From: Bacteroides clarus YIT 12056 | GTDB taxonomy: Bacteria; Bacteroidota; Bacteroidia; Bacteroidales; Bacteroidaceae | Length of the DNA stretch: 64,000 nt | Assembly: GCF_900129655.1 (NCBI RefSeq) | Contig: NZ_FQWK01000009.1 | Location: forward strand, 1 to 64,000 | Reading direction: 5' to 3' | In this document: positions 1 to 64,000 of the stretch, one piece after another | How the letters are laid out: every line of letters starts with the position of its first letter | Numbering within the stretch: the stretch's first letter is position 1 | Program-made: the position numbers and the translations under genes | Notes under the pieces: model-generated | Told to the model about the DNA's origin: nothing | The model's database searches: none | Seen by the model: the letters and a program-made list of their open reading frames with translations, nothing else

Positions 1-96
<96 letters not shown>

Positions 97-161
97 GAGA
101 TTCATGCTATGGAAATTCGTTTTTACATTGACTCCCAATCCGATATATAACGAAACTGCTA

Positions 162-205
162 AAATAAAATAAGCTGTTGTAAAGAAACAACAGCTTATTT
201 TATTT
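162..205. terminator. Bidirectional intrinsic terminator between upstream gene and tRNA pair
   Basis: A perfect 19-bp inverted repeat (162-180 with 187-205) has a 6-base loop. The outer part of the arms is A-rich on one side and T-rich on the other, so it can terminate transcription from both directions: the plus-strand gene ending at 96 and the minus-strand tRNA genes ending at 209. Confidence 0.8.
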
Positions 206-208
206 GTG

Positions 209-281
209 TCGGAATGAGGCGACTCGAACGCCCGACCCCTACGTCCCGAACGTAGTGCGCTACCAACTGCGCTACATTCCG
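209..281 (-). tRNA. tRNA-Pro (anticodon CGG)
   Basis: Read on the minus strand, the 7-bp acceptor stem CGGAATG/CATTCCG is followed by a D arm, an anticodon stem CTACG/CGTAG around the loop TTCGGGA (anticodon CGG), and a T arm with loop TTCGAGT. The discriminator base is A and CCA is not encoded. It follows tRNA-Phe by 17 bases and probably shares its transcript. Confidence 0.95.
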
Positions 282-298
282 ATACCTTTTTCGAAAAG

Positions 299-371
299 TG
301 GTGCCACCAGGAATCGAACCGGGGACACAAGGATTTTCAGTCCTTTGCTCTACCAACTGAGCTATGGCACC
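299..371 (-). tRNA. tRNA-Phe (anticodon GAA)
   Basis: On the minus strand the acceptor stem GGTGCCA/TGGCACC, the D arm GCTC/GAGC, the anticodon stem AAGGA/TCCTT around loop CTGAAAA (anticodon GAA) and a T arm with loop TTCGATT are all present. The T stem has one C/T mismatch in the middle. The discriminator is A and CCA is not encoded. A promoter lies just upstream (389-419). Confidence 0.95.
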
Positions 372-388
372 TTTTTCGTTTGCGGGTG

Positions 389-419
389 CAAAGATAAAGA
401 GATTTTTTTATACTACAAG
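389..419 (-). promoter_or_regulatory. Bacteroides-type promoter of the tRNA-Phe/tRNA-Pro pair
   Basis: On the minus strand there is an exact -7 element TATCTTTG (389-396) and, after a 19-base spacer, CTTG (416-419), a 3 of 4 match to the -33 element TTTG. It sits 17 bases upstream of the first tRNA base. Confidence 0.7.
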
Positions 420-445
420 GCTTTTTGAGGAAAAATATTAGAAAA

Positions 446-483
446 ATCCCCTTTGTGACTTTCTAAATAAGGACAAAGGGGAT
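446..483 (-). terminator. Intrinsic terminator of mdh
   Basis: An 11-bp perfect inverted repeat (446-456 with 473-483, 16-base loop) is followed on the minus strand by a T-rich run. It lies 39 bases past the mdh stop codon. Confidence 0.8.
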
Positions 484-522
484 ATTCGTATTATTTATCG
501 GTATAGATTTCCGCGTAATCGT

Positions 523-1524
523 CTAATCTATATTCGGATTTATGCTGTGCCAATCCTTAATCGGCGGTAACACCCCCATTCCGATAACTTCATCACGCAG
601 CTTACAGAGATGTTCGTAGCTTTCTTTCAGTTTGGCCTCCTCTTCGGGAGTACCTTTCAGCTCTTTATAATGTACGCCGTCCTTATTGATTTCGGTTTCC
701 ATGGCCATCATGATATGGTCGAAACCGTGACTGTGCACGTATGTACCTGCCGGCCAGCGGAAAGGCTTTCCACCCATGGCGGCGGCAATCATTTCAATGG
801 AAACATAGGCAGGGCTTTGGAACGAAGAGCGGCCACGTAAGGCGATAATGTTAGCGCCGCCTTTGGTAACTTTGGTTTGTATCTCTGTCCATTGTTCCTT
901 TGTCAGGGCGGGAGTGCCGATGATGTCCGGCAACGGTTTTCCATCCACTTTGGCGGTAGAGGCATATACGGCCATTTGTTCGCCATGCCCGCCGTACGTA
1001 CGGCAGTTCTCTATTTTATCGGGAGCAATTCCGAAGTGTTTGGAAAGCTCGCTGCGTAGACGGGTGCTGTCGAGAGCGGCCAGTGTTGTAACCTGAGATG
1101 GCTTCAACCCTGAATACAATAACGTAATCAAGCCGGTAATATCCGCAGGGTTAAAGATGACAACCACGTGCTTCACATCCGGGCAGTAAGCTTTTACATT
1201 TTTTCCGAATTCTTCGGCGATGGCGGCATTGCCTTTCAGCAAATCTTCGCGGGTCATGCCGGCTTTACGGGCAGCACCACCGGAAGATACTACATATTTG
1301 GCGTCGGTCAAGGCTTCTTTGATGTCGGATGTGAACGTAAGGTTCAAACCTTCGAATCCACAGTGGAACATTTCTTCCGCTACACCCTCCAGCCCGGGAG
1401 CATAAGGGTCGTATAAACAGATGTTCGGGGTGAGGTGCATCATGATTGCGGTCTGCGCCATATTGGAGCCAATCATACCGGCCGCACCTACAATGGTCAG
1501 TTTTTCGTTTGTAAGAAATTCCAT
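523..1524 (-). CDS. mdh: Malate dehydrogenase
   Basis: Cytosolic NAD-dependent malate dehydrogenase, interconverting malate and oxaloacetate; in Bacteroides this serves the reductive branch from oxaloacetate towards fumarate and succinate. The 333-residue protein has the Rossmann glycine motif GAAGMIG (residues 13-19), the NAD-selecting Asp39 in LYDP, the mobile-loop arginines R86 and R92, the substrate-binding sequence LDSTRLR (D152, R155) and the catalytic His180 in GGHGEQM. Length and motifs fit the LDH/MDH superfamily; the arginine pair in the loop favours malate over lactate. It is monocistronic, with a -7 promoter element at 1577-1584 and a terminator at 446-483. Confidence 0.95.
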   Translation of the reverse strand: MEFLTNEKLTIVGAAGMIGSNMAQTAIMMHLTPNICLYDPYAPGLEGVAEEMFHCGFEGLNLTFTSDIKEALTDAKYVVSSGGAARKAGMTREDLLKGNAAIAEEFGKNVKAYCPDVKHVVVIFNPADITGLITLLYSGLKPSQVTTLAALDSTRLRSELSKHFGIAPDKIENCRTYGGHGEQMAVYASTAKVDGKPLPDIIGTPALTKEQWTEIQTKVTKGGANIIALRGRSSFQSPAYVSIEMIAAAMGGKPFRWPAGTYVHSHGFDHIMMAMETEINKDGVHYKELKGTPEEEAKLKESYEHLCKLRDEVIGMGVLPPIKDWHSINPNID

Positions 1525-1576
1525 AATTATATTGTTTAAAGATGAATAACAAGCGCTTTTGTTGATTGCTATGTTA

Positions 1577-1584
1577 CAAAGATA
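1577..1584 (-). promoter_or_regulatory. -7 promoter element of mdh
   Basis: TATCTTTG on the minus strand exactly matches the Bacteroides -7 consensus TAnnTTTG, 53 bases upstream of the mdh start. No clear TTTG -33 element is present at the usual distance. Confidence 0.6.
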
Positions 1585-1652
1585 ACCGTTTTCAGGCGGA
1601 GTTGTTCATATAAAAAAGTTATCTTTTAGAGTGAAAAGTTATTCCTTATCTT

Positions 1653-1660
1653 TATCTTTG
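1653..1660 (+). promoter_or_regulatory. -7 promoter element of the CvfB-like gene
   Basis: TATCTTTG exactly matches TAnnTTTG and lies 72 bases upstream of the start codon at 1733. The expected -33 position carries only a T-rich partial match. Confidence 0.6.
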
Positions 1661-1732
1661 CGCTGAATGCCGGGATAAGTTGTGCGCCGTTGTGCATTAT
1701 CCTTGCTGTAAACGTTACGAAATATAATTTAT

Positions 1733-2581
1733 ATGAGCATAGAGTTAGGGAAGTTCAATACTTTGAGGGTGGTGAAAGAGGTCGATTTCGGAATGTATCT
1801 GGATGGCGGTGAAGAAGGAGAGATTCTGCTTCCGTCGCGTTATGTGCCCGAAGAGTGCAAGCCGGGAGATGAGTTGACTGTGTTTATCTACCTGGATAAT
1901 GAAGAACGGCTGGTAGCTACCACGTTGACGCCGCTGGTGCAGGTCGGGCAATTCGCTTGTCTGGAAGTGGCATGGATAAATCAGTACGGCGCTTTCCTCA
2001 ACTGGGGATTGATGAAAGATTTGTTTGTCCCTTTCCGTGAGCAGAAGATGAAGATGCAGGTTGGGAAACGATATGTAGTCCATGCGCATCTGGATGATGA
2101 AAGCTACCGGATTGTAGCCTCTGCGAAAGTAGACCGTTATCTGTCGAAAGAAAAAGCGCCTTATGCCCCCGGCCAGGAAGTCAACATACTTATCTGGCAG
2201 AAAACGGATTTAGGTTTCAAGGCTATCATTGAGAACCGATATAGCGGCTTATTGTATGAAAGCGAAATATTTCAGCCCCTGCATACGGGCATGATGCTGA
2301 AAGCCTATGTAAAGCAGGTACGTGAGGATGGTAAGATTGACTTGATACTCCAGAAACCGGGTCAGGGTAAAGTGGAAGATTTTGCGACCACCTTGTTGGA
2401 CTATATCCGCGAACAGGGAGGACACATTACCTTGCATGACAAGAGCCCTGCCGAAGATATTTACGATACATTCGGTGTCAGCAAGAAAACCTTTAAGAAA
2501 GCAGTTGGCGATTTATATAAAAAGCATCTGATATCGTTGCAGGAGAATGGCATCGAGCTGGTAAATACCTCTAACCTCTAA
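1733..2581 (+). CDS. CvfB-like S1 RNA-binding protein
   Basis: Predicted cytoplasmic RNA-binding protein of the CvfB/YitL family (282 residues, normal length). It has tandem S1-like beta-barrel repeats: an N-terminal degenerate one (about 1-65), further S1 domains with VGQFACLEVAWINQYGAFL-type sequence (about 70-135) and GQEVNILIWQKTDLGFKAII (about 147-205), and a winged-helix-like C-terminus (about 220-275) with FGVSKKTFKKAVGDLYKK. Family members bind RNA and influence expression of other genes, but no Bacteroides target is evident here. It is a single gene with its own promoter (1653-1660) and a terminator-like hairpin after it (2630-2656). Confidence 0.85.
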   Translation: MSIELGKFNTLRVVKEVDFGMYLDGGEEGEILLPSRYVPEECKPGDELTVFIYLDNEERLVATTLTPLVQVGQFACLEVAWINQYGAFLNWGLMKDLFVPFREQKMKMQVGKRYVVHAHLDDESYRIVASAKVDRYLSKEKAPYAPGQEVNILIWQKTDLGFKAIIENRYSGLLYESEIFQPLHTGMMLKAYVKQVREDGKIDLILQKPGQGKVEDFATTLLDYIREQGGHITLHDKSPAEDIYDTFGVSKKTFKKAVGDLYKKHLISLQENGIELVNTSNL

Positions 2582-2629
2582 TTGCGATAGGGTTTTCCCT
2601 ATAACATATTAGAGAGAAACAAAAGGATG

Positions 2630-2656
2630 GGGGAAAATATTCCCCTATTTTTGTTT
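2630..2656 (+). terminator. Probable terminator after the CvfB-like gene
   Basis: The hairpin GGGGAA/TTCCCC (2630-2635 with 2640-2645, 4-base loop) is followed by TATTTTTGTTTTT. The same T-rich segment contains TATTTTTG, a possible -7 element for the next gene. Confidence 0.6.
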
Positions 2657-2700
2657 TTACTAAAGAACCGATGGAATATAAACTTGTAAAGAACGCTACC

Positions 2701-3564
2701 ATGAAACGAATATTATTTATATTATTTGCCGCAATAATGAGTACCGCTGTCTGCCATGCGGCTATGAGTAACAGTAAAGTGCGTAAAGAGACACGCTTCC
2801 TTACGGACAAGATGGCCTATGAGCTGAAACTGAATACGGAACAGTATAATGATGTGTACGAAATCAATTATGACTTTATCTCGGGTATACGGTATTTGAT
2901 GGACGATGTCTTGAGGGGGGAAGAATGGGCTTTGAATCGTTATTACGATTATCTGGATATACGTAATGACGATTTGCGCTGGGTGCTGAGCAGCAGACAG
3001 TATTCCCGTTTCATGCAGGCCGCTTATTTTTTCCGTCCGGTCTATGTGAGTGGCGGACGATGGTCTTTCCGGATTTATGTTACTTATACCAATCCGAATC
3101 ATTTCTATTATCCGCGTCCTTACCATTATCGTACTTACTGTGGCGGACATTATCGTACCCATTATCAAAATGTAAGTTACTATCGGGGAAGGCACAATCA
3201 TCCCGCTTATAACGGTTCTTTCCGTATCCGTGATAACAAATCGTACCACACGAGCCGCCGTTCTGATTTCGGCTCGGTCAATATCCGCCCCAACTCCGGT
3301 ACACGCCCTCGCGTGGAACAGTCCAATCGCCGTCCTGCCGCCAACGGCCCGACACGCCGTTCCGATGCCGGGAAAGAAGTGAATGCGCCGAAACGGGAAC
3401 AGAGTACTCAAAAAGAAAGCGTAAGGCGCGGTAGCTCTAAAAGGCAGGTGGAGAGCAATAGCAGTTCACGCAGAAGCGGCGGTTCTTCTTCCTCTTCTAC
3501 GCGTACGACACGTTCTTCTTCCCGTTCGTCGGAAAAAAGTAATGGAACGTCAAGACGAAATTAA
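2701..3564 (+). CDS. Secreted hypothetical protein with Arg/Ser-rich tail
   Basis: I do not recognise the family. The chosen start at 2701 gives a clear signal peptide (MKRILFILFAAIM, cleavage near CHA-AM); an in-frame ATG at 2671 would bury it. Residues 25-105 are charged and helical, including KETRFLTDKMAYELKLNTEQ, and recall Bacteroidetes DUF3826/heavy-metal-sensor-like helical domains only weakly. A Tyr/His/Arg-rich stretch follows (about 125-175) and the last 110 residues are low complexity, dominated by Arg and Ser. The mature protein is strongly basic and so could bind polyanions at the envelope, which is inference. It ends at a hairpin shared with the converging efflux operon. Confidence 0.7.
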   Translation: MKRILFILFAAIMSTAVCHAAMSNSKVRKETRFLTDKMAYELKLNTEQYNDVYEINYDFISGIRYLMDDVLRGEEWALNRYYDYLDIRNDDLRWVLSSRQYSRFMQAAYFFRPVYVSGGRWSFRIYVTYTNPNHFYYPRPYHYRTYCGGHYRTHYQNVSYYRGRHNHPAYNGSFRIRDNKSYHTSRRSDFGSVNIRPNSGTRPRVEQSNRRPAANGPTRRSDAGKEVNAPKREQSTQKESVRRGSSKRQVESNSSSRRSGGSSSSSTRTTRSSSRSSEKSNGTSRRN

Positions 3565-3592
3565 ACTCTTGTCTGTGTGACTTAACTGACAA

Positions 3593-3632
3593 AAGCCCCT
3601 TTCCCTCTGTATACGCAGAAGAAAAGGGGCTT
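3593..3632. terminator. Bidirectional terminator between converging transcripts
   Basis: The stem AAGCCCCTTT/AAAGGGGCTT (3593-3602 with 3623-3632) lies between the plus-strand gene ending at 3564 and the minus-strand TolC-like gene ending at 3660. A and T runs next to the arms make it usable from either side. Confidence 0.75.
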
Positions 3633-3659
3633 ATCAACACACAACAACTAAAATTATAT

Positions 3660-4988
3660 TTATTTGATAGGCTCCCCTTTATAAAAGTCCAGTATCTTGG
3701 TACGGAAGAGGTACTCATATTTGGCCTGGAGTTCGTCGGATTGCGCTTTCATTAAGTTCTGCTTTGCCTCATTATATTCTACGGCATTCGCTTTTCCGTT
3801 CTCGTACTTCTCGCTCATCAACTTAAAGGATGCCTTGCTCGCCGAGGCTGCCGTACTGCTGCTTGTATACTTGCTCTCGGATGCTGCCGCATTGTACCAT
3901 GCTTGCTGAATTTCTTTGTAGAGGTTCTTTTTGGCATTATCCAGTTGCAAAGAGTAGTTCTCGCGTTGCAGGCGGGCTGTACGTACCCGGTTGCGTGTAG
4001 CCAGTCGGTTGAAGATAGGTACGCTCAGATTGAAACCGATGTATTTGTTGAAGTTATCACTCATCTGCTGACTGAAAGTCCGGTTGATGGTCGAATAGTA
4101 GTTCGTACCGAGGCTTCCGTTGAAACTCAGTTGCGGATAATAACCGCTTTGGGCGATTCGGATGCTGTGTTTGCTTCCTTCCAGACGATACTGCGCAGCT
4201 TGTATAGAAGCCTTGCTGCCCAATGCTATCTGGAAAATTTCATCCGGCGGAGTTAGAGGAGTGAGCTCTATCTTTACGGCGGGCTCTTCCAAAAGGAAAC
4301 CTTCCGGTGTTTCCAACTCGATAAGTTGGCTGAGGTCGAGTAATGCCAGCCGGTAATCATTGTTCGCTTGTACCGCGTTCATCTCATCCTGCGCTACACG
4401 CGCTTTGGCTTCGGCGACTTCTGCCGGAGAGGCTTTCCCTACTTCCGCCAACCGCTCTATACGGTTATACTGTTCTTTGCTCAGTTCCACTTGTCCTAAG
4501 GATACCCGGTACAGTTCCTCATTGAACAATACCTGCAGGTAGACTGAGGCTATGTTGATGGAAATATCTTCTTTGGCTTTCTCCAAGTCGGCAAGGGCGG
4601 CTTTGAGGTTCAGCTTGGCCAAAGCATATTGGTTGGGTATCTCGAGCCCGGTAAACAGCGGAATGCTGGTAGAAACGGACATGTTTGTGCCGTGACTGCC
4701 CGTGTTGACATATACAGTGGAGTAATCGCCGGTATTTTCGTCCTTGATTGCCGTCTGTGTACGTCCCCAGTTCCAGTTTTGTCCGGCGCTGGCATTAAGG
4801 TTCGGCAGCCGTGCCCATTTGGCGGTATTTACTTCAACATTACTTTGTTCGGCGGCATTGGCTGTCTGGCGGATGTCGATATTATGTTCGATGGCGTAGT
4901 CTATGCATTGGCGTAATGACCAACGCTCTTGAGCCTGGATTTGCATACAAGCCAGCATAGCCAGAGATATGCATATATTTCTCTTCAT
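3660..4988 (-). CDS. TolC-family outer-membrane efflux protein
   Basis: Outer-membrane channel of a tripartite efflux pump. The 442-residue product has a signal peptide (MKRNICISLAMLACMQIQAQ) and the two OEP repeats typical of TolC: the N-terminal motif WSLRQCIDYAIEHNIDIRQ (about 23-42), a long coiled-coil region (about 140-210) and a second repeat (about 240-430) with helical YENGKANAVEYNEAKQNL. It is the last gene of a five-gene minus-strand operon with the adaptor, two permeases and ATPase, which identifies the partner proteins. The transported substrate is not evident. It ends at the bidirectional terminator 3593-3632. Confidence 0.9.
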   Translation of the reverse strand: MKRNICISLAMLACMQIQAQERWSLRQCIDYAIEHNIDIRQTANAAEQSNVEVNTAKWARLPNLNASAGQNWNWGRTQTAIKDENTGDYSTVYVNTGSHGTNMSVSTSIPLFTGLEIPNQYALAKLNLKAALADLEKAKEDISINIASVYLQVLFNEELYRVSLGQVELSKEQYNRIERLAEVGKASPAEVAEAKARVAQDEMNAVQANNDYRLALLDLSQLIELETPEGFLLEEPAVKIELTPLTPPDEIFQIALGSKASIQAAQYRLEGSKHSIRIAQSGYYPQLSFNGSLGTNYYSTINRTFSQQMSDNFNKYIGFNLSVPIFNRLATRNRVRTARLQRENYSLQLDNAKKNLYKEIQQAWYNAAASESKYTSSSTAASASKASFKLMSEKYENGKANAVEYNEAKQNLMKAQSDELQAKYEYLFRTKILDFYKGEPIK

Positions 4989-5017
4989 GGTGTTCCTGAT
5001 TCTTCTGATGGTGAGGG

Positions 5018-6124
5018 TTATTTATCTTTCTTTTCGGCGCCACGTACCTTGTCTTTGGCGGTGAGACCGCTCTTGACGGCTATCTTGATGCCGTCGCTCA
5101 TGCCCACCTCTATTTGCCGGCGTTTGAACTTTTGTTGAGGTACACTGTCGGTCAACACATATACGAAGGTGCTGTCGCCGCTGAATTCAACCGTGCTTTC
5201 CGGCAGCGCGAGCGTCTTTTGGGCACGTTCCAGTACAATTTCCGCATTGGCGGAATACCCTGAACGGATTTGTACGCTATCCGGTGCTTGAACGGCCGCT
5301 TTGATTTCAAACTGGTTGGCGCCGTTTTCTTCCACTCCTTTCGGAGATATGTATTCCAGTACGGCATTGAATGACAGGTTTTGCAGTGCCCCGATAGTCA
5401 GTTTCACCGGCATGCCTTCGTGTACGCGTCCTACTTCGGTCTCGTCCAGATTGCCCCGGAAGATAAGGTCGTTCATATTGGCGACGGTAGCGATTGTTGT
5501 TCCGTCGTTGAAAGTGTTACTCATAATAACGGAGTTGCCGACTTTGATGGGTACATCCAGAATCAGTCCGGTGATGGTGGAACGAATCAGTGTGCTGCTG
5601 AATGAAGCGCTGTTCTTGGTGATACCTTCCTTTACGATTTCCAGATTATCTTTGGCTGTTTGCAGTTCTTCCCGTGCCTGCTTTACGTTCACCTCGCCCT
5701 TTTCGTATTCTTCGTTGCTGATGAGCTTGTCATTAAATAACTTCTCGATGCGCGCAAAGTCCGTTTCGGCTTGCTTGGCGTTGATTTCAGCCAGGCGGAC
5801 GCGACTTTCGGCGGAGTTCAGCGTACCCAGTTCGGGGATGACCTTTACTTTGGCAATCACTTCACCTTGCTTCACGCTTTGTCCGGCTTCTTTATATACT
5901 TCGGAAATGATACCGGAGATTTGCGGTTTGATAAGTACTTCATCTCTCGGCTCCACTTTCCCGGTAGCCACGGTTGTCTTTTCCAAATCGGCTGTTTCCG
6001 GGACGATGGTCTCATATACTTTTACCTTAGGCTGTGACTTCTGATATAAGAACACGAATGTCCAGATAAATATGGCAGCTACCACTACCAACGACGCGAT
6101 TTTCAGATACTTCTTTGTTTTCAT
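5018..6124 (-). CDS. Periplasmic adaptor subunit (HlyD/MacA type)
   Basis: Membrane-fusion protein linking the inner-membrane ABC permeases to the TolC-like channel. The 368 residues comprise an N-terminal membrane anchor (about 8-28), a lipoyl-like half motif (about 50-95, with VLIKPQISGIISEVYKEAGQ), an alpha-helical hairpin with heptad character (about 105-170), the second lipoyl half with TGLILDVPIKVGNSV (about 185-200) and beta-barrel plus membrane-proximal domains to the C-terminus. It lies 29 bases upstream of the TolC-like gene and 54 bases downstream of the second permease, in one operon. The MacA-like architecture and MacB-like partners point to a MacAB-TolC-style pump. Confidence 0.9.
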   Translation of the reverse strand: MKTKKYLKIASLVVVAAIFIWTFVFLYQKSQPKVKVYETIVPETADLEKTTVATGKVEPRDEVLIKPQISGIISEVYKEAGQSVKQGEVIAKVKVIPELGTLNSAESRVRLAEINAKQAETDFARIEKLFNDKLISNEEYEKGEVNVKQAREELQTAKDNLEIVKEGITKNSASFSSTLIRSTITGLILDVPIKVGNSVIMSNTFNDGTTIATVANMNDLIFRGNLDETEVGRVHEGMPVKLTIGALQNLSFNAVLEYISPKGVEENGANQFEIKAAVQAPDSVQIRSGYSANAEIVLERAQKTLALPESTVEFSGDSTFVYVLTDSVPQQKFKRRQIEVGMSDGIKIAVKSGLTAKDKVRGAEKKDK

Positions 6125-6178
6125 CTTATTATTGTATTATTGTTTTATTTCTCTACGTTATCACCCTGTCACCTCGTA

Positions 6179-7420
6179 TCACTCATCCCTTATCGCTTCA
6201 ATCGGCTTGATGGCCATTGCACGGTAGGCGGGCGCCAGTCCCGCCAATACTCCCAATGCGATGAGGAGGGCGCAGGTGCCGATAGCCAACCCGAAAGACA
6301 CCTGATAATGCGTCTTGATTATTCCCGGTTCATTCGCCGCGCTTTCCAGTATTTGCAGCACAAGGACGGCAAAAGAGATGCCTGCCATACCGGCTGCGGT
6401 GGTCAGTACCATGCTTTCCGAAAGGATTTGTTGCAGAATGTCTTTGGGACGGGCGCCGATGGCACGCCGTATGCCTATCTCCGTAGTGCGTTCCCTTACC
6501 GTAACCATCATAATGTTGGATACGCCGATGGCGCCGGCAAACAGGGTACCCAAGCCTACCATCCAGATAAGGATGCGCGTGCCTGTCATCAGGGTATCCA
6601 TCATGGAGAACATTGCCTCTGCGTTAAGGAACATGACCGCTTGTTTGTCGTCCGGTGAGATATAATGGGCGGCTTTGACAAGACGTTCTATCTCCGGTTC
6701 TACATCCGTAACCTTTACTCCCGGTTTCATGATAAAGCACACGACATCTATTCTTTGTCCCAGGTTGTACGTTTGCTGCATCGTTGTGAAAGGCAGGGTG
6801 ACGGCTTCCGAAGCCTGTCCCTGTATGTTGACGTTACCTTCGGAAGAGCACATGCCGATGACGCGGTAGTAAATGCCGTTTACCCTGATATATTTCCCGC
6901 AGGGGTCCTCACCCGGTCTGAAAAGACTTTCGTACACGCGCTTGCCTATGACGCATACCTTTCGCGCTTCCCGTATATCCACGTCATTGATAAAGCGGCC
7001 GTAGGTCATTTCCTGATGCTCTACCTGTTCGTACTCAGGGTACAAGCCTTTGACGCTGCATTCGTATTTGTTTTCGCCGTAAACGGCTGTTTGTCCCCAA
7101 AGAGCGAATGACGGAGTGGCTATCTTTATTCCGTCGATGCCGCGCACCCGTTCCACATCTTCCAATTCCAAGTCCCACCGGCGGCCTTTGCGGAAGCCTT
7201 TATAAGCCTCACTCGTCTTTTGCGCGGCGATAAATCCGGAGTTGGTGGCAAAGCCCTCGAACTGCGATTTCATTTTCTCCTGCATGCCTTGTCCGCCGCC
7301 GATGAGTGCCACAAGCATAAAGATGCCCCAAAACACCCCGAAGGCCGTCAGCAGGCTGCGCGTCTTGTTTCTTGTTATCGTGACGAGGATTTCCTCGCAC
7401 GTATCCATGTCTATTCTCAT
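6179..7420 (-). CDS. MacB-type ABC transporter permease (second)
   Basis: Inner-membrane FtsX/MacB-family permease of 413 residues. One transmembrane helix near residues 20-42 is followed by a large periplasmic MacB core domain (about 45-275) and three C-terminal helices (about 285-310, 335-360, 380-405). The segment RERTTEIGIRRAIGARPKDIL, the cytoplasmic coupling loop, is characteristic. It has no ATPase domain, unlike E. coli MacB; the ATPase is encoded separately at 8714-9430. It starts 6 bases after the other permease ends. The two permeases are related but diverged, suggesting a heterodimer. Confidence 0.9.
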   Translation of the reverse strand: MRIDMDTCEEILVTITRNKTRSLLTAFGVFWGIFMLVALIGGGQGMQEKMKSQFEGFATNSGFIAAQKTSEAYKGFRKGRRWDLELEDVERVRGIDGIKIATPSFALWGQTAVYGENKYECSVKGLYPEYEQVEHQEMTYGRFINDVDIREARKVCVIGKRVYESLFRPGEDPCGKYIRVNGIYYRVIGMCSSEGNVNIQGQASEAVTLPFTTMQQTYNLGQRIDVVCFIMKPGVKVTDVEPEIERLVKAAHYISPDDKQAVMFLNAEAMFSMMDTLMTGTRILIWMVGLGTLFAGAIGVSNIMMVTVRERTTEIGIRRAIGARPKDILQQILSESMVLTTAAGMAGISFAVLVLQILESAANEPGIIKTHYQVSFGLAIGTCALLIALGVLAGLAPAYRAMAIKPIEAIRDE

Positions 7421-7426
7421 AATCGT

Positions 7427-8683
7427 TTAATCTGCTCTAAGTGCTTCAATGGGACTGATGCTTACCGCCTTTCTGGCCGGAAAGAATCCCGCGAGCGTAC
7501 CTGCGATAATCAAAGTCAGCGTAGCTTGTATGGCGATGCCGATGTCTACTGTGGGGTCGGAGAACATTCTGGCCTGGAACATACCCGTGTCTGCCGTTTG
7601 GGTGCCGAAGGCGGAATTCATCCACTCGGTCACTCCGATGCCCGCTACCATGCCGATGTAGCCGAAGAAGGTCGTAATCGTGACGCTTTCCACAATAATC
7701 AGCCAAAGGATGGAGAAAGGCTTTGCGCCCAGCGCTTTCCGTATGCCGAACTCGCGTGTGCGCTCCTTGACGGTAATCAGCATGATATTCGATACGCCTA
7801 CAATACCGCTCAGCAACGTAAAGATACCTATCACCCAAATGGCCGTACGAAGCAGATCGGCAACGTTCTGCGTCTGTATGTACTGTGTGAAGCGGTTCCA
7901 TATCCAGATTGCGCCTTCATCTTCCGGGTCGAAACGATGATTGGCGGCAATGACTTTCCGGTATTCTTTTTCAAAGGCTTCATTGGCTTCCTCACTCGTG
8001 AGGTTTTTGGTGGTGAAGATGATGTTGTTAAGCTTGTCGCCCTTGTTATAAATGGTTTGCAGGGTAGAGAAGGGGATAAAGGCCACGCTGCTCTGGTCGC
8101 CCTGGTCTTCGTACAGTCCGGCTACCTGATAGGCTACGCCGCCTGCATTGACAAACCGGCCGACAGGCTCCGTATTCGACTTTCCGAAAAGAATCTCCGC
8201 CGACTTTTTATGAAGAATGATAACTTTCCGCCGTTCTTTGATATCGTTCCGGTTGATGAAGCGTCCGGTTGCGGTTTTTATGGCTTCGGATTGCACGTAG
8301 TTCGGGTGTACGCCCATTAGCGAGATATTGATGTATTCTTGTCCGAAGCTGATGTTTACATCGCCTTGCCGCAGTGTGGCGCCGGCGGTGATAATGTTAT
8401 CCGGAAAGTATTTCTCGGTTGCGGCGAGGTCTTTGTTCTCCATTTGGATGCGTCGTCCCTCTTTCAGTCCTTCGTATGACTTGGTAGTCCAGCCGCCGCC
8501 CAGACGAATGGAGTTCAGCGCGCGCTCGGAGGCGTTTTGCTCGAAAGCGTGGATGATACCGTTGCCCGCTCCCAGCAGTACGATAAGCATAAAGATGCCC
8601 CATGCCACCGCAAAACCGGTGAGGAACGTACGCAACTTGTTACGCTTGATGGTACCGTATATTTCTTGCCAAAGGTCTATCAT
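7427..8683 (-). CDS. MacB-type ABC transporter permease (first)
   Basis: Inner-membrane permease of 418 residues with the same FtsX/MacB layout as its neighbour: a helix at about 20-42, a periplasmic core domain to about 280, and three C-terminal helices. The coupling loop reads KERTREFGIRKALGAKPFSIL. It is the second gene of the operon, 30 bases after the ATPase gene. Both permeases keep the complete fold, so this is a duplicated pair rather than a broken gene. Its partners are the ATPase at 8714-9430, the adaptor at 5018-6124 and the TolC-like channel at 3660-4988. Confidence 0.9.
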   Translation of the reverse strand: MIDLWQEIYGTIKRNKLRTFLTGFAVAWGIFMLIVLLGAGNGIIHAFEQNASERALNSIRLGGGWTTKSYEGLKEGRRIQMENKDLAATEKYFPDNIITAGATLRQGDVNISFGQEYINISLMGVHPNYVQSEAIKTATGRFINRNDIKERRKVIILHKKSAEILFGKSNTEPVGRFVNAGGVAYQVAGLYEDQGDQSSVAFIPFSTLQTIYNKGDKLNNIIFTTKNLTSEEANEAFEKEYRKVIAANHRFDPEDEGAIWIWNRFTQYIQTQNVADLLRTAIWVIGIFTLLSGIVGVSNIMLITVKERTREFGIRKALGAKPFSILWLIIVESVTITTFFGYIGMVAGIGVTEWMNSAFGTQTADTGMFQARMFSDPTVDIGIAIQATLTLIIAGTLAGFFPARKAVSISPIEALRAD

Positions 8684-8713
8684 GATTAATGTGGTAATGC
8701 TATAAGGTGGTCA

Positions 8714-9430
8714 TTATTTCATATATCCGTCTTTGCCGAATGGCGACGCGTCATGATTCGGATTATCTTCGATACTGCCTATCACGCCGTCCTTGATGTG
8801 GATAATCTTATCCGTCTGATTGGCCACGCCGCTCTCGTGAGTTACGACGACGATGGTCATGCCCGTTTCGTGCAAGTCCTTCAGAATCTGCATAACCTCT
8901 ACGGAAGTTTTGCTGTCGAGGGCGCCGGTCGGTTCGTCGGCAAGGATAATCTGGGGTTGGGTAATCAGCGCACGGGCAATGGCGACACGCTGCTTCTGTC
9001 CGCCGGACATCTCATTGGGCATGTGGTGCGCCCAGTCTTTCAGTCCCAAACGCTCCAGATACTCCAGTGCCATGGCATTGCGCTTCCGGCGGCCTACGCC
9101 TTGATAGAAGAGCGGGAGAGCTACATTCTCTACCGCATCCTTAAAGGAAATCAAGTTGAATGACTGGAAGATAAAGCCAATCATACGGTTACGGTATTCG
9201 GCGGCTTTGTTCTCGCTCAGGTTTTTGATAAGCGTACCGTTCAGATAGTACTCTCCGGTATCGTAATTATCCAGAATGCCTAATATATTAAGTAACGTGG
9301 ATTTTCCGGAACCCGACGCTCCCATAATGGACACGAACTCTCCTTTCCGGATGTCGAGATCGATGCCTTTGAGAACGTGTAACGGCGCCCCGTTATGATA
9401 GGTTTTGTTGATGTCTTTTAGTTGTATCAC
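8714..9430 (-). CDS. ABC transporter ATP-binding protein (LolD/MacB type)
   Basis: Cytoplasmic ATPase of the efflux system, 238 residues. Walker A is GASGSGKST (37-45), the Q-loop lies in FIFQSFNL (87-94), the signature is MSGGQKQR (141-148), Walker B is IILADEP (161-167) and the switch histidine is in VVVTHE. The sequence [10 protein letters not shown] is typical of the LolD/MacB/FtsE group. It is the first gene of the minus-strand operon. No exact TAnnTTTG element is visible in the 178 bases between it and the divergent kinase gene. Confidence 0.95.
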
Positions 9431-9608
9431 GATTTTCCCTGTTTATTGCTTTGTTCTTATTAATTTTCACTATTAGACGCACCGATGTCACGAAAAGTTG
9501 CAAATGGAGCGAAGTTTTTTAAAAAAAGATTTTGCAGTGTCGTTTTTCTTTGTGTAATTTGTAACCATTAATGTTATAACTAACCCTTTAAACAAAAAAG
9601 TAAATATC

Positions 9609-10589
9609 ATGAATTCAAACATGGAAAAACCCTATGTAGTGGGGATTGACATAGGCGGAACGAACACCGTCTTTGGTATCGTGGACGCACGTGGCACTAT
9701 TCTTGCAAGTGGTTCCATCAAGACGGGAGCTTATGAACGGGCGGAAGATTACGTAGACGAAGTATGTAAGAATCTTCTTCCGCTGATTATCGCAAATGGC
9801 GGTGTCGATAAAATAAAAGGTATCGGTATCGGCGCTCCTAACGGCAACTATTATAGCGGTACAATCGAATTCGCCCCGAACCTTCCGTGGAAAGGGGTAA
9901 TCCCCTTGGCCGCCATGTTTGAAGAACGTCTGGGTATTCCCACCGCGCTGACCAATGACGCCAATGCCGCCGCCATCGGTGAAATGACCTACGGCGCCGC
10001 ACGCGGTATGAAAGACTTCATCATGATAACGCTGGGTACAGGCGTAGGTAGCGGTATCGTTATTAACGGCCAGATGGTATACGGACACGACGGTTTCGCC
10101 GGAGAGCTGGGACATACCATTATCCGCCGCGAAAACGGTCGTCTTTGCGGATGTGGCCGTCACGGTTGTTTGGAAACTTATTGCTCGGCTACCGGTGTGG
10201 CGCGTACTGCACGTGAGTTCCTTACCGCACGTACCGAACCGAGTTTGTTGCGTTCCATTCCCGCCGAAAATATCACGTCTAAGGATGTGTACGACGCGGC
10301 CGTTCAAGGAGACAAGCTGGCGCAAGATATTTTTGATTTTACCGGTACCATTCTGGGCGAGGCTCTTGCGGACTTTATCGCTTTCTCCAGTCCCGAAGCC
10401 ATTATTCTGTTCGGCGGATTGGCTAAATCAGGCGATTATATCTTCAAGCCTATTCAGAAAGCTCTCGATGACAATGTCCTGACTATTTACAAAGGCAAGG
10501 CCAAACTGATGATGTCTGAGCTGAAAGACTCTGATGCCGCCGTACTGGGAGCCAGTGCACTGGGTTGGGAGTTGAGAGATATTAAATAA
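9609..10589 (+). CDS. ROK-family sugar kinase, probable glucokinase
   Basis: Cytoplasmic ATP-dependent hexose kinase of 326 residues. The ATP phosphate-binding motif is DIGGTNT (14-20), the catalytic base is D117 in TNDANA, the sugar contact is E166-H169 (ELGH), and the ROK zinc motif CGCGRHGC spans 180-187. Length is normal. Glucokinase is the likely activity; N-acetylmannosamine or mannose kinase cannot be excluded from sequence. It is monocistronic with a strong terminator (10613-10659). A second in-frame ATG at 9621 is an alternative start. Confidence 0.85.
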   Translation: MNSNMEKPYVVGIDIGGTNTVFGIVDARGTILASGSIKTGAYERAEDYVDEVCKNLLPLIIANGGVDKIKGIGIGAPNGNYYSGTIEFAPNLPWKGVIPLAAMFEERLGIPTALTNDANAAAIGEMTYGAARGMKDFIMITLGTGVGSGIVINGQMVYGHDGFAGELGHTIIRRENGRLCGCGRHGCLETYCSATGVARTAREFLTARTEPSLLRSIPAENITSKDVYDAAVQGDKLAQDIFDFTGTILGEALADFIAFSSPEAIILFGGLAKSGDYIFKPIQKALDDNVLTIYKGKAKLMMSELKDSDAAVLGASALGWELRDIK

Positions 10590-10612
10590 GCGCAGTCTTT
10601 AATAAAGGTATA

Positions 10613-10659
10613 GCTGCCCTGCCGGAACGTCACGTTCCGGCAGGGCAGCATTGTTTTTT
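10613..10659 (+). terminator. Strong intrinsic terminator of the ROK kinase gene
   Basis: A perfect 17-bp GC-rich inverted repeat (10613-10629 with 10633-10649) with a 3-base loop is followed by TTGTTTTTT. It begins 24 bases after the stop codon. Confidence 0.9.
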
Positions 10660-10773
10660 GATGTACATCAAAAGAGATTTCCAACCGTATCGAACGAATT
10701 TTTTCCTATGGTGAAAAGTCTTTTTCATCCTACGAAAATAGAATATCCTTGTAAGGAACATAAGTTTTCCTGT

Positions 10774-10826
10774 ACCCCTTCACCTTTCACATCCCTTTAT
10801 CCATACTGGATAGCGGGTGAAGGGGT
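10774..10826. repeat. Dispersed hairpin repeat, copy 1
   Basis: An 11-bp perfect terminal inverted repeat (ACCCCTTCACC at 10774-10784 with its complement at 10816-10826) encloses a core of CTTTATCCAT and GGATAGCG. The same core with a few changes occurs in the same orientation at 63938-63986. It could form a cruciform or an RNA hairpin. Confidence 0.7.
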
Positions 10827-10831
10827 GTTGT

Positions 10832-10949
10832 TGGTGTACACCGCGAGAACCGGCTTGCGGGACGGATGTTTTTGTCTCGCGAGACGGTTGCATTCGTCTC
10901 GTGAAATGGATTTATCCGTCTCCTGAGACAAATAATTCCATCCCGTGGG
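10832..10949. repeat. Cluster of short palindromes (GTCTC/GAGAC family)
   Basis: Consecutive palindromes include GGTGTACACC (10832-10841), GTCTCGCGAGAC (10874-10885), GTCTCCTGAGAC (10918-10929) and TCCCGTGGGA (10940-10949), with another CGTCTC between the second and third. Spacing is irregular. A similar cluster using GTTCC/GGAAC words is at 48111-48225. Confidence 0.6.
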
Positions 10950-10968
10950 ACGGGGCTTTTGAGATATT

Positions 10969-11005
10969 AAAAAAGGGAAACCGAATCAATCGGCTTCCCT
11001 TTTTT
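10969..11005 (-). terminator. Intrinsic terminator of rplS
   Basis: An A-flanked and T-flanked hairpin (AAAAAAGGGAAACCG at 10969-10983 with CGGCTTCCCTTTTT from 10991) lies 22 bases past the rplS stop. It is symmetrical enough to stop readthrough from the left as well. Confidence 0.85.
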
Positions 11006-11027
11006 ATTTAGAAATAGGAGTTCGGAA

Positions 11028-11381
11028 TTAACCGTTGACTCTTTTTTCTTTAATTCTTGCTTTCTTACCGGTAAGAGCGCGCAGATAGTACAATTTGGCG
11101 CGACGAACTTTACCCACTTTGTTCACTTCGATGCTGTCGATAGCCGGTGATTCAATCGGGAAAATACGTTCTACACCTACAGTACCAGACATTTTACGTA
11201 CGGTAAAACGCTTCTTGTCTCCATGTCCGGCAATCTTGATAACAACGCCGCGGTACAACTGTACACGTTCTTTGTTACCTTCGACGATACGATATGCTAC
11301 TGTAACAGTGTCACCTGCCTTGAAGCTCGGGTGTTGTTTGCCGGTAGCAAATGCTTCTTCTGCAATTTTAATTAAATCCAT
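11028..11381 (-). CDS. rplS: 50S ribosomal protein L19
   Basis: Structural protein of the large ribosomal subunit, at the interface with the small subunit. The 117-residue product carries the L19 signature in [19 protein letters not shown] near the C-terminus and the family sequence [16 protein letters not shown] near the N-terminus. Length is normal. It is monocistronic here, with a near-consensus promoter (11471-11501), about 80 bases of leader and its own terminator (10969-11005). Confidence 0.98.
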
Positions 11382-11470
11382 TGTTCTTATTATTAAATTG
11401 TTTGATCGTTACAACGCAACATACCAGGCTTCTCACTCGGTGTCCTGACAGCGATTGCGCGAAAGCGGTG

Positions 11471-11501
11471 CAAAGGTAGAGTTTTTCTTTTGATTGACAA
11501 A
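11471..11501 (-). promoter_or_regulatory. Consensus Bacteroides promoter of rplS
   Basis: On the minus strand, -33 TTTG (11498-11501) and -7 TACCTTTG (11471-11478) are separated by 19 bases. Both elements match consensus exactly, as expected for a highly expressed ribosomal gene. Confidence 0.85.
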
Positions 11502-11553
11502 GAGATGTACGCTTTTTCTTTTTTGTCAGATTGAAAGAAAAACTATCCCCCCC

Positions 11554-11585
11554 TTTGGGATTACAGCAAAAGAAAAGTATATTTG
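11554..11585 (+). promoter_or_regulatory. Consensus Bacteroides promoter of the nucleotidase operon
   Basis: -33 TTTG (11554-11557) and -7 TATATTTG (11578-11585) are separated by 20 bases. The start codon chosen for the first gene (11608) is 22 bases downstream, which excludes an in-frame upstream start at 11494. Confidence 0.85.
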
Positions 11586-11607
11586 TAGCAATTTAAAACG
11601 AACGAAT

Positions 11608-12378
11608 ATGAAGAAAAGTTATTTGAAATTCGTCTCCGGCGCAGCGTTGGCAATGATGTTTTTGTTGGCATCTTGCCATTCGGCCTGCGAAGTGACGAAA
11701 GTGGAAGGACGTATGCGACCGATGGATTCCACGTATGATGTTAATCCCGATACGGAAGCTATGGCGTTGCTTGCCCCCTATAAGGCAAAGATAGACAGTA
11801 TGATGTACCGGGTGGTGGGCACTGCCGAAATGTCTATGGATAAAGGCGCTCCCGAAAGTCTCCTTTCCAATCTGGTGGCCGACGTGCTGCGCGGAGCGGC
11901 CGCGCAAGTGCTCGGAAAACCTGCCGATATGGGGCTTGTGAACATGGGCGGTCTGCGCAATGTGCTGACCGAAGGTGCCGTTACCTGCGGTAATATCTAC
12001 GAAATACTGCCGTTTGAGAACTCGCTTTGTGTGGTAACTCTGAAGGGCGTTTATCTGAACCATCTGTTTGAAAATATAGCGGCGCGCGGCGGCGAAGGAG
12101 TCAGCGGCGTGCAATTGCAGATTACCAAAGACGGCAAACTGCTCCGGGCTGCCGTAGCCGGCAAGCCGGTTGTCGACGACAAGCTGTACACGGTTGCCAC
12201 CATCGACTATCTGGCCGACGGCAATGACGGTATGACCGCCCTTATTCAGGGCGAGAAGAGAGACTGTTCTCCGGGAGCAACCTTGCGTGGTCTGTTTATG
12301 GACTATGTGGAGCGGCAGACGGCAGCGGGAAAGAAGATTACTTCGCGCATGGAAGGACGAATCACGGTAGAAGATTAA
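11608..12378 (+). CDS. 5'-nucleotidase C-terminal-domain lipoprotein
   Basis: Envelope lipoprotein made only of the UshA-type C-terminal (substrate-binding) domain. The start at 11608 gives a signal peptide ending in the lipobox LLASC (Cys23); an upstream in-frame start would precede the promoter. Recognisable family sequences are NMGGLRNVL, ILPFENSLCVVTLKG and DYLADGNDGM, the last a substrate-binding loop. The metal-binding catalytic domain is absent and is encoded by the next gene, 28 bases downstream. The two probably act as a complex to dephosphorylate nucleotides outside the cytoplasm; that is inference from adjacency. Confidence 0.85.
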   Translation: MKKSYLKFVSGAALAMMFLLASCHSACEVTKVEGRMRPMDSTYDVNPDTEAMALLAPYKAKIDSMMYRVVGTAEMSMDKGAPESLLSNLVADVLRGAAAQVLGKPADMGLVNMGGLRNVLTEGAVTCGNIYEILPFENSLCVVTLKGVYLNHLFENIAARGGEGVSGVQLQITKDGKLLRAAVAGKPVVDDKLYTVATIDYLADGNDGMTALIQGEKRDCSPGATLRGLFMDYVERQTAAGKKITSRMEGRITVED

Positions 12379-12406
12379 GAACGGAAAACTAAAAAAAGAG
12401 AATTCG

Positions 12407-13252
12407 ATGAAACGTATATCTATATATTGCTTGCTGATATTCTGCGTATTGCTGACAGCATCGGCACAGCAGACCAAACAACTGGTCATTCTGCACACAA
12501 GTGATACCCATAGCCGTATCGAACCGATTGACCCGCATGCTGCCGACCGGTATGCCGGTATGGGCGGTGTGGTGCGCCGTGCCACTTTTCTGAAAGATTT
12601 TCGTGCCGGAAATCCGGATGTCCTGCTCTTTGACTGCGGTGACATTTCGCAAGGTACGCCGTATTACAACCTTTTCCAAGGTGAGGTGGAAGTCAAGATG
12701 ATGAACCTCATGGGCTATGACGCCATGACTATCGGTAACCATGAGTTTGACTTCGGGCTGGATAATATGGCGCGTTTGTTCCGCATGGCCGATTTCCCGG
12801 TGGTGTGCGCCAACTATGATGTCACCGGAACCGTCCTTGAAGGGCTGGTGAAGCCTTACGTTGTACTGAACCGCGACGGAATGAAAATCGGCGTATTTGG
12901 GTTGAGTCCCAAAATGGAAGGCTTGGTACAGGCCGATAAGTGCGAAGGCGTCGTTTACAACGACCCGATTGCCGCGGCGCAGGAAGTGACCGACCGGCTG
13001 CGCGCACAAGAGGGATGCGATGTGGTTATCTGCCTTTCTCATCTCGGATTCCGCATAAAGAATGAAGTTTGCGACGAGAAACTGGCGGCGGAAACCAAAG
13101 GTATTGATGTAATTCTGGGCGGGCATTCCCACACCTTTATGGAGAAGCCGGCCTTTTACCTGAATGCCGAGGGCAAGAGTGTCCCGGTATTGCACACCGG
13201 AAAGAGCGGTATTTTCGTAGGAGAATTGGATTTGACGTTGACTAAGGAGTAG
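12407..13252 (+). CDS. 5'-nucleotidase catalytic-domain metallophosphatase
   Basis: Exported metallophosphatase, 281 residues, made only of the UshA-type N-terminal catalytic domain. A signal peptide (cleavage near TASA-QQ) is followed by the five metal-site blocks: D33 and H35 in TSDTHS, D79 in DCGDISQG, N111-H112 in GNHEFDFG, H212 in LSHLG, and H240/H242 in GGHSHTF. The C-terminal substrate domain is missing here and encoded by the preceding gene. The next gene begins 4 bases after the stop, so all three are co-transcribed. The order (C-domain gene first) rules out a simple frameshift of one fused gene. Confidence 0.9.
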   Translation: MKRISIYCLLIFCVLLTASAQQTKQLVILHTSDTHSRIEPIDPHAADRYAGMGGVVRRATFLKDFRAGNPDVLLFDCGDISQGTPYYNLFQGEVEVKMMNLMGYDAMTIGNHEFDFGLDNMARLFRMADFPVVCANYDVTGTVLEGLVKPYVVLNRDGMKIGVFGLSPKMEGLVQADKCEGVVYNDPIAAAQEVTDRLRAQEGCDVVICLSHLGFRIKNEVCDEKLAAETKGIDVILGGHSHTFMEKPAFYLNAEGKSVPVLHTGKSGIFVGELDLTLTKE

Positions 13253-13255
13253 TAG

Positions 13256-16200
13256 ATGAAAAGACTGTTACTATTTGTTCTGATGATAATGGGATGTTGC
13301 GGCCGTTTCGCTTCGGATGCGAAACGGTGTCCGGCGACACCTGCCGTTGCGGCTCCCGTGGAACCGTTGTTGGTAAGGCCGGTACTGGATGACGTGCGGT
13401 GCAGGCAGTGGGTGGACTCGGTGTTGGATAAACTGAGTCTGAAGGAACGTATAGGACAGCTTTTTATTTATACAATCGCCCCCTATCAGGATAAAGCCAA
13501 CAAGGAGTTGTTGCGCAAGGTGGTTGAGGATTACAAGGTCGGCGGCCTGCTGTTCTCCGGCGGCTTGATGCAGAACCAGGCTATGTTGACGAATGAGGCG
13601 CAGCGCATGGCGGATATTCCTCTGCTGATTACGTTCGACGGGGAGTGGGGGCTGTCCATGCGCTTGCGGGGTACGCCCGTCTTTCCGAAGAATATGGTGC
13701 TGGGCTGCATACGGAACGACAGCTTGCTTTATGAATACGGCCGGGAGATGGCAAGGCAGTGCCGGGAACTGGGTGTACAGGTGAATTTCGCCCCTGTGGC
13801 GGATGTCAATATCAATCCGAAGAATCCGGTTATCAATACCCGCTCTTTCGGTGAGAGTCCGGTGAACGTGGCCGATAAGGTTACCGCTTATGCCAAAGGG
13901 CTGGAAGACGGCGGGGTACTCTCGGTGTCCAAGCATTTCCCCGGTCATGGGGATACGGATGTGGATTCGCACAAGGCGCTTCCTACGTTACCTTTCACAC
14001 GCGCGCGTCTGGATAGTGTGGAGCTGTATCCTTTTAAGAAAGTCATTCAGGAAGGGTTGAGCGGTATTATGGTAGGGCATCTGGAAGTTCCCGCTTTTGA
14101 GGCGCAAAGCGGATTGCCGTCTTCTCTTTCCCGTAATGTGGTTTATGACTTGCTGACACGCGAGTTGAAGTTTCGGGGACTTATCTTTACGGATGCCTTG
14201 GCGATGAAAGGGGTGTCGAATAATGGGTCGCTCTGTTTGAAAGCGTTGAAAGCGGGCAATGATTTGCTGCTCGTTCCACGGCGTATCAAGGAAGAAGTGG
14301 ATGCCGTATTGGCTGCCGTAAAACGTGGCGAGCTGACGGAACAGGCGGTAGAGGAGAAGTGCAGGAAGGTGTTGACTTATAAATATGCTTTGGGGCTGAA
14401 TAAGAAGCCGATGATTCGTCTTTCCGGTTTGGGAACCCGGATTAATACGCCTTATACACGTGATTTGATTCGCCGTCTGAACATGGCTGCCATTACCGTG
14501 CTGGGTAATGCAACGGAAGTGCTGCCGCTGGACCCGTCGATAAAGGATGTTGCCGTACTGAATGTAGGTGCGGCTGCGGAGATACGGCCTTTCATCAAAC
14601 AATTGTCCGGATATACGCGTCCGGTAGAGTTCCAATTGGGGAAAGACCTGCCGGCAGCGGGGCGTAAGGCTTTGAGGGATAAGCTGTCAAAATATAAACG
14701 TATTCTGGTATGCGTCACCGAGCATCGTTTGGCCGCTTATCAGTCTTTCTTTGCGGAGTTTGCCCCGGATGTTCCGGTGGTGTACGTGTTCTTCATTCCC
14801 GCTAAGCAACTGTTGCAGATACATCGGGGCATATCGGCCGCCGAAGCGGTGGTATTGGCTCATTCTTCGGATGAGGATGTGCAGCGGCAGGTAGCCGGGA
14901 TACTCTATGCGGACGCTGTGGCTGACGGCAGGCTTTCGGCAAGTATCGGCGGTTTGTTTGCTACCGGAGAGGGGGTAGACCTGAACCCGCAGACAGAGCC
15001 GCATTTCGTACCCGAAGAGCATGGGCTGGATTCACGCTTGCTGGCGCGGATTGATACGCTGGCGCGCGAAGGTATACGGGAAGGCGCCTATCCGGGATGT
15101 CAGGTAGTGATTTTGAAGGATGGGAAAGAGATGTATAATAAGGCTTTCGGCACTTATACATGGAATACGGCTAAGAATAAAGCCGCTGTTCCGGTGACGC
15201 CGGCATCCGTATATGATATTGCGTCTTTGACGAAGACCACGGCTACCTTATTGGCCGTAATGAAGCTGTATGATAAAGGACGCTTGAACCTGACAGACCG
15301 TGTGGCTGATTATCTTCCATACTTGCAAGATACGGATAAACGTAATATCACTGTCAGGGAGTTGTTGTTCCATCAGTCGGGGTTGCCTTCCACTTTGTTG
15401 TTCTATCTGGAGGCCGTCGACAAGGACAGTTATGATGGTACATTGTTCAAGGCAAGGGCGGATGCGCAGCATCCTACCCGTATCGGGCGGCAGACATGGG
15501 CTAATCCGAAGTTCCGTTTCCGTCCGGGACTGACTTCAAAAGTACGTACAGCCGAATGTACGTTGCAGGTTTGTGACAGCCTCTGGCTGAACAAGTCTTT
15601 CAAAAAAGAGTATCTTCAAAAAATCGCGGATACCCCTCTGAAGGATAAACGGTATCGTTATAGCTGCGTGGGCTTTATTCTGTTGCAGCAACTGGTTGAG
15701 GCGCGTGCGGGAATGCCTATGGATGAGTTTCTGGCTCAGGAGTTTTATACTCCGATGGGGTTGAAGCGCACCGGGTATCTTCCGTTACGGTTCTTACCTG
15801 AAGAGGAGATTGTTCCTTCGTCCGTTGACCCTTTCCTGAGGAAAACAACTCTGCAAGGATTCGTGCATGATGAGTCTGCCGCTTTTCAGGGTGGTGTTTC
15901 CGGCAACGCGGGATTATTCTCTACGGCTGGGGAAGTGGCACGGATTTATCAAATGTTGCTGAACGGCGGTGAACTGGATGGAAAACGCTATTTGAGCAAG
16001 GAAACTTGCAGGCTCTTTACCACTACGGTTGCCAGAAGCTGTCGCCGCGGCCTGGGATTCGATAAGCCGGATATGCAGAACCCTGCAAAAAGTCCTTGCG
16101 CGCCTTCCGCCCCGGCATCGGTGTACGGGCATACGGGTTTTACCGGTACTTGCGCATGGGTGGACCCGGATAATGGCTTGGTTTATGTTTTTCTCAGCAA

Positions 16201-16294
16201 CCGTATTTATCCGGACGTATGGAACTCGAAGCTGCTAAAGCTGGATATTAGGGGGAGAATACAGGAAGCGATGTATCGGGCGGTGTTGAAGTAA
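13256..16294 (+). CDS. GH3 N-acetylhexosaminidase / serine-hydrolase fusion
   Basis: Two-domain exported protein of 1012 residues. A hydrophobic start with a possible lipobox (IMGC/C, 11-15) precedes a NagZ-like GH3 domain (about 50-385) with KHFPGHGDTDVDSH (226-239; catalytic dyad D237/H239) and nucleophile D313 in FTDALAMKG. A linking (alpha/beta) domain (about 400-575) leads to a class C beta-lactamase-like serine hydrolase (about 590-1010) with SLTK (657-660), a tyrosine in YSCVG and a third motif at HTGFTG. The NagZ part suggests cleavage of GlcNAc from muropeptides; the serine hydrolase may act on peptide parts. Fusions of this type are known in Bacteroidetes. It is the third gene of the operon from 11608. 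Confidence 0.9.
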   Translation: MKRLLLFVLMIMGCCGRFASDAKRCPATPAVAAPVEPLLVRPVLDDVRCRQWVDSVLDKLSLKERIGQLFIYTIAPYQDKANKELLRKVVEDYKVGGLLFSGGLMQNQAMLTNEAQRMADIPLLITFDGEWGLSMRLRGTPVFPKNMVLGCIRNDSLLYEYGREMARQCRELGVQVNFAPVADVNINPKNPVINTRSFGESPVNVADKVTAYAKGLEDGGVLSVSKHFPGHGDTDVDSHKALPTLPFTRARLDSVELYPFKKVIQEGLSGIMVGHLEVPAFEAQSGLPSSLSRNVVYDLLTRELKFRGLIFTDALAMKGVSNNGSLCLKALKAGNDLLLVPRRIKEEVDAVLAAVKRGELTEQAVEEKCRKVLTYKYALGLNKKPMIRLSGLGTRINTPYTRDLIRRLNMAAITVLGNATEVLPLDPSIKDVAVLNVGAAAEIRPFIKQLSGYTRPVEFQLGKDLPAAGRKALRDKLSKYKRILVCVTEHRLAAYQSFFAEFAPDVPVVYVFFIPAKQLLQIHRGISAAEAVVLAHSSDEDVQRQVAGILYADAVADGRLSASIGGLFATGEGVDLNPQTEPHFVPEEHGLDSRLLARIDTLAREGIREGAYPGCQVVILKDGKEMYNKAFGTYTWNTAKNKAAVPVTPASVYDIASLTKTTATLLAVMKLYDKGRLNLTDRVADYLPYLQDTDKRNITVRELLFHQSGLPSTLLFYLEAVDKDSYDGTLFKARADAQHPTRIGRQTWANPKFRFRPGLTSKVRTAECTLQVCDSLWLNKSFKKEYLQKIADTPLKDKRYRYSCVGFILLQQLVEARAGMPMDEFLAQEFYTPMGLKRTGYLPLRFLPEEEIVPSSVDPFLRKTTLQGFVHDESAAFQGGVSGNAGLFSTAGEVARIYQMLLNGGELDGKRYLSKETCRLFTTTVARSCRRGLGFDKPDMQNPAKSPCAPSAPASVYGHTGFTGTCAWVDPDNGLVYVFLSNRIYPDVWNSKLLKLDIRGRIQEAMYRAVLK

Positions 16295-16320
16295 GGTATC
16301 ACGTCCGAATAAAAAATAGA

Positions 16321-16360
16321 GGAGAGGCTGGCTGACTTTGGATTGTCAGGCAGCCTCTCC
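16321..16360. terminator. Bidirectional terminator between converging operons
   Basis: A 16-base arm (16321-16336) pairs with 16345-16360 with one mismatch and an 8-base loop, followed by TTTTCTT on the plus strand and preceded by an A-rich run. It ends the 11608-16294 operon and the converging 16408 gene. Confidence 0.85.
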
Positions 16361-16407
16361 TTTTCTTGAAACAATTAATTTATTCTGTTAAGCTTTAGGT
16401 GTGTATG

Positions 16408-17037
16408 TCAGAATGCGATACCGATACGTAAGCCTAAGTTGTTCACACCGTCTACACTGTAAGTGAAGAGGTCGCCTTTGTTGGTGCCGTAGCTATAATA
16501 GGCCGCGAAGTGCAGCCCCGGACCGTAAGCCCACGGATAGACGTTGAAGCCGATTTCGGGGGATACGTAGAAGCCCCATGTATCTTTGTTGGTTTCGAAC
16601 GCGTTGAAAGTGGACTTCAACTGCGCATATTGTGCGCCGAGTTTGACGCCTACATACGGCTGGAATGCACCGCCGCGGTTCCATGCGTAACGCGTGGCAA
16701 GACCGAAAGGCAACTGGAATACAGTGTGCTGCTGGTCGGTGTTCAAGCTACCGCTTTCGCCAACCGGCAAGGTCTGACGGCTGAAATATTCATGATTGCT
16801 ATGATAAGCAAGGAAGCCTCCTAAGGCAAAATTGGACGTCAGGAAGTAACCGCCTTCAAAGTTCATACCCCATCCGCTGGCTTTATCGGCGAAGTGGTTA
16901 CTTAAGGGGAAGTTGAACTGCCAATCGATGTTGGCGTAACCGTTATCGGTCATCTGTGCCTTTGCCGGCATGGCGAAGACAAGGGCGAGGGCTGCAATGG
17001 CGAATGCCCTCAAAGATATATATTTCAATGTTTTCAT
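16408..17037 (-). CDS. Outer-membrane beta-barrel protein
   Basis: Predicted small outer-membrane barrel of 209 residues. The signal peptide ends at PAKA-Q (about 27). The mature part alternates hydrophobic and polar residues, is rich in Tyr, Phe and Gly (FALGGFLAYHSN, FGLATRYAWNRG, YVGVKLGAQYAQL), and ends GLRIGIAF with a terminal Phe, the usual signal for the barrel assembly machinery. It fits the OmpW/PorT-like superfamily in general, but no substrate can be named. It lies 61 bases after the DUF4136-like lipoprotein gene and is probably co-transcribed with it. Confidence 0.8.
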   Translation of the reverse strand: MKTLKYISLRAFAIAALALVFAMPAKAQMTDNGYANIDWQFNFPLSNHFADKASGWGMNFEGGYFLTSNFALGGFLAYHSNHEYFSRQTLPVGESGSLNTDQQHTVFQLPFGLATRYAWNRGGAFQPYVGVKLGAQYAQLKSTFNAFETNKDTWGFYVSPEIGFNVYPWAYGPGLHFAAYYSYGTNKGDLFTYSVDGVNNLGLRIGIAF

Positions 17038-17098
17038 ACTTGTTCTTGTTTTATAAATTCAACAATAGCTTGCTATCGGGATAGAAGAAGCTGGCTGC

Positions 17099-17752
17099 TT
17101 ATCTCGGTTGAGCACTCATTCTGTTCAGATAGGCAGATTGTGTAAAGGATTGGTTTACGCCTTCTACGGCCATCTTGGTGTTGAAAGAAGTCGAACCGCT
17201 CAATAATCCGCTCATGTAGCTGGTCCACAGAACAGGGAGTTTCTCTTTCTCGCCTTGAGGAGCGTCGAGGTTCAGCAATTCGGTGATGAAGGAACCGGTG
17301 CTATAAGCATAGTTTACGGCATACGGATAGTACCATCCGCCCCAGTTACCCCAGTAAGGAGCGTCCCAATAGCCCGGATAGTTCCACCACCATTCGGGGC
17401 GTCCGTAGTCTGTAAAGTAGTAAGTGCTCTTTACGTAGCTGACTTGCAAACCGAGGTCGGCGTCTTCACGGTTGTCCACACGGAGATAACCGCGGTTGTT
17501 CATATTGGTAACGTATGCGCTGAGGATTTCCTGCGCGCTTTCGTCTTTCCAATATTCGGCGTCTTTACTGTTGCCGATAACAAGGATGCTATCCGGTAAG
17601 TAGTAAGTTTCGAAAGCTTTGAAGTCTGCTTTCGTGTCATAATTGGTATAAACCAGATACTTGCTGTCCAGCTTATCCATGTCGGGGTCTTTTTCGCAAG
17701 AAACAAATGCTATTGCGAAGACCGCTAATAATAAGGGAATAAATTTCTTCAT
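17099..17752 (-). CDS. DUF4136-like lipoprotein
   Basis: Predicted lipoprotein of 217 residues. The start at 17752 gives MKKFIPLLLAVFAIAFVSC with Cys at the end of the lipobox; a longer in-frame start at 17917 would place the signal peptide internally and cross the terminator hairpin. The mature sequence (FKAFETYYLPDS, KDAEYWKDESAQEILSAYV, DNREDADLGLQVSYVKST) matches the usual DUF4136 layout, with an aromatic Trp/Tyr/Gly-rich segment at about 125-150. Function of this family is unknown. A -7 element lies at 17843-17850. Confidence 0.8.
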   Translation of the reverse strand: MKKFIPLLLAVFAIAFVSCEKDPDMDKLDSKYLVYTNYDTKADFKAFETYYLPDSILVIGNSKDAEYWKDESAQEILSAYVTNMNNRGYLRVDNREDADLGLQVSYVKSTYYFTDYGRPEWWWNYPGYWDAPYWGNWGGWYYPYAVNYAYSTGSFITELLNLDAPQGEKEKLPVLWTSYMSGLLSGSTSFNTKMAVEGVNQSFTQSAYLNRMSAQPR

Positions 17753-17842
17753 ACTTCTATAATTGTTTAGGTTAAATATAAATTCCTGCCCTATTGGTAC
17801 CTTAGGCTTTTGGAGAAAGAACAAGATAAAAAATAAAAGGTT

Positions 17843-17850
17843 CAAAAATA
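17843..17850 (-). promoter_or_regulatory. -7 promoter element of the DUF4136-like gene
   Basis: TATTTTTG on the minus strand matches TAnnTTTG, 90 bases upstream of the start at 17752. No good -33 element is visible. Confidence 0.45.
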
Positions 17851-17881
17851 AATGTGTTAAATGTGCGGCGAACGATAAAGA

Positions 17882-17923
17882 AATAGGGTGATGAATGTAT
17901 GGTAAATACATCATCACCCTATT
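17882..17923 (-). terminator. Intrinsic terminator after the aldo/keto reductase gene
   Basis: AATAGGGTGATGA (17882-17894) pairs with TCATCACCCTATT (17911-17923), and the stem extends into the loop with one bulge. On the minus strand a T-rich tract follows. It lies 19 bases past the reductase stop. Confidence 0.75.
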
Positions 17924-17942
17924 GTATGCAGGCTTATCGCAA

Positions 17943-18944
17943 CTATTTTACAATCTGATAAATACTTTCTAATTCTTCTGCAGAGAAAGCCGTGTTTTCC
18001 ATCGCTCTCAGATTATCTGCCAATTGTCCGACGGAACTTGCCCCGATAATGACCGAGGTCACCAAGTCGTCTTTCAGTATCCATGCGAGCGCCATTTCGG
18101 CAAGGGTCTGGCCGCGACGGATAGCGAGTGCATTCAGTGCTTGGATTTTGCTCAAGACTTCCTCTGTCAGCGCTTCTTTTTTAAGAAAGCCGCCTTTGGC
18201 GATGCGCGAGTTTTCTGGAATACCGTTCAGGTAGCGGTCGGTAAGCAAGCCTTGTGCCAGAGGAGAGAAGGCGATGAATCCGGTACCGTTCTCTTTGGCT
18301 TGTCGCAGGATGCCTTCTTCTTCCGGTTCGCGATTGAACAGATTGTATCTGCCTTGGTAGAGGAGACAGTGAACATCTCTCTCTTCCAGATATTTATAGG
18401 CGAGCTCTGCTTTGTCTTTAGGATATTTGGAAATGCCGATATATAGCGCTTTGCCTTGTCGTACGATATCAACCAGTGTTTGAAGTGTTTCTTCGAGAGG
18501 AGTGTTGGGATCGTAACGGTGGGTATAAAAGATGTCTACATAATCCAGATTCATTCGTTTCAGACTCTGGTTGAGGCTGCTCATCAAAGATTTTCGGGAA
18601 CCCCAATCTCCGTAAGGACCCGGCCACATTTCATGTCCTGCTTTGGTGGAAATGAATAATTCGTCCCGATAGGGCATGAATGATTTCTTCATGATCATGC
18701 CGAATGTTTCTTCTGCGGAGCCATAGGAAGGGCCGTAGTTATTGGCAAGGTCAAAGTGGGTGATACCTTTGTCGAATGCGTAATGCGCCATTGACAGAGA
18801 GTTGGCAAATGTATTGATATCGCCGAAGTTGTGCCATAACCCTAAAGAAATCTCAGGCAGCAGGATGCCGCTCTTACCGCAGCAGCGGTATTTCATACCG
18901 TTATCGTATCTGTCGGGGGCCGGGGAATAGGTGGGATTTATCAT
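17943..18944 (-). CDS. Aldo/keto reductase (YghZ-like)
   Basis: Cytoplasmic NADPH-dependent oxidoreductase of 333 residues, TIM-barrel fold. The catalytic tetrad is visible: D65 and Y70 in FDLANNYG, K101 in STKAG, H142 in YTHRYD. The cofactor end includes IIGASSVGQLADNL. The long N-terminal segment and GPSYGSAEE fit the YghZ/Gpr subgroup, which reduces aldehydes such as L-glyceraldehyde 3-phosphate; the substrate here is not certain. It begins 23 bases after the AraC regulator gene on the same strand, but its base composition is that of the host backbone while the regulator is A+T-rich. Confidence 0.9.
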   Translation of the reverse strand: MINPTYSPAPDRYDNGMKYRCCGKSGILLPEISLGLWHNFGDINTFANSLSMAHYAFDKGITHFDLANNYGPSYGSAEETFGMIMKKSFMPYRDELFISTKAGHEMWPGPYGDWGSRKSLMSSLNQSLKRMNLDYVDIFYTHRYDPNTPLEETLQTLVDIVRQGKALYIGISKYPKDKAELAYKYLEERDVHCLLYQGRYNLFNREPEEEGILRQAKENGTGFIAFSPLAQGLLTDRYLNGIPENSRIAKGGFLKKEALTEEVLSKIQALNALAIRRGQTLAEMALAWILKDDLVTSVIIGASSVGQLADNLRAMENTAFSAEELESIYQIVK

Positions 18945-18967
18945 ATCTGTTGGTTTTAGTAAAAGTG

Positions 18968-19834
18968 TTAGTACTTGATTAGTAGTTGTTGTAAAATAAT
19001 TCTATATTCATTGGGAGTATTACCCTTTTTCTTTTTAAACGTCCGGATAAAATTAGATAAGTTATTGAAACCGCATGAATAACAAATCTCTGCTACTGTG
19101 TGAGAAGTCTCGGTCAGCATTTGACAGGCATGCGCTATTCGTAAGTTAGTCACATATTCTATAAAAGTGAAGTTCGTTTTTTTCTTGAAGAAATGGCTAA
19201 ATGCAGATTCTGACATATTGACCAAATCTGCTGCTTCTTTTAATTTAATGGGTTCTTGGTAGTTTAATTCTATATATTTACAGACTTTGGCTATCCTTCT
19301 GCTTTTTGATGTACGAACTGTATCTAGGGTGTTGTAGAGATTGTCTACTAATGTATGATACTCTGATGTAGATAATTCGTGCAGAATAGAAAAGAATTCC
19401 AATACAGTGTGGAAGCCTTGCATACGTGTCAACAGGAGGATTCTCTCTTTCATTCTGAGCATCGTTTCTTCAGAGAAGGAAATCCCTTTTTGTGCATCGT
19501 GCAAGAGTTGCTTTATTGTACTGAATAATCGTTTGTTTAAAATAGGGAAGTTCAATAGATTCTCTGAAAATTGAATTGTTACTACATGATTGCCTTCTAT
19601 AATTTCTCCTTTCCAAGCGTGAGGGAGTCCTGGCCCAATCATTATTAAATCCAACTCACCGAATTTTTCTATGGAATCACCGATAATTCTTTCTCCATAT
19701 GTATTTAATACCAGATTTAGTTCAAAATCGGAATGATAATGTATAGGATAGTCGAATTTAGCATCAGGATGATTCAAAACAATGAATAAATCATCATTAG
19801 AGATAGGTGTTATTTCTTTTTGAATGTCTTTCAT
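18968..19834 (-). CDS. AraC-family regulator of the mannan locus (first)
   Basis: DNA-binding regulator of 288 residues. Residues 1-110 form a cupin-like sensor domain with FDYPIHYHSDFELNLV, and the last 100 residues hold two AraC helix-turn-helix motifs (LKEAADLVNMSESAFSHFF; VAEICYSCGFNNLSNFIRTF). It is divergent from the symporter gene at 19997, with 162 bases between them, and is clearly paralogous to the regulator at 24298, including the shared N-terminal EITP(I/L)S block. It probably controls the adjacent carbohydrate locus in response to a manno-oligosaccharide (inference). Its DNA is A+T-rich like the locus to its right. Confidence 0.9.
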   Translation of the reverse strand: MKDIQKEITPISNDDLFIVLNHPDAKFDYPIHYHSDFELNLVLNTYGERIIGDSIEKFGELDLIMIGPGLPHAWKGEIIEGNHVVTIQFSENLLNFPILNKRLFSTIKQLLHDAQKGISFSEETMLRMKERILLLTRMQGFHTVLEFFSILHELSTSEYHTLVDNLYNTLDTVRTSKSRRIAKVCKYIELNYQEPIKLKEAADLVNMSESAFSHFFKKKTNFTFIEYVTNLRIAHACQMLTETSHTVAEICYSCGFNNLSNFIRTFKKKKGNTPNEYRIILQQLLIKY

Positions 19835-19856
19835 TGGTACAAGCCTGTTTTGTGCA

Positions 19857-19864
19857 CAAAGCTA
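19857..19864 (-). promoter_or_regulatory. -7 promoter element of the first AraC gene
   Basis: TAGCTTTG on the minus strand matches TAnnTTTG exactly, 22 bases upstream of the start codon. No clear -33 element. Confidence 0.55.
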
Positions 19865-19949
19865 CAAATAATTATGAAAAAGCAGTGAAGTATTCAAAAA
19901 AGTATAATCATTAAACAATATACTATCAGAATGTTATAGTGTCATACTC

Positions 19950-19957
19950 TACCTTTG
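19950..19957 (+). promoter_or_regulatory. -7 promoter element of the symporter/GH130 operon
   Basis: TACCTTTG matches TAnnTTTG exactly, 39 bases upstream of the start at 19997. There is no TTTG at -33, which would suit an activator-dependent promoter controlled by the divergent AraC protein. Confidence 0.6.
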
Positions 19958-19996
19958 CAAAATAAATTATATCCTTTAAATTAATGTTGAAATATC

Positions 19997-21571
19997 ATGG
20001 AGGCATTTTCTATCGGAACTATTGATATTGTTATTGTAGCAGTCTATCTTCTGTTTATAATATGGTGGGGAATAAAGAATGGAAAGAGTACAGATGCGCA
20101 GTCTTATTTTTTGGCTGGACGCTCGATGCCTTGGTGGGTAGTTGGACTTTCGTTATTTGCAGCCAGTATATCCAGTACAACATTAATTGGACAGTCTGGA
20201 GATGCTTACCATACAGGACTGGCTGTTTTCAATTATAACTTGACAGGCATTATAGTTATGGTCTTTTTTGCAGTCTTCCTCCTCCCCTTATATATAAGAT
20301 CAAAGGTATTTACTATTCCTGAGTTTTTAGAAAGGCGATTTGATAAACGTTCCCGATATTACTTTTCTGCTATTTGTATTGTAGGTAATATATTTCTTGA
20401 TGCAGCCGGAGCTCTTTATGCTGCTGCATTGATTATTAAATTAGTATTGCCGGAAGTGGATCTGCATCTGATTATTGTAGTCTTTGCTATTATAGCAGCT
20501 TCATATACTATTCCAGGCGGACTATCTTCTGCTATTAATGCAGAGCTCATTCAGGCTGTCGTTTTAATTTTGGGTTCAGTATTACTTACTTATTTTTGCT
20601 TTTCGCAAGGTGGTGATTATTTCTTTAATCTTTGGGCAAATGATGATATTTTAGTAAAATTAATTCGCCCGTTATCAGACAATGCAACTCCTTGGTTAGG
20701 CTTGATTGTAGGAATGCCTGTATTGGGTATCTATTTTTGGGCAAATAATCAGACTCTGGTACAACGTGTTTTAAGTGCAAAAACTATTGATGAGGGAAGA
20801 AAAGGAGTAATTTTCACGGGCTTTCTGACAATGAGTACGTTGTTTATTATTGCTGTTCCGGGATTGATAGCCCGTAATTTATTTCCTGGACTGGAGAAAC
20901 CGGATATGGTATATCCTAATATGGTAATGCAATTGATGCCGGTAGGGTTATTAGGTGTAATGTTAGCTGCATTGTTGTCTGCTTTAACTTCTACAATCAG
21001 TGCGATCTTAAATTCAACTTCTACGTTGTTTACAATGGACTTTTATGCACAAATTACTAAAGAGGCAGACGCTAAGAAATTGGTATTAGTAGGAAAAATA
21101 GCTTCTTGTATAATTATTATACTTGCGGCACTGTGGGCTCCTCAGATAGGAAAGTTTGGGTCACTTTTGAAATACTATCAAGAAATGCTTTCTTATATTG
21201 CTCCACCTATTGTAGCGGCTTTTTTACTTGGAATTTTTAATAAAAGGGTGAATGGAAGTGGGGCTTTTATAGGATTAATTTCAGGTTTTTTGATAGCTCT
21301 TCTTTTGTTGTTTTATAAGAATGCAATATTTGGAGATTTACATTTCTTGTTAATGGTACCTTTTTTACTGATATTCAGTATGATGGTAATTTATGTAGCT
21401 AGTTTGTTTTTTGAAGTTCCGAAGATGCAGGCGTTAATCGATACCACTTTTTCTTTTATAGATTTAAAAGAAGAATATGTGATCTTAAGAAGAACAGCTT
21501 GGTATAAGAATTATCAGATATGGGCTGCTATTTTACTTGTGTTGAGTGCTTTTATTTGGATCATTTTTTAA
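19997..21571 (+). CDS. Sodium/solute symporter (SSS family)
   Basis: Inner-membrane secondary transporter of 524 residues with about 13-14 hydrophobic helices. Family features are the N-terminal YFLAGRSMPWWVVGLSLFAA, followed by SSTTLIGQSGDAY, and a middle ALLSALTSTISAILNSTSTLF block. Members import sugars and other solutes with sodium. Its position between an AraC regulator and a GH130 gene 17 bases downstream makes a mannose-containing disaccharide the likely cargo (inference). The encoding DNA is A+T-rich. Confidence 0.9.
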   Translation: MEAFSIGTIDIVIVAVYLLFIIWWGIKNGKSTDAQSYFLAGRSMPWWVVGLSLFAASISSTTLIGQSGDAYHTGLAVFNYNLTGIIVMVFFAVFLLPLYIRSKVFTIPEFLERRFDKRSRYYFSAICIVGNIFLDAAGALYAAALIIKLVLPEVDLHLIIVVFAIIAASYTIPGGLSSAINAELIQAVVLILGSVLLTYFCFSQGGDYFFNLWANDDILVKLIRPLSDNATPWLGLIVGMPVLGIYFWANNQTLVQRVLSAKTIDEGRKGVIFTGFLTMSTLFIIAVPGLIARNLFPGLEKPDMVYPNMVMQLMPVGLLGVMLAALLSALTSTISAILNSTSTLFTMDFYAQITKEADAKKLVLVGKIASCIIIILAALWAPQIGKFGSLLKYYQEMLSYIAPPIVAAFLLGIFNKRVNGSGAFIGLISGFLIALLLLFYKNAIFGDLHFLLMVPFLLIFSMMVIYVASLFFEVPKMQALIDTTFSFIDLKEEYVILRRTAWYKNYQIWAAILLVLSAFIWIIF

Positions 21572-21588
21572 TAGAACTATGAAGATGT

Positions 21589-22614
21589 ATGAAACTGAAG
21601 AAATTTGAAGGGAATCCTATCTTGGCTCCCTTTCCAGGTAATGAATGGGAATCACTGGTAACTTGTAATCCTGGAGTTTATTATGATAATGGAACATTTT
21701 ACATGTTATACCGTGCGGCAGGGAATGATACTGAACATGTTATTCGTTTAGGACTGGCTACTAGTAAAGATGGATTCCATTTTGAGAGACAGTCTGATAA
21801 ACCAGTATTTGCACCTAGTTTGGATGGTCCGGATGCCGGTTGTGTGGAAGATCCTCGTATTGTGAAGTTTGATAATGAATATTACATAACCTATGCATAT
21901 CGTCCGGTACCCCCCGGACAATATTGGAAATTTGCTCATGATGAGGTTTCTGTCCCTGCATGTGGGAGATATGCACCAGCTGCTATCGTTAAAAATTTAG
22001 GGAACACAGGGCTGGCTGTTACTAAAGATTTTAAAGACTTTCGTCGTTTAGGACGTTTGACTTCTCCTGTATTGGATGATCGTGATGTTATTCTGTTTCC
22101 AGAAAAGATAAATGAGCAATTTGTTATGCTGCATCGCCCTAAACAATATATCGGTAAAGAATATGGAGTAGATTATCCTTCAATTTGGGTGAAGTTCTCT
22201 GATGATATCTTAAACTGGGAGAATAAAAAAAGTTATCTCCTCTTATCAGGTCAAGAAGGTACTTGGGAGGAAAAGATAGGAGGTAGTACGCCGCCTTTGA
22301 AAACAGAAAAAGGTTGGTTGGTTCTTTATCATGGCGTAGAACACGGTGGAAGAGGGTATTATAGAGTCGGAGCAATGTTACTTGATTTGAATAATCCATT
22401 GAAAATCATATCTAAGACAAAGCGTTTTATTTTAGAACCGGAAATGGTATTTGAAACCCAAGGATATTATAATGGTTGTGTATTTCCGACAGGTAATGTT
22501 ATTGTAAATGATACACTTTTTGTATATTATGGCGGGGCGGATAAGTATGTTTGTGTGGCTACTTGCTCAATCTCTGAGTTACTTTCATTTTTGTTGACTG
22601 AGTGTAAGTTATGA
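21589..22614 (+). CDS. GH130 mannoside phosphorylase or mannosidase
   Basis: Cytoplasmic GH130 enzyme of 341 residues, five-bladed beta-propeller. N-terminal ILAPFPGNEWESLVTCNPG and CVEDPRI with catalytic Asp88 are family hallmarks; GGSTPPLKTEKGWLVLYHG is the usual phosphate- or sugar-binding region. GH130 proteins either phosphorolyse beta-mannosides to mannose-1-phosphate or hydrolyse beta-1,2-mannosides, and the subfamily is not decidable by eye. There is no signal peptide, consistent with action on a disaccharide imported by the upstream symporter. Its stop overlaps the next start by 4 bases. It differs clearly from the second GH130 at 41228-42418. Confidence 0.9.
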   Translation: MKLKKFEGNPILAPFPGNEWESLVTCNPGVYYDNGTFYMLYRAAGNDTEHVIRLGLATSKDGFHFERQSDKPVFAPSLDGPDAGCVEDPRIVKFDNEYYITYAYRPVPPGQYWKFAHDEVSVPACGRYAPAAIVKNLGNTGLAVTKDFKDFRRLGRLTSPVLDDRDVILFPEKINEQFVMLHRPKQYIGKEYGVDYPSIWVKFSDDILNWENKKSYLLLSGQEGTWEEKIGGSTPPLKTEKGWLVLYHGVEHGGRGYYRVGAMLLDLNNPLKIISKTKRFILEPEMVFETQGYYNGCVFPTGNVIVNDTLFVYYGGADKYVCVATCSISELLSFLLTECKL

Positions 22615-24131
22615 TTATTAATAGATTAAAAAAAGATACTATGAATATAAGGCAAATTATATTGACCATAGCGTTTTTAATGGTGTGTATCGCTTGCGAA
22701 AATAGGAGAAGTGATGTCCAGATAACAATATTACCAGAGGTAGTTAGTACTGGATTTATAGGTAATGGCGCTGAATGGGACCCGTATGACGAGGCGGAAG
22801 CTTGGGGTAGTACCATTTCGGATGAAGACTGGAATAAACTTTTTTCCAGGCTTGATTATATGAAGCCCCAATATATTCGTTGCATGATTAATAGCCCTTA
22901 TCGTTATTATAATGTTGAAACTGGCAAGTATGATAAAAATAGAAATATAGAATCTATTTCACGGTTGTTAAAGTATTGTACAGAACATGATATAACGGTT
23001 ATTTATGGCGAGTATAATCCGCCTACTTGGGATATGAAACAAGATCAAGAGTGGATTGATATGTCTGTTGATTATTTGAATTATCTTGTTACCGATTTAG
23101 GATTTTCATGTATAAAACATTTTGTCATATTTAACGAACCAGATGGAAATTGGGCATCTACTAATGGCGATTATGAATTATGGAAGAATGTCTTATTCCG
23201 TTTTCATGAGAAAATGAAAACATATCCGGGATTATTGGAGAAAGTGTCTTTTGCGGGGCCTGATGTTGTGGTAAATTATAAGAATCCTGTATCACCTTAT
23301 GATGCCGAGGGTTGGGTAAAACAGACAGTTTCGGATGTAGATAGTCTAATCGGTATATATGATATTCATGCCTATCCAGGACAAGGACAAGTACGTGCCG
23401 GTGAATATAAGGAGATATTAGCTAAATATAAACGGCACATTCCAAAAGGAAAGAAGATTTTATTAGGTGAAGCTGGGTATAAATATTGGAATCCGGCAGA
23501 TAGCATATTGGGTGCGGAGTATCGTCATAGGGTGGAGAATCATCCTTTCACAAAAGGGTCAGACTGTAATATGTTTGTTTATGATTATTTTTATGGATTG
23601 GATATGCCGCTTCTTGCTATGGAAGTTATGAATAGTGGATATGCCGGAGTAGCTGCTTGGATGTTAGATGATGCCATGCATAGTAAAAACGATTCTGGGA
23701 AAACTGAAGATATTAAAATATGGGGAATGTGGAATATACTTGGTGAAGAGGTGTTTAGTAAGCCAGATGAAGAGAATATACGACCTTGGTATTATACTTG
23801 GGCCTTGATGTGCCGATATTTTCCAGCAGGAAGCGAAATTCTGAAAACATCATTATCAGATATTGCACAGGGCATTTATGCTGTTGCAGGCAGGTATAAG
23901 GGGTTGTTTACTATAGCTCTGGTAAATGTTGGAAATGAAGATAAAGAAGTGGTGCTAAATATTCCTAAGGATTTGAATGGTGTTCAACTCTTTAAATATG
24001 AAGAACAAAATATGCCTGCTAATCAATATGGTTTTCCTATACCGGTAGAACAGAAGCTCGATTTATCTAAGTATTTTTCTATTAAGATAAAAGCGCAGAG
24101 TTTTATTCTTCTGACTCAATTACAGGAATAA
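22611..24131 (+). CDS. Clan GH-A-like glycoside hydrolase lipoprotein, family not assigned
   Basis: Predicted exported (beta/alpha)8 glycosidase of 506 residues. An in-frame ATG at 22641 would give a cleaner lipoprotein signal ending VCIAC; the ATG at 22611 overlaps the upstream stop by 4 bases. The probable acid/base is E176 in FVIFNEPDGNW and the probable nucleophile E287 in ILLGEAGYK, at the spacing usual in clan GH-A. A C-terminal beta-sandwich (about 405-505) with TIALVNVGNEDKEVVLNIP resembles those of GH30/GH39-like enzymes. I cannot place it in a numbered family. Its setting suggests a role in breaking down mannan-derived oligosaccharides. Confidence 0.75.
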   Translation: MIINRLKKDTMNIRQIILTIAFLMVCIACENRRSDVQITILPEVVSTGFIGNGAEWDPYDEAEAWGSTISDEDWNKLFSRLDYMKPQYIRCMINSPYRYYNVETGKYDKNRNIESISRLLKYCTEHDITVIYGEYNPPTWDMKQDQEWIDMSVDYLNYLVTDLGFSCIKHFVIFNEPDGNWASTNGDYELWKNVLFRFHEKMKTYPGLLEKVSFAGPDVVVNYKNPVSPYDAEGWVKQTVSDVDSLIGIYDIHAYPGQGQVRAGEYKEILAKYKRHIPKGKKILLGEAGYKYWNPADSILGAEYRHRVENHPFTKGSDCNMFVYDYFYGLDMPLLAMEVMNSGYAGVAAWMLDDAMHSKNDSGKTEDIKIWGMWNILGEEVFSKPDEENIRPWYYTWALMCRYFPAGSEILKTSLSDIAQGIYAVAGRYKGLFTIALVNVGNEDKEVVLNIPKDLNGVQLFKYEEQNMPANQYGFPIPVEQKLDLSKYFSIKIKAQSFILLTQLQE

Positions 24132-24188
24132 GAAGATTAAAGTAATCTTTTATAATATTTAGAGATTAAAATAAAAACACATAAAAAA

Positions 24189-24223
24189 GTTTATCACAGT
24201 AAGGTTACTTTGCTGTGATAAAC
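24189..24223. promoter_or_regulatory. 11-bp inverted repeat upstream of the second AraC gene
   Basis: GTTTATCACAG (24189-24199) and its perfect complement (24213-24223) flank a 13-base loop. It is not followed by a proper T run, and it sits 9 bases upstream of a -7 element (24233-24240). It may be a regulator-binding site or a weak terminator. CTGTGATAAA recurs at 25310-25319. Confidence 0.5.
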
Positions 24224-24232
24224 TAAATAATC

Positions 24233-24240
24233 TATTTTTG
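24233..24240 (+). promoter_or_regulatory. -7 promoter element of the second AraC gene
   Basis: TATTTTTG matches TAnnTTTG. It lies 57 bases upstream of the chosen start codon at 24298. Confidence 0.5.
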
Positions 24241-24297
24241 TTCAACGGAAACGGGTTACAAGCTTTCTTAAACAAACAAAATTACGGATCAAATACT

Positions 24298-25185
24298 ATG
24301 GAAAATCAGAATTACATAATGCGGGAAATCACCCCTCTATCTGAACGTGACTGTTTTTATATTGCTGATCGTCGGAAAACAGAGTTTACTTATCCGATTC
24401 ATTGTCATGCAGAATACGAATTAAATTTTACTGAACATGCCTCTGGTGTACGTCGTGTTGTTGGTGATTCTACTGAAATTATAGGTGATTATGATTTGGT
24501 GTTGATTACAGGGAAAGAGTTAGAACATGTATGGGAACAACATGAATGTACTTCTAAAGAGATTCGTGAAATAACAATTCAATTTTCATCTAATCTGTTC
24601 TTTAAAGATTTTATTAATAAAAGTCAGTTTGATAGTATTCGCCGAATGTTGGAGCGTGCACAATGCGGTCTTTCTTTTCCTATGCAAGCTATTATGAAAG
24701 TATATAACTGGTTAGATAAACTGGCTTCTGAAGAACAAGGATTTTATGCTGTAATGAATTTTTTACGTATTCTCTATGAGCTTTCTTTGTATGAAGATGC
24801 TAAAGTTTTATCAAGTTCTTCGTTTGCCAAAATTGAAACATTTGCTGATAGTAGGCGCGTGCAAAGAGTACAGAAATATGTTGCAGAACACTATCAGGAG
24901 AATATCCGTTTAAATACTTTAGCAGATATGGTTGGTATGACTCCAGTAGCTTTTAGTCGTTTCTTTCGTTTACGTACGGGGAAAACACTTTCTGATTATA
25001 TTATTGATATCCGTATTGGATTTGCTTCTCGTTTATTAGTAGATTCGGTAATGTCTATCGCTGAAATTTGTTATGAATGCGGCTTCAATAATCTTTCTAA
25101 TTTTAATAGGATGTTTAAGCGTAAGAAAGGATGTGCTCCAAAAGAATTTAGAGAAAACTATAGAAAGAAAAAACTTGTAGTATAA
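24298..25185 (+). CDS. AraC-family regulator of the mannan locus (second)
   Basis: DNA-binding regulator of 295 residues from the start at 24298; a longer in-frame start at 24238 overlaps the promoter. The cupin-like N-terminal domain has FTYPIHCHAEYELNF and the C-terminus two helix-turn-helix motifs (LNTLADMVGMTPVAFSRFF; IAEICYECGFNNLSNFNRMF). It aligns along its whole length with the regulator at 18968-19834, so the pair arose by duplication. It is located between the symporter operon and the GH26/SusCD genes, which it probably activates (inference). Confidence 0.9.
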   Translation: MENQNYIMREITPLSERDCFYIADRRKTEFTYPIHCHAEYELNFTEHASGVRRVVGDSTEIIGDYDLVLITGKELEHVWEQHECTSKEIREITIQFSSNLFFKDFINKSQFDSIRRMLERAQCGLSFPMQAIMKVYNWLDKLASEEQGFYAVMNFLRILYELSLYEDAKVLSSSSFAKIETFADSRRVQRVQKYVAEHYQENIRLNTLADMVGMTPVAFSRFFRLRTGKTLSDYIIDIRIGFASRLLVDSVMSIAEICYECGFNNLSNFNRMFKRKKGCAPKEFRENYRKKKLVV

Positions 25186-25336
25186 GGCTATCCTGTAATA
25201 AAAACATTGGAAATTGTATGTTCATTAAATAACTATCCTATACTCTATTTGTTTTTAAGCATAGATTATATTGTTGATTGTCATCGTATTATATTGATAA
25301 TGAAGGCGTCTGTGATAAAAATAAATTGTATATGCT

Positions 25337-25356
25337 TTTGATAAAATAGTATCAAA
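25337..25356. promoter_or_regulatory. Inverted repeat upstream of the GH26 promoter
   Basis: TTTGATA (25337-25343) and TATCAAA (25350-25356) flank 6 bases, ending 19 bases before the -7 element at 25376. The position suits an activator operator covering the missing -33 region. Confidence 0.45.
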
Positions 25357-25375
25357 GACTCTGCTGCAATCCCCC

Positions 25376-25383
25376 TATATTTG
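25376..25383 (+). promoter_or_regulatory. -7 promoter element of the GH26/SusCD operon
   Basis: TATATTTG matches TAnnTTTG exactly, 33 bases upstream of the start at 25417. There is no -33 TTTG at the usual distance. Confidence 0.6.
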
Positions 25384-25416
25384 CAATATCACTTTTTAAC
25401 ACTAATCTAATTGGTT

Positions 25417-26559
25417 ATGAAACAAAGTAAGAGTCTTTTTTTTGTTGTGATTCTATTGGTTCTAATGGGTTGCACTGGAATGAAAAAGAATGGATACGTT
25501 CCGGTAAATAAGAATGCAATTCCTGAAGCTGTTCAATTATTGGATTTTTTGTATTCAATACAAGGTAAGTATACGTTGACTGGAATGCATAATTTTGCGA
25601 GTGATATAAATCGCTATGATCAGGTTGTGGATTCTCTAACAGGGAAAACGCCTGTTGTATGGGGCTCTGACTTTAGTTTCAATGCATTGGGAAACAATCA
25701 ATGCGAGTTTCGCCATTGCGGGCCGTTGAATTTAACAGTTCCCGGCAATAAGGGGATATCCTGTGGAGAGCTTAGCTTATCTCCAATTCAGCAACGACAA
25801 TTAATAATTGATACTGCTATAAAGAGACACTCGGAAGGACGTATTATAACATTGATGTGGCATTGCTGTTGGCCAACTAATGGCGATGATTGTAATGGTG
25901 ATGATATTTGGCGCTGGGCTGATAATCTTCCAAGTCAGCAAGAATGGGATGAGTTGACAACTGATGGTACAGCACTTAATGGTATTTGGAAAAAACAGAT
26001 GGACGGAATTGCTATGTGTCTGAGAGAACTTCAAAATGCAGGTGTTCCAGTACTGTGGAGACCTTTTCATGAGATGAATGGAGTTTGGTTTTGGTGGTGC
26101 AATAAACCAGGTGAAAATGGATTTAAGAAGTTATGGATAGCGATGTATGACTATTTTACAAATTATCATAAATTGAATAATTTGCTTTGGGTGTGGGATG
26201 CTAATGCTCCACGTAATAATCCGGGTGATGAGGCCGGTCCATATGCTGATTATTACCCAGGGTCAGAGTATGTAGACGTATTGGCTGCTGATGTTTATCA
26301 TAGTGATTGGAAACAATCACATCATGATGAACTCTTAGAATTGGGTAAGGGTAAAATTATTTCTTTAGGTGAGGTGGGTAATCTACCTTCGGTAGAAGTA
26401 TATGAGAGGCAACCAAAATGGTCATGGTTTATGCCTTGGGGGTATTTTATTCAAAATAAGGAGAATATAAAAATAGCAAAAGATATCTATAATCATCCGC
26501 ATAGTATCAATTTGGATATGATAGACTTTACCGATAGGATATATAAGTTAAAAAAGTAA
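25417..26559 (+). CDS. GH26 endo-beta-1,4-mannanase lipoprotein
   Basis: Exported mannan endo-hydrolase of 380 residues. The ATG at 25417 gives a lipoprotein signal (VILLVLMGC, Cys19); an in-frame TTG two codons upstream is less likely. The GH26 acid/base is E219 in RPFHEMNGVWFWW and the nucleophile E319 in SLGEVGN; WHCCWPTNGDD lines the subsite region. Anchoring by the lipid places it in the outer membrane, inside or outside. It starts the operon that continues with the mutarotase-like protein 12 bases downstream. Together with GH130 and the SusCD system it marks this locus as mannan-directed. Confidence 0.93.
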   Translation: MKQSKSLFFVVILLVLMGCTGMKKNGYVPVNKNAIPEAVQLLDFLYSIQGKYTLTGMHNFASDINRYDQVVDSLTGKTPVVWGSDFSFNALGNNQCEFRHCGPLNLTVPGNKGISCGELSLSPIQQRQLIIDTAIKRHSEGRIITLMWHCCWPTNGDDCNGDDIWRWADNLPSQQEWDELTTDGTALNGIWKKQMDGIAMCLRELQNAGVPVLWRPFHEMNGVWFWWCNKPGENGFKKLWIAMYDYFTNYHKLNNLLWVWDANAPRNNPGDEAGPYADYYPGSEYVDVLAADVYHSDWKQSHHDELLELGKGKIISLGEVGNLPSVEVYERQPKWSWFMPWGYFIQNKENIKIAKDIYNHPHSINLDMIDFTDRIYKLKK

Positions 26560-26571
26560 CTACTTTTTTAC

Positions 26572-27540
26572 ATGAAGCTTATACATATAAAGATATTGTT
26601 TTTAGTTTTTGTCTTTTTCCTCTTTGGAGAATTAAAATGTCAAGAATACCCTGTTCATACTATAACAAATGGAATAGTAACTGCTCAAATATATTTGCCT
26701 GATCAAGATAAAGGTTTTTATAGGGCTACACGGTTTGATTGGTCAGGAATTATTGGCAGTTTGATTTATCAAGGTATAGATTATTTTGGGCAATGGTATT
26801 CAAAACATAATCCAAGAGTGAATGATGCGATATCTGGTCCTGTTGAAGAGTTTAATGAAATAGGATATGAATGTATTGAGGATGAAGATGAGTTTTTAAA
26901 AATAGGAATAGGTGGTCTTCGTAAATCTAATAATGAGCAATATGATAGATTTAAACTTTATGAGATTATTAATCCTGGAGAATGGATTGTAGAACGAACA
27001 GGCCGTAAAGTAGTATTTAGACATTTGATTAAGGATGTTTCAGGCTATTCTTATTGTTATACAAAATGTGTAGAACTAACAGTTGGTATACCTGAATTAC
27101 TTATAACACATACATTGAAGAATACAGGAAGAAAAGTCATTAAGACCAAAGTTTATAATCATAATTTTTTGACTATAGGACATTTGTTTACTGACTCCAA
27201 TGTAGTGGTAACATTTCCGGAGAACATTGTTAAGAGTATCTCAGATAATAAAAATAGAATTTTGAATATTGATAAAAATAGAGTTGGATTTACAAGAGCA
27301 ATTTTTCCTAATGAAAGTGTGATGGTAATGAATATTAATGATAATCCTGTCGCGAGTAGTATTATTGTTGAGAATGAAAAGTTGAAAGCTGGAGTAGAGA
27401 TTATCTCAGATGCTAGATATTCTACAATCCATTTTTGGGCATCGGAGAGAACGTGCTGCCCAGAACCTTATATTAATATTGAACTGTCTCCTCGGCAGGA
27501 GATTGACTGGAGTTTTAAATATGTTTTTTATGTAAAATAA
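26572..27540 (+). CDS. Exported mutarotase-like protein
   Basis: Exported protein of 322 residues with a signal peptide (hydrophobic 8-18, cleavage near LKCQ). The sequence FYRATRFDWSGIIGSL, the beta-rich body (ELTVGIPELLITHTLKNTG) and YNHNFLTIG resemble the galactose-mutarotase-like sandwich of aldose 1-epimerases, although the usual catalytic His-His-Glu arrangement is not obvious. A role in interconverting anomers of mannose or manno-oligosaccharides in the periplasm is possible, but the call rests on general similarity. It lies between the GH26 gene and susC and is part of the same cluster. Confidence 0.6.
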   Translation: MKLIHIKILFLVFVFFLFGELKCQEYPVHTITNGIVTAQIYLPDQDKGFYRATRFDWSGIIGSLIYQGIDYFGQWYSKHNPRVNDAISGPVEEFNEIGYECIEDEDEFLKIGIGGLRKSNNEQYDRFKLYEIINPGEWIVERTGRKVVFRHLIKDVSGYSYCYTKCVELTVGIPELLITHTLKNTGRKVIKTKVYNHNFLTIGHLFTDSNVVVTFPENIVKSISDNKNRILNIDKNRVGFTRAIFPNESVMVMNINDNPVASSIIVENEKLKAGVEIISDARYSTIHFWASERTCCPEPYINIELSPRQEIDWSFKYVFYVK

Positions 27541-27679
27541 AATACTCTCTTGCAAGATTTGAATTATATAACATGATATCGTTAACATATAAATAGACAT
27601 GCCTATGGAAAATAAATAATGGATAGAGTGAAGTATAACTTAATATATAAATTATAATCATTAAAAAACAACCTAAAAA

Positions 27680-30600
27680 ATGAAAAACATGCAAAATCAT
27701 TATGTAAATGGAATAGATGCAAGGTCTTTGATGGCAAAGATACCTTTGTTTATGAAATTATGCTCTTTTTTGTTATTGATTAATGTAAGTGTTGCTTTTG
27801 CTAGTGCTTCCAATAGTAGGATAAGTCTTTCTTCTGAAAGTATTATGCAATCTGGTATCACTGTTACGGGGACAGTGGTTGATACGGAAGGTTTAACAAT
27901 GCCGGGTGTGAATATTATTGTTAAAGGGACTACTACTGGAGTTATTACTGATATTGATGGCAATTTTAGAATTTCTGTTCCAGATAAGAACTCTGTTCTA
28001 GTCTTCTCATTCGTTGGATATACTGCTCAAGATATTGTAGTTGGTAATCAAACAAATATCAAAGTTACTTTACAAGCTGATGCATTGGAATTGGAAGATG
28101 TTGTTGTGGTAGGGTATGGTGTCCAAAAGAAAAAGTTGGTAACGGGTGCTACTTCACAAGTGAAAGGTGAAGATATTACTAAATTAAATACTGTAAATGC
28201 TTTAGGCGCATTAGCCAGCCAAACTCCAGGTGTGAATATAACCTCCATATCCGGAATGCCTGGTGAGGGTTTTAAGGTTGCTGTTCGCGGTCTTGGTACA
28301 GTAGGTAATTCAGAACCGTTATATATCATAGATGGTGTTACAGGTGGTGATATCAACTCTTTGAATCCGGCAGATATCGAATCAATTGATATTTTGAAAG
28401 ATGCGGCATCCGCTGCTATTTATGGTGCTCGTGCTGCAAATGGTGTTGTTTTAGTTACAACGAAGCAAGGGCGTACAGGCAAGTTGGATATAACATTAGA
28501 TACTTATGTTGGATGGCAAAATGTATATAAAAAGCCGGAACTTTTGAACGCACAACAGTATGTTGAAATTATGAATGAGGCATATGCTTATGATAATAAA
28601 ACATTAGATTGGACTAATCTTGTTCCTGATTGGGATCGAATTCAGAATGGTTGGGAAGGTCCTCAGTGGTTTGAGAGTGCATTAAATAAGAATGCCTTAA
28701 TTAGAAATCATTCATTAAATATAAGTGGTGGTAGTGAACGTTCTGTTTTTTCAATGGGTATATCGAATACGAGTCAGGAAGGCACTATTGGTAAGCCTGT
28801 TGCTCCGGTTTATGAAAGAACGACAGTTCGCATTAACTCAGAACATACCCTATATAAACACAATGATTTGGATATATTGAAGTTTGGAGAAAATATTAAT
28901 TTCCATGCCGGTAGTAAAAATGGTATTGCCATTGGCAATATGGATTCTAATAGCATTTATAGATTATTAAATACCTATCCTGTTTTTGATATTTATGATG
29001 CTGCTGGTAATTACACAACTGCTATTCCTCTTAATAGTAGTAGAGCTAATCCTATTGGAATGATGGATTATGAACATGGGCAAAATGAAACAAAGACTTA
29101 TGGTCTTCATGCAAATGCTTATCTTGTGCTACAACCAATCAAAAATTTAAAGTTCAGAAGTAGTTTTGGGGTACGTTATTTACAAAATAATTATAGAAAA
29201 TTTGCTCCTGTATATAATCTTTCAAGTGATAACTTTAGGAATGAGAATGAAGTGCAGCAGCAGATGACAACAAGAATGAATTGGATGATTGAAAATACCA
29301 TTAATTATACATTTTCGGCTGGACGAAATAATTTTGATATCTTATTGGGGCAATCTGTTGAAAATAACGGTTTAGGCATGAGTATGAACGGCTCAAATAA
29401 GAATTCTTTGTTTAATGATTTTGAGCATGCTTATTTAGATAACACCAAGGTAATTCTTGCTGGTTCGACAACTCTTGGTGGTGCGCCTATTACCCCTCAT
29501 AAAATGGCATCATTTTTTGGTCGCGTGAATTATGATTATAATGAAAAGTACATGTTGACTTTTGTAATGAGAGCTGATGGTTCGTCAAATTTTAAGCGTG
29601 GAAAGCGTTGGGGATATTTCCCATCAGTGTCAGCAGGCTGGGTGTTAACCAATGAATCTTTTATGGAAGGTATAACTTCTTTTATGGATTTCTTTAAATT
29701 GAGAGCAAGTTGGGGACAAAATGGAAATCAGTCCATTGATGGCTTCCAGTATTTATCCACTATTGATTTTAATGCTCGTTATTTCTTTGGTACTGACAAA
29801 GGGGCTATTACTACAGGAGCTTATCCTGATATTCTTGCCAATGAGGATGTGACTTGGGAAACTTCTGAACAGATAAATGTAGGTTTTGATGCTCGTTTCT
29901 TGAGAAGTCGTTTAGGTGTAACATTTGATTATTATGTAAAGAATACCAAAGATTGGTTGTTAAAAGCTCCTGCATTAACAAGTTATGGAGCAGGTGCACC
30001 TTATATTAATGGTGGCGATGTACAAAATAAAGGTATTGAATTGGGATTAACTTGGAGAGATCAAGTAGGTGACTTTTCTTATGGCTTGAGTTATAATATA
30101 GCACATAATAAGAATGAAGTGACTAAGATTAATAATAGTGAACAAATTATCTATGGTAGTACAGGTACATTATTTAGAAACAGTGATGAAATGTATCGTG
30201 CACAGGTCGGTTATCCTATAGGTTTCTTCTATGGTTATAAAACAGCGGGAGTTTTCCAGAATCAGGCTCAGATTGATGCATACAAAGGTGCTAAATATGA
30301 TAATGTGCAGCCGGGTGATCTTATTTTTGTGGATACTAATCATGATAATAAGATTGATTCCAAAGACCGTACCATGATAGGTAACCCTTATCCTAAGGTG
30401 AATATGGGATTTAATGTCAATATGGAATATAAAGGATTCGATTTGAATATTGCAACAGTTGCTGTTTTAGGAAATCAGATTGCTCAGTCCTATCGGAACT
30501 ATAAAGATGAACCATTGGATAATTATACAACAGAGATATATGGACGTTGGCATGGTGACGGTACTTCTAATACATTGCCAAGGTTAACGAGTACTTCACA

Positions 30601-30883
30601 TTTAAATTGGCAGAATATTTCTGATATATATATTAAAGATGGTGATTATTTCCGTATTCAAAATCTTGCTATTGGATATGATTTTAAGAAATTATTTCCA
30701 CAAATGTTTCTTGAAAAGGCGCGTTTGTATTTTGCAGTGCAAAACCTCTTGACAATTACTGGCTATTCAGGCATGGACCCTGAAGTCGGTTATGGCGATG
30801 GAAAGAGCTGGGCATCAGGTATTGATATTGGTTCTTACCCTTCTCCACGTACAATAATCATAGGTTTCAATCTTAAATTTTAA
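27680..30883 (+). CDS. SusC-like TonB-dependent outer-membrane transporter
   Basis: Outer-membrane importer of 1067 residues, normal for SusC. A signal peptide (about 25-43) is followed by a carboxypeptidase-D-like repeat domain (about 61-133, GTVVDTEGLTMPGVNIIVKG), the family box EDVVVVGYG (139-147), a plug domain with PLYIIDGV and IESIDILKDAASAAIYGARA, and a large beta-barrel ending FNLKF. With the lipoprotein encoded 6 bases downstream it forms the pedal-bin type uptake complex that brings oligosaccharides into the periplasm using TonB energy. Context makes manno-oligosaccharides the likely ligand. Confidence 0.97.
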   Translation: MKNMQNHYVNGIDARSLMAKIPLFMKLCSFLLLINVSVAFASASNSRISLSSESIMQSGITVTGTVVDTEGLTMPGVNIIVKGTTTGVITDIDGNFRISVPDKNSVLVFSFVGYTAQDIVVGNQTNIKVTLQADALELEDVVVVGYGVQKKKLVTGATSQVKGEDITKLNTVNALGALASQTPGVNITSISGMPGEGFKVAVRGLGTVGNSEPLYIIDGVTGGDINSLNPADIESIDILKDAASAAIYGARAANGVVLVTTKQGRTGKLDITLDTYVGWQNVYKKPELLNAQQYVEIMNEAYAYDNKTLDWTNLVPDWDRIQNGWEGPQWFESALNKNALIRNHSLNISGGSERSVFSMGISNTSQEGTIGKPVAPVYERTTVRINSEHTLYKHNDLDILKFGENINFHAGSKNGIAIGNMDSNSIYRLLNTYPVFDIYDAAGNYTTAIPLNSSRANPIGMMDYEHGQNETKTYGLHANAYLVLQPIKNLKFRSSFGVRYLQNNYRKFAPVYNLSSDNFRNENEVQQQMTTRMNWMIENTINYTFSAGRNNFDILLGQSVENNGLGMSMNGSNKNSLFNDFEHAYLDNTKVILAGSTTLGGAPITPHKMASFFGRVNYDYNEKYMLTFVMRADGSSNFKRGKRWGYFPSVSAGWVLTNESFMEGITSFMDFFKLRASWGQNGNQSIDGFQYLSTIDFNARYFFGTDKGAITTGAYPDILANEDVTWETSEQINVGFDARFLRSRLGVTFDYYVKNTKDWLLKAPALTSYGAGAPYINGGDVQNKGIELGLTWRDQVGDFSYGLSYNIAHNKNEVTKINNSEQIIYGSTGTLFRNSDEMYRAQVGYPIGFFYGYKTAGVFQNQAQIDAYKGAKYDNVQPGDLIFVDTNHDNKIDSKDRTMIGNPYPKVNMGFNVNMEYKGFDLNIATVAVLGNQIAQSYRNYKDEPLDNYTTEIYGRWHGDGTSNTLPRLTSTSHLNWQNISDIYIKDGDYFRIQNLAIGYDFKKLFPQMFLEKARLYFAVQNLLTITGYSGMDPEVGYGDGKSWASGIDIGSYPSPRTIIIGFNLKF

Positions 30884-30889
30884 TAAGCG

Positions 30890-32626
30890 ATGAAAAAAAT
30901 ACTATTATTATGCATTTCTGTATTTATGTTTATGGGTTGCGAGAGCTTCTTGGATACAGATAATTTGACGAAAAAAGATTCTTCAAGCTTTCCTAAGACC
31001 GAAGCTGATGTTAATATGTTAATAGCAGCGACATATCAGACTATCGTTCAAATAGCACCATTAAATAATCCCTTTTTTATGAGTGATTTGGCTTCTGATG
31101 ATCGTTTTGGCGGAGCTGGGCAGAGTGATAGGGACAATCGAGCTATCGGACGTTTGAAACGTAATGGTGAAGATCAATATAAGAATCCTTGGCAGCAGAT
31201 GTATTCTACCATCTTTAGAGTAAACACAATTCTGAATAGTATGGATATGGTTGCTTGGAGCAGTGAAGTTAATAGAGAGGCTGTTGAAGGAGAAAGCTTA
31301 TTTTTGAGAGCTTATGCTTATATGAATCTTTGCCGTACTTATGGAACGGTTCCTTTAGTACTGACAACAGAACAAGTGAATTTGCCTCGTGCAACTCCCG
31401 AAGAACTTTGGGGGCAGATAGCCTCAGATTTTAAGGCTGCCATTGAGAAAATACCTGCTATAAAATTTCAAGCCATGGATAAGTCTCGTTTAGGTCATGC
31501 TACGAAGTGGGCTGCAGAATCTATGATGGCAAGAGCCTGGTTGTTTTATACAGGTTATTATGAGGAAGAGAATATGCCGCTCGCCGATGGAGGGAGTATT
31601 TCCAAAGAACAGGTAATTGATTGGCTTAAGGATGTTGTAACTAATAGTGGGCATGGACTTTTACCTAATTTTTGGTCATTGTGGCCTTATAGTAATGAGG
31701 AAACTTCCAAAGACTATAAATATATGAAAAAAATTAAGGCTGATTACGCCCAAAAATATGGTGATATTACTTGGATTAAAGAAGAGGGAGCTAATTATGA
31801 AAATATATTCAGCTACAAATATTCATCGTTAGCTGATACTTATGGTGAAAATCATGCAAATCAGCTTGTATTGTATAGCTCTATCCGTGGTTGGGGGGTA
31901 GCTGATGCGGGTGCCGAGATGTTTCCTTTAGGTTTAGGATGGGGAGGTGGAACCGTCAATCCTCAATTGTGGGATGAATGGGAGGCAAATGAGCCTAATG
32001 ACCTTCGTCGACAAGCTTCTATTATGGATGTGAGAGATCCGAATGAGATGGATAAATATACTTGGGGAGGAGATGGCCAAATGGAAGAGACTGGTTATTG
32101 GAATAAGAAGTACATTGCAATGAATGCTAAAAGAGAAAACGATGAAGGTGGTATCGATTATGTAAATTATAGTTGTATTCTGTTTAATGCTCCGGATGAT
32201 TATAGAAAGAATAATACTCAGGATACATATATTATGCGTTTCTCAGATGTGCTTTTGATGTTGGCTGAGCTAACTAAAGATGTTTCCTATATTAATCAAG
32301 TAAGAGATAGAGTGGGATTACCGGCATTAGGAGCATATACGGAAGAAGCATTACGTAATGAGCGTAGATATGAGCTATGTTTTGAAGGTATTCGTTATTA
32401 TGATTTGTTACGTTGGCATATAGCTGGTACACAATTAGATAAGAAAAATGGAGTGCCTATTTGTAATGCCGGTGTGTGGACAACAGCCAATATGGGGGAT
32501 ATGCAGAAAAGAATTGAAGAAACAGGTGGATTTTTCCCTATACCTGTTAGTCAGGTGAATCTTTCAGCGGGTGTTTTGGTACAAGACCCTGCATGGGAAG
32601 GTGCTGGAGCTATTTATACAGACTAA
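30890..32626 (+). CDS. SusD-like surface glycan-binding lipoprotein
   Basis: Surface lipoprotein of 578 residues forming the lid of the SusC transporter. The signal peptide ends in FMFMGC (Cys17). Family features are the TPR-like helices with AEAFLRAYAYMNLCRTYG-type sequence (here ESLFLRAYAYMNLCRTYG), the SusD/RagB C-terminal block ERRYELCFEGIRYYDLLRW, and FFPIPVSQVN near the end. It lies 6 bases after susC. A hairpin follows the gene (32633-32678), so expression of downstream enzymes may be lower than that of susCD. Confidence 0.97.
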   Translation: MKKILLLCISVFMFMGCESFLDTDNLTKKDSSSFPKTEADVNMLIAATYQTIVQIAPLNNPFFMSDLASDDRFGGAGQSDRDNRAIGRLKRNGEDQYKNPWQQMYSTIFRVNTILNSMDMVAWSSEVNREAVEGESLFLRAYAYMNLCRTYGTVPLVLTTEQVNLPRATPEELWGQIASDFKAAIEKIPAIKFQAMDKSRLGHATKWAAESMMARAWLFYTGYYEEENMPLADGGSISKEQVIDWLKDVVTNSGHGLLPNFWSLWPYSNEETSKDYKYMKKIKADYAQKYGDITWIKEEGANYENIFSYKYSSLADTYGENHANQLVLYSSIRGWGVADAGAEMFPLGLGWGGGTVNPQLWDEWEANEPNDLRRQASIMDVRDPNEMDKYTWGGDGQMEETGYWNKKYIAMNAKRENDEGGIDYVNYSCILFNAPDDYRKNNTQDTYIMRFSDVLLMLAELTKDVSYINQVRDRVGLPALGAYTEEALRNERRYELCFEGIRYYDLLRWHIAGTQLDKKNGVPICNAGVWTTANMGDMQKRIEETGGFFPIPVSQVNLSAGVLVQDPAWEGAGAIYTD

Positions 32627-32632
32627 CGAGGC

Positions 32633-32682
32633 GGGGATTGGCTAAAATAATGTTGAAATCCGTTTTTAGTCAATCCCCTTTT
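32633..32682 (+). terminator. Partial terminator after susD
   Basis: A 15-base arm (32633-32647) pairs with 32664-32678 (one G-T pair) and is followed by TTTT. The next gene is on the same strand 34 bases further on with no evident promoter, so this hairpin probably reduces but does not stop transcription, or protects the susCD transcript. Confidence 0.65.
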
Positions 32683-32716
32683 CCAAATAGGGCATAAGTA
32701 ATCAATTTAATATAAA

Positions 32717-34408
32717 ATGAACATGAAGAATAAAATACTTCTTTTAGTTTGTTTGTTGGGCATGAATGTTCCAATGATTGGACAAACAATTAAAAGCAGC
32801 ATACATCCTATTCAATACAAGCAATATGATAAGGTAGAAATTGATATTGAACTTGTGCAGAAATTTAATAATCCATATGTGCAAGAGGAGATTGCATTGG
32901 ATATGTTGATTACTACCCCTTCCCAAAAAGAACAGATATTACCTTGTTACTTTGTCTCAAAAAAGAGTAATAATCTTTCTTGTTGGAAAGCAAGATATAC
33001 TCCTCAGGAAAGTGGAATATATCAGTATAAAATTCAACTAATAAAGAGTGGCATAAAAAAAGATACTTCAAAGGTTGAACGTTTTGAAGTAAATAAGTCT
33101 GCTGAGCCCGGCTTTTTGCATACAAAGTCTAATTGGATATTAGCATTTGACAACGGGCAACCTTTTCGTGGAATAGGGGAAAATATTTGTTGGGAATCAA
33201 GAGATAACGATGATTCTAAGTTCTTTAAGAAACTGCATGAAAAGTCAGAACGATATAACTACGATTATTTGTTAACGGAATTTGCGAAGAATGGTGGGAA
33301 CTTCTTTCGTACATGGATATGTTCATGGAACCTGCCGATTGATTACGAAGGACCATTTAATAATAGTCGGTATACAAAAAGTGATGAATTTTATAACCCG
33401 GATGCATTGGCCCGCATGGATTATTTGATAGAGTTGTCGGAAGAACTGAATTTATATATAATGTTAACCTTAGGCCAAGGTGGTTATTTAATCAAAGAAC
33501 GTGGAGTAGTGGATACTGCTGAAGACTTCTTTGTTGATAAACAAGCACGCGCATGGTATAAAAATCGATTACGTTATATTGTTGCTCGTTGGGGATATAG
33601 TACTTCGATTGCAATGTGGGAATTTATTAATGAAGTGGATAATATACAATTCCGTAATAGTAATAATCCAATTGATAGCAAATTTATCGTAGATTGGCAT
33701 GATGAGATGAGCACTTATATTAAACAAATAGATCCATATTGCCATATTGTTACTACTAGTATTTCTCATAGGGATATTGAAGGGTTAAATTCCATAGCAA
33801 ATATGGATATTAACCAAAAGCATATATATAATAAAACATCCAGTATACCAACTGAAATAGAACGATATGTTCAGGAATTCGGTAAACCTTATATAATCGG
33901 AGAATTTGGCCGGGAATGGGATTGGTCGAAAAATTTTGATGATTTCTCTCATGAGATGGATATTGATTTTAAAAGAGGATTGTGGTATGGTTTGTTTTCC
34001 CCGACTCCGGTTACCCCTATGAGTTGGTGGTGGGAATATTTCGATACTCGTGGTATGACACCTTATTTTCGAGCTGTTAGAAAAATTAGTGATAGAATGC
34101 TTGCCGCTGGTAATGGCTCTTTTGAGCCTTTATCTATAGAAGTAGAAAATGTGGATGCTTTTGGAGTAAAGTGCGGTAAGGAAATTTTTGTATATTTATT
34201 TAATCCAGAGCATTCAACTCTGGTTATTGATGTTAATATTCCTATTACAGAACATCAAAAATATAAAGTGCAGGCTATGGATCCGACAATGTTGGTTGTT
34301 AAGGATATTTTGGGGATTGATAATACATCTTCTTTTATAACCTTGAAAGGCATAACATTAGGTGCGGAAAAAGAGGTTGTATATATTTTAACCCCTTCAT
34401 TAGAATGA
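32717..34408 (+). CDS. GH5-like clan GH-A hydrolase with N-terminal beta-sandwich
   Basis: Exported glycosidase of 563 residues. A signal peptide (cleavage near MIGQ) precedes an Ig-like DUF5060-type domain (about 25-126) and a (beta/alpha)8 catalytic domain (about 135-480). Probable acid/base is E306 in WEFINEVDN and nucleophile E396 in IIGEFGREWDW. A short C-terminal beta domain (about 485-560) follows. The layout resembles GH5-like enzymes with a DUF5060 module. The substrate is likely a mannan or glucomannan fragment by context. An in-frame ATG two codons further on is an alternative start. Confidence 0.8.
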   Translation: MNMKNKILLLVCLLGMNVPMIGQTIKSSIHPIQYKQYDKVEIDIELVQKFNNPYVQEEIALDMLITTPSQKEQILPCYFVSKKSNNLSCWKARYTPQESGIYQYKIQLIKSGIKKDTSKVERFEVNKSAEPGFLHTKSNWILAFDNGQPFRGIGENICWESRDNDDSKFFKKLHEKSERYNYDYLLTEFAKNGGNFFRTWICSWNLPIDYEGPFNNSRYTKSDEFYNPDALARMDYLIELSEELNLYIMLTLGQGGYLIKERGVVDTAEDFFVDKQARAWYKNRLRYIVARWGYSTSIAMWEFINEVDNIQFRNSNNPIDSKFIVDWHDEMSTYIKQIDPYCHIVTTSISHRDIEGLNSIANMDINQKHIYNKTSSIPTEIERYVQEFGKPYIIGEFGREWDWSKNFDDFSHEMDIDFKRGLWYGLFSPTPVTPMSWWWEYFDTRGMTPYFRAVRKISDRMLAAGNGSFEPLSIEVENVDAFGVKCGKEIFVYLFNPEHSTLVIDVNIPITEHQKYKVQAMDPTMLVVKDILGIDNTSSFITLKGITLGAEKEVVYILTPSLE

Positions 34409-34445
34409 ATAGATTAGGTTTATAAAATATTTAATTATTAATATT

Positions 34446-35924
34446 ATGAAGAAGAATTATTTGAAGGTTTTGACTATAGGCTCATTGCTGACTTGTTGTG
34501 TTGGGGTACTGAGCGCACAGGAGATTGAAGCATGGGTAACCAATGCTGACCGTTCGATGCTTTTCCAGCGACAATCGGAAAAAATAACTTTTGGAAATGA
34601 AGAAGGCAAAGGTCTGCCAATTATTATAGATGACCGCCAAGAATTTCAAACGATAGATGGATTTGGATTTGCGTTGACGGAGGGTAGCGCTTTCCATCTT
34701 CATCATATGAGTGATTCAGCACGTGAACAAATTTTGAAAGAGATGTTTGGCACTGAGGGAAATCATGTGGGTTTTAGCTATATACGATTAACCTTGGGAG
34801 CATCTGATTTAAATAACTTTGTATACTCCTATAATGACCTTCCGGATGGCAAAAAAGATTTAGAAATGAAAAAGTTTGACCTAGGGCATGATTATGATGA
34901 TATAATCCCTGTCATGAAAGAGATATTGAAAATTGTTCCTGATATCAAAATTATGGCTTCACCCTGGTCTGCTCCTGCATGGATGAAGGAAAGTAAGAAT
35001 GTACGGGGAGGAGCTCTCAAGAATGAATGTTATGATGCCTATGCCCGTTACTTTACAAAATATGTTCAGGCTATGGCGAAAGAGGGTATTAATATTGATG
35101 TAGTTACAGTGCAGAATGAGCCTCTCAATTCTCGTAACACTCCAAGTATGCCATGGTTTTGGCAGCAACAGAATGAATTTGTAAGAGAGCATTTGGGTCC
35201 GGCTTTTAAAGCGGCTGGTTTAAAAACTAAAATAGTAATCTTTGATCATAACTGTGATAGGCCGGATTATCCGTTAGCTATATTGAGCGATCCTGTTACT
35301 TCGGAATATGTAGATGGTTCTGCTTTTCATCATTATCGTGGTTATATGAGTGGCATGAATATAGTACATAGGGCACGTCCTGATAAGAATATCTACTTTA
35401 CAGAGCAGATGTTGACAGAACGTCCGGGAAGTGAAACTATTAATATTGCCTCTGCCGTCAAACGTTTGATTGTGAATGTAACTCGTAATTGGAGTAAAAA
35501 TTCTATTTTATGGAACTATGCAGCGGACCCGCAGTTTGACCCGCATACAGATAATGGAGGGTGCTCAATGTGTCAGGGAGCAATTACTATTGACGGGGAT
35601 AAAGTAACCCGCAATATAGCATATTATACCATAGCGCATGCTTCTAAATTTATTCGCCCAGGTTCGGTTCGTATATCCTCTACCGATGCTTTTGATCCGG
35701 GAGTGGATATTACGGAAGATGAGGAACGGGCGGAAATTCGTCGTGCTACCGTTGTTGAACATAGCGATGTACTGCCAAATGTTGCGTTTAAAACTCCTGA
35801 GGGGAAAATAGTTCTGGTCATAGCTAATGATAGTTGGTCACAGCAAACAGCTAAGATACAGTACAATGGCCGTTTTGCAAATTTACATTTAGCGCCCGGT
35901 TCTGTAGGAACATTTATTTGGTAA
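34446..35924 (+). CDS. GH30-family beta-glycosidase
   Basis: Exported enzyme of 492 residues. Signal peptide (cleavage near LSAQ) and a GH30 catalytic barrel: FQTIDGFGFALTEGSAFHL, SPWSAPAWMK, acid/base E225 in TVQNEPLN and nucleophile E320 in IYFTEQM, then a C-terminal beta-sandwich ending LAPGSVGTFIW. GH30 members act on beta-glucosides, beta-1,6-glucans or xylans; in this cluster a role in removing glucose from glucomannan fragments is plausible but unproven. It lies 37 bases after the GH5-like gene and 16 bases before the esterase gene. Confidence 0.9.
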   Translation: MKKNYLKVLTIGSLLTCCVGVLSAQEIEAWVTNADRSMLFQRQSEKITFGNEEGKGLPIIIDDRQEFQTIDGFGFALTEGSAFHLHHMSDSAREQILKEMFGTEGNHVGFSYIRLTLGASDLNNFVYSYNDLPDGKKDLEMKKFDLGHDYDDIIPVMKEILKIVPDIKIMASPWSAPAWMKESKNVRGGALKNECYDAYARYFTKYVQAMAKEGINIDVVTVQNEPLNSRNTPSMPWFWQQQNEFVREHLGPAFKAAGLKTKIVIFDHNCDRPDYPLAILSDPVTSEYVDGSAFHHYRGYMSGMNIVHRARPDKNIYFTEQMLTERPGSETINIASAVKRLIVNVTRNWSKNSILWNYAADPQFDPHTDNGGCSMCQGAITIDGDKVTRNIAYYTIAHASKFIRPGSVRISSTDAFDPGVDITEDEERAEIRRATVVEHSDVLPNVAFKTPEGKIVLVIANDSWSQQTAKIQYNGRFANLHLAPGSVGTFIW

Positions 35925-35940
35925 GGTAAAAAACAAAATT

Positions 35941-37629
35941 ATGGGTATCAATAGAAGAAAATTTCTTAAGAGTGTAGGATTGGGTACTATTATGTTAGGT
36001 GCCCAACCTCTCACTGCACTGGCTTCGGAAGCATTGGTCTCTGATAGCTCTTCTCAAGATAGAAAAGATATTACAGATGATGGACCTCAAGTTCAGATCG
36101 GTGACCATATTGCTATTGCTGATACAGAGTATGGAAAGGTGAAGGGATATATAATGCGTGGTATTTATACTTTCTTAGGAATTCCTTACGCTGCTGATAC
36201 CTCTGGCAAAAATCGTTTTATGCCTCCTTGTAAGCATAAGCCGTGGACAGGAGTTAGACCTGCTGTTTTTTATGGAAATACAGCGCCTCAAGATGTATAT
36301 AGTCGTGCATCCACTTCATATGATATGTTCGTTGATCATTGGAACTATGATGAGATCAGTGAAAATTGTCTTTGCTTAAATATATGGACTCAGGGTATTG
36401 CTGACGGAAAAAAGCGCCCGGTGGTGGTTTGGTTACATGGGGGAGGCTTTACACGTGGTAACGGTATTGAACAGGATGGATATAATGGGGAGAATATTAC
36501 TCGATATGGTGATATTGTTTATTGTTCCATTAATCATCGTTTGGGAGTATTCGGATTTACAGATTTATCAGCTTTTGGAGAAAAATATAAAGACTCTGGT
36601 AATGCCGGTTTATTGGATATGGTTGCAGCCATACGGTGGATACATGACAATATTGCTAATTTTGGGGGTGATCCTGATAATGTGACGGTAATTGGACAGT
36701 CTGGCGGTGGCGCTAAGGTTTGTCTATTAGCAGCTATGCCCGAAATGCGCGGTTTGATTCATAAGGGTGTGGCATTAAGTGGATCGACCATTAGGGCGAA
36801 TAAGCCTGAATATTCTCGATTGTTGGGCGAGTATATACTCAGGGAAGCGGGGTTGTCTGCCACAGAAGTAGACAAGCTTCAAGATATGCCGTGGAGAGAT
36901 TATATGGAATTGGCGTATCGTGCTTCTGCCCGTATGGAGCGAGAAGAAGGAGCTTCTGGTATGGTCAGAGGTAATTTCGGTCCGATTGGAGATGGTGTAC
37001 ATCTCCCTCAAGAGAAGTTTTTCCGTTCTTCATCCTCTTTGGATATTCCTATGATTTTTTGCACAACTTTCCATGAATGGGGAGTAAATCGTGCAGACTC
37101 TACTCAGGAAATGATTACCGCTGCACAGGCAATAGAACGATTATCAGAACATTATGGCGAGAAAGCAAAAGATATTTATAACGCTTATTCTCGAAATTTT
37201 CCTGAAGCAAAACCTATAGAAGTATTAATCTTAGTACACTCCAATCGTTTATCTGTCATTGAAGCAGCAACAGCTAAAAAGCAGCAGAATGCTCCTGTTT
37301 ATATGGCATGGTTTGGATTTTGCCCTTCATTATTTGATGGAAGGATGCGTGCGTTTCATTGTTTGGATATTAGTTTTTGGTTCTTGAATACGGACTTGAT
37401 GGTAACTCATTCCGGTGGTGGTAGTCGTCCACGGAAATTGTCCTATAAAATGGCTGATGCGTTATTGAGTTTTGTTCGGACAGGAAATCCGAACTGTTCC
37501 TCTTTGCCGAAATGGCCGGAGTTTACGGTAAAGAACGGAGAAACAATGATATTTAATGATGTATGTGAAGTAAAAAATGATCCGGATAGAGAGGGACGTA
37601 CTGTTTTGATGAATTATTTTAAAAAATAG
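35941..37629 (+). CDS. Type B carboxylesterase, Tat-exported
   Basis: Alpha/beta-hydrolase of 562 residues of the carboxylesterase/cholinesterase family. The N-terminus has a twin-arginine signal (NRRKFLK, followed by a hydrophobic stretch and TALASEA). Catalytic features are the oxyanion loop HGGGF (166-170) and nucleophile Ser254 in GQSGGGAK. Length is normal. In a mannan locus it is a candidate for removing acetyl groups from mannan, but family membership alone does not define the ester. It is co-transcribed with the GH30 and next esterase genes. Confidence 0.88.
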   Translation: MGINRRKFLKSVGLGTIMLGAQPLTALASEALVSDSSSQDRKDITDDGPQVQIGDHIAIADTEYGKVKGYIMRGIYTFLGIPYAADTSGKNRFMPPCKHKPWTGVRPAVFYGNTAPQDVYSRASTSYDMFVDHWNYDEISENCLCLNIWTQGIADGKKRPVVVWLHGGGFTRGNGIEQDGYNGENITRYGDIVYCSINHRLGVFGFTDLSAFGEKYKDSGNAGLLDMVAAIRWIHDNIANFGGDPDNVTVIGQSGGGAKVCLLAAMPEMRGLIHKGVALSGSTIRANKPEYSRLLGEYILREAGLSATEVDKLQDMPWRDYMELAYRASARMEREEGASGMVRGNFGPIGDGVHLPQEKFFRSSSSLDIPMIFCTTFHEWGVNRADSTQEMITAAQAIERLSEHYGEKAKDIYNAYSRNFPEAKPIEVLILVHSNRLSVIEAATAKKQQNAPVYMAWFGFCPSLFDGRMRAFHCLDISFWFLNTDLMVTHSGGGSRPRKLSYKMADALLSFVRTGNPNCSSLPKWPEFTVKNGETMIFNDVCEVKNDPDREGRTVLMNYFKK

Positions 37630-37678
37630 GTACCTTTTAGAGTGTAGGATTGGTTTTTAGTTATGATTAAAATTTTAA

Positions 37679-38848
<1,170 letters not shown>

Positions 38849-38892
38849 TAGGGCTAATTGATAACCTCTGCTTATAATATAAAAATGCTGTT

Positions 38893-41208
38893 ATGAGAAA
38901 AATAATCTTCTTGATATTATTGGCGAGCTGTTTAGTCTCTTGTATTGGTAAAAAAGAACTAGGAGAGACTTTCATTAAGGTAGAGAATGGATACTTTACA
39001 AAAAATGGTATACCTTATTACTATATTGGTACTAATTACTGGTATGGTGCAATTTTAGGGTCTACAGGAAGAGGTGGAGACCGTGAGCGTCTTGTACGGG
39101 AACTTGATCTGATGAAAGAGAATGGAGTGGACAATTTGCGTATTCTTGTAGGAGCGGATGGCGAAGAGGGAATACCTTTTCGGGTAATGCCAACTTTGCA
39201 GAAAGAGGCTGGTATATATAATGATACAATTTTTGAAGGATTAGATTTTCTCTTATCAGAAATGGGAAAAAGGGATATGTATGCAGTTCTCTATCTGAAT
39301 AATAGCTGGGAATGGAGTGGAGGATATAGTAAATATCTGAATTGGACCGGGCATGGTAAGGAACCTATTCCTGGAATTGATGGTTGGGATGCTTTTAATA
39401 AATATGTAGCTCAATATGCAGAATGTGAAGAATGTCATTCTTTGTTTCTTAATCACATCAGAACCGTAGTTAGTAGAACAAACCGCTATACTAATAAAAA
39501 ATATACTGATGATCCTGCCATTATGGCTTGGCAAGTTGGAAATGAACCACGTGCTTTTAGTAGTGAGGGAAAAACAGCTTTTGCTAAATGGCTGAGCAAA
39601 GCTACTCGTCTAATTCGTACACTTGATTCTAATCATTTGATAACAATTGGGAGTGAAGGAAAAATGGGCTGTGAAAATGATATGGCTCTGTTTGAAGAAA
39701 TCCATCATGATGAAAATGTCGATTATCTTACAATGCATATCTGGCCTAAAAATTGGCGTTGGATAAATGCAGATAGTATTCCGCAAAATGTAAGAAGAGC
39801 TATTAGTTTGACTACCCAATATATGGCAGAACATATTATTGTTGCTCGCCAATTGAATAAACCCATTGTGTTGGAAGAGTTTGGCTTGCCTCGTGATAAT
39901 CATAAGTATCACCGTACAGATCCTACTACAGCTAGAGATAGATATTACAGTGCTGTTTTTGATAAAATATACCAATCGTTGAAACAGCGAGATGTGTTGG
40001 CGGGGTGTAATTTTTGGGCATGGGGTGGTACTGGACAACCTCAACATGAATTTTGGCAACCTTGGGATGACTATGTCGGTGACCCGGGACAAGAAGAACA
40101 GGGGCTTAATTCTGTCTTTGACACAGATACTGCTATGCGCATAATAAAACGATATAATTCCCTTCTGGATAAGGCCGGAACGAATAATATATCTATCAAA
40201 AGTAAGGAAACCAATAACTTATTGGATAATTTGAAGAAAGTATCATTGCGGGGTTTTATGTTTGGGCATCATGATGATACTGTGTATGGCATTGGCTGGG
40301 AAGGAGATGAGGGAGAGTCAGATGTAAAAAGAGTATGTGGCGATTATCCGGCTGTTATCAGTTTTGATTTAGGAGAGTTAGAACTGGATAGTACGGTTAA
40401 TTTGGATAAAGTACCTTTTGATAAAATTAAGAAAGAAATAATTAATCAATATTATCGGGGAGGGATGATATCATTAAGTTGGCATGCCCGTAATCCTATG
40501 ACAGGTGGAGATGCTTGGGATATAAAAGACAGTACTGTTGTAAAGTCTATTCTGCCTGGTGGTATTAATCATCAAAAGTTCGTAGGATGGCTGGATAAAG
40601 TGTCTGCTTTCATCAGCTCACTGCAAACGGCAGATAATGTTAAAGTCCCGATACTTTTCCGTCCATGGCATGAAAATACTGGTAGTTGGTTTTGGTGGGG
40701 TGAGCAGTTATGTACTCCCGATGAATATAAAGCTTTATGGGAAATGACAGTGAATCATTTTAGGCTAAATGGTGTTAATAATATACTCTATGCATATTCT
40801 CCGGGGACTGAACCTAAAGACACAGCTCAGTATTTGGAACGTTATCCGGGAGATGAGATGGTGGATGTTATAGGCCTTGATACTTACCAATTTAATCGTA
40901 ATATTTTTCTATCCAAGCTTGATAAGTCACTTGCTATTTTGGATAGTATAGGTAAAACCCATGATAAAGTATATGCTGTAACAGAAATCGGATATGAGGG
41001 GATTCCTGATGCAAAATGGTGGACAGGCACATTACTTCCTGCATTAGCCCAATATTCTCTTGCTTATGCGTTGGTATGGCGTAATGCGCGTGAAAGGGTT
41101 ACACATTTTTATGCTCCTTATCCGGGACAGGTTTCTGCTACGGATTTCGTAGAATTCTATAAGCATCCCAAAACATTATTTGCAGAAGAAGTTAATTTGT
41201 ATCAATAA
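38893..41208 (+). CDS. Bifunctional GH5_7-GH26 beta-mannanase
   Basis: Exported two-catalytic-domain protein of 771 residues. A lipoprotein signal (LASCLVSC, Cys17) precedes a GH5 subfamily 7-like domain (about 28-425) with WEWSGGYSKYLNW, acid/base E218 in WQVGNEPRAF and nucleophile E329 in VLEEFGLPRD. A GH26 domain (about 445-765) follows, with acid/base E593 in FRPWHENTGSWFWWG and nucleophile E698 in VTEIGYEG. All four catalytic residues are present, so both halves are probably active. It is the last A+T-rich gene of the locus; the next gene, 19 bases on, has host-like composition. Confidence 0.93.
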   Translation: MRKIIFLILLASCLVSCIGKKELGETFIKVENGYFTKNGIPYYYIGTNYWYGAILGSTGRGGDRERLVRELDLMKENGVDNLRILVGADGEEGIPFRVMPTLQKEAGIYNDTIFEGLDFLLSEMGKRDMYAVLYLNNSWEWSGGYSKYLNWTGHGKEPIPGIDGWDAFNKYVAQYAECEECHSLFLNHIRTVVSRTNRYTNKKYTDDPAIMAWQVGNEPRAFSSEGKTAFAKWLSKATRLIRTLDSNHLITIGSEGKMGCENDMALFEEIHHDENVDYLTMHIWPKNWRWINADSIPQNVRRAISLTTQYMAEHIIVARQLNKPIVLEEFGLPRDNHKYHRTDPTTARDRYYSAVFDKIYQSLKQRDVLAGCNFWAWGGTGQPQHEFWQPWDDYVGDPGQEEQGLNSVFDTDTAMRIIKRYNSLLDKAGTNNISIKSKETNNLLDNLKKVSLRGFMFGHHDDTVYGIGWEGDEGESDVKRVCGDYPAVISFDLGELELDSTVNLDKVPFDKIKKEIINQYYRGGMISLSWHARNPMTGGDAWDIKDSTVVKSILPGGINHQKFVGWLDKVSAFISSLQTADNVKVPILFRPWHENTGSWFWWGEQLCTPDEYKALWEMTVNHFRLNGVNNILYAYSPGTEPKDTAQYLERYPGDEMVDVIGLDTYQFNRNIFLSKLDKSLAILDSIGKTHDKVYAVTEIGYEGIPDAKWWTGTLLPALAQYSLAYALVWRNARERVTHFYAPYPGQVSATDFVEFYKHPKTLFAEEVNLYQ

Positions 41209-41227
41209 CAAACTAATATAAAATTAG

Positions 41228-42418
41228 ATGAAAACTTATACACAGAAAATCGCAGAACTCTATCGCTTACATGAAGAGTTGATAACCAGAACCAATATAC
41301 CCCAAGAAACAAGCAACGGTATATTCACCCGTTATAAATATCCTGTACTGACAGCTGCGCATACCCCTGTCTTTTGGCGATATGATTTGGATGAAAACAG
41401 TAATCCTTATCTAATGGAGCGTATTGGTATGAATGCCACAATGAATTCCGGCGCTATCAAATGGAATGATAAATACTTGTTGGTGGTTCGTGTGGAAGGA
41501 GCCGACCGTAAATCATTCTTTGCCATAGCCGAAAGTCCGAATGGCATTGACAACTTCCGTTTTTGGGACTATCCGATAACGATGCCCGAAGACATTATTC
41601 CGGCAACCAATGTTTATGACATGCGTCTTACTGCCCATGAAGACGGTTGGATATACGGCCTTTTCTGTGCGGAGCGCCATGACGATACGGCCCCTGCGGG
41701 AGATTTGTCTTCGGCAACGGCAACGGCAGCTATTGCCCGTACCAAAGATTTGAAGACTTGGGAGCGTCTGCCGGATTTGAAAACCAAAAGCCAGCAACGC
41801 AATGTAGTACTTCATCCGGAATTTGTAGATGGTAAATACGCTCTTTATACCCGTCCGCAGGACGGTTTCATCGATACCGGAAGCGGTGGCGGTATTGGTT
41901 GGGCATTGGTAGACGATATAACGCATGCAGAAGTAAAAGAAGAAAAGATTATCGACCAACGCTACTATCACACTATTAAAGAAGTGAAGAACGGCGAAGG
42001 CCCTCATCCTATCAAAACTCCTAAGGGATGGTTACATTTGGCGCATGGTGTACGCGCTTGTGCCGCCGGATTGCGTTATGTGCTATATATGTACATGACG
42101 GCCTTGGACGACCCGACCAGACTGATAGCCGCTCCCGGCGGTTACTTCATGGCTCCCGAGGACGAAGAGCGTATAGGCGATGTAAGCAACGTACTTTTCT
42201 CCAACGGCTGGATTGCCGATGATGACGGGACGGTATTTATCTATTATGCTTCTTCCGATACGCGGATGCATGTAGCGACGTCCACCATTGACAAGTTGGT
42301 GGATTATTGCATGAATACCCCTGCCGACGGTTTGAACTCCTCTGCTTCGGTAGAGACTTTGAAGAGATTGATAGACAAGAATTTGAAACTATTGAAACAA
42401 CAGGTTGTTTCTAAATAA
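41228..42418 (+). CDS. GH130 4-O-beta-D-mannosyl-D-glucose phosphorylase
   Basis: Cytoplasmic phosphorylase of 396 residues converting mannosyl-beta-1,4-glucose and phosphate to mannose-1-phosphate and glucose. [20 protein letters not shown] and the catalytic region [17 protein letters not shown] are typical of GH130 subfamily 1; Asp131 falls at the position I recall for the general acid of the B. fragilis enzyme. The gene is followed by a symporter and a 2-epimerase in the same order as the characterised B. fragilis mannobiose pathway. There is no signal peptide. It begins the G+C-richer part of the mannan locus. Confidence 0.93.
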
Positions 42419-42425
42419 ACACAGT

Positions 42426-43808
42426 ATGATAAAACTTACAGAGAAAATAGGCTATGGATTTGGGGATATGGCATCATCCATGTTCTGGAAACTGTTTGGC
42501 GCCTATCTGATGATATTCTATACGGATGTTTTCGGTTTGCCGGCTGCGGTGGTGGGAACTATGTTCCTGATAACGAGAATATGGGATTCGGCTTTCGACC
42601 CTATTGTCGGCGTCGTTGCCGACCGTACACACTCCCGTTGGGGAAAGTTCCGGCCTTATCTCTTGTGGTTGGCTGTCCCGTTCGGCATCATCGGTATTCT
42701 GACTTTTGTTACTCCGGACTGGAGCCCGACCGGTAAGTTGATTTATGCCTACGTCACCTATTCGTTGATGATGATGATATACTCTGCCATCAACGTACCT
42801 TACGCTTCCCTGCTGGGAGTAATGAGCCCTAATCCTAAAGAACGCAACACACTTTCTACTTATAGAATGACCTTTGCCTACATCGGTAGCTTCATAGCCC
42901 TGCTGTTGTTTATGCCGTTGGTGAATTTTTTCAGTGGCAACAGTAAGGAGTTGGCCGATCAGCAGACGGGCTGGACTATGGCAGTCGTTGTTATAGCCAT
43001 CTTATGCATCGTGTTATTTTTCGGATGCTTTGCCTGGACTAAAGAACGGGTAAAGCCAATCAAAGAAACACAAAACCCGCTGAAAGAAGACTTGAAAGAT
43101 TTGTTTAAAAACAAGCCTTGGTGGATCTTATTGGGTGCGGGTGTGGCTGCTTTGGTATTCAACTCCATTCGTGATGGCGCTACTGTCTATTACTTTAAGT
43201 ATTTTGTCGTAGAGGAAGATTATGCGACCGTCTCTTTCTTCGGCATGTCATTCGTGTTGAGCGGACTATACCTCGCTTTGGGGCAGGCTGCCAATATAAT
43301 AGGCGTAATAGCAGCCGCTCCCGTCAGCAACCGCATCGGCAAGCGTAACACCTATATGTGGGCGATGATTATCGCCACAGTACTTAGCGTTATCTTTTAT
43401 TGGTTTGATAAGGAAGACCTGATATGGATGTTTGTATTTCAAGCGTTAATCAGCGTTTGCGCGGGTAGTATCTTTCCGTTGCTCTGGTCTATGTATGCCG
43501 ATTGCGCCGACTATTCGGAACTGAAAACCGGTAACCGTGCCACAGGACTGATATTCTCCTCTTCTTCCATGAGCCAGAAATTCGGTTGGGCTATCGGTAC
43601 GGCGGTAACCGGCTGGCTGCTCGGATTCTTTGGCTTCCAGGCAAACGCAGTGCAAAGTGAAGAAGCGATTAGCGGTATCAAGATGTTCCTGAGCTTCTTG
43701 CCGGCCATAGGTACTATCCTGAGTGTGGTGTTCATCAGCATGTATCCGCTTACAGAAAACAAAATGAAAGATATAACAACAGAACTGGAACACAAAAGAC
43801 AATTATAA
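42426..43808 (+). CDS. GPH-family sugar/cation symporter (MFS)
   Basis: Inner-membrane transporter of 460 residues from the ATG at 42426 (an in-frame upstream ATG at 42405 lies inside the previous gene). About 12 hydrophobic helices are visible. The start KLTEKIGYGFGDMASSMFWK and the cytoplasmic loop DRTHSRWGKFRPYLLW are diagnostic of the GPH (MelB/YicJ) family. Located between mannosylglucose phosphorylase and mannobiose 2-epimerase, it most likely imports beta-1,4-mannobiose with sodium or protons. Confidence 0.93.
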   Translation: MIKLTEKIGYGFGDMASSMFWKLFGAYLMIFYTDVFGLPAAVVGTMFLITRIWDSAFDPIVGVVADRTHSRWGKFRPYLLWLAVPFGIIGILTFVTPDWSPTGKLIYAYVTYSLMMMIYSAINVPYASLLGVMSPNPKERNTLSTYRMTFAYIGSFIALLLFMPLVNFFSGNSKELADQQTGWTMAVVVIAILCIVLFFGCFAWTKERVKPIKETQNPLKEDLKDLFKNKPWWILLGAGVAALVFNSIRDGATVYYFKYFVVEEDYATVSFFGMSFVLSGLYLALGQAANIIGVIAAAPVSNRIGKRNTYMWAMIIATVLSVIFYWFDKEDLIWMFVFQALISVCAGSIFPLLWSMYADCADYSELKTGNRATGLIFSSSSMSQKFGWAIGTAVTGWLLGFFGFQANAVQSEEAISGIKMFLSFLPAIGTILSVVFISMYPLTENKMKDITTELEHKRQL

Positions 43809-43812
43809 GAAA

Positions 43813-45012
43813 ATGATGTGCATGAATATACTAAGCGGGATGCAGCAAGAGATGCGTACTATACTGGAAGATAATATCCTTTCGTTTTGGGCGGATAAAA
43901 TGACAGACCCGGTGCATGGCGGTTTCTATGGCCGCATCACCGGAACGGATAAACTGGAACCGCAGGCTGTGAAAGGCGCTGTACTCAATGCCCGCATATT
44001 GTGGACGTTCTCATCGGCTTACCGTTTGTTGAAGAAGCCCGGATGCTTGGAAATGGCTACCCGTGCCAAACGTGTCATTATCGACGAATTCTACGACAAG
44101 GAACAGGGTGGAATATACTGGTCGCTCGACTATACAGGCCATCCCTCGGATACCAAAAAGCAGATTTATGCTTTAGGTTTTGCTATTTACGGTCTGAGTG
44201 AGTATCATCGCGCCACCGGAGACGAAGAAGCATTGGACTATGCCATCCGCCTCTTCAGAAGCATCGAACAATATAGCTTCGACTCCGTAAAGAACGGTTA
44301 TTGCGAGGCCTTGACCCGCGATTGGCACGAAATCTCCGATATGCGGCTTAGCGACAAGGATGAGAATGAGCGCAAGACCATGAATACCCATTTGCATATT
44401 CTGGAACCTTACACAAATCTCTATCGGGTATGGAAAGATGACGGTCTTGAGAAGCAACTCCGCAACTTGATACTACTCTTCACAGATAGAATACTGAACC
44501 AGCAAACCGGGCATTTGGAACTCTTTTTTGATGATGATTGGGTGAGCAAATACCGCATAGTATCCTATGGACATGATATTGAGGCTTCCTGGCTGATTCA
44601 TGAGGCGGCTTTAGTCTTGGGAGATAAAACGCTCTTGGAGAAAGTAGAGCCTCTGGTTGGGTACATCGCGGCGGCTGCCGATGAGGGATTGACATCCGAG
44701 GGCAGCATGATTTACGAGACTTTCCCCGACAAGGGGATAACGGACAGGGACTGCCATTGGTGGGTGCAAGCCGAAAATGTGGTAGGCCACATTAATCTCT
44801 ATCAGCATTTCGATGATGAAGTGGCTCTTCAGAAGGCATTCCGCTGTTGGGAGTATATCAAGAAACATCTGATAGATTATCAAAACGGAGAATGGTATTG
44901 GAGCGTTCGTGCCGACGGAACGGTAAACACCGCCGATGATAAGGCGGGTTTCTGGAAATGCCCCTATCATAACGGGCGCATGTGTATGGAGATGCTTGAA
45001 CGCTTTTCGTAA
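43813..45012 (+). CDS. Mannobiose (cellobiose) 2-epimerase
   Basis: Cytoplasmic epimerase of 399 residues of the N-acylglucosamine 2-epimerase/cellobiose 2-epimerase family, an (alpha/alpha)6 barrel. Active-site histidines are visible in NTHLHILEPY (193/195), SYGHDIEASW (254) and CPYHNGRM (386). It converts the reducing-end mannose of mannobiose to glucose, giving mannosylglucose for the GH130 enzyme at 41228-42418. The start overlaps none of the upstream gene (4-base gap); other in-frame ATGs follow at codons 2 and 4. Confidence 0.93.
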   Translation: MMCMNILSGMQQEMRTILEDNILSFWADKMTDPVHGGFYGRITGTDKLEPQAVKGAVLNARILWTFSSAYRLLKKPGCLEMATRAKRVIIDEFYDKEQGGIYWSLDYTGHPSDTKKQIYALGFAIYGLSEYHRATGDEEALDYAIRLFRSIEQYSFDSVKNGYCEALTRDWHEISDMRLSDKDENERKTMNTHLHILEPYTNLYRVWKDDGLEKQLRNLILLFTDRILNQQTGHLELFFDDDWVSKYRIVSYGHDIEASWLIHEAALVLGDKTLLEKVEPLVGYIAAAADEGLTSEGSMIYETFPDKGITDRDCHWWVQAENVVGHINLYQHFDDEVALQKAFRCWEYIKKHLIDYQNGEWYWSVRADGTVNTADDKAGFWKCPYHNGRMCMEMLERFS

Positions 45013-45037
45013 AAAACAGGTTAGTTGTTTTCAGGTT

Positions 45038-45088
45038 GAGGCTATATTAGAATGAGGTACTGATGAATATCCATTCTGATATAGCCTC
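45038..45088. terminator. Long hairpin between converging genes
   Basis: A 17-base arm (45038-45054) pairs with 45072-45088 at 16 Watson-Crick positions plus one wobble. It separates the epimerase gene from the converging aspartate kinase gene and probably ends both, although neither side has a clear T run. Confidence 0.5.
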
Positions 45089-45112
45089 TCCATTATGTAT
45101 AGGGGCGGGTTT

Positions 45113-46450
45113 CTATTTGATGATTTTATCTGTTTCCGGCTCAAAGAGCTTATTGCTGAGCGCCTGCAAAGCCTTTTTCTTATCTTCCGTCTTAATGACG
45201 AATGCCACGTCGCTGTCATTGCTTCCATACGAAATCATCCGTAACGGAATATCCGCCAGCGCTTCTATAATCTGCGCCTCGACACCGGCATACTGCCAGC
45301 GTATGTTTCCCACTACGGATACAATAGACATGCGGTCTTCCGTCAGAATTTTTGCATATTGCTCCAGTTCCGCAAGGATTTTGCATAAGCGTTCGCTATT
45401 GTCTATGGCGACGGACACGCCCTGATTGGATGAAACCAACAGACAAAGCGGGGTTCTGTACTTGGCAAACGTATCAAAAATCTTACTGATAAACTGATAA
45501 GGGCACAGACTGTGTTTCGATTCGAATTTCACGTAGAAGATATTGTCTTTGGCGGCTATGGCCTTGATGATATTATCGTCCTGCAAATCCGAAATCAATG
45601 TCCCCTCTGCCTGAGGATTCATCGAGTTGAGCAATCGTACCGGAATATTGCGTTTGCGTGCCGGAGCGATACAAAACGGGTGCAATATTTTCGCTCCGTA
45701 AAAGGCCAGTTGCTCGGCTTCGTTGAAACTGAGATGTTTTACGGAACGGGTTCCCGATACTTCACGCGGGTCATTATTGTGCATTCCGTCAATGTCCGTC
45801 CATATCTGTATTTCCTCTGCGCGGATAGCGGCTCCGATGAGTGATGCCGTATAGTCGCTGCCACCCCGTTTCAGATTATCCGTTTCATTATAAGCGTTTT
45901 TACAGATGTACCCTTGAGTAATAAAAAGATTGATGCCGGGGTACTGTGCCAATTGCGCTTGCAGTTTTTCCTCTATATACTTCAAGTCCGGTTCCCCTTC
46001 CGTTCCGGTACGCATAAAGTCGAAAGCAGAGAGCAAAATATTGGCAATCTTTCGTTCCCGCAGGTAGAAGTGGAGCAGGGCTGTACTGATAAGTTCCCCT
46101 TGCGCCAGTACCTCTTTTTCCTCGACCGAGGTAAATTCATCGTTGATAAATTGCCAGAGCCGCTGGAAGCGGTCGAGAATATAATCTATCGCTTCCCGCT
46201 TTATGGACTCGTCTGTCAACAGTTCGTTGGCGAAGTCTATGAACTGGAATTCCAGCCGGGTTATTTTCTCGTGTGCCTGTTCTATATCACGGCTGAAGAG
46301 GTTGGCTGCGATTTCTTCCAGATGATTGGTGGTACCTGCCGTTGCGGACAGGACTACAATCTTCGGTGCGGACTCTGAAATGAGTTCCGCCACGTGTTTC
46401 ATTCTCTCTACTGTGCCGACGGAAGTACCGCCGAATTTGTAAACTTTCAT
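45113..46450 (-). CDS. Aspartate kinase (monofunctional)
   Basis: Cytoplasmic enzyme of 445 residues phosphorylating aspartate, the first step towards lysine, threonine and methionine. The start at 46450 gives MKVYKFGGTSVG, the canonical N-terminus; an in-frame extension to 46588 is not conserved. KFGGTS (5-10) binds ATP, RGGSDYTASLIGAA and WTDIDGMHNNDPR are the aspartate-kinase signatures, and two ACT-type regulatory domains occupy about 300-440. There is no fused homoserine dehydrogenase. The 288 bases upstream hold a T-rich leader on the plus strand reading; I could not match it to a known riboswitch. Confidence 0.95.
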   Translation of the reverse strand: MKVYKFGGTSVGTVERMKHVAELISESAPKIVVLSATAGTTNHLEEIAANLFSRDIEQAHEKITRLEFQFIDFANELLTDESIKREAIDYILDRFQRLWQFINDEFTSVEEKEVLAQGELISTALLHFYLRERKIANILLSAFDFMRTGTEGEPDLKYIEEKLQAQLAQYPGINLFITQGYICKNAYNETDNLKRGGSDYTASLIGAAIRAEEIQIWTDIDGMHNNDPREVSGTRSVKHLSFNEAEQLAFYGAKILHPFCIAPARKRNIPVRLLNSMNPQAEGTLISDLQDDNIIKAIAAKDNIFYVKFESKHSLCPYQFISKIFDTFAKYRTPLCLLVSSNQGVSVAIDNSERLCKILAELEQYAKILTEDRMSIVSVVGNIRWQYAGVEAQIIEALADIPLRMISYGSNDSDVAFVIKTEDKKKALQALSNKLFEPETDKIIK

Positions 46451-46682
46451 TTTTAATTCTTTTTTAGTTATTCTTTTTTCCGTTGCCGGGTGGAGCCACC
46501 GTACGCCTTTTCGTTTTAGAAGGCTCATTCCCAAAATGAAAGGGAGAGTTTCTTTTTCTGTTCTCTTGCAATGCCCCCGAGGATGCATTGTAAGGCGATT
46601 TACTACTTTTCCGTAGCCTTATGTAGCCCCCCTTCACTTATAAAAGTTCAAAAGACATGCCGTTCGTTTCCCGGAAAACATT

Positions 46683-46690
46683 TATATTTG
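46683..46690 (+). promoter_or_regulatory. -7 promoter element of the NtrC-type regulator gene
   Basis: TATATTTG matches TAnnTTTG exactly, 48 bases before the start codon at 46739. The -33 position holds only a partial match. Confidence 0.6.
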
Positions 46691-46738
46691 CGCATCCCCT
46701 GTTTTTACCATTTATCACTTTAAACTTATCCGAGAAAT

Positions 46739-48082
46739 ATGAGCAAGATTTTAGTCGTTGACGATGAAGTACAGATTCGTACCCTTCTGTCGCGTATGTT
46801 GGAGTTGGAAGGATATGAAGTATGTCAGGCCGGTGATTGCAGGACTGCTTTGAAGCAGTTGGAATTTCAGAGTCCGGATGTGGCCTTGTGCGATGTATTC
46901 CTTCCAGACGGTAATGGGGTAGACCTTGTGTCGTCTATCAAGAAAACGGCCCCTAACGTCGAGATAATCCTATTGACGGCGCATGGCAATATCCCGGACG
47001 GGGTACAGGCCATTAAGAACGGCGCTTTCGATTATATCACCAAAGGTGATGATAACAATAAGATTATACCGCTTGTCAGCCGCGCCGTGGAAAAGGCGCG
47101 CATGAACGTCCGTTTGGAGAAACTGGAAAAGAAAGTAGGGCAGACGTATTCTTTCGATTCTGTTTTGGGTGATTCGAAAGCATTGAAAGATGCCGTTTCA
47201 CTGGCACGGAAAGTCTCGGGAACGGACGTGCCTGTATTGCTGACGGGCGAAACGGGTACGGGAAAGGAAGTCTTTGCGCAAGCCATACATTATAATAGTA
47301 AGCGTGCCGGGCAGAATTTTGTGGCGGTCAACTGCTCTTCTTTCAGTAAAGAGCTGCTGGAAAGCGAGATGTTCGGTCATAAGGCCGGTTCGTTTACAGG
47401 CGCATTGAAAGACAAGAAAGGATTGTTTGAAGAGGCCAGCAATGGTACAATCTTTCTGGATGAAATCGGTGAAATGGCATTTGAACTGCAAGCCAAGCTT
47501 CTGCGTATTCTCGAAACGGGTGAATATATAAAGATTGGCGATACCAAACCTACCCGCGTGAATGTGCGTATCATTGCCGCAACCAACCGTAATCTGCCGG
47601 AAGAGATTGCCGCAGGACGTTTCCGCGAAGATTTATTCTACCGGCTTTCCGTATTCCAAATACATCTGCCGCCGTTACGCGAACGGGCGGGCGATGTGCG
47701 TCTTTTGGCAAAAGCCTTTGTGAAGAACTTCTCCGCCCGGTTGGCGCGTCCCGTTACGGATATTACGCCCGCCTTTCTCGAAGCTCTCGAGCAACAACCC
47801 TGGAAAGGCAATATCCGTGAACTGCGTAATGTGATAGAGCGCAGTCTGATTGTTAGCGAAGGTGAACGGCTGGACGTGGCCGACTTGCCGCTCGATATAC
47901 AGAACGCACATTACGAACAATCCGATGAAACCAGTCCCGACAGTTTTGAACTTTCGGCTATGGAGCGTCGTCACATCGCCCGTGTACTGGAATATACGAA
48001 AGGTAATAAGACCGAAGCCGCCCGTCTGCTCAAAATCGGACTGACCACCCTCTACCGTAAAATCGAAGAGTACGGAATATAA
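46739..48082 (+). CDS. NtrC-type sigma-54-dependent response regulator
   Basis: Transcription activator of 447 residues. Receiver domain (1-120) with phosphoacceptor D52 and acidic VVDDE; AAA+ domain (about 140-375) with Walker A GETGTGKE (170-177), the sigma-54 contact loop as GSFTGA (217-222, Ala to Ser variant of GAFTGA) and Walker B IFLDEI; Fis-type helix-turn-helix at the C-terminus (TEAARLLKIGLTTLYRKI). It precedes the kdp genes, where most bacteria have the OmpR-type KdpE, and a sigma-54 promoter lies downstream at 48370-48387. The probable partner kinase is encoded at 54928-56367. Confidence 0.95.
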   Translation: MSKILVVDDEVQIRTLLSRMLELEGYEVCQAGDCRTALKQLEFQSPDVALCDVFLPDGNGVDLVSSIKKTAPNVEIILLTAHGNIPDGVQAIKNGAFDYITKGDDNNKIIPLVSRAVEKARMNVRLEKLEKKVGQTYSFDSVLGDSKALKDAVSLARKVSGTDVPVLLTGETGTGKEVFAQAIHYNSKRAGQNFVAVNCSSFSKELLESEMFGHKAGSFTGALKDKKGLFEEASNGTIFLDEIGEMAFELQAKLLRILETGEYIKIGDTKPTRVNVRIIAATNRNLPEEIAAGRFREDLFYRLSVFQIHLPPLRERAGDVRLLAKAFVKNFSARLARPVTDITPAFLEALEQQPWKGNIRELRNVIERSLIVSEGERLDVADLPLDIQNAHYEQSDETSPDSFELSAMERRHIARVLEYTKGNKTEAARLLKIGLTTLYRKIEEYGI

Positions 48083-48110
48083 TCTGTTCCTTTCCCATAG
48101 CTTACCGAAA

Positions 48111-48225
48111 GTTCCCCGGCATGGAACAAAGTGTTCCGCAGCGGGAAACAAAGTGTTCCATGCCGTGAAACACTCCGTTTCACACCGGGGAACTCTCGTT
48201 CCCAACCCTTGGAACAAATGGTTCC
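48111..48225. repeat. Cluster of nested palindromes (GTTCC/GGAAC family)
   Basis: Nested and tandem inverted repeats: GTTCCCCGG (48111-48119) with CCGGGGAAC (48185-48193); GGCATGGAACA (48118-48128) with TGTTCCATGCC (48154-48164); GGAACA/TGTTCC (48123-48137); GTGAAAC/GTTTCAC (48165-48183); GGAAC/GTTCC (48211-48225). It lies between the regulator stop codon and its terminator, and about 145-260 bases upstream of the sigma-54 promoter. Confidence 0.65.
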
Positions 48226-48273
48226 GCCGGATGAACCCCGAATCATGCAGTATTCCTTTTCTATTTTGATAAG

Positions 48274-48308
48274 CACCCTTTCATTTTGGAAGGGTGTTTT
48301 CTTTTTTT
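48274..48308 (+). terminator. Intrinsic terminator of the regulator gene
   Basis: CACCCTT (48274-48280) pairs with AAGGGTG (48290-48296), followed by TTTTCTTTTTTT. It separates the regulator transcript from the kdp operon. Confidence 0.8.
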
Positions 48309-48369
48309 GTGAGTCCCTGTTTTGCTTTATTCCTTTAGAAATCAAAATCTTATCTTTTTAGCTTCTCTT

Positions 48370-48387
48370 TTGGCACGCATTTGGCGA
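48370..48387 (+). promoter_or_regulatory. Sigma-54 (-24/-12) promoter of the kdp operon
   Basis: TTGGCACG-CATT-TGGCGA has the invariant GG (48372-48373) and GC (48384-48385) separated by exactly 10 bases. The -24 half matches TTGGCACG fully and the -12 half differs by one base from TTGC. The first small gene starts 47 bases downstream, and the activator gene just upstream is of the NtrC class, so context agrees. Confidence 0.8.
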
Positions 48388-48433
48388 TTATGAGGGCGGT
48401 AAAACATGAATATTAATTTAACAAAGTAAAAAC

Positions 48434-48529
48434 ATGGGAGTAACGATTTCATTTATTTTCTGCCTGTTAAGCGGGTTTCTCGCTTTCTGGCTATTCTGGA
48501 AATGTGTGGATTGGTTTGAGAAGATTTAA
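48434..48529 (+). CDS. 31-residue membrane protein at the head of the kdp operon
   Basis: A very short gene encoding one hydrophobic helix (about residues 4-22, VTISFIFCLLSGFLAFWLF) with a charged end KCVDWFEKI. It lies between the sigma-54 promoter and kdpF, 17 bases before the latter, in the same direction. A GAGGAGAG purine run follows the stop and precedes kdpF. I do not recognise it as a named Kdp subunit. By size and position it could be an extra small subunit or regulator of KdpFABC (inference). Confidence 0.65.
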   Translation: MGVTISFIFCLLSGFLAFWLFWKCVDWFEKI

Positions 48530-48546
48530 AGAGGAGAGAAAAGATT

Positions 48547-48627
48547 ATGTACACAGTATTATTTGTATTAGGTGTTGCAGTGTTCGGGTACCTGATGTAT
48601 GTTCTGGTGAGACCCGAAAAGTTCTAA
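48547..48627 (+). CDS. kdpF: Potassium-transporting ATPase subunit KdpF
   Basis: A 26-residue single-helix peptide: MYTVLFVLGVAVFGYLMYVL followed by VRPEKF. The ending RPEKF and the YLMY core are characteristic of KdpF, which stabilises the KdpABC complex in the inner membrane. It is 12 bases upstream of kdpA. Confidence 0.88.
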   Translation: MYTVLFVLGVAVFGYLMYVLVRPEKF

Positions 48628-48639
48628 AAGATTAAAGAA

Positions 48640-50346
48640 ATGAATACGGAAATTTTAGGTGTAGTTTTACAGATTTTCCTGTTGGTGGTGATTTCTTATC
48701 CACTGGGAAAGTATATTGCAAAGGTTTATAAAGGAGAGAAGACATGGTCGGACTTTATGAAACCGGTAGAGAGATTGATATTTAAGGCAGTGGGGATTAA
48801 TCCCGATGAAGAAATGAACTGGAAGCAGTTCCTCAAGGCATTGTTGATATTGAATGCGTTCTGGTTTGTTTGGGGAATGGTGCTGTTGGTCAGTCAAGGG
48901 TGGCTGCCGTTGAATCCTGACGGTAATGGCCCGCAAACTCCCGACCAGGCATTCAATACCTGCATCAGCTTTATGGTAAACTGCAACTTGCAGCATTATT
49001 CCGGTGAGAGCGGACTGACGTATTTCACTCAGTTGTTCGTCATCACGCTCTTCCAGTTTATTACCGCAGCGACAGGTATGGCGGCTATGGCGGGTATTAT
49101 GAAGTCCATCAGCCGTAAAACAACGAGTACAATCGGTAACTTCTGGAACTTTCTTGTATTGAGTTGCACGCGTATTCTGTTGCCGCTTTCCCTGATAGTC
49201 GGCTTTATCCTTATTACGCAAGGCACTCCGATGGGCTTTGACGGTAAGATGGAAGTGACTACGCTCGAAGGACAAGAACAAATCGTTTCACAAGGTCCTG
49301 TGGCGGCCATCGTTCCTATCAAGCAGTTGGGTACGAACGGCGGCGGTTACTTCGGCGTAAATTCCTCCCATCCGTTGGAAAATCCTACCTACTTGTCCAA
49401 TATCGCCGAGTGCTGGTCTATCCTGATTATACCTATGGCTATGGTTTTTGCGTTGGGCTTCTATACAAAACGCATGAAACTGGCTTATAGTATTTACGGC
49501 GTAATGCTCTGCGCTTATCTGGCGGGTGTCGGTATCAATGTCTATCAGGAGATGAACGGTAATCCGCGCATCGATGATATGGGCATCGCACAGGACAATG
49601 GAGCGATGGAAGGCAAGGAAATCCGTTTGGGAGCGGGCGCCACTGCATTGTGGAGCATTACGACCACGGTTACTTCCAACGGTTCCGTCAATGGTATGCA
49701 CGACTCCACGATGCCGTTGTCCGGTATGATGGAGATGCTGAACATGCAGATAAACACTTGGTTCGGCGGTGTCGGAGTAGGGTGGATGAACTATTATACG
49801 TTTATTATTATCGCGGTCTTTATCAGCGGACTGATGGTGGGACGTACACCGGAATTCTTAGGAAAGAAGGTGGAAGCCCGGGAGATGAAAATAGCGACAA
49901 TCGTCGCGTTGCTTCATCCGTTTGTGATATTGGTGGGTACGGCTTTGTCCTGCTATCTCTTTGCGCATCATCCGGGGTTTGTGGAGAGTGAGGGCGGTTG
50001 GCTGAATAATCCCGGTTTCCACGGACTGAGCGAGCAGTTCTATGAGTTTACCTCGTGCGCTGCCAACAACGGTTCCGGTTTCGAAGGTTTGGGCGACAAC
50101 ACTTATTTTTGGAACTATGCCTGCGGATGGGTACTTATTCTGAGCCGTTTTCTTCCTATTGTGGGACAGGTCGCCATTGCAGGTCTACTGGCGCAGAAGA
50201 GGTTTGTGCCCGAAAGCGCCGGTACGCTGAAAACCGATACGTTTACCTTTGCCGTAATGACTTTTGCCGTAATCTTTATCGTGGCAGCGCTGTCTTTCTT
50301 CCCGGCACATGCGTTGAGTACCATTGCCGAACACTTCAGTTTGTAA
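48640..50346 (+). CDS. kdpA: Potassium-transporting ATPase subunit KdpA
   Basis: Inner-membrane K+ channel-like subunit of the high-affinity Kdp ATPase, 568 residues, about ten helices. Selectivity-filter-like loops are visible as NCNLQHYSGE, GTNGGGYFGVNSSHPLENP and SCAANNGSGFEGLGDNT. Length is normal. It is part of the operon from the sigma-54 promoter at 48370 through kdpB and kdpC, with 20 bases to kdpB. It takes up potassium when external levels are low. Confidence 0.97.
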   Translation: MNTEILGVVLQIFLLVVISYPLGKYIAKVYKGEKTWSDFMKPVERLIFKAVGINPDEEMNWKQFLKALLILNAFWFVWGMVLLVSQGWLPLNPDGNGPQTPDQAFNTCISFMVNCNLQHYSGESGLTYFTQLFVITLFQFITAATGMAAMAGIMKSISRKTTSTIGNFWNFLVLSCTRILLPLSLIVGFILITQGTPMGFDGKMEVTTLEGQEQIVSQGPVAAIVPIKQLGTNGGGYFGVNSSHPLENPTYLSNIAECWSILIIPMAMVFALGFYTKRMKLAYSIYGVMLCAYLAGVGINVYQEMNGNPRIDDMGIAQDNGAMEGKEIRLGAGATALWSITTTVTSNGSVNGMHDSTMPLSGMMEMLNMQINTWFGGVGVGWMNYYTFIIIAVFISGLMVGRTPEFLGKKVEAREMKIATIVALLHPFVILVGTALSCYLFAHHPGFVESEGGWLNNPGFHGLSEQFYEFTSCAANNGSGFEGLGDNTYFWNYACGWVLILSRFLPIVGQVAIAGLLAQKRFVPESAGTLKTDTFTFAVMTFAVIFIVAALSFFPAHALSTIAEHFSL

Positions 50347-50366
50347 CGAGATAAGAATAATTAGAT

Positions 50367-52421
50367 ATGTTTATGAAAGATAAAAAATCAGCTTCTTTGT
50401 TTCAGAAGGAGCAAGTAATGGAAAGTTTGAAACAGTCATTCGTGAAGTTGAATCCGCGGGTGATGATAAAGAACCCGATAATGTTCACCGTGGAGCTGGT
50501 GACACTGGTGATGCTGGTGGTCTGCATCCTCTCTTTGGGAACATCGGAATATGGGACGTTCGGCTATAACTTCTTGGTGTTTGTGATATTGTTTGTAACT
50601 TTATTGTTTGCCAACTTTGCCGAGGCCATTGCCGAAGCCCGTGGCAAGGCACAGGCGGACAGCCTGCGTAAGACGCGTGAGGAAACTCCCGCCAAGGTCT
50701 TGGTGGAAGGTAAGTTGCGTACCGTCAGCAGCGCGCGTCTCAAAAAGGGAGATTTCTTTATTTGCGAAGCCGGCGATACGATTCCTGCCGATGGAGAGAT
50801 TGTGGAAGGGTTGGCTTCTATTGACGAGAGCGCCATTACCGGTGAGTCCGCTCCGGTAATCCGTGAGGCGGGCGGTGATAAAAGCTCCGTCACCGGCGGC
50901 ACAAAGGTTCTGTCGGATAAGATAAAGGTGTTGGTTACGCAGCAACAGGGCGAGAGTTTCCTCGACAAGATGATTGCGCTGGTAGAGGGCGCCACCCGTA
51001 AGAAAACACCGAACGAAATAGCGCTGACTATCTTATTGGCCGGTTTTACGTTAGTGTTCGTAATCGTATGTATTACGTTGATTCCGATGGCGGACTATAC
51101 CGCTATCGACCATCCGGGTACGTATATCTCCATTGCGGCCATACTCTCATTATTTGTCTGCCTGATACCGACAACCATCGGCGGTCTGCTTTCGGCCATC
51201 GGTATTGCCGGTATGGATCGTGCCCTGCGTGCCAATGTGATTACAAAGTCGGGTAAAGCCGTTGAGACTGCCGGTGACATTGATACGTTGCTGCTGGACA
51301 AGACCGGTACAATCACTATCGGTAATCGTAAGGCTACCAAGTTCCACCCGGCTCCGGGCATTGATGAAAAGGTGTTTGTGGAGGCCTGCCTGCTGTCCTC
51401 GCTCTCCGATGAAACCCCGGAAGGGAAATCCATCATCGAGCTGGGACGTGAGAACGGACATCGTATGCGCGACCTCAACACAGCGGGCGCTCACATGATT
51501 AAGTTTACAGCCGAAACCAAATGCTCCGGTGTCGACCTGCAAGACGGTACTCAAATACGTAAAGGCGCGTTCGACGCGATTCGTCGGATTGTGGAAAGTG
51601 CGGGGAATAAGTTCCCGAAGGAAGTAGAAGGAGCGATTGCCGCCATTTCGGGCAACGGCGGTACTCCGCTGGTGGTATGTGTCAATAAAGCGGTGTTGGG
51701 AGTCATTGAATTGCAGGACATCATCAAGCCGGGTATTCAGGAGCGCTTTGAGCGTCTTCGCAAAATGGGGGTGAAGACGGTGATGGTAACCGGTGACAAC
51801 CCGTTGACCGCCAAATACATTGCCGAAAAAGCCGGTGTGGATGATTTCATCGCCGAAGCAAAGCCGGAGGATAAAATGGAATATATCAGGAAAGAGCAGC
51901 AGGCCGGCAAACTGGTTGCCATGATGGGAGACGGAACCAATGACGCCCCCGCGCTGGCGCAGGCAAATGTGGGTGTCGCCATGAATAGCGGTACGCAGGC
52001 TGCAAAGGAAGCCGGTAATATGGTAGACCTTGACAACGACCCGACCAAGCTGATTGAAATTGTAGAGATAGGCAAGCAGTTGCTGATGACACGCGGCACG
52101 CTCACCACGTTCTCCATCGCGAATGATGTGGCCAAATACTTTGCCATTATTCCCGCGCTGTTCATGGCGGCCATTCCTCAGTTGGCTCCGTTGAATATCA
52201 TGGGGTTGCATAGCCCTGAGACGGCCATTCTTTCGGCTATCATCTTTAATGCCGTCATCATCCCCATACTGATACCGTTGGCATTGAAGGGCGTCCGGTA
52301 CAAACCGATCGGCGCAAGCGCGCTACTTCGCCGCAACTTGCTGATTTATGGTTTGGGCGGTGTCATAGCGCCGTTCATAGGTATCAAGTTAATAGATATG
52401 TTTGTCAGTTTGTTTTTTTAA
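50367..52421 (+). CDS. kdpB: Potassium-transporting ATPase subunit KdpB
   Basis: P-type ATPase catalytic subunit, 684 residues. Key motifs: TGES (158-161), phosphorylated Asp311 in [18 protein letters not shown] and [12 protein letters not shown] of the P and N domains; hydrophobic helices at about 38-85, 222-285 and 585-680. It hydrolyses ATP to drive K+ entry through KdpA. An in-frame internal ATG at codon 3 is an alternative start. KdpC follows 17 bases downstream. Confidence 0.97.
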
Positions 52422-52438
52422 TTTAAAATAGAAAGAAA

Positions 52439-53014
52439 ATGAAAACTCTTTGGAAATCAGTTAAAATAACCATTGCTTTCTGCGTATTCTTTTCCGTGTT
52501 CTATATCCTTGTCTTATGGATATTCGCGCAATTTGCAGGACCGAATAAAGGTAATGCCGAGGTCTTGACCCTGAACGGCAAGGTAGTGGGCGCCGCCAAT
52601 GTGGGGCAGATGTTTACGGAAGACACTTTTTTCTGGGGACGGCCTTCCTGTGCCGGTGACGGTTACGACGCGAGCAGTTCGGCGGGTAGTAACAAAGGTC
52701 CTACAAACGAAGAATACCTTGCGGAGGTGGAAGCGCGCATAGATACATTCTTGCTGCATCATCCTTATTTGCAACGCAAAGAGGTTCCCGCCGAAATGGT
52801 AACGGCCAGCGCTTCGGGTCTTGACCCTGACATTACGCCTGCCAGCGCTTATGTACAGGTAAAGCGTGTGGCTGAGGCGAGGGGACTGGATGAGGCTACT
52901 GTCCGGAGCATCGTTGACAAGGCTGTTGAAAAACCGTTGCTGGGGTTGTTCGGTACGGCGAAAGTGAATGTGTTGAAGTTGAATATCGCATTGGAAGAAA
53001 CAAATGGAAAATAA
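52439..53014 (+). CDS. kdpC: Potassium-transporting ATPase subunit KdpC
   Basis: Small periplasm-facing subunit of the Kdp ATPase, 191 residues, with one N-terminal helix (about 10-32). Family motifs are FWGRPSCAGDGYDASSSAGSN near 60-85, TASASGLDPDITPASAYVQ near 120-140 and a C-terminal GTAKVNVLKLN. It helps the complex bind ATP or K+. The next gene overlaps its end by 11 bases or starts 7 bases later, depending on the start used. Confidence 0.96.
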   Translation: MKTLWKSVKITIAFCVFFSVFYILVLWIFAQFAGPNKGNAEVLTLNGKVVGAANVGQMFTEDTFFWGRPSCAGDGYDASSSAGSNKGPTNEEYLAEVEARIDTFLLHHPYLQRKEVPAEMVTASASGLDPDITPASAYVQVKRVAEARGLDEATVRSIVDKAVEKPLLGLFGTAKVNVLKLNIALEETNGK

Positions 53015-53786
53015 GAAAATAATGAAAGATATGAATAGGATAAGAGTAACAGTAATAGGTTTTATCGCCGTTTTGGCGGCAAGTGTTATGGGAGTGGACA
53101 AGGTACAGGCGCAGGAGTTTAAGATACAGGGTGATTTAGTCAGTTCCTATGTGTGGCGCGGCTTTTATCAAACCGGGGTTAGCTTCCAGCCGACTTTAGG
53201 ATTTGGGATAGGTGGCTTTTCGTTGACGGCATGGGGCTCTACCGATTTTGACGGAACAAGCTCCTCGGATGGTGAGGCTGCAAAAGAAATAGATTTGACG
53301 GCAGCTTATACGTTCGGCGATTCCGGTTTGACCTTGTCCGTTGCCAGTCTTTGGTGGGCAGGTCAGGGAAGCAATAAGTACTTTAACTTCAAAAGCCATG
53401 AGACGGCTCATCATTTTGAGGCGGGGCTTGCCTATACGCTGCCGTTGGAGAAGTTTCCGCTGTCAATAGCCTGGTACACGATGTTTGCCGGCGCGGATAA
53501 GAATGAGAAGGGAGAACAGAATTATTCTTCTTATGTAGAGTTGAACTATCCGTTCAGCATCAAGTCCGTCGATTTGAATGCCACTTGCGGTTTTCTGCCT
53601 TATGAAGCCGGCTCGGGTGTTTACGGAGTTCCAAACAGCGGCTTTGCCGTAACCAATCTGGCGCTGAAAGCCACGAAAGACATCAAGGTAACGGATAGGT
53701 TCGCTATACCGGTATTTGCGCAGGCTATTTGGAATCCCCGTATGGAAGATGCGCACCTGGTGTTCGGTATAACTCTGAAGCCATGA
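53004..53786 (+). CDS. Outer-membrane barrel protein in the kdp operon
   Basis: Exported protein of 260 residues (254 if the in-frame ATG at 53022 is used). A hydrophobic signal (VTVIGFIAVLAASVMG) ends near VQA-QEF. The mature part begins FKIQGDLVSSYVWRGFYQTG and continues as alternating beta strands with Gly and aromatic residues (FGIGGFSLTAWGSTDF, LTLSVASLWWAGQGSNKYF), ending LVFGITLKP. This resembles TorF/DUF-type outer-membrane porins. It sits between kdpC and the kdpD-like gene and overlaps the latter by 4 bases (ATGA), so it is translated with the system and may admit K+ through the outer membrane (inference). Confidence 0.8.
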   Translation: MENKKIMKDMNRIRVTVIGFIAVLAASVMGVDKVQAQEFKIQGDLVSSYVWRGFYQTGVSFQPTLGFGIGGFSLTAWGSTDFDGTSSSDGEAAKEIDLTAAYTFGDSGLTLSVASLWWAGQGSNKYFNFKSHETAHHFEAGLAYTLPLEKFPLSIAWYTMFAGADKNEKGEQNYSSYVELNYPFSIKSVDLNATCGFLPYEAGSGVYGVPNSGFAVTNLALKATKDIKVTDRFAIPVFAQAIWNPRMEDAHLVFGITLKP

Positions 53787-54907
53787 GCAGGGAAGAGAGC
53801 GTACAACATTTCCTCGACCTGATTAAGAAATCACGTCGCGGTAAGTTTAAGGTCTACATCGGCATGATTGCCGGTGTAGGCAAAACTTATCGTATGCTTC
53901 AGGAAGCCCATGACTTGCTGGATAATGGGGTAGACGTGAATATCGGCTATGTGGAGACGCATGGACGCGCCGGTACGGAGGCGGTGTTGGCCGGACTGCC
54001 CGTAATTCCCCGGCGTAAGATATTCTATAAGGGCAAGGAACTCGAGGAAATGGACCTTGACGCCATCATCCGTATCCATCCGGAAATCGTCGTTGTGGAC
54101 GAGCTGGCGCATACCAATGTAGAAGGCAGCCGGAATGAGAAGCGTTGGCAGGATGTAATGGATTTGCTGGATGAGGGTATCAATGTCATATCCGCCGTCA
54201 ACATACAGCACATTGAGAGTATTAATGAAGAAGTGCAAGGTATTTCCGGTATCGAGGTAAAGGAGCGCATTCCCGACAGTGTGCTGGAAGAAGCGGATGA
54301 AGTGGTGAATATCGACCTGACGGCGGAAGAACTGATAACCCGCCTGAAAGCCGGCAAGATATACAAGCCGGATAAAGTAGCCCTTGCGTTGAACAACTTC
54401 TTCAAGACGGAAAATATTCTGCAACTGCGTGAGCTGGCTCTGAAAGAAGTGGCGTTAAGGGTGGAGAAGAAAGTGGAGAATGAAGTGGTGGTTTCCAGTG
54501 TCGGTGTGCGGCATGAGAAGTTCATGGCGTGTATCAGCAGCCATGAAAAGACGCCGCGCCGTATTATCCGTAAGGCGGCGCGGCTGGCAACCCGTTATAA
54601 TACATCATTCGTGGCTCTCTATGTACAGACTCCCCGGGAGAGCGCCGACCGCATCGCGCTTGCGAATCAGCGGCATCTGCTGAATCATTTCAAACTGGTG
54701 ACCGAATTGGGCGGAGAGGTTATGCAGGTGCAGTCCAAAGACGTGCCGGGCAGTATCGTTACGGCTTGCAGAGAGAAACAGATAACGACCGTTTGTATGG
54801 GCAGTCCCTCGTTCGCTTTGCCGCAATCTTTGTTTATGGTGCTGAGATATAGAAAATTTGTGAGCGAACTGGCGCAAGCAAACATAGATTTGATTATACT
54901 TGCATAA
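53783..54907 (+). CDS. kdpD: Stand-alone KdpD N-terminal sensor domain plus USP domain
   Basis: Cytoplasmic protein of 374 residues equal to the N-terminal part of KdpD only. The start at 53783 overlaps the previous stop as ATGA and begins MSREESVQHF. The KdpD domain (about 20-230) has Walker A GMIAGVGKT (27-35) and Walker B IVVVDELAHTN; a universal-stress-like domain (about 245-374) follows with VCMGSPSFALPQSLF. The membrane helices, GAF and kinase domains of full KdpD are absent; a separate kinase is encoded 20 bases downstream. It presumably reports potassium or ATP status to that kinase or directly to the regulator at 46739 (inference). Confidence 0.9.
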   Translation: MSREESVQHFLDLIKKSRRGKFKVYIGMIAGVGKTYRMLQEAHDLLDNGVDVNIGYVETHGRAGTEAVLAGLPVIPRRKIFYKGKELEEMDLDAIIRIHPEIVVVDELAHTNVEGSRNEKRWQDVMDLLDEGINVISAVNIQHIESINEEVQGISGIEVKERIPDSVLEEADEVVNIDLTAEELITRLKAGKIYKPDKVALALNNFFKTENILQLRELALKEVALRVEKKVENEVVVSSVGVRHEKFMACISSHEKTPRRIIRKAARLATRYNTSFVALYVQTPRESADRIALANQRHLLNHFKLVTELGGEVMQVQSKDVPGSIVTACREKQITTVCMGSPSFALPQSLFMVLRYRKFVSELAQANIDLIILA

Positions 54908-54927
54908 AATTTAATTCCTTGAGCGTT

Positions 54928-56367
54928 ATGAACATTCGTACTAAATTGATACTCAGTGTAGGCATTCTCGCAGGTATGATAATCCTGCTGGTAGCCCTCT
55001 CGGTTGTGAATCTCCAGATACTGACGGCTACGGAGCCGGATAGCCCTGCCGCCATGCCCGGCTTGCAGCGCGCCTTGCTGTGGATTTCCGTAACGGGCGG
55101 CATTTGCATTCTTGCCAGTATCGTGCTGCTGGTATGGTTGCCCCGTTCCATAAATAAACCTATCAGGGAACTGACGCAAGGCATCCTCGAAATAGCCAAC
55201 CATAACTATGAAAAGCGCCTTGATATGAGCGAGCACGAAGAATTTCGCGAAGTGGCCGATAGCTTTAACAGCATGGCGGAACGCCTCACGGAATATCGTA
55301 CCAGTACGCTGAATGATATTTTATCTGCCAAAAAGTTCCTGGAAGCCATTGTAAACAGCATCCATGAGCCTATTATCGGCTTAAACCGCGGGCACGAAAT
55401 CCTTTTCATCAATAAAGAGGCGTTGACCGTACTGAATCTGAAACGTGAAGATGTCATACGCCGTTCTGCCGAGGAACTGTCGCTGAAAAACGACCTGCTC
55501 CGGCGGCTGGTGAGGGAATTAATCAATCCGGGCGAGAAGAAAGAGCCTTTGAAGATTTATGCGGATAATAAGGAAAGCTATTTTCAGGCATCCTATATTA
55601 CCATTATGAATACGGATGCCGATACGGATGAATCCCATAATCTGGGCGATGTTATTCTGTTGAAGAATATCACCGAATTTAAAGAGCTGGATACGGCGAA
55701 AACAACCTTTATCTCTACGATTTCGCATGAGCTGAAAACCCCTATCTCCGCCATCCTTATGAGTCTGCAGCTTTTGGAAGACAATCGTGTGGGCGCCTTG
55801 AACGAGGAACAGGAACAACTTTCAAAGAGCATCAGGGAGAACGCCGACCGCCTGCTGGGTATTACGGGCGAGCTTCTTAACATGACGCAAGTGGAAGCCG
55901 GCAAGTTGCAGATGATACCGAAGATAACGAAGCCTATCGAACTGATAGAGTATGCTATCAAGGCGAATCAGGTACAGGCTGATAAGTTCAATATCCAGAT
56001 TGAGGTGGAATATCCGGAAGAGAAGATGCCGAAGCTGTTTGTGGATAGCGAGAAGATAGCATGGGTGCTCACTAACTTATTGAGCAATGCCATTCGTTAT
56101 TCCAAAGAAAACGGCCGCGTCGTTATCGGTGCAAAGCAGGAAGATAATTTTGTGGAGCTCTATGTGCAGGACTTCGGCAAAGGTATCGACCCGCGTTATC
56201 ACCAAAGTATCTTCGACCGCTACTTCCGCGTACCCGGTACGAAAGTGCAGGGAAGCGGTTTGGGGCTTTCCATATCCAAAGATTTTGTAGAGGCTCATGG
56301 AGGCACGCTGACTGTCCGGAGCGAGTTGGGAAAAGGCAGCCGTTTCGTTATTCGGCTGAAAGCGTAG
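54928..56367 (+). CDS. Sensor histidine kinase of the kdp region
   Basis: Inner-membrane kinase of 479 residues from the ATG at 54928 (an in-frame TTG three codons upstream is less likely). Two helices (about 7-29 and 50-71) flank a short periplasmic loop; a HAMP domain (about 72-125), a PAS domain (about 135-245), the HisKA domain with phospho-His267 in FISTISHELKTP and a HATPase domain with LLSNAIRYS, DFGKGID and GSGLGLSIS follow. It probably phosphorylates the NtrC-type regulator at 46739. It lacks KdpD's four-helix region, so it is not merely the second half of a frameshifted KdpD. It ends 18 bases from the converging AraC gene. Confidence 0.93.
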   Translation: MNIRTKLILSVGILAGMIILLVALSVVNLQILTATEPDSPAAMPGLQRALLWISVTGGICILASIVLLVWLPRSINKPIRELTQGILEIANHNYEKRLDMSEHEEFREVADSFNSMAERLTEYRTSTLNDILSAKKFLEAIVNSIHEPIIGLNRGHEILFINKEALTVLNLKREDVIRRSAEELSLKNDLLRRLVRELINPGEKKEPLKIYADNKESYFQASYITIMNTDADTDESHNLGDVILLKNITEFKELDTAKTTFISTISHELKTPISAILMSLQLLEDNRVGALNEEQEQLSKSIRENADRLLGITGELLNMTQVEAGKLQMIPKITKPIELIEYAIKANQVQADKFNIQIEVEYPEEKMPKLFVDSEKIAWVLTNLLSNAIRYSKENGRVVIGAKQEDNFVELYVQDFGKGIDPRYHQSIFDRYFRVPGTKVQGSGLGLSISKDFVEAHGGTLTVRSELGKGSRFVIRLKA

Positions 56368-56385
56368 TGGCGGTTTGCCGTTTAC

Positions 56386-57252
56386 CTATTTTCTGCGGTA
56401 CTGTTGGGGCGACATTCCTGTCTGTTTTTTAAAGAAAGTGCCGAAATAGGATGCGTTCGGGAAGTTGAAGAAATCGGAGATTTCCTGTACGTTCTTCTGT
56501 GTATTCTTGAGCAATGAAATGCTCTTGCGGATGATGGATTTGAACACCAACTCCTGTACCGTATATCCGCAGATAGACTTGGACAGAGCCGAAAGATATT
56601 TGGGCGACAGGCACAGCTTGTCCGCATAGAAGTCCACTCCCCGCTCTTTCGTATAGTATTGTTCTATCAACTGAACCAGGCGGATAAAGATGTCATGCTT
56701 GTGGCTTACGGATGCTTTCTCCGCAATGAGTTTACGGGTGTAGACCGAACAAAGCCTGTATGTCAATGCCAGCAGGAGCAGTTTCTGCTCGTATCGGTTG
56801 AACGTGTTCTCTTCTATTTTCAGCGTATTGTCCAGTAGCGACAGGTATTTCAAGACCTCTTCTTCCTCTCCGGTGTTCCATACATAGCACGGTTCGGTGG
56901 CCAGATGTGAATACAGGTTCATGGATACTACCGAATTTCCCATAATATCCCGTATGGGATCGGTCTGATAAATGAAGATGACTACTTCCACGTCGTCGGA
57001 TACGTACAGTACTTGAAACAGGGAGTCTTTCGGAAGAAAGAGCGTATCGCCGTCTTTGGCGGAAAACGATTTCTGATTGAGGATGAAGGTAAAACTTCCC
57101 CGGCGGCAAATCACCAGTCCCACCCCGTCTATCATAAACGGGCTTTGCAAGGCAGACGGAAAAGAGCGGAGCACGCCTTCCGAACTGCAAATTTGTTGTT
57201 TGCTCGATAGCGCATTGTCAAGGTGCGATAAACGTTCTTGCCGGGTATCCAT
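56386..57252 (-). CDS. AraC-family regulator of the efflux operon
   Basis: DNA-binding regulator of 288 residues. The C-terminal 100 residues carry two helix-turn-helix units (VDFYADKLCLSPKYLSALSK; VQEISDFFNFPNASYFGTFF) with the closing MSPQQYR typical of AraC/XylS. The N-terminal part is a cupin-like domain including MIDGVGLVICRRGSFTFIL. It is the last gene of a minus-strand operon 36 bases after the MFS exporter gene and probably controls it in response to an exported compound. It is unrelated in its N-terminus to the two mannan-locus AraC proteins. Confidence 0.9.
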   Translation of the reverse strand: MDTRQERLSHLDNALSSKQQICSSEGVLRSFPSALQSPFMIDGVGLVICRRGSFTFILNQKSFSAKDGDTLFLPKDSLFQVLYVSDDVEVVIFIYQTDPIRDIMGNSVVSMNLYSHLATEPCYVWNTGEEEEVLKYLSLLDNTLKIEENTFNRYEQKLLLLALTYRLCSVYTRKLIAEKASVSHKHDIFIRLVQLIEQYYTKERGVDFYADKLCLSPKYLSALSKSICGYTVQELVFKSIIRKSISLLKNTQKNVQEISDFFNFPNASYFGTFFKKQTGMSPQQYRRK

Positions 57253-57288
57253 GATGATAGAGATTACAGGTTTCGTTTGAAAACAGCG

Positions 57289-58929
57289 CTAAGTTAATAA
57301 TTTCCGTTTAGGATAGGGCAGTATCACGACAAATATCATGCAAAAAAGGCAGGCGTACAGCGTCCAACCCGCCATTTCCTTGACCGCCGATAAGGTGGCC
57401 TGCACCTGAATGCGTCCTTTAGCGGACATGGCTGCCATGTGGACGGCTTCCTGTTTGCTTTTTCCTTGATATTGCATTCCTTGCACGGTTTGCGTAAACG
57501 AGGCGGACGCTTCGGGATGCATCATATCCACATTCTGCGCATAACGGGTGATGTAGTATTGCTGCCGTTCCTGCAACACATTACTATATAAGGCGGTTCC
57601 GATGCAGGGAGCGAGCACCATGCGTACGGTAAGCATCGTGCAAATCCACGAGGACAGGAACTTGTAGGGCATACGCTGGGTGGCAAAAGTCGGTATCAGC
57701 GAGTATAGGAGCATCATACCCGTGGAGCGGATAATGACGGGATATTTCATCCGTTCGTATAATCCCGCGTCCTGTACCTCGAAATACATAAACATGGCGG
57801 ATAATCCCAAAAACAGGAATCCGGCGGCAAAGAGGTATTTGAAGTGCACTCCTTTTACGCTGAGCCAGATTGTTGCGATACCGCCGATAAAGTAGCCTAA
57901 CATAGACCAATTGCCCAGCGTAGCGTTTTGGTAGTTGTCCAATTTCATTCCTATGCCTGTAAATACGTTGACAAACAGAGAGCTGGAGTTCAGCACCATT
58001 AGCAGAAAGTAGAACAGGAATCCGAAGCGGATGGTACGCAGCTTGAGTACATCGAACTGATAATAGGGATTGCGCCGGGTTGCTTCTATATAGACGAACA
58101 GGATGCCCGCGACCACAGCTCCTACCGTTGCCCAACGGATGGTAGGGTCGTCATACCAGTCGAGAACCTTACCATAGGTCAGCACATAAGTGATGCACAT
58201 CAGTGTGATGCAGAAAATGGAGGCATTGCCAAACTGCTTGAAGTTAATGGGAAAACGGCGGGTGGCATATTTATGATAAGGCATCGTGACAAACGAAATA
58301 AGGATGCAAAGCAGCAACAGTCCCATCATGAAGTAATAAACGTATTGCCATTCGTATTCGTAAGTGAGCCATGCGGTGAGCGATGTACCCAACTGTCCCA
58401 GTACCATGAAAAACAGATAAATGGCAGGCTGCGCGGCGCTTCGTTCGATATCCAGCTTGTCCCAGCCTTCGCCGGTAGCGGGTTCGTTGCCGGGGGTAAT
58501 TTTCTCGGTTGCTTCCACATGCCCCGCATATTTGATGAGAGTGAACAGGTTGACCATCATCAGCACCATGCGCAGGAATCCCATGAACAGACTGCACAAT
58601 GCCAATAGGAATATGCTGTCCGTCTTGGCGCAGATATAACTGAAGATATACATCAGCGAGAATCCTGCGATGCACATCATCTTCTCCCTGCGTATGCATA
58701 CCAGCCGGTACAGGAAAGGGCAGAATGCCGCCATACCTATGGACGTGGCGAAGTTGGCAAACTGGATATGTTCGGATATGATACCCAGGCCGCTCATCAT
58801 TTCCGTACCGTTGGCGGAGTAGGTTCCGCCTACCGTAAGAATAGGCAGGAAGAACACTAACAGAATGATGATGCCTATCGGTTTGGGCACCCAGTTATAG
58901 AAAGGATAGTTCTTGGGATATGAGGGCAT
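57289..58929 (-). CDS. MFS exporter, EmrB/DHA2 type
   Basis: Inner-membrane proton-driven exporter of 546 residues with about 14 hydrophobic helices, as in DHA2 proteins. A long loop near residues 140-160 (EKITPGNEPATGEGWDKLD) and a C-terminal loop with SFTQTVQGMQYQGKSKQEA, followed by a final helix, resemble EmrB. Lying after an EmrA-like adaptor gene (25 bases) and a TolC-like gene, it forms a tripartite MFS pump. The substrate is unknown; multidrug or bile-salt export is typical of the family. Confidence 0.88.
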   Translation of the reverse strand: MPSYPKNYPFYNWVPKPIGIIILLVFFLPILTVGGTYSANGTEMMSGLGIISEHIQFANFATSIGMAAFCPFLYRLVCIRREKMMCIAGFSLMYIFSYICAKTDSIFLLALCSLFMGFLRMVLMMVNLFTLIKYAGHVEATEKITPGNEPATGEGWDKLDIERSAAQPAIYLFFMVLGQLGTSLTAWLTYEYEWQYVYYFMMGLLLLCILISFVTMPYHKYATRRFPINFKQFGNASIFCITLMCITYVLTYGKVLDWYDDPTIRWATVGAVVAGILFVYIEATRRNPYYQFDVLKLRTIRFGFLFYFLLMVLNSSSLFVNVFTGIGMKLDNYQNATLGNWSMLGYFIGGIATIWLSVKGVHFKYLFAAGFLFLGLSAMFMYFEVQDAGLYERMKYPVIIRSTGMMLLYSLIPTFATQRMPYKFLSSWICTMLTVRMVLAPCIGTALYSNVLQERQQYYITRYAQNVDMMHPEASASFTQTVQGMQYQGKSKQEAVHMAAMSAKGRIQVQATLSAVKEMAGWTLYACLFCMIFVVILPYPKRKLLT

Positions 58930-58954
58930 TTCCTTAATGATTAATCGTTGAGAA

Positions 58955-60046
58955 TCAGAGTTTGGCTTTTACTATTACCATCATGCCGGCCGCAAGTTTC
59001 CCGTTCTCCTCTTTGGACAGATGGGTGAAGTCGATGCGTACGGGTATGCGTTGCTGTATCTTTACGAAGTTTCCGGCGGAGTTGTCGGTGGGCACCAATG
59101 AGTATTTGGAACCCGTCGCACCGGAAATGGCGGTGATGGTTCCTGTAAACTCCTTGTCACTGATGGCGTCTACGGTGATGGCTACCTCTTGTCCTATACG
59201 CAGGTTCTCCACTTGTGTCTCTTTGTAGTTGGCGACAATCCATTTTTGAGTGTCGGGCAGAATGTAGGTGATGGTTTGCCCGGCTGTAATGAACTGGCCT
59301 TCTTCCAAGGTACGGCGTCCCAATTTGCCGTCGCAGGGAGCTGTTACTACGGTGTAGGAGAGGTTCAGGCGTGCCATCTCCAAAGCGGCCGTTGCCCGCT
59401 GAATGGCGGCTTCCGTACTTTCGCGGCGGTGTGATACCTCGTTTACGCCCGATAAGGCTGCTTTCTGTTGCCGTTTTGTAGCTTCCAGCTTTTTGCGGGT
59501 AGCTTCGTATTCCGTTTCTATCTGCTCGAGTTGTATAGGGGTGGCCGCGTTTCTCTGTACCAGATTCTGGTAACGTTGGCGGTCTTTCTCCAGTTTGGCG
59601 AGGCGGATTTCTATTTCGGAGATGGAAGCGTCGTATACAGAGGCGGTGGTCTGCGTGGTTTGCAGTGTAGCCCCGATTACGGTAGCCCCGGCTTGCGCAT
59701 CTTTCAGCGCGGCTTCGGCTTCCATTACGCGTATCTTATATTCGCGGTCGTCCAGTACAAGCAACGTGTCGCCTTTGCGTACTTCCTGATGCTCGGTGAA
59801 ATAAATCTTCTTGATATAACCCGATGCACGCAGGTTGATGGGAGAGATATACTGTTCTATCTGCGCGTCATTGCTGACCTCTGTCTGTTTATAATCAAGG
59901 AAGAGGCAAACAACCTCTATCACTCCCCAAACTACGATTGCCGCTCCCAGCAGGCTGACCGCGATTTGCCAACGGCGCAGCTTGCGCAGTTTCTTGGCTT
60001 TCTCCTGGTGTGTGCCCGACGTGTTATTTTTCGCTGTTGTTTCCAT
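58955..60046 (-). CDS. HlyD/EmrA-family membrane-fusion adaptor
   Basis: Periplasmic adaptor of 363 residues with a single N-terminal helix (about 26-48, LLGAAIVVWGVIEVVCLFL). Lipoyl half motif INLRASGYIKKIYFTEHQEV (about 70-90), a coiled-coil hairpin (about 110-215, rich in EKDRQRYQNLVQRN and EATRKKLEATKRQQ) and the second lipoyl half VTAPCDGKLGRRTLEEGQ (about 236-255) are clear. It links the MFS exporter downstream to the TolC-like protein encoded upstream (20-base gap). Confidence 0.92.
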   Translation of the reverse strand: METTAKNNTSGTHQEKAKKLRKLRRWQIAVSLLGAAIVVWGVIEVVCLFLDYKQTEVSNDAQIEQYISPINLRASGYIKKIYFTEHQEVRKGDTLLVLDDREYKIRVMEAEAALKDAQAGATVIGATLQTTQTTASVYDASISEIEIRLAKLEKDRQRYQNLVQRNAATPIQLEQIETEYEATRKKLEATKRQQKAALSGVNEVSHRRESTEAAIQRATAALEMARLNLSYTVVTAPCDGKLGRRTLEEGQFITAGQTITYILPDTQKWIVANYKETQVENLRIGQEVAITVDAISDKEFTGTITAISGATGSKYSLVPTDNSAGNFVKIQQRIPVRIDFTHLSKEENGKLAAGMMVIVKAKL

Positions 60047-60066
60047 ATGATGATTTGATTAACTTG

Positions 60067-61392
60067 TTATTTTACTAATGTATCTATTTGCCCTGTCAGT
60101 TTCAGCAGCAACAAGGTGGTTACCCGGTAGCTGTAATGGGCGCTGATGTAGCTGTTTTGCGCTTCGCTCATCTGCATTTCGTCTTGCAGCACCTCGGTCA
60201 TGGAAGCGATGCCTTCGCGATAGCGCTCCATGGTGACTGTATATACATCTTCGGCAAGCAGGTAGTTGTCTTTCTGCTTTTTGAAGTTGCGTTGGTTGTT
60301 CATCAGGTCGTTGGTGGCGTTCAGGTACTGGGTTTGCAGGCTTTTGCGGGTATTTTCCTGCGCCAGCTTTATGTTCTCGATATCTATGGCGGCCTTCCGG
60401 GTTTTGTAACGCTTGTCCAGCCCGTCAAATATCGGAATGCGCAGTGACAGTCCCAGTCCGTAGGAACGGAACCAGTGATTGGACGGTCCGGAGTGAAACC
60501 AATGGTAGGCTTTGTCTGTATAGGCGGAGAACATCCAGTTGCCGGTCAGGTTCAGTGAGGGGATATAGCCATAGCCAATCATTTTTTTCTGCTGTTCCGC
60601 CGCTGCCTTTTGCGATTGCAGCAGTTGGAGCTCGTACAGGTTTTCGGATAATCCGGTCAGCGCGACGGGGGTGATGTTTTCGGAGTTCACCGGCACTAAG
60701 GCTATCTGTTCATCGGCGGGATAGTCCATGATATATTTCAGCAGGTTCAGTTGCTGCTCCTGCATTGCCCGGACATTGTCGTATTGCACTTTCAGGTTTT
60801 CCAGATTGATATTGACGCGTTTTACGTCCACTTCCATAGCCATTCCGTTGTCATGGAAAGCCATGGTGATGTCTTTCAGCTCTTCCAGCCGGGTGATGTT
60901 GGCTTTTATCAAAGTGATTTGTTCGGCAGTGGTCTGTCCCAGATAGTACATCTTGCATATCTCCAGAATGAGGTCTTCCCGCGCTTTCTCGTAAGAAAGA
61001 CGGTTTATCTCATCCATGACTTTTGCAATGGATACGGTGGTATAAAGCGTCTGATTATAAAGAGGCATCTGCAATTGCAAACCTGCGTTGGCGTTGTAGC
61101 GCAAGGTCCGGGTTATGTTATACGGGTTTCCGTAGGCGGAGCCGTCGGTAACGGATACGGGCGGGTCTATATTATCATTATAGTTGGCGAACCCGTTGAT
61201 TTGAGGTAACAGCCTTGCACGGTTTTCGGAAATCCCGTATTTGCTTTTCCGCATTTCCTTGCGTTTGCTTTCCAAAGACAGGTTGTTCTCGATACCTGTT
61301 TCGAGGCAATCTTTCAGTGTCAAGGTCTTTTGGGCGTGTCCTGCGGCGGCCGGCAAACAAAGAAAGGAAAAAATGAATAGTAGCTTTTTCAT
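60067..61392 (-). CDS. TolC-family outer-membrane efflux protein
   Basis: Outer-membrane channel of the MFS tripartite pump, 441 residues from the ATG at 61392, giving a signal peptide MKKLLFIFSFLCLPAAAGHAQ; an in-frame start at 61416 overlaps the promoter. The N-terminal TLKDCLETGIENNLSLESK and two OEP repeats with long helices (about 130-230 and 330-430) match TolC. It is the first gene of the operon TolC / EmrA / EmrB / AraC, unlike the ABC efflux operon at the left of the window, where the TolC gene is last. The two TolC-like proteins are only distantly similar. Confidence 0.92.
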   Translation of the reverse strand: MKKLLFIFSFLCLPAAAGHAQKTLTLKDCLETGIENNLSLESKRKEMRKSKYGISENRARLLPQINGFANYNDNIDPPVSVTDGSAYGNPYNITRTLRYNANAGLQLQMPLYNQTLYTTVSIAKVMDEINRLSYEKAREDLILEICKMYYLGQTTAEQITLIKANITRLEELKDITMAFHDNGMAMEVDVKRVNINLENLKVQYDNVRAMQEQQLNLLKYIMDYPADEQIALVPVNSENITPVALTGLSENLYELQLLQSQKAAAEQQKKMIGYGYIPSLNLTGNWMFSAYTDKAYHWFHSGPSNHWFRSYGLGLSLRIPIFDGLDKRYKTRKAAIDIENIKLAQENTRKSLQTQYLNATNDLMNNQRNFKKQKDNYLLAEDVYTVTMERYREGIASMTEVLQDEMQMSEAQNSYISAHYSYRVTTLLLLKLTGQIDTLVK

Positions 61393-61413
61393 AATAATCA
61401 CCAATAATTTGTG

Positions 61414-61421
61414 CAAAGTTA
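61414..61421 (-). promoter_or_regulatory. -7 promoter element of the MFS efflux operon
   Basis: TAACTTTG on the minus strand matches TAnnTTTG exactly, 22 bases upstream of the start at 61392. No clear -33 element is present, which would allow for activator control by the operon's AraC protein. Confidence 0.6.
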
Positions 61422-61749
61422 GCGGCTTATCATGGAAGAATGCTATCCATATATAGACTGCTTATGTTCATATTTTCCTTTTTCTTAGCTCTTTAAAGGA
61501 AGAAAACAGGCAAAAAACAACTGTTTTAAATTTCCGCATGTACTTAATAAATGATAATAATCGTCTTTCTTATGAAAAAAAACGGGAAGAAACGTATTTA
61601 TCAACTTTATTATACTACCTTTGTCCCCAGAGTTTGAGTTACGAATCATTATCGTATAGTTCTTCTTTTAATATATTATTAGTAAGCAGTCCTCTCCTTT
61701 AATTATCCTCCTCACTCCAATTTATTATTTATTTTATAACATTTTTAGA
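61422..61749. other. Non-coding divergent region upstream of the RRM gene
   Basis: About 330 bases of A+T-rich DNA without a supported gene. It contains the promoter of the RRM gene (61615-61622) and, after it, a leader of roughly 120 bases before the start codon. No other structure is obvious by eye. Confidence 0.5.
61615..61622 (+). promoter_or_regulatory. -7 promoter element of the RRM protein gene
   Basis: TACCTTTG matches TAnnTTTG exactly. About 20 bases upstream only TTTA-like sequence occurs at the -33 position. It leaves a leader of about 120 bases. Confidence 0.6.
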
Positions 61750-62049
61750 ATGAACATTTACATTTCAGGTTTAAGTTATGGCGTTAATAATGCCGACTTG
61801 ACAAATTTATTTGCAGAGTTTGGAGAAGTTTCTTCAGCTAAAGTTATTCTCGACAGAGAAACCGGTAGATCCAGAGGATTTGCGTTTGTGGAGATGAGCA
61901 ATGACACAGAAGGACAGAAAGCTATTGACGAATTGAACGGCGTAGAATATGACAGCAAAGTTATCTCTGTAAGCGTTGCGCGCCCTCGTGAGGAAAGACC
62001 CTCAAACAGTAGACCTCATGGCGGTTATAACAACTCCAGAAGATACTAA
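61750..62049 (+). CDS. RRM RNA-binding protein
   Basis: Small cytoplasmic RNA-binding protein of 99 residues: a single RNA recognition motif (1-78) with RNP2 IYISGL (3-8) and RNP1 RSRGFAFVEM (about 40-49), then a short Arg/Gly/Ser-rich tail (RPSNSRPHGGYNNSRRY). This layout is like cyanobacterial and Bacteroidetes Rbp proteins, which act as RNA chaperones in cold or stress and as global regulators. It has its own promoter, a long leader and a terminator (62059-62087), and lies near a helicase and a cold-shock-domain gene. Confidence 0.95.
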   Translation: MNIYISGLSYGVNNADLTNLFAEFGEVSSAKVILDRETGRSRGFAFVEMSNDTEGQKAIDELNGVEYDSKVISVSVARPREERPSNSRPHGGYNNSRRY

Positions 62050-62058
62050 TATCAGAAT

Positions 62059-62087
62059 AAAGGCAGGAAACCCGATTTCCTGCCTTT
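62059..62087 (+). terminator. Intrinsic terminator of the RRM gene
   Basis: AAAGGCAGGAAA (62059-62070) and its perfect complement (62076-62087) flank a 5-base loop, 9 bases past the stop. The 3' arm ends in T residues. Confidence 0.8.
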
Positions 62088-62256
62088 CATAAACAAATTC
62101 CGTCTTTTTTTATTTAGCGGAAGCGTTCCGCTCCACCACCTGCACTTTTCATTCTACAAAGATTTATCAGACTTTTTGTATGGGCCACTTGAGTGAAGCG
62201 TGCTCCCATTATACCTGTGCTAATGTTTTGGCACGCTCATAAAACAATATATATAT

Positions 62257-63375
62257 ATGACATTTAAAGATTTAAATATAACCGAACCGATTTTAAAAGC
62301 AATTGAAGAAAAAGGATATACCAGTCCTACCCCTATACAAGTAAAAGCAATCCCCGCCGCCTTAACGGGAAAAGATATATTAGGCTGTGCGCAGACCGGA
62401 ACAGGAAAGACCGCCGCATTCGCCATTCCCATTATTCAGCATCTGCAGGCCGGAAAAGAACGGGATAAGAGTATCAAAGCCTTGATACTGACGCCTACCC
62501 GCGAACTGGCGTTACAGATTAGCGAGTGCATAGACGACTACGCCAAATATACGCAAGTCCGTCATGGAGTTATCTTCGGAGGAGTAAACCAGCGTGCGCA
62601 GGTAAATATGCTGCACAAAGGAGTCGACATATTGGTTGCCACTCCGGGACGCCTGCTGGATTTGATGAACCAGGGATATATCCGTCTGGATAGTGTACGG
62701 CACTTCGTATTGGATGAGGCCGACCGCATGCTCGACATGGGATTTATCCATGACATCAAACGTTTGTTGCCGAAACTCCCTAAAGAAAAGCAAACCTTAT
62801 TCTTCTCGGCTACCATGCCCGATACGATAATCGCTTTGACGAACTCACTGCTGAAGCAACCGGTAAAGATTGCCATAACCCCAAAATCGTCTACGGTGGA
62901 TACCATCGAACAGACCGTCTACTTTGTGGAGAAGAAAGAGAAAAGCAAACTGTTGATTTCCATTTTGCATAAAGCGGAAGGACAGTCGGTACTTGTTTTC
63001 TCACGTACCAAGCACAATGCGGACAGAATCGTCCGCGTATTAAGCAAAGCGGGTATCGGCAGCCAGGCCATTCATGGAAACAAAAGCCAGAATGCCAGGC
63101 AATCCGCATTGGAAAACTTCAAAACGGGTAAGATACGTGTAATGATAGCCACCGATATTGCGGCCAGGGGTATTGATATCAACGAATTGCCGTTGGTCAT
63201 TAACTATGACCTTCCCGATGTGCCCGAAACGTATGTGCATCGTATCGGACGTACCGGCAGAGCCGGTAACTCAGGGACGGCGCTGACTTTTTGCTCGCAG
63301 GAAGAGCGTAAATTGGTCAGCGATATTCAAAAGCTGACGGGCAAGAAGCTCAGTAAGGCTGAGTTCGCTATCTGA
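62257..63375 (+). CDS. DEAD-box RNA helicase (RhlE-like)
   Basis: ATP-dependent RNA helicase of 372 residues. Motifs in order: Q motif SPTPIQVKAIPAAL, Walker A AQTGTGKT, PTRELALQ, TPGRLLDL, DEAD in VLDEADRMLDMGF, SAT, then the helicase C domain with VLVFSRTKHNADRIVRVL, TDIAARGIDI and HRIGRTGRAG. There is no basic C-terminal tail, so it is a minimal form. Members unwind RNA in ribosome assembly and mRNA decay. About 200 bases separate it from the RRM gene, including an inverted repeat AGCGTGC/GCACGCT (62197-62237) in its leader region. Confidence 0.95.
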   Translation: MTFKDLNITEPILKAIEEKGYTSPTPIQVKAIPAALTGKDILGCAQTGTGKTAAFAIPIIQHLQAGKERDKSIKALILTPTRELALQISECIDDYAKYTQVRHGVIFGGVNQRAQVNMLHKGVDILVATPGRLLDLMNQGYIRLDSVRHFVLDEADRMLDMGFIHDIKRLLPKLPKEKQTLFFSATMPDTIIALTNSLLKQPVKIAITPKSSTVDTIEQTVYFVEKKEKSKLLISILHKAEGQSVLVFSRTKHNADRIVRVLSKAGIGSQAIHGNKSQNARQSALENFKTGKIRVMIATDIAARGIDINELPLVINYDLPDVPETYVHRIGRTGRAGNSGTALTFCSQEERKLVSDIQKLTGKKLSKAEFAI

Positions 63376-63436
63376 GTTCGTTTATAAGTTTATTATTTAT
63401 TCGACGAGTATACACCAATTAAAAAATATAAGTTCT

Positions 63437-63877
63437 ATGGCAAAATCCATGACAGCGGGAAAGCGTGAAAATGAAAAGAAAAGACTTGCTAAGCGGGAAG
63501 AGAAATTAAAGAGAAAAGAAGGCAGAAAATCTACTAAAGGCAGTTTTGACGACATGATTGCCTATGTGGACGAATATGGAATGATTACTTCAACTCCACC
63601 CGAAGAGAATATCAAAAAGCAAGAGATTAATGTAGAGGAGATAATGATTTCCACTCCCAAAAAGGAAGATGAAGAACCGGTGATTCTGCGAGGAAGAGTT
63701 GAGTTCTTCAATGAAGCCAGAGGATTTGGATTTATCAAAGACCTTGCAGGAATTGAGAAATACTTTTTTCATGTAAACAATGTTGTTACGGAAGTCAAAG
63801 AGGGTAATATCGTTACGTTCGACCTCGAGCGCGGGGCGAAAGGAATGAATGCTGTCAATATCAATTTGGAAAGATAA
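63437..63877 (+). CDS. Cold-shock-domain protein with Lys-rich N-terminus
   Basis: Predicted RNA/DNA-binding protein of 146 residues. The first 40 residues are strongly charged and Lys/Glu-rich (KRENEKKRLAKREEKLKRKE), suggesting a helix; an acidic linker follows; residues about 80-146 form a cold-shock domain with ARGFGFIK and KYFFHVNNV, the two RNP-like motifs, slightly diverged. Unlike CspA (about 70 residues) it has this extra N-terminal part. It is 61 bases after the helicase gene and may be in the same transcript. Confidence 0.88.
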   Translation: MAKSMTAGKRENEKKRLAKREEKLKRKEGRKSTKGSFDDMIAYVDEYGMITSTPPEENIKKQEINVEEIMISTPKKEDEEPVILRGRVEFFNEARGFGFIKDLAGIEKYFFHVNNVVTEVKEGNIVTFDLERGAKGMNAVNINLER

Positions 63878-63937
63878 TCTGTGATAGTCAAGGCTTGTCC
63901 AGATAATCTGCCGGCTCGGAACAAAGTACAGTATTTG

Positions 63938-63986
63938 CCTTCACCTTCCACGCCTTTATTCATCAGGGATAGCGGGTGAACCCCCT
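63938..63986. repeat. Dispersed hairpin repeat, copy 2
   Basis: CCTTCACC, CCTTTATTCAT and GGATAGCGGGTGAA occur in the same order and direction as in copy 1 at 10774-10826. The terminal inverted repeat is shorter here (TTCACC/GGTGAA) because the right end reads CCCCC instead of GGGGT. It lies in the gap after the cold-shock-domain gene and is close to the window end. Confidence 0.65.
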
Positions 63987-64000
63987 GTCAAAGATATATA

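Follow-up and report, generated by a model that had tools for sequence, protein, structure and literature searches.

Control of kdp in described systems

In E. coli, the Kdp pump operon is under two-component control by KdpD and KdpE, and KdpE is an OmpR-type factor that works with the main sigma factor. NtrC follows a different architecture at glnAp2, where tandem dyads ~110 to 130 nt upstream of the start allow looping to a -24/-12 promoter.

The closest described system for kdp itself is that of D. vulgaris. According to the available text of PMC3333781, DVU3334 is a sigma-54 response regulator of kdpFABC, and the sensor is split, with KdpD and UspA in one ORF and the kinase in another; in a table row of PMC4641369, DVU3334 is a GAFTGA response regulator assigned to potassium uptake. 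On these descriptions D. vulgaris is a precedent, and sigma-54/NtrC-type control of kdp is not confined to Bacteroides. The accessible part of PMC11018627 describes the short KdpD as the predominant form in Bacteroidota. It adds that diadenylate cyclases are mostly present in phyla whose KdpD is mainly short, Bacteroidota included, and suggests c-di-AMP control; neither "NtrC" nor "non-kinase" occurs in its main text. A search by title and start of abstract in the open subset of PubMed Central found no report of sigma-54 control of kdp in Bacteroidota, and sigma-54 in Bacteroides is little covered in the open-access papers searched. The main texts of a sigma-54 regulon paper (PMC12316311) and of a Geobacter RpoN paper (PMC2725144) do not mention kdp, and the main text of a paper on B. 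thetaiotaomicron start sites (PMC7366714) mentions none of sigma-54, RpoN and kdp.

The kdp locus of Bacteroides clarus

The window analyzed here is a stretch of 64,000 nt from B. clarus YIT 12056. It carries the kdp operon together with regulator and sensor genes:

46739..48082, + strand: NtrC-type response regulator of 447 aa, the proposed activator (Pfam Response_reg, Sigma54_activat and HTH_8; GSFTGA; C-terminal TTLYRK helix)
48434..48529, + strand: 31-aa ORF, first in the operon, ending WFEKI, without Pfam or NCBIfam match
48547..48627, + strand: kdpF (PF09604, 34.4 bits against a cut-off of 21.2)
48640..50346, + strand: kdpA (PF03814)
50367..52421, + strand: kdpB, P-type ATPase subunit (PF00122 and PF00702, operon position)
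52439..53014, + strand: kdpC (PF02669)
53004-53786: 260-aa ORF between kdpC and KdpD, with only a sub-threshold porin family match (TIGR02001, 15.7 of 47.15 bits)
53729..54907, + strand: KdpD sensor without kinase domain (PF02702 over cut-off; the true start may be further in)
54919..56367, + strand: separate histidine kinase (Pfam HAMP, PAS, HisKA and HATPase), the proposed partner of the regulator by its position

The upstream neighbor of the operon had been taken for an NtrC-type activator gene with GSFTGA, and both the Pfam domains and the motif are indeed found in the product of 46739-48082. This protein has the full set of parts of a bacterial enhancer-binding protein: a receiver, an AAA+ sigma-54 domain with GSFTGA and the Walker A motif GETGTGKE, and a Fis-type helix-turn-helix. 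In PDB, it matches best to regulators of the NtrC family, among them 1ny5 and 4l4u, the latter aligned over nearly the whole length, and the closest NCBIfam models are AtoC and NtrC, both below cut-off. At this locus, the regulator beside kdp is NtrC-type, not OmpR-type. For the sensor, the best NCBIfam model is NF038185 KdpD_non_kinase, below cut-off (348.6 of 550 bits).

Two-component control of the pump operon is shared with E. coli KdpD/KdpE; unlike that system, B. clarus has an NtrC-type regulator, a predicted -24/-12 promoter, and a split KdpD. Tandem upstream dyads and a -24/-12 promoter are features in common with NtrC/glnAp2, from which the kdp system differs in operator, kinase, and target. 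Likened by description, the locus resembles the DVU3334 system in combining a sigma-54 response regulator with a split KdpD/kinase at kdp; however, the available account places the D. vulgaris regulator inside the kdp operon, with two further regulators binding there, whereas the B. clarus gene lies upstream and its counterparts in relatives lie upstream or elsewhere. The B. clarus KdpD domain without a kinase also resembles the short non-kinase KdpD as described in the part of PMC11018627 at hand.

A counterpart of the 31-aa ORF lies ahead of kdp at 74 of 79 loci; in other Bacteroidota groups it does so at 27 of 28, and among the 4 distant loci at none. Relatives differ in it mostly at third codon positions (607, versus 359 and 302 at the other two), and its product may be a second small pump subunit.

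The regulator is present in 14 of the 15 genomes with a kdpA at least 72% identical, the one exception (G042) being 72% complete, and in none of the 66 other genomes at E <= 1e-120 among the candidates scored (21 first-look candidates in many genomes). In one relative (G030, C1:1071738-1072019), only kdpA fragments of 81 to 84% identity are seen and the regulator is absent at threshold, which looks like a decayed kdp locus that has lost its regulator too.

A conserved -24/-12 element in front of kdp

The predicted promoter is the following:

48371..48386, + strand: sigma-54 -24/-12 promoter of kdp, TGGCACGCATTTGGCG, 15.2 bits, conserved in relatives, expected +1 ~48397

The sequence TTGGCACG occupies 48370-48377, and on inspection GG (48372-48373) is followed by ten bases (48374-48383) and GC (48384-48385), confirming the GG-N10-GC spacing originally claimed for 48370-48387; the -12 half is degenerate (TGGCG, versus TTGCA). 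With C48385 taken as -12, +1 falls at ~48397. The element had been placed 47 bases before the first gene of the kdp operon. This distance stands when counted from 48387 to the first start codon, ATG 48434, but the first ORF is the 31-aa ORF, not KdpF.

Taken in isolation, the motif is weak evidence, because loose matches (at most 3 mismatches) are at chance level in the window (239, versus 252 expected) and the -12 half is degenerate. The strict sigma-54 consensus has 16 matches in the genome and 24 for the reversed control, which is no enrichment and uninformative; the kdp site is missing among the 16 because it ends GGCG. The chance frequency of the motif alone speaks for a rival explanation, namely, that the -24/-12 match is fortuitous, that a housekeeping promoter or read-through from the regulator gene drives kdp, and that the dyad described below is only the terminator of that gene.

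What does comparison with relatives say? The best 80 of 112 named kdpA loci and the window made 81 loci, of which three (L028, L066, and L073) were dropped for short upstream DNA, leaving 78 (the window and 77 named). Scores come from one sigma-54 matrix and would shift with another; under it, the kdp site scores 15.2 bits, a value attained in 0.15% of 2000 dinucleotide-shuffled versions of the 500 nt ahead of kdpA. The original prediction had proposed a scan of kdp upstream regions in other Bacteroides for the same pair. Across the 78 loci, matches of at least 10 bits were found in 67 versus 5.0% of dinucleotide shuffles, at least 12 bits in 52 versus 1.6%, and at least 14 bits in 39 versus 0.4%. 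The promoter frequency over the 78 loci is far beyond chance, although the loci are not independent cases, since some are near-copies (e.g., L038/L039 and L059/L060/L062). Eleven of the 78 score below 10 bits, and L078 and L091 are without an acceptable match. By eye, the promoter lies mostly 250 to 420 nt ahead of kdpA. In the distant KdpA loci L017 to L020 (42 to 45% identity), the promoter reaches at most 6.7 bits and the dyad at most 13 of 21 positions, and the regulator is absent from the DNA examined.

The sigma factor itself is encoded once in the genome (one match each to PF00309 and PF04552). Its gene occurs in all 15 genomes with a kdpA at least 72% identical and in 75 of 81 genomes overall; its presence is necessary, not diagnostic, because most genomes without kdp have it too.

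A housekeeping-type element is seen before the regulator gene:

46683..46690, + strand: TAnnTTTG housekeeping-type -7 element of the regulator gene, TATATTTG, a motif match

TAnnTTTG, a consensus quoted in the accessible text of PMC7366714, occurs upstream of the regulator in 42 of 56 cases, where shuffles average 4.8, and upstream of kdp in 7 of 78, where they average 13.9. It is absent from 48083-48434, which argues against the rival of a fortuitous match. No sigma-54 promoter for the regulator gene was found on the coding strand, the best score there being 3.2 bits in the window. Since TAnnTTTG is common before the regulator and scarce before kdp, the activator looks constitutive and the pump does not.

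An upstream dyad on a spacing lattice

The original prediction included no enhancer; a dyad, ACCYTTTCAWWWTGRAAGGGT, emerged when the upstream regions were read side by side. Three elements can be placed upstream of the promoter:

48275..48295, no strand: enhancer dyad ACCCTTTCATTTTGGAAGGGT, centre 48285, ~-112, doubling as a terminator-like hairpin of the regulator gene
48259..48271, no strand: second, weaker enhancer half in tandem, TTCTATTTTGATA, located ~20 nt before the main dyad; hand count, 10 of 13 core positions
48340..48352, + strand: IHF-like site AATCAAAATCTTA, lying between the dyad and the promoter, 13 of 13 to WATCAANNNNTTR

In B. clarus, the dyad lies 86 nt upstream of the -24 element. 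At least 17 of its 21 positions are matched in 55 of 78 loci, and in 49 of these 55 the centre is 84 to 88 nt from the T of TGG. When the 13-base core is counted (at least 11 positions, in the 76 loci left after omitting L078 and L091, which lack a promoter), 70 matches fall at 85 to 88 nt, 29 at 106 to 109 nt, and 3 at 63 nt; the group at 106 to 109 nt is the relatives' counterpart of the tandem half at 48259..48271. Core matches number 1.59 per locus versus 0.08 in one shuffle of each, which, like the shuffles for the IHF-like and TAnnTTTG counts, kept base composition only, whereas the promoter shuffles kept dinucleotides. The resulting lattice positions, 63, 86, and 107 nt, are separated by about two helical turns between neighbors. 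A core match sits at a lattice position in 75 of 78 loci, for a chance estimate of ~0.6% per locus from the shuffled rate, and is absent in three (L078, L085, and L091). The promoter is thus accompanied upstream by a predicted activator site conserved on a spacing lattice. Within the genome, the only copy of the dyad with 0 or 1 mismatch is the kdp site, and the other matches listed have 3 mismatches, which is control level, although two of them make up the pair at 46506-46544 ahead of the regulator gene.

Of 76 loci, 36 have an IHF-like site of at least 11 of 13 at this one offset (shuffles gave a mean of 0.8 and a maximum of 4), with the caveat that the consensus WATCAANNNNTTR may not be what Bacteroides HU/IHF proteins read.

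Enhancer or terminator

The dyad also forms a 13-pair hairpin (48271-48299) followed by a T run, and so looks like a terminator. This structure is what the rival of a fortuitous match would lead one to see behind the regulator gene, as is the distribution of terminator-like features near the dyad, which occur in 27 of 43 regulator-adjacent loci versus 7 of 35 others (Fisher p = 2e-4). Against it, the dyad is kept, at fixed spacing to the -24 element, in 32 of the 35 loci without a regulator gene adjacent upstream, where a terminator is mostly lacking; a plain terminator as the sole role of the hairpin is rejected on account of this retention. For the 21 loci without the regulator in the upstream DNA (up to 4 kb examined), the regulator was found elsewhere in 19 of 20 genomes searched, a count that leaves out L079; in the genome of L048 it is absent at threshold. 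Because the dyad is kept in these non-adjacent loci and the regulator is encoded elsewhere in 19 of 20 genomes, we read the dyad as an enhancer on which the regulator would act in trans, and the terminator as an optional function that overlaps with it. In the B. clarus genome, the hairpin behind the activator gene would serve chiefly as an enhancer that a terminator overlaps.

Co-change of recognition helix and operator

The recognition helix of the regulators reads TTLYRK or ATLYRK. Among 106 loci tabulated for helix and dyad (16 undecided), at least one half-site carries T as the fifth base of the 19-mer in 58 of 63 TTLYRK loci versus 1 of 27 ATLYRK loci, and both half-sites do so in 41 of 63 versus none of 27; the ATLYRK loci mostly have A or C there. 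Five TTLYRK loci lack a T half-site (L036, L057, L091, L171, and L177). The automatic choice of dyad was wrong in L036, which probably explains its lack of a T half-site, and probably also in L045, L057, and L160, all of which were counted as chosen. The coupling is imperfect: L091, sister to the Alistipes group, has a T-type helix but an A-type dyad.

In a phylogeny of 88 regulators, computed after removal of the last 45 residues, the helix type changed three times, as forced by well-supported branches, with non-T dyads each time: in a Bacteroidaceae-centred subclade, in the Alistipes group, and in a group from a different class that includes L158 and L165. These three separate changes are the sounder count, since relatedness inflates Fisher p values. 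Once the pattern was known from other loci, ATLYRK was expected for L048, L050, L055, and L096, and the expectation held in the three of three that were testable. A terminator does not explain such a co-change of dyad and helix. With this and the retained, fixed-spacing dyad against it, we consider the explanation by a chance match, a housekeeping promoter or read-through, and a mere terminator to be highly improbable. Helix-operator pairs that change together also offer a natural specificity test for Fis-type activators.

Proposed mechanism and its signal

The original prediction of a kdp sigma-54 promoter under the neighboring NtrC-type activator is therefore supported by promoter conservation, the fixed-spacing dyad, activator-kdpA co-occurrence, and helix-dyad co-change. 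This is a real and well-conserved element of kdp, and very probably a sigma-54 enhancer-promoter on which the product of the adjacent regulator gene acts as activator; such strong confidence applies to the promoter-enhancer-activator core, for which promoter, enhancer, spacing, domain make-up, co-occurrence, and helix-operator co-change are shown at the level of sequence and of comparison between loci. The enhancer-promoter would be complete, with its operator defined and open to testing, and would link the K+ homeostasis of gut Bacteroidales to RpoN.

Under this model, a housekeeping-type promoter would drive the regulator gene (46739-48082), and the regulator would be phosphorylated, most likely by the histidine kinase encoded at 54919-56367. 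The phosphorylated regulator would then bind the dyad centred at 48285 and the weaker tandem site ~20 nt upstream. A DNA loop, whose formation an IHF/HU-like protein at 48340-48352 would probably assist, would bring it to the holoenzyme, and ATP hydrolysis by the regulator would open the promoter so that sigma-54 RNA polymerase transcribes kdp from 48371-48386. Dependence on RpoN in vivo, the phosphorylation partner, and the bending protein are parts of the model that we infer.

Low K+ is the probable main signal: the regulator co-occurs with kdpA and the only near-perfect site in the genome is at kdp, so that K+ need is the simplest candidate. Both observations weigh against the alternative that the sigma-54 enhancer-promoter is real but answers mainly to something other than K+ limitation, such as c-di-AMP, turgor, or iron sensed via KdpD/kinase, or that another activator of the genome acts on it. 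Points in favor of this alternative are the c-di-AMP control suggested in the accessible part of PMC11018627, which deals with short-KdpD phyla including Bacteroidota, the two further regulators that target kdp in D. vulgaris (available text of PMC3333781), and five other genes with strong Sigma54_activat matches in the genome. Moreover, BT2423 and BT2425 (KdpC and KdpA) appear as rows of an iron-stimulon table in PMC10434189, with second numbers of 0.437 and 0.147 that look like non-significant p-values. We regard the alternative as unlikely, though it deserves to be kept in mind, and retain K+ limitation acting through the neighboring regulator as the preferred reading.

A more far-reaching idea, which we put forward as speculation and think somewhat less likely still, is that kdp in Bacteroidota is an ancestral sigma-54 system in which the enhancer doubles as the terminator of the activator gene wherever the two are neighbors. 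Activator transcription across the enhancer, its termination, and activation of the pump would then be mechanically coupled, and the specificities of regulator and operator would have switched together at least three times.

Reach beyond the order

A KdpA match was found in 85 of 296 Bacteroidota genomes searched. In 28 further loci from other Bacteroidota classes (L154 to L181), the regulator lies upstream on the same strand in 24, and a dyad of at least 16 of 21 positions lies near the best match in 13; a -24/-12 match of at least 10 bits is found in only 6, not always at the expected position. Regulator and dyad thus appear to extend further than the canonical promoter, and the promoter is accordingly not claimed for the whole phylum. 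Five of these loci (L158, L165, L167, L169, and L173) have TGGCAT 95 to 97 nt from the dyad with the -12 GC absent, which is either a diverged sigma-54 promoter or something else.

Other repeats around the regulator gene

Behind the regulator gene lies an array of GGAAC...GTTCC-type dyads (48111-48225), with similar arrays at two unrelated places in the genome (G000 C8:41149, L105; C10:63066, L108). These dyads were the first candidate for activator sites and were rejected, since by eye such arrays occur in only a few close relatives among 43 upstream regions and also at L105 and L108; the array looks like a dispersed intergenic repeat. Ahead of the regulator gene, at 46506-46544, are two enhancer-like dyads 20 nt apart with 3 mismatches each. 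Similar pairs occur in several Bacteroides relatives, and autoregulation is possible.
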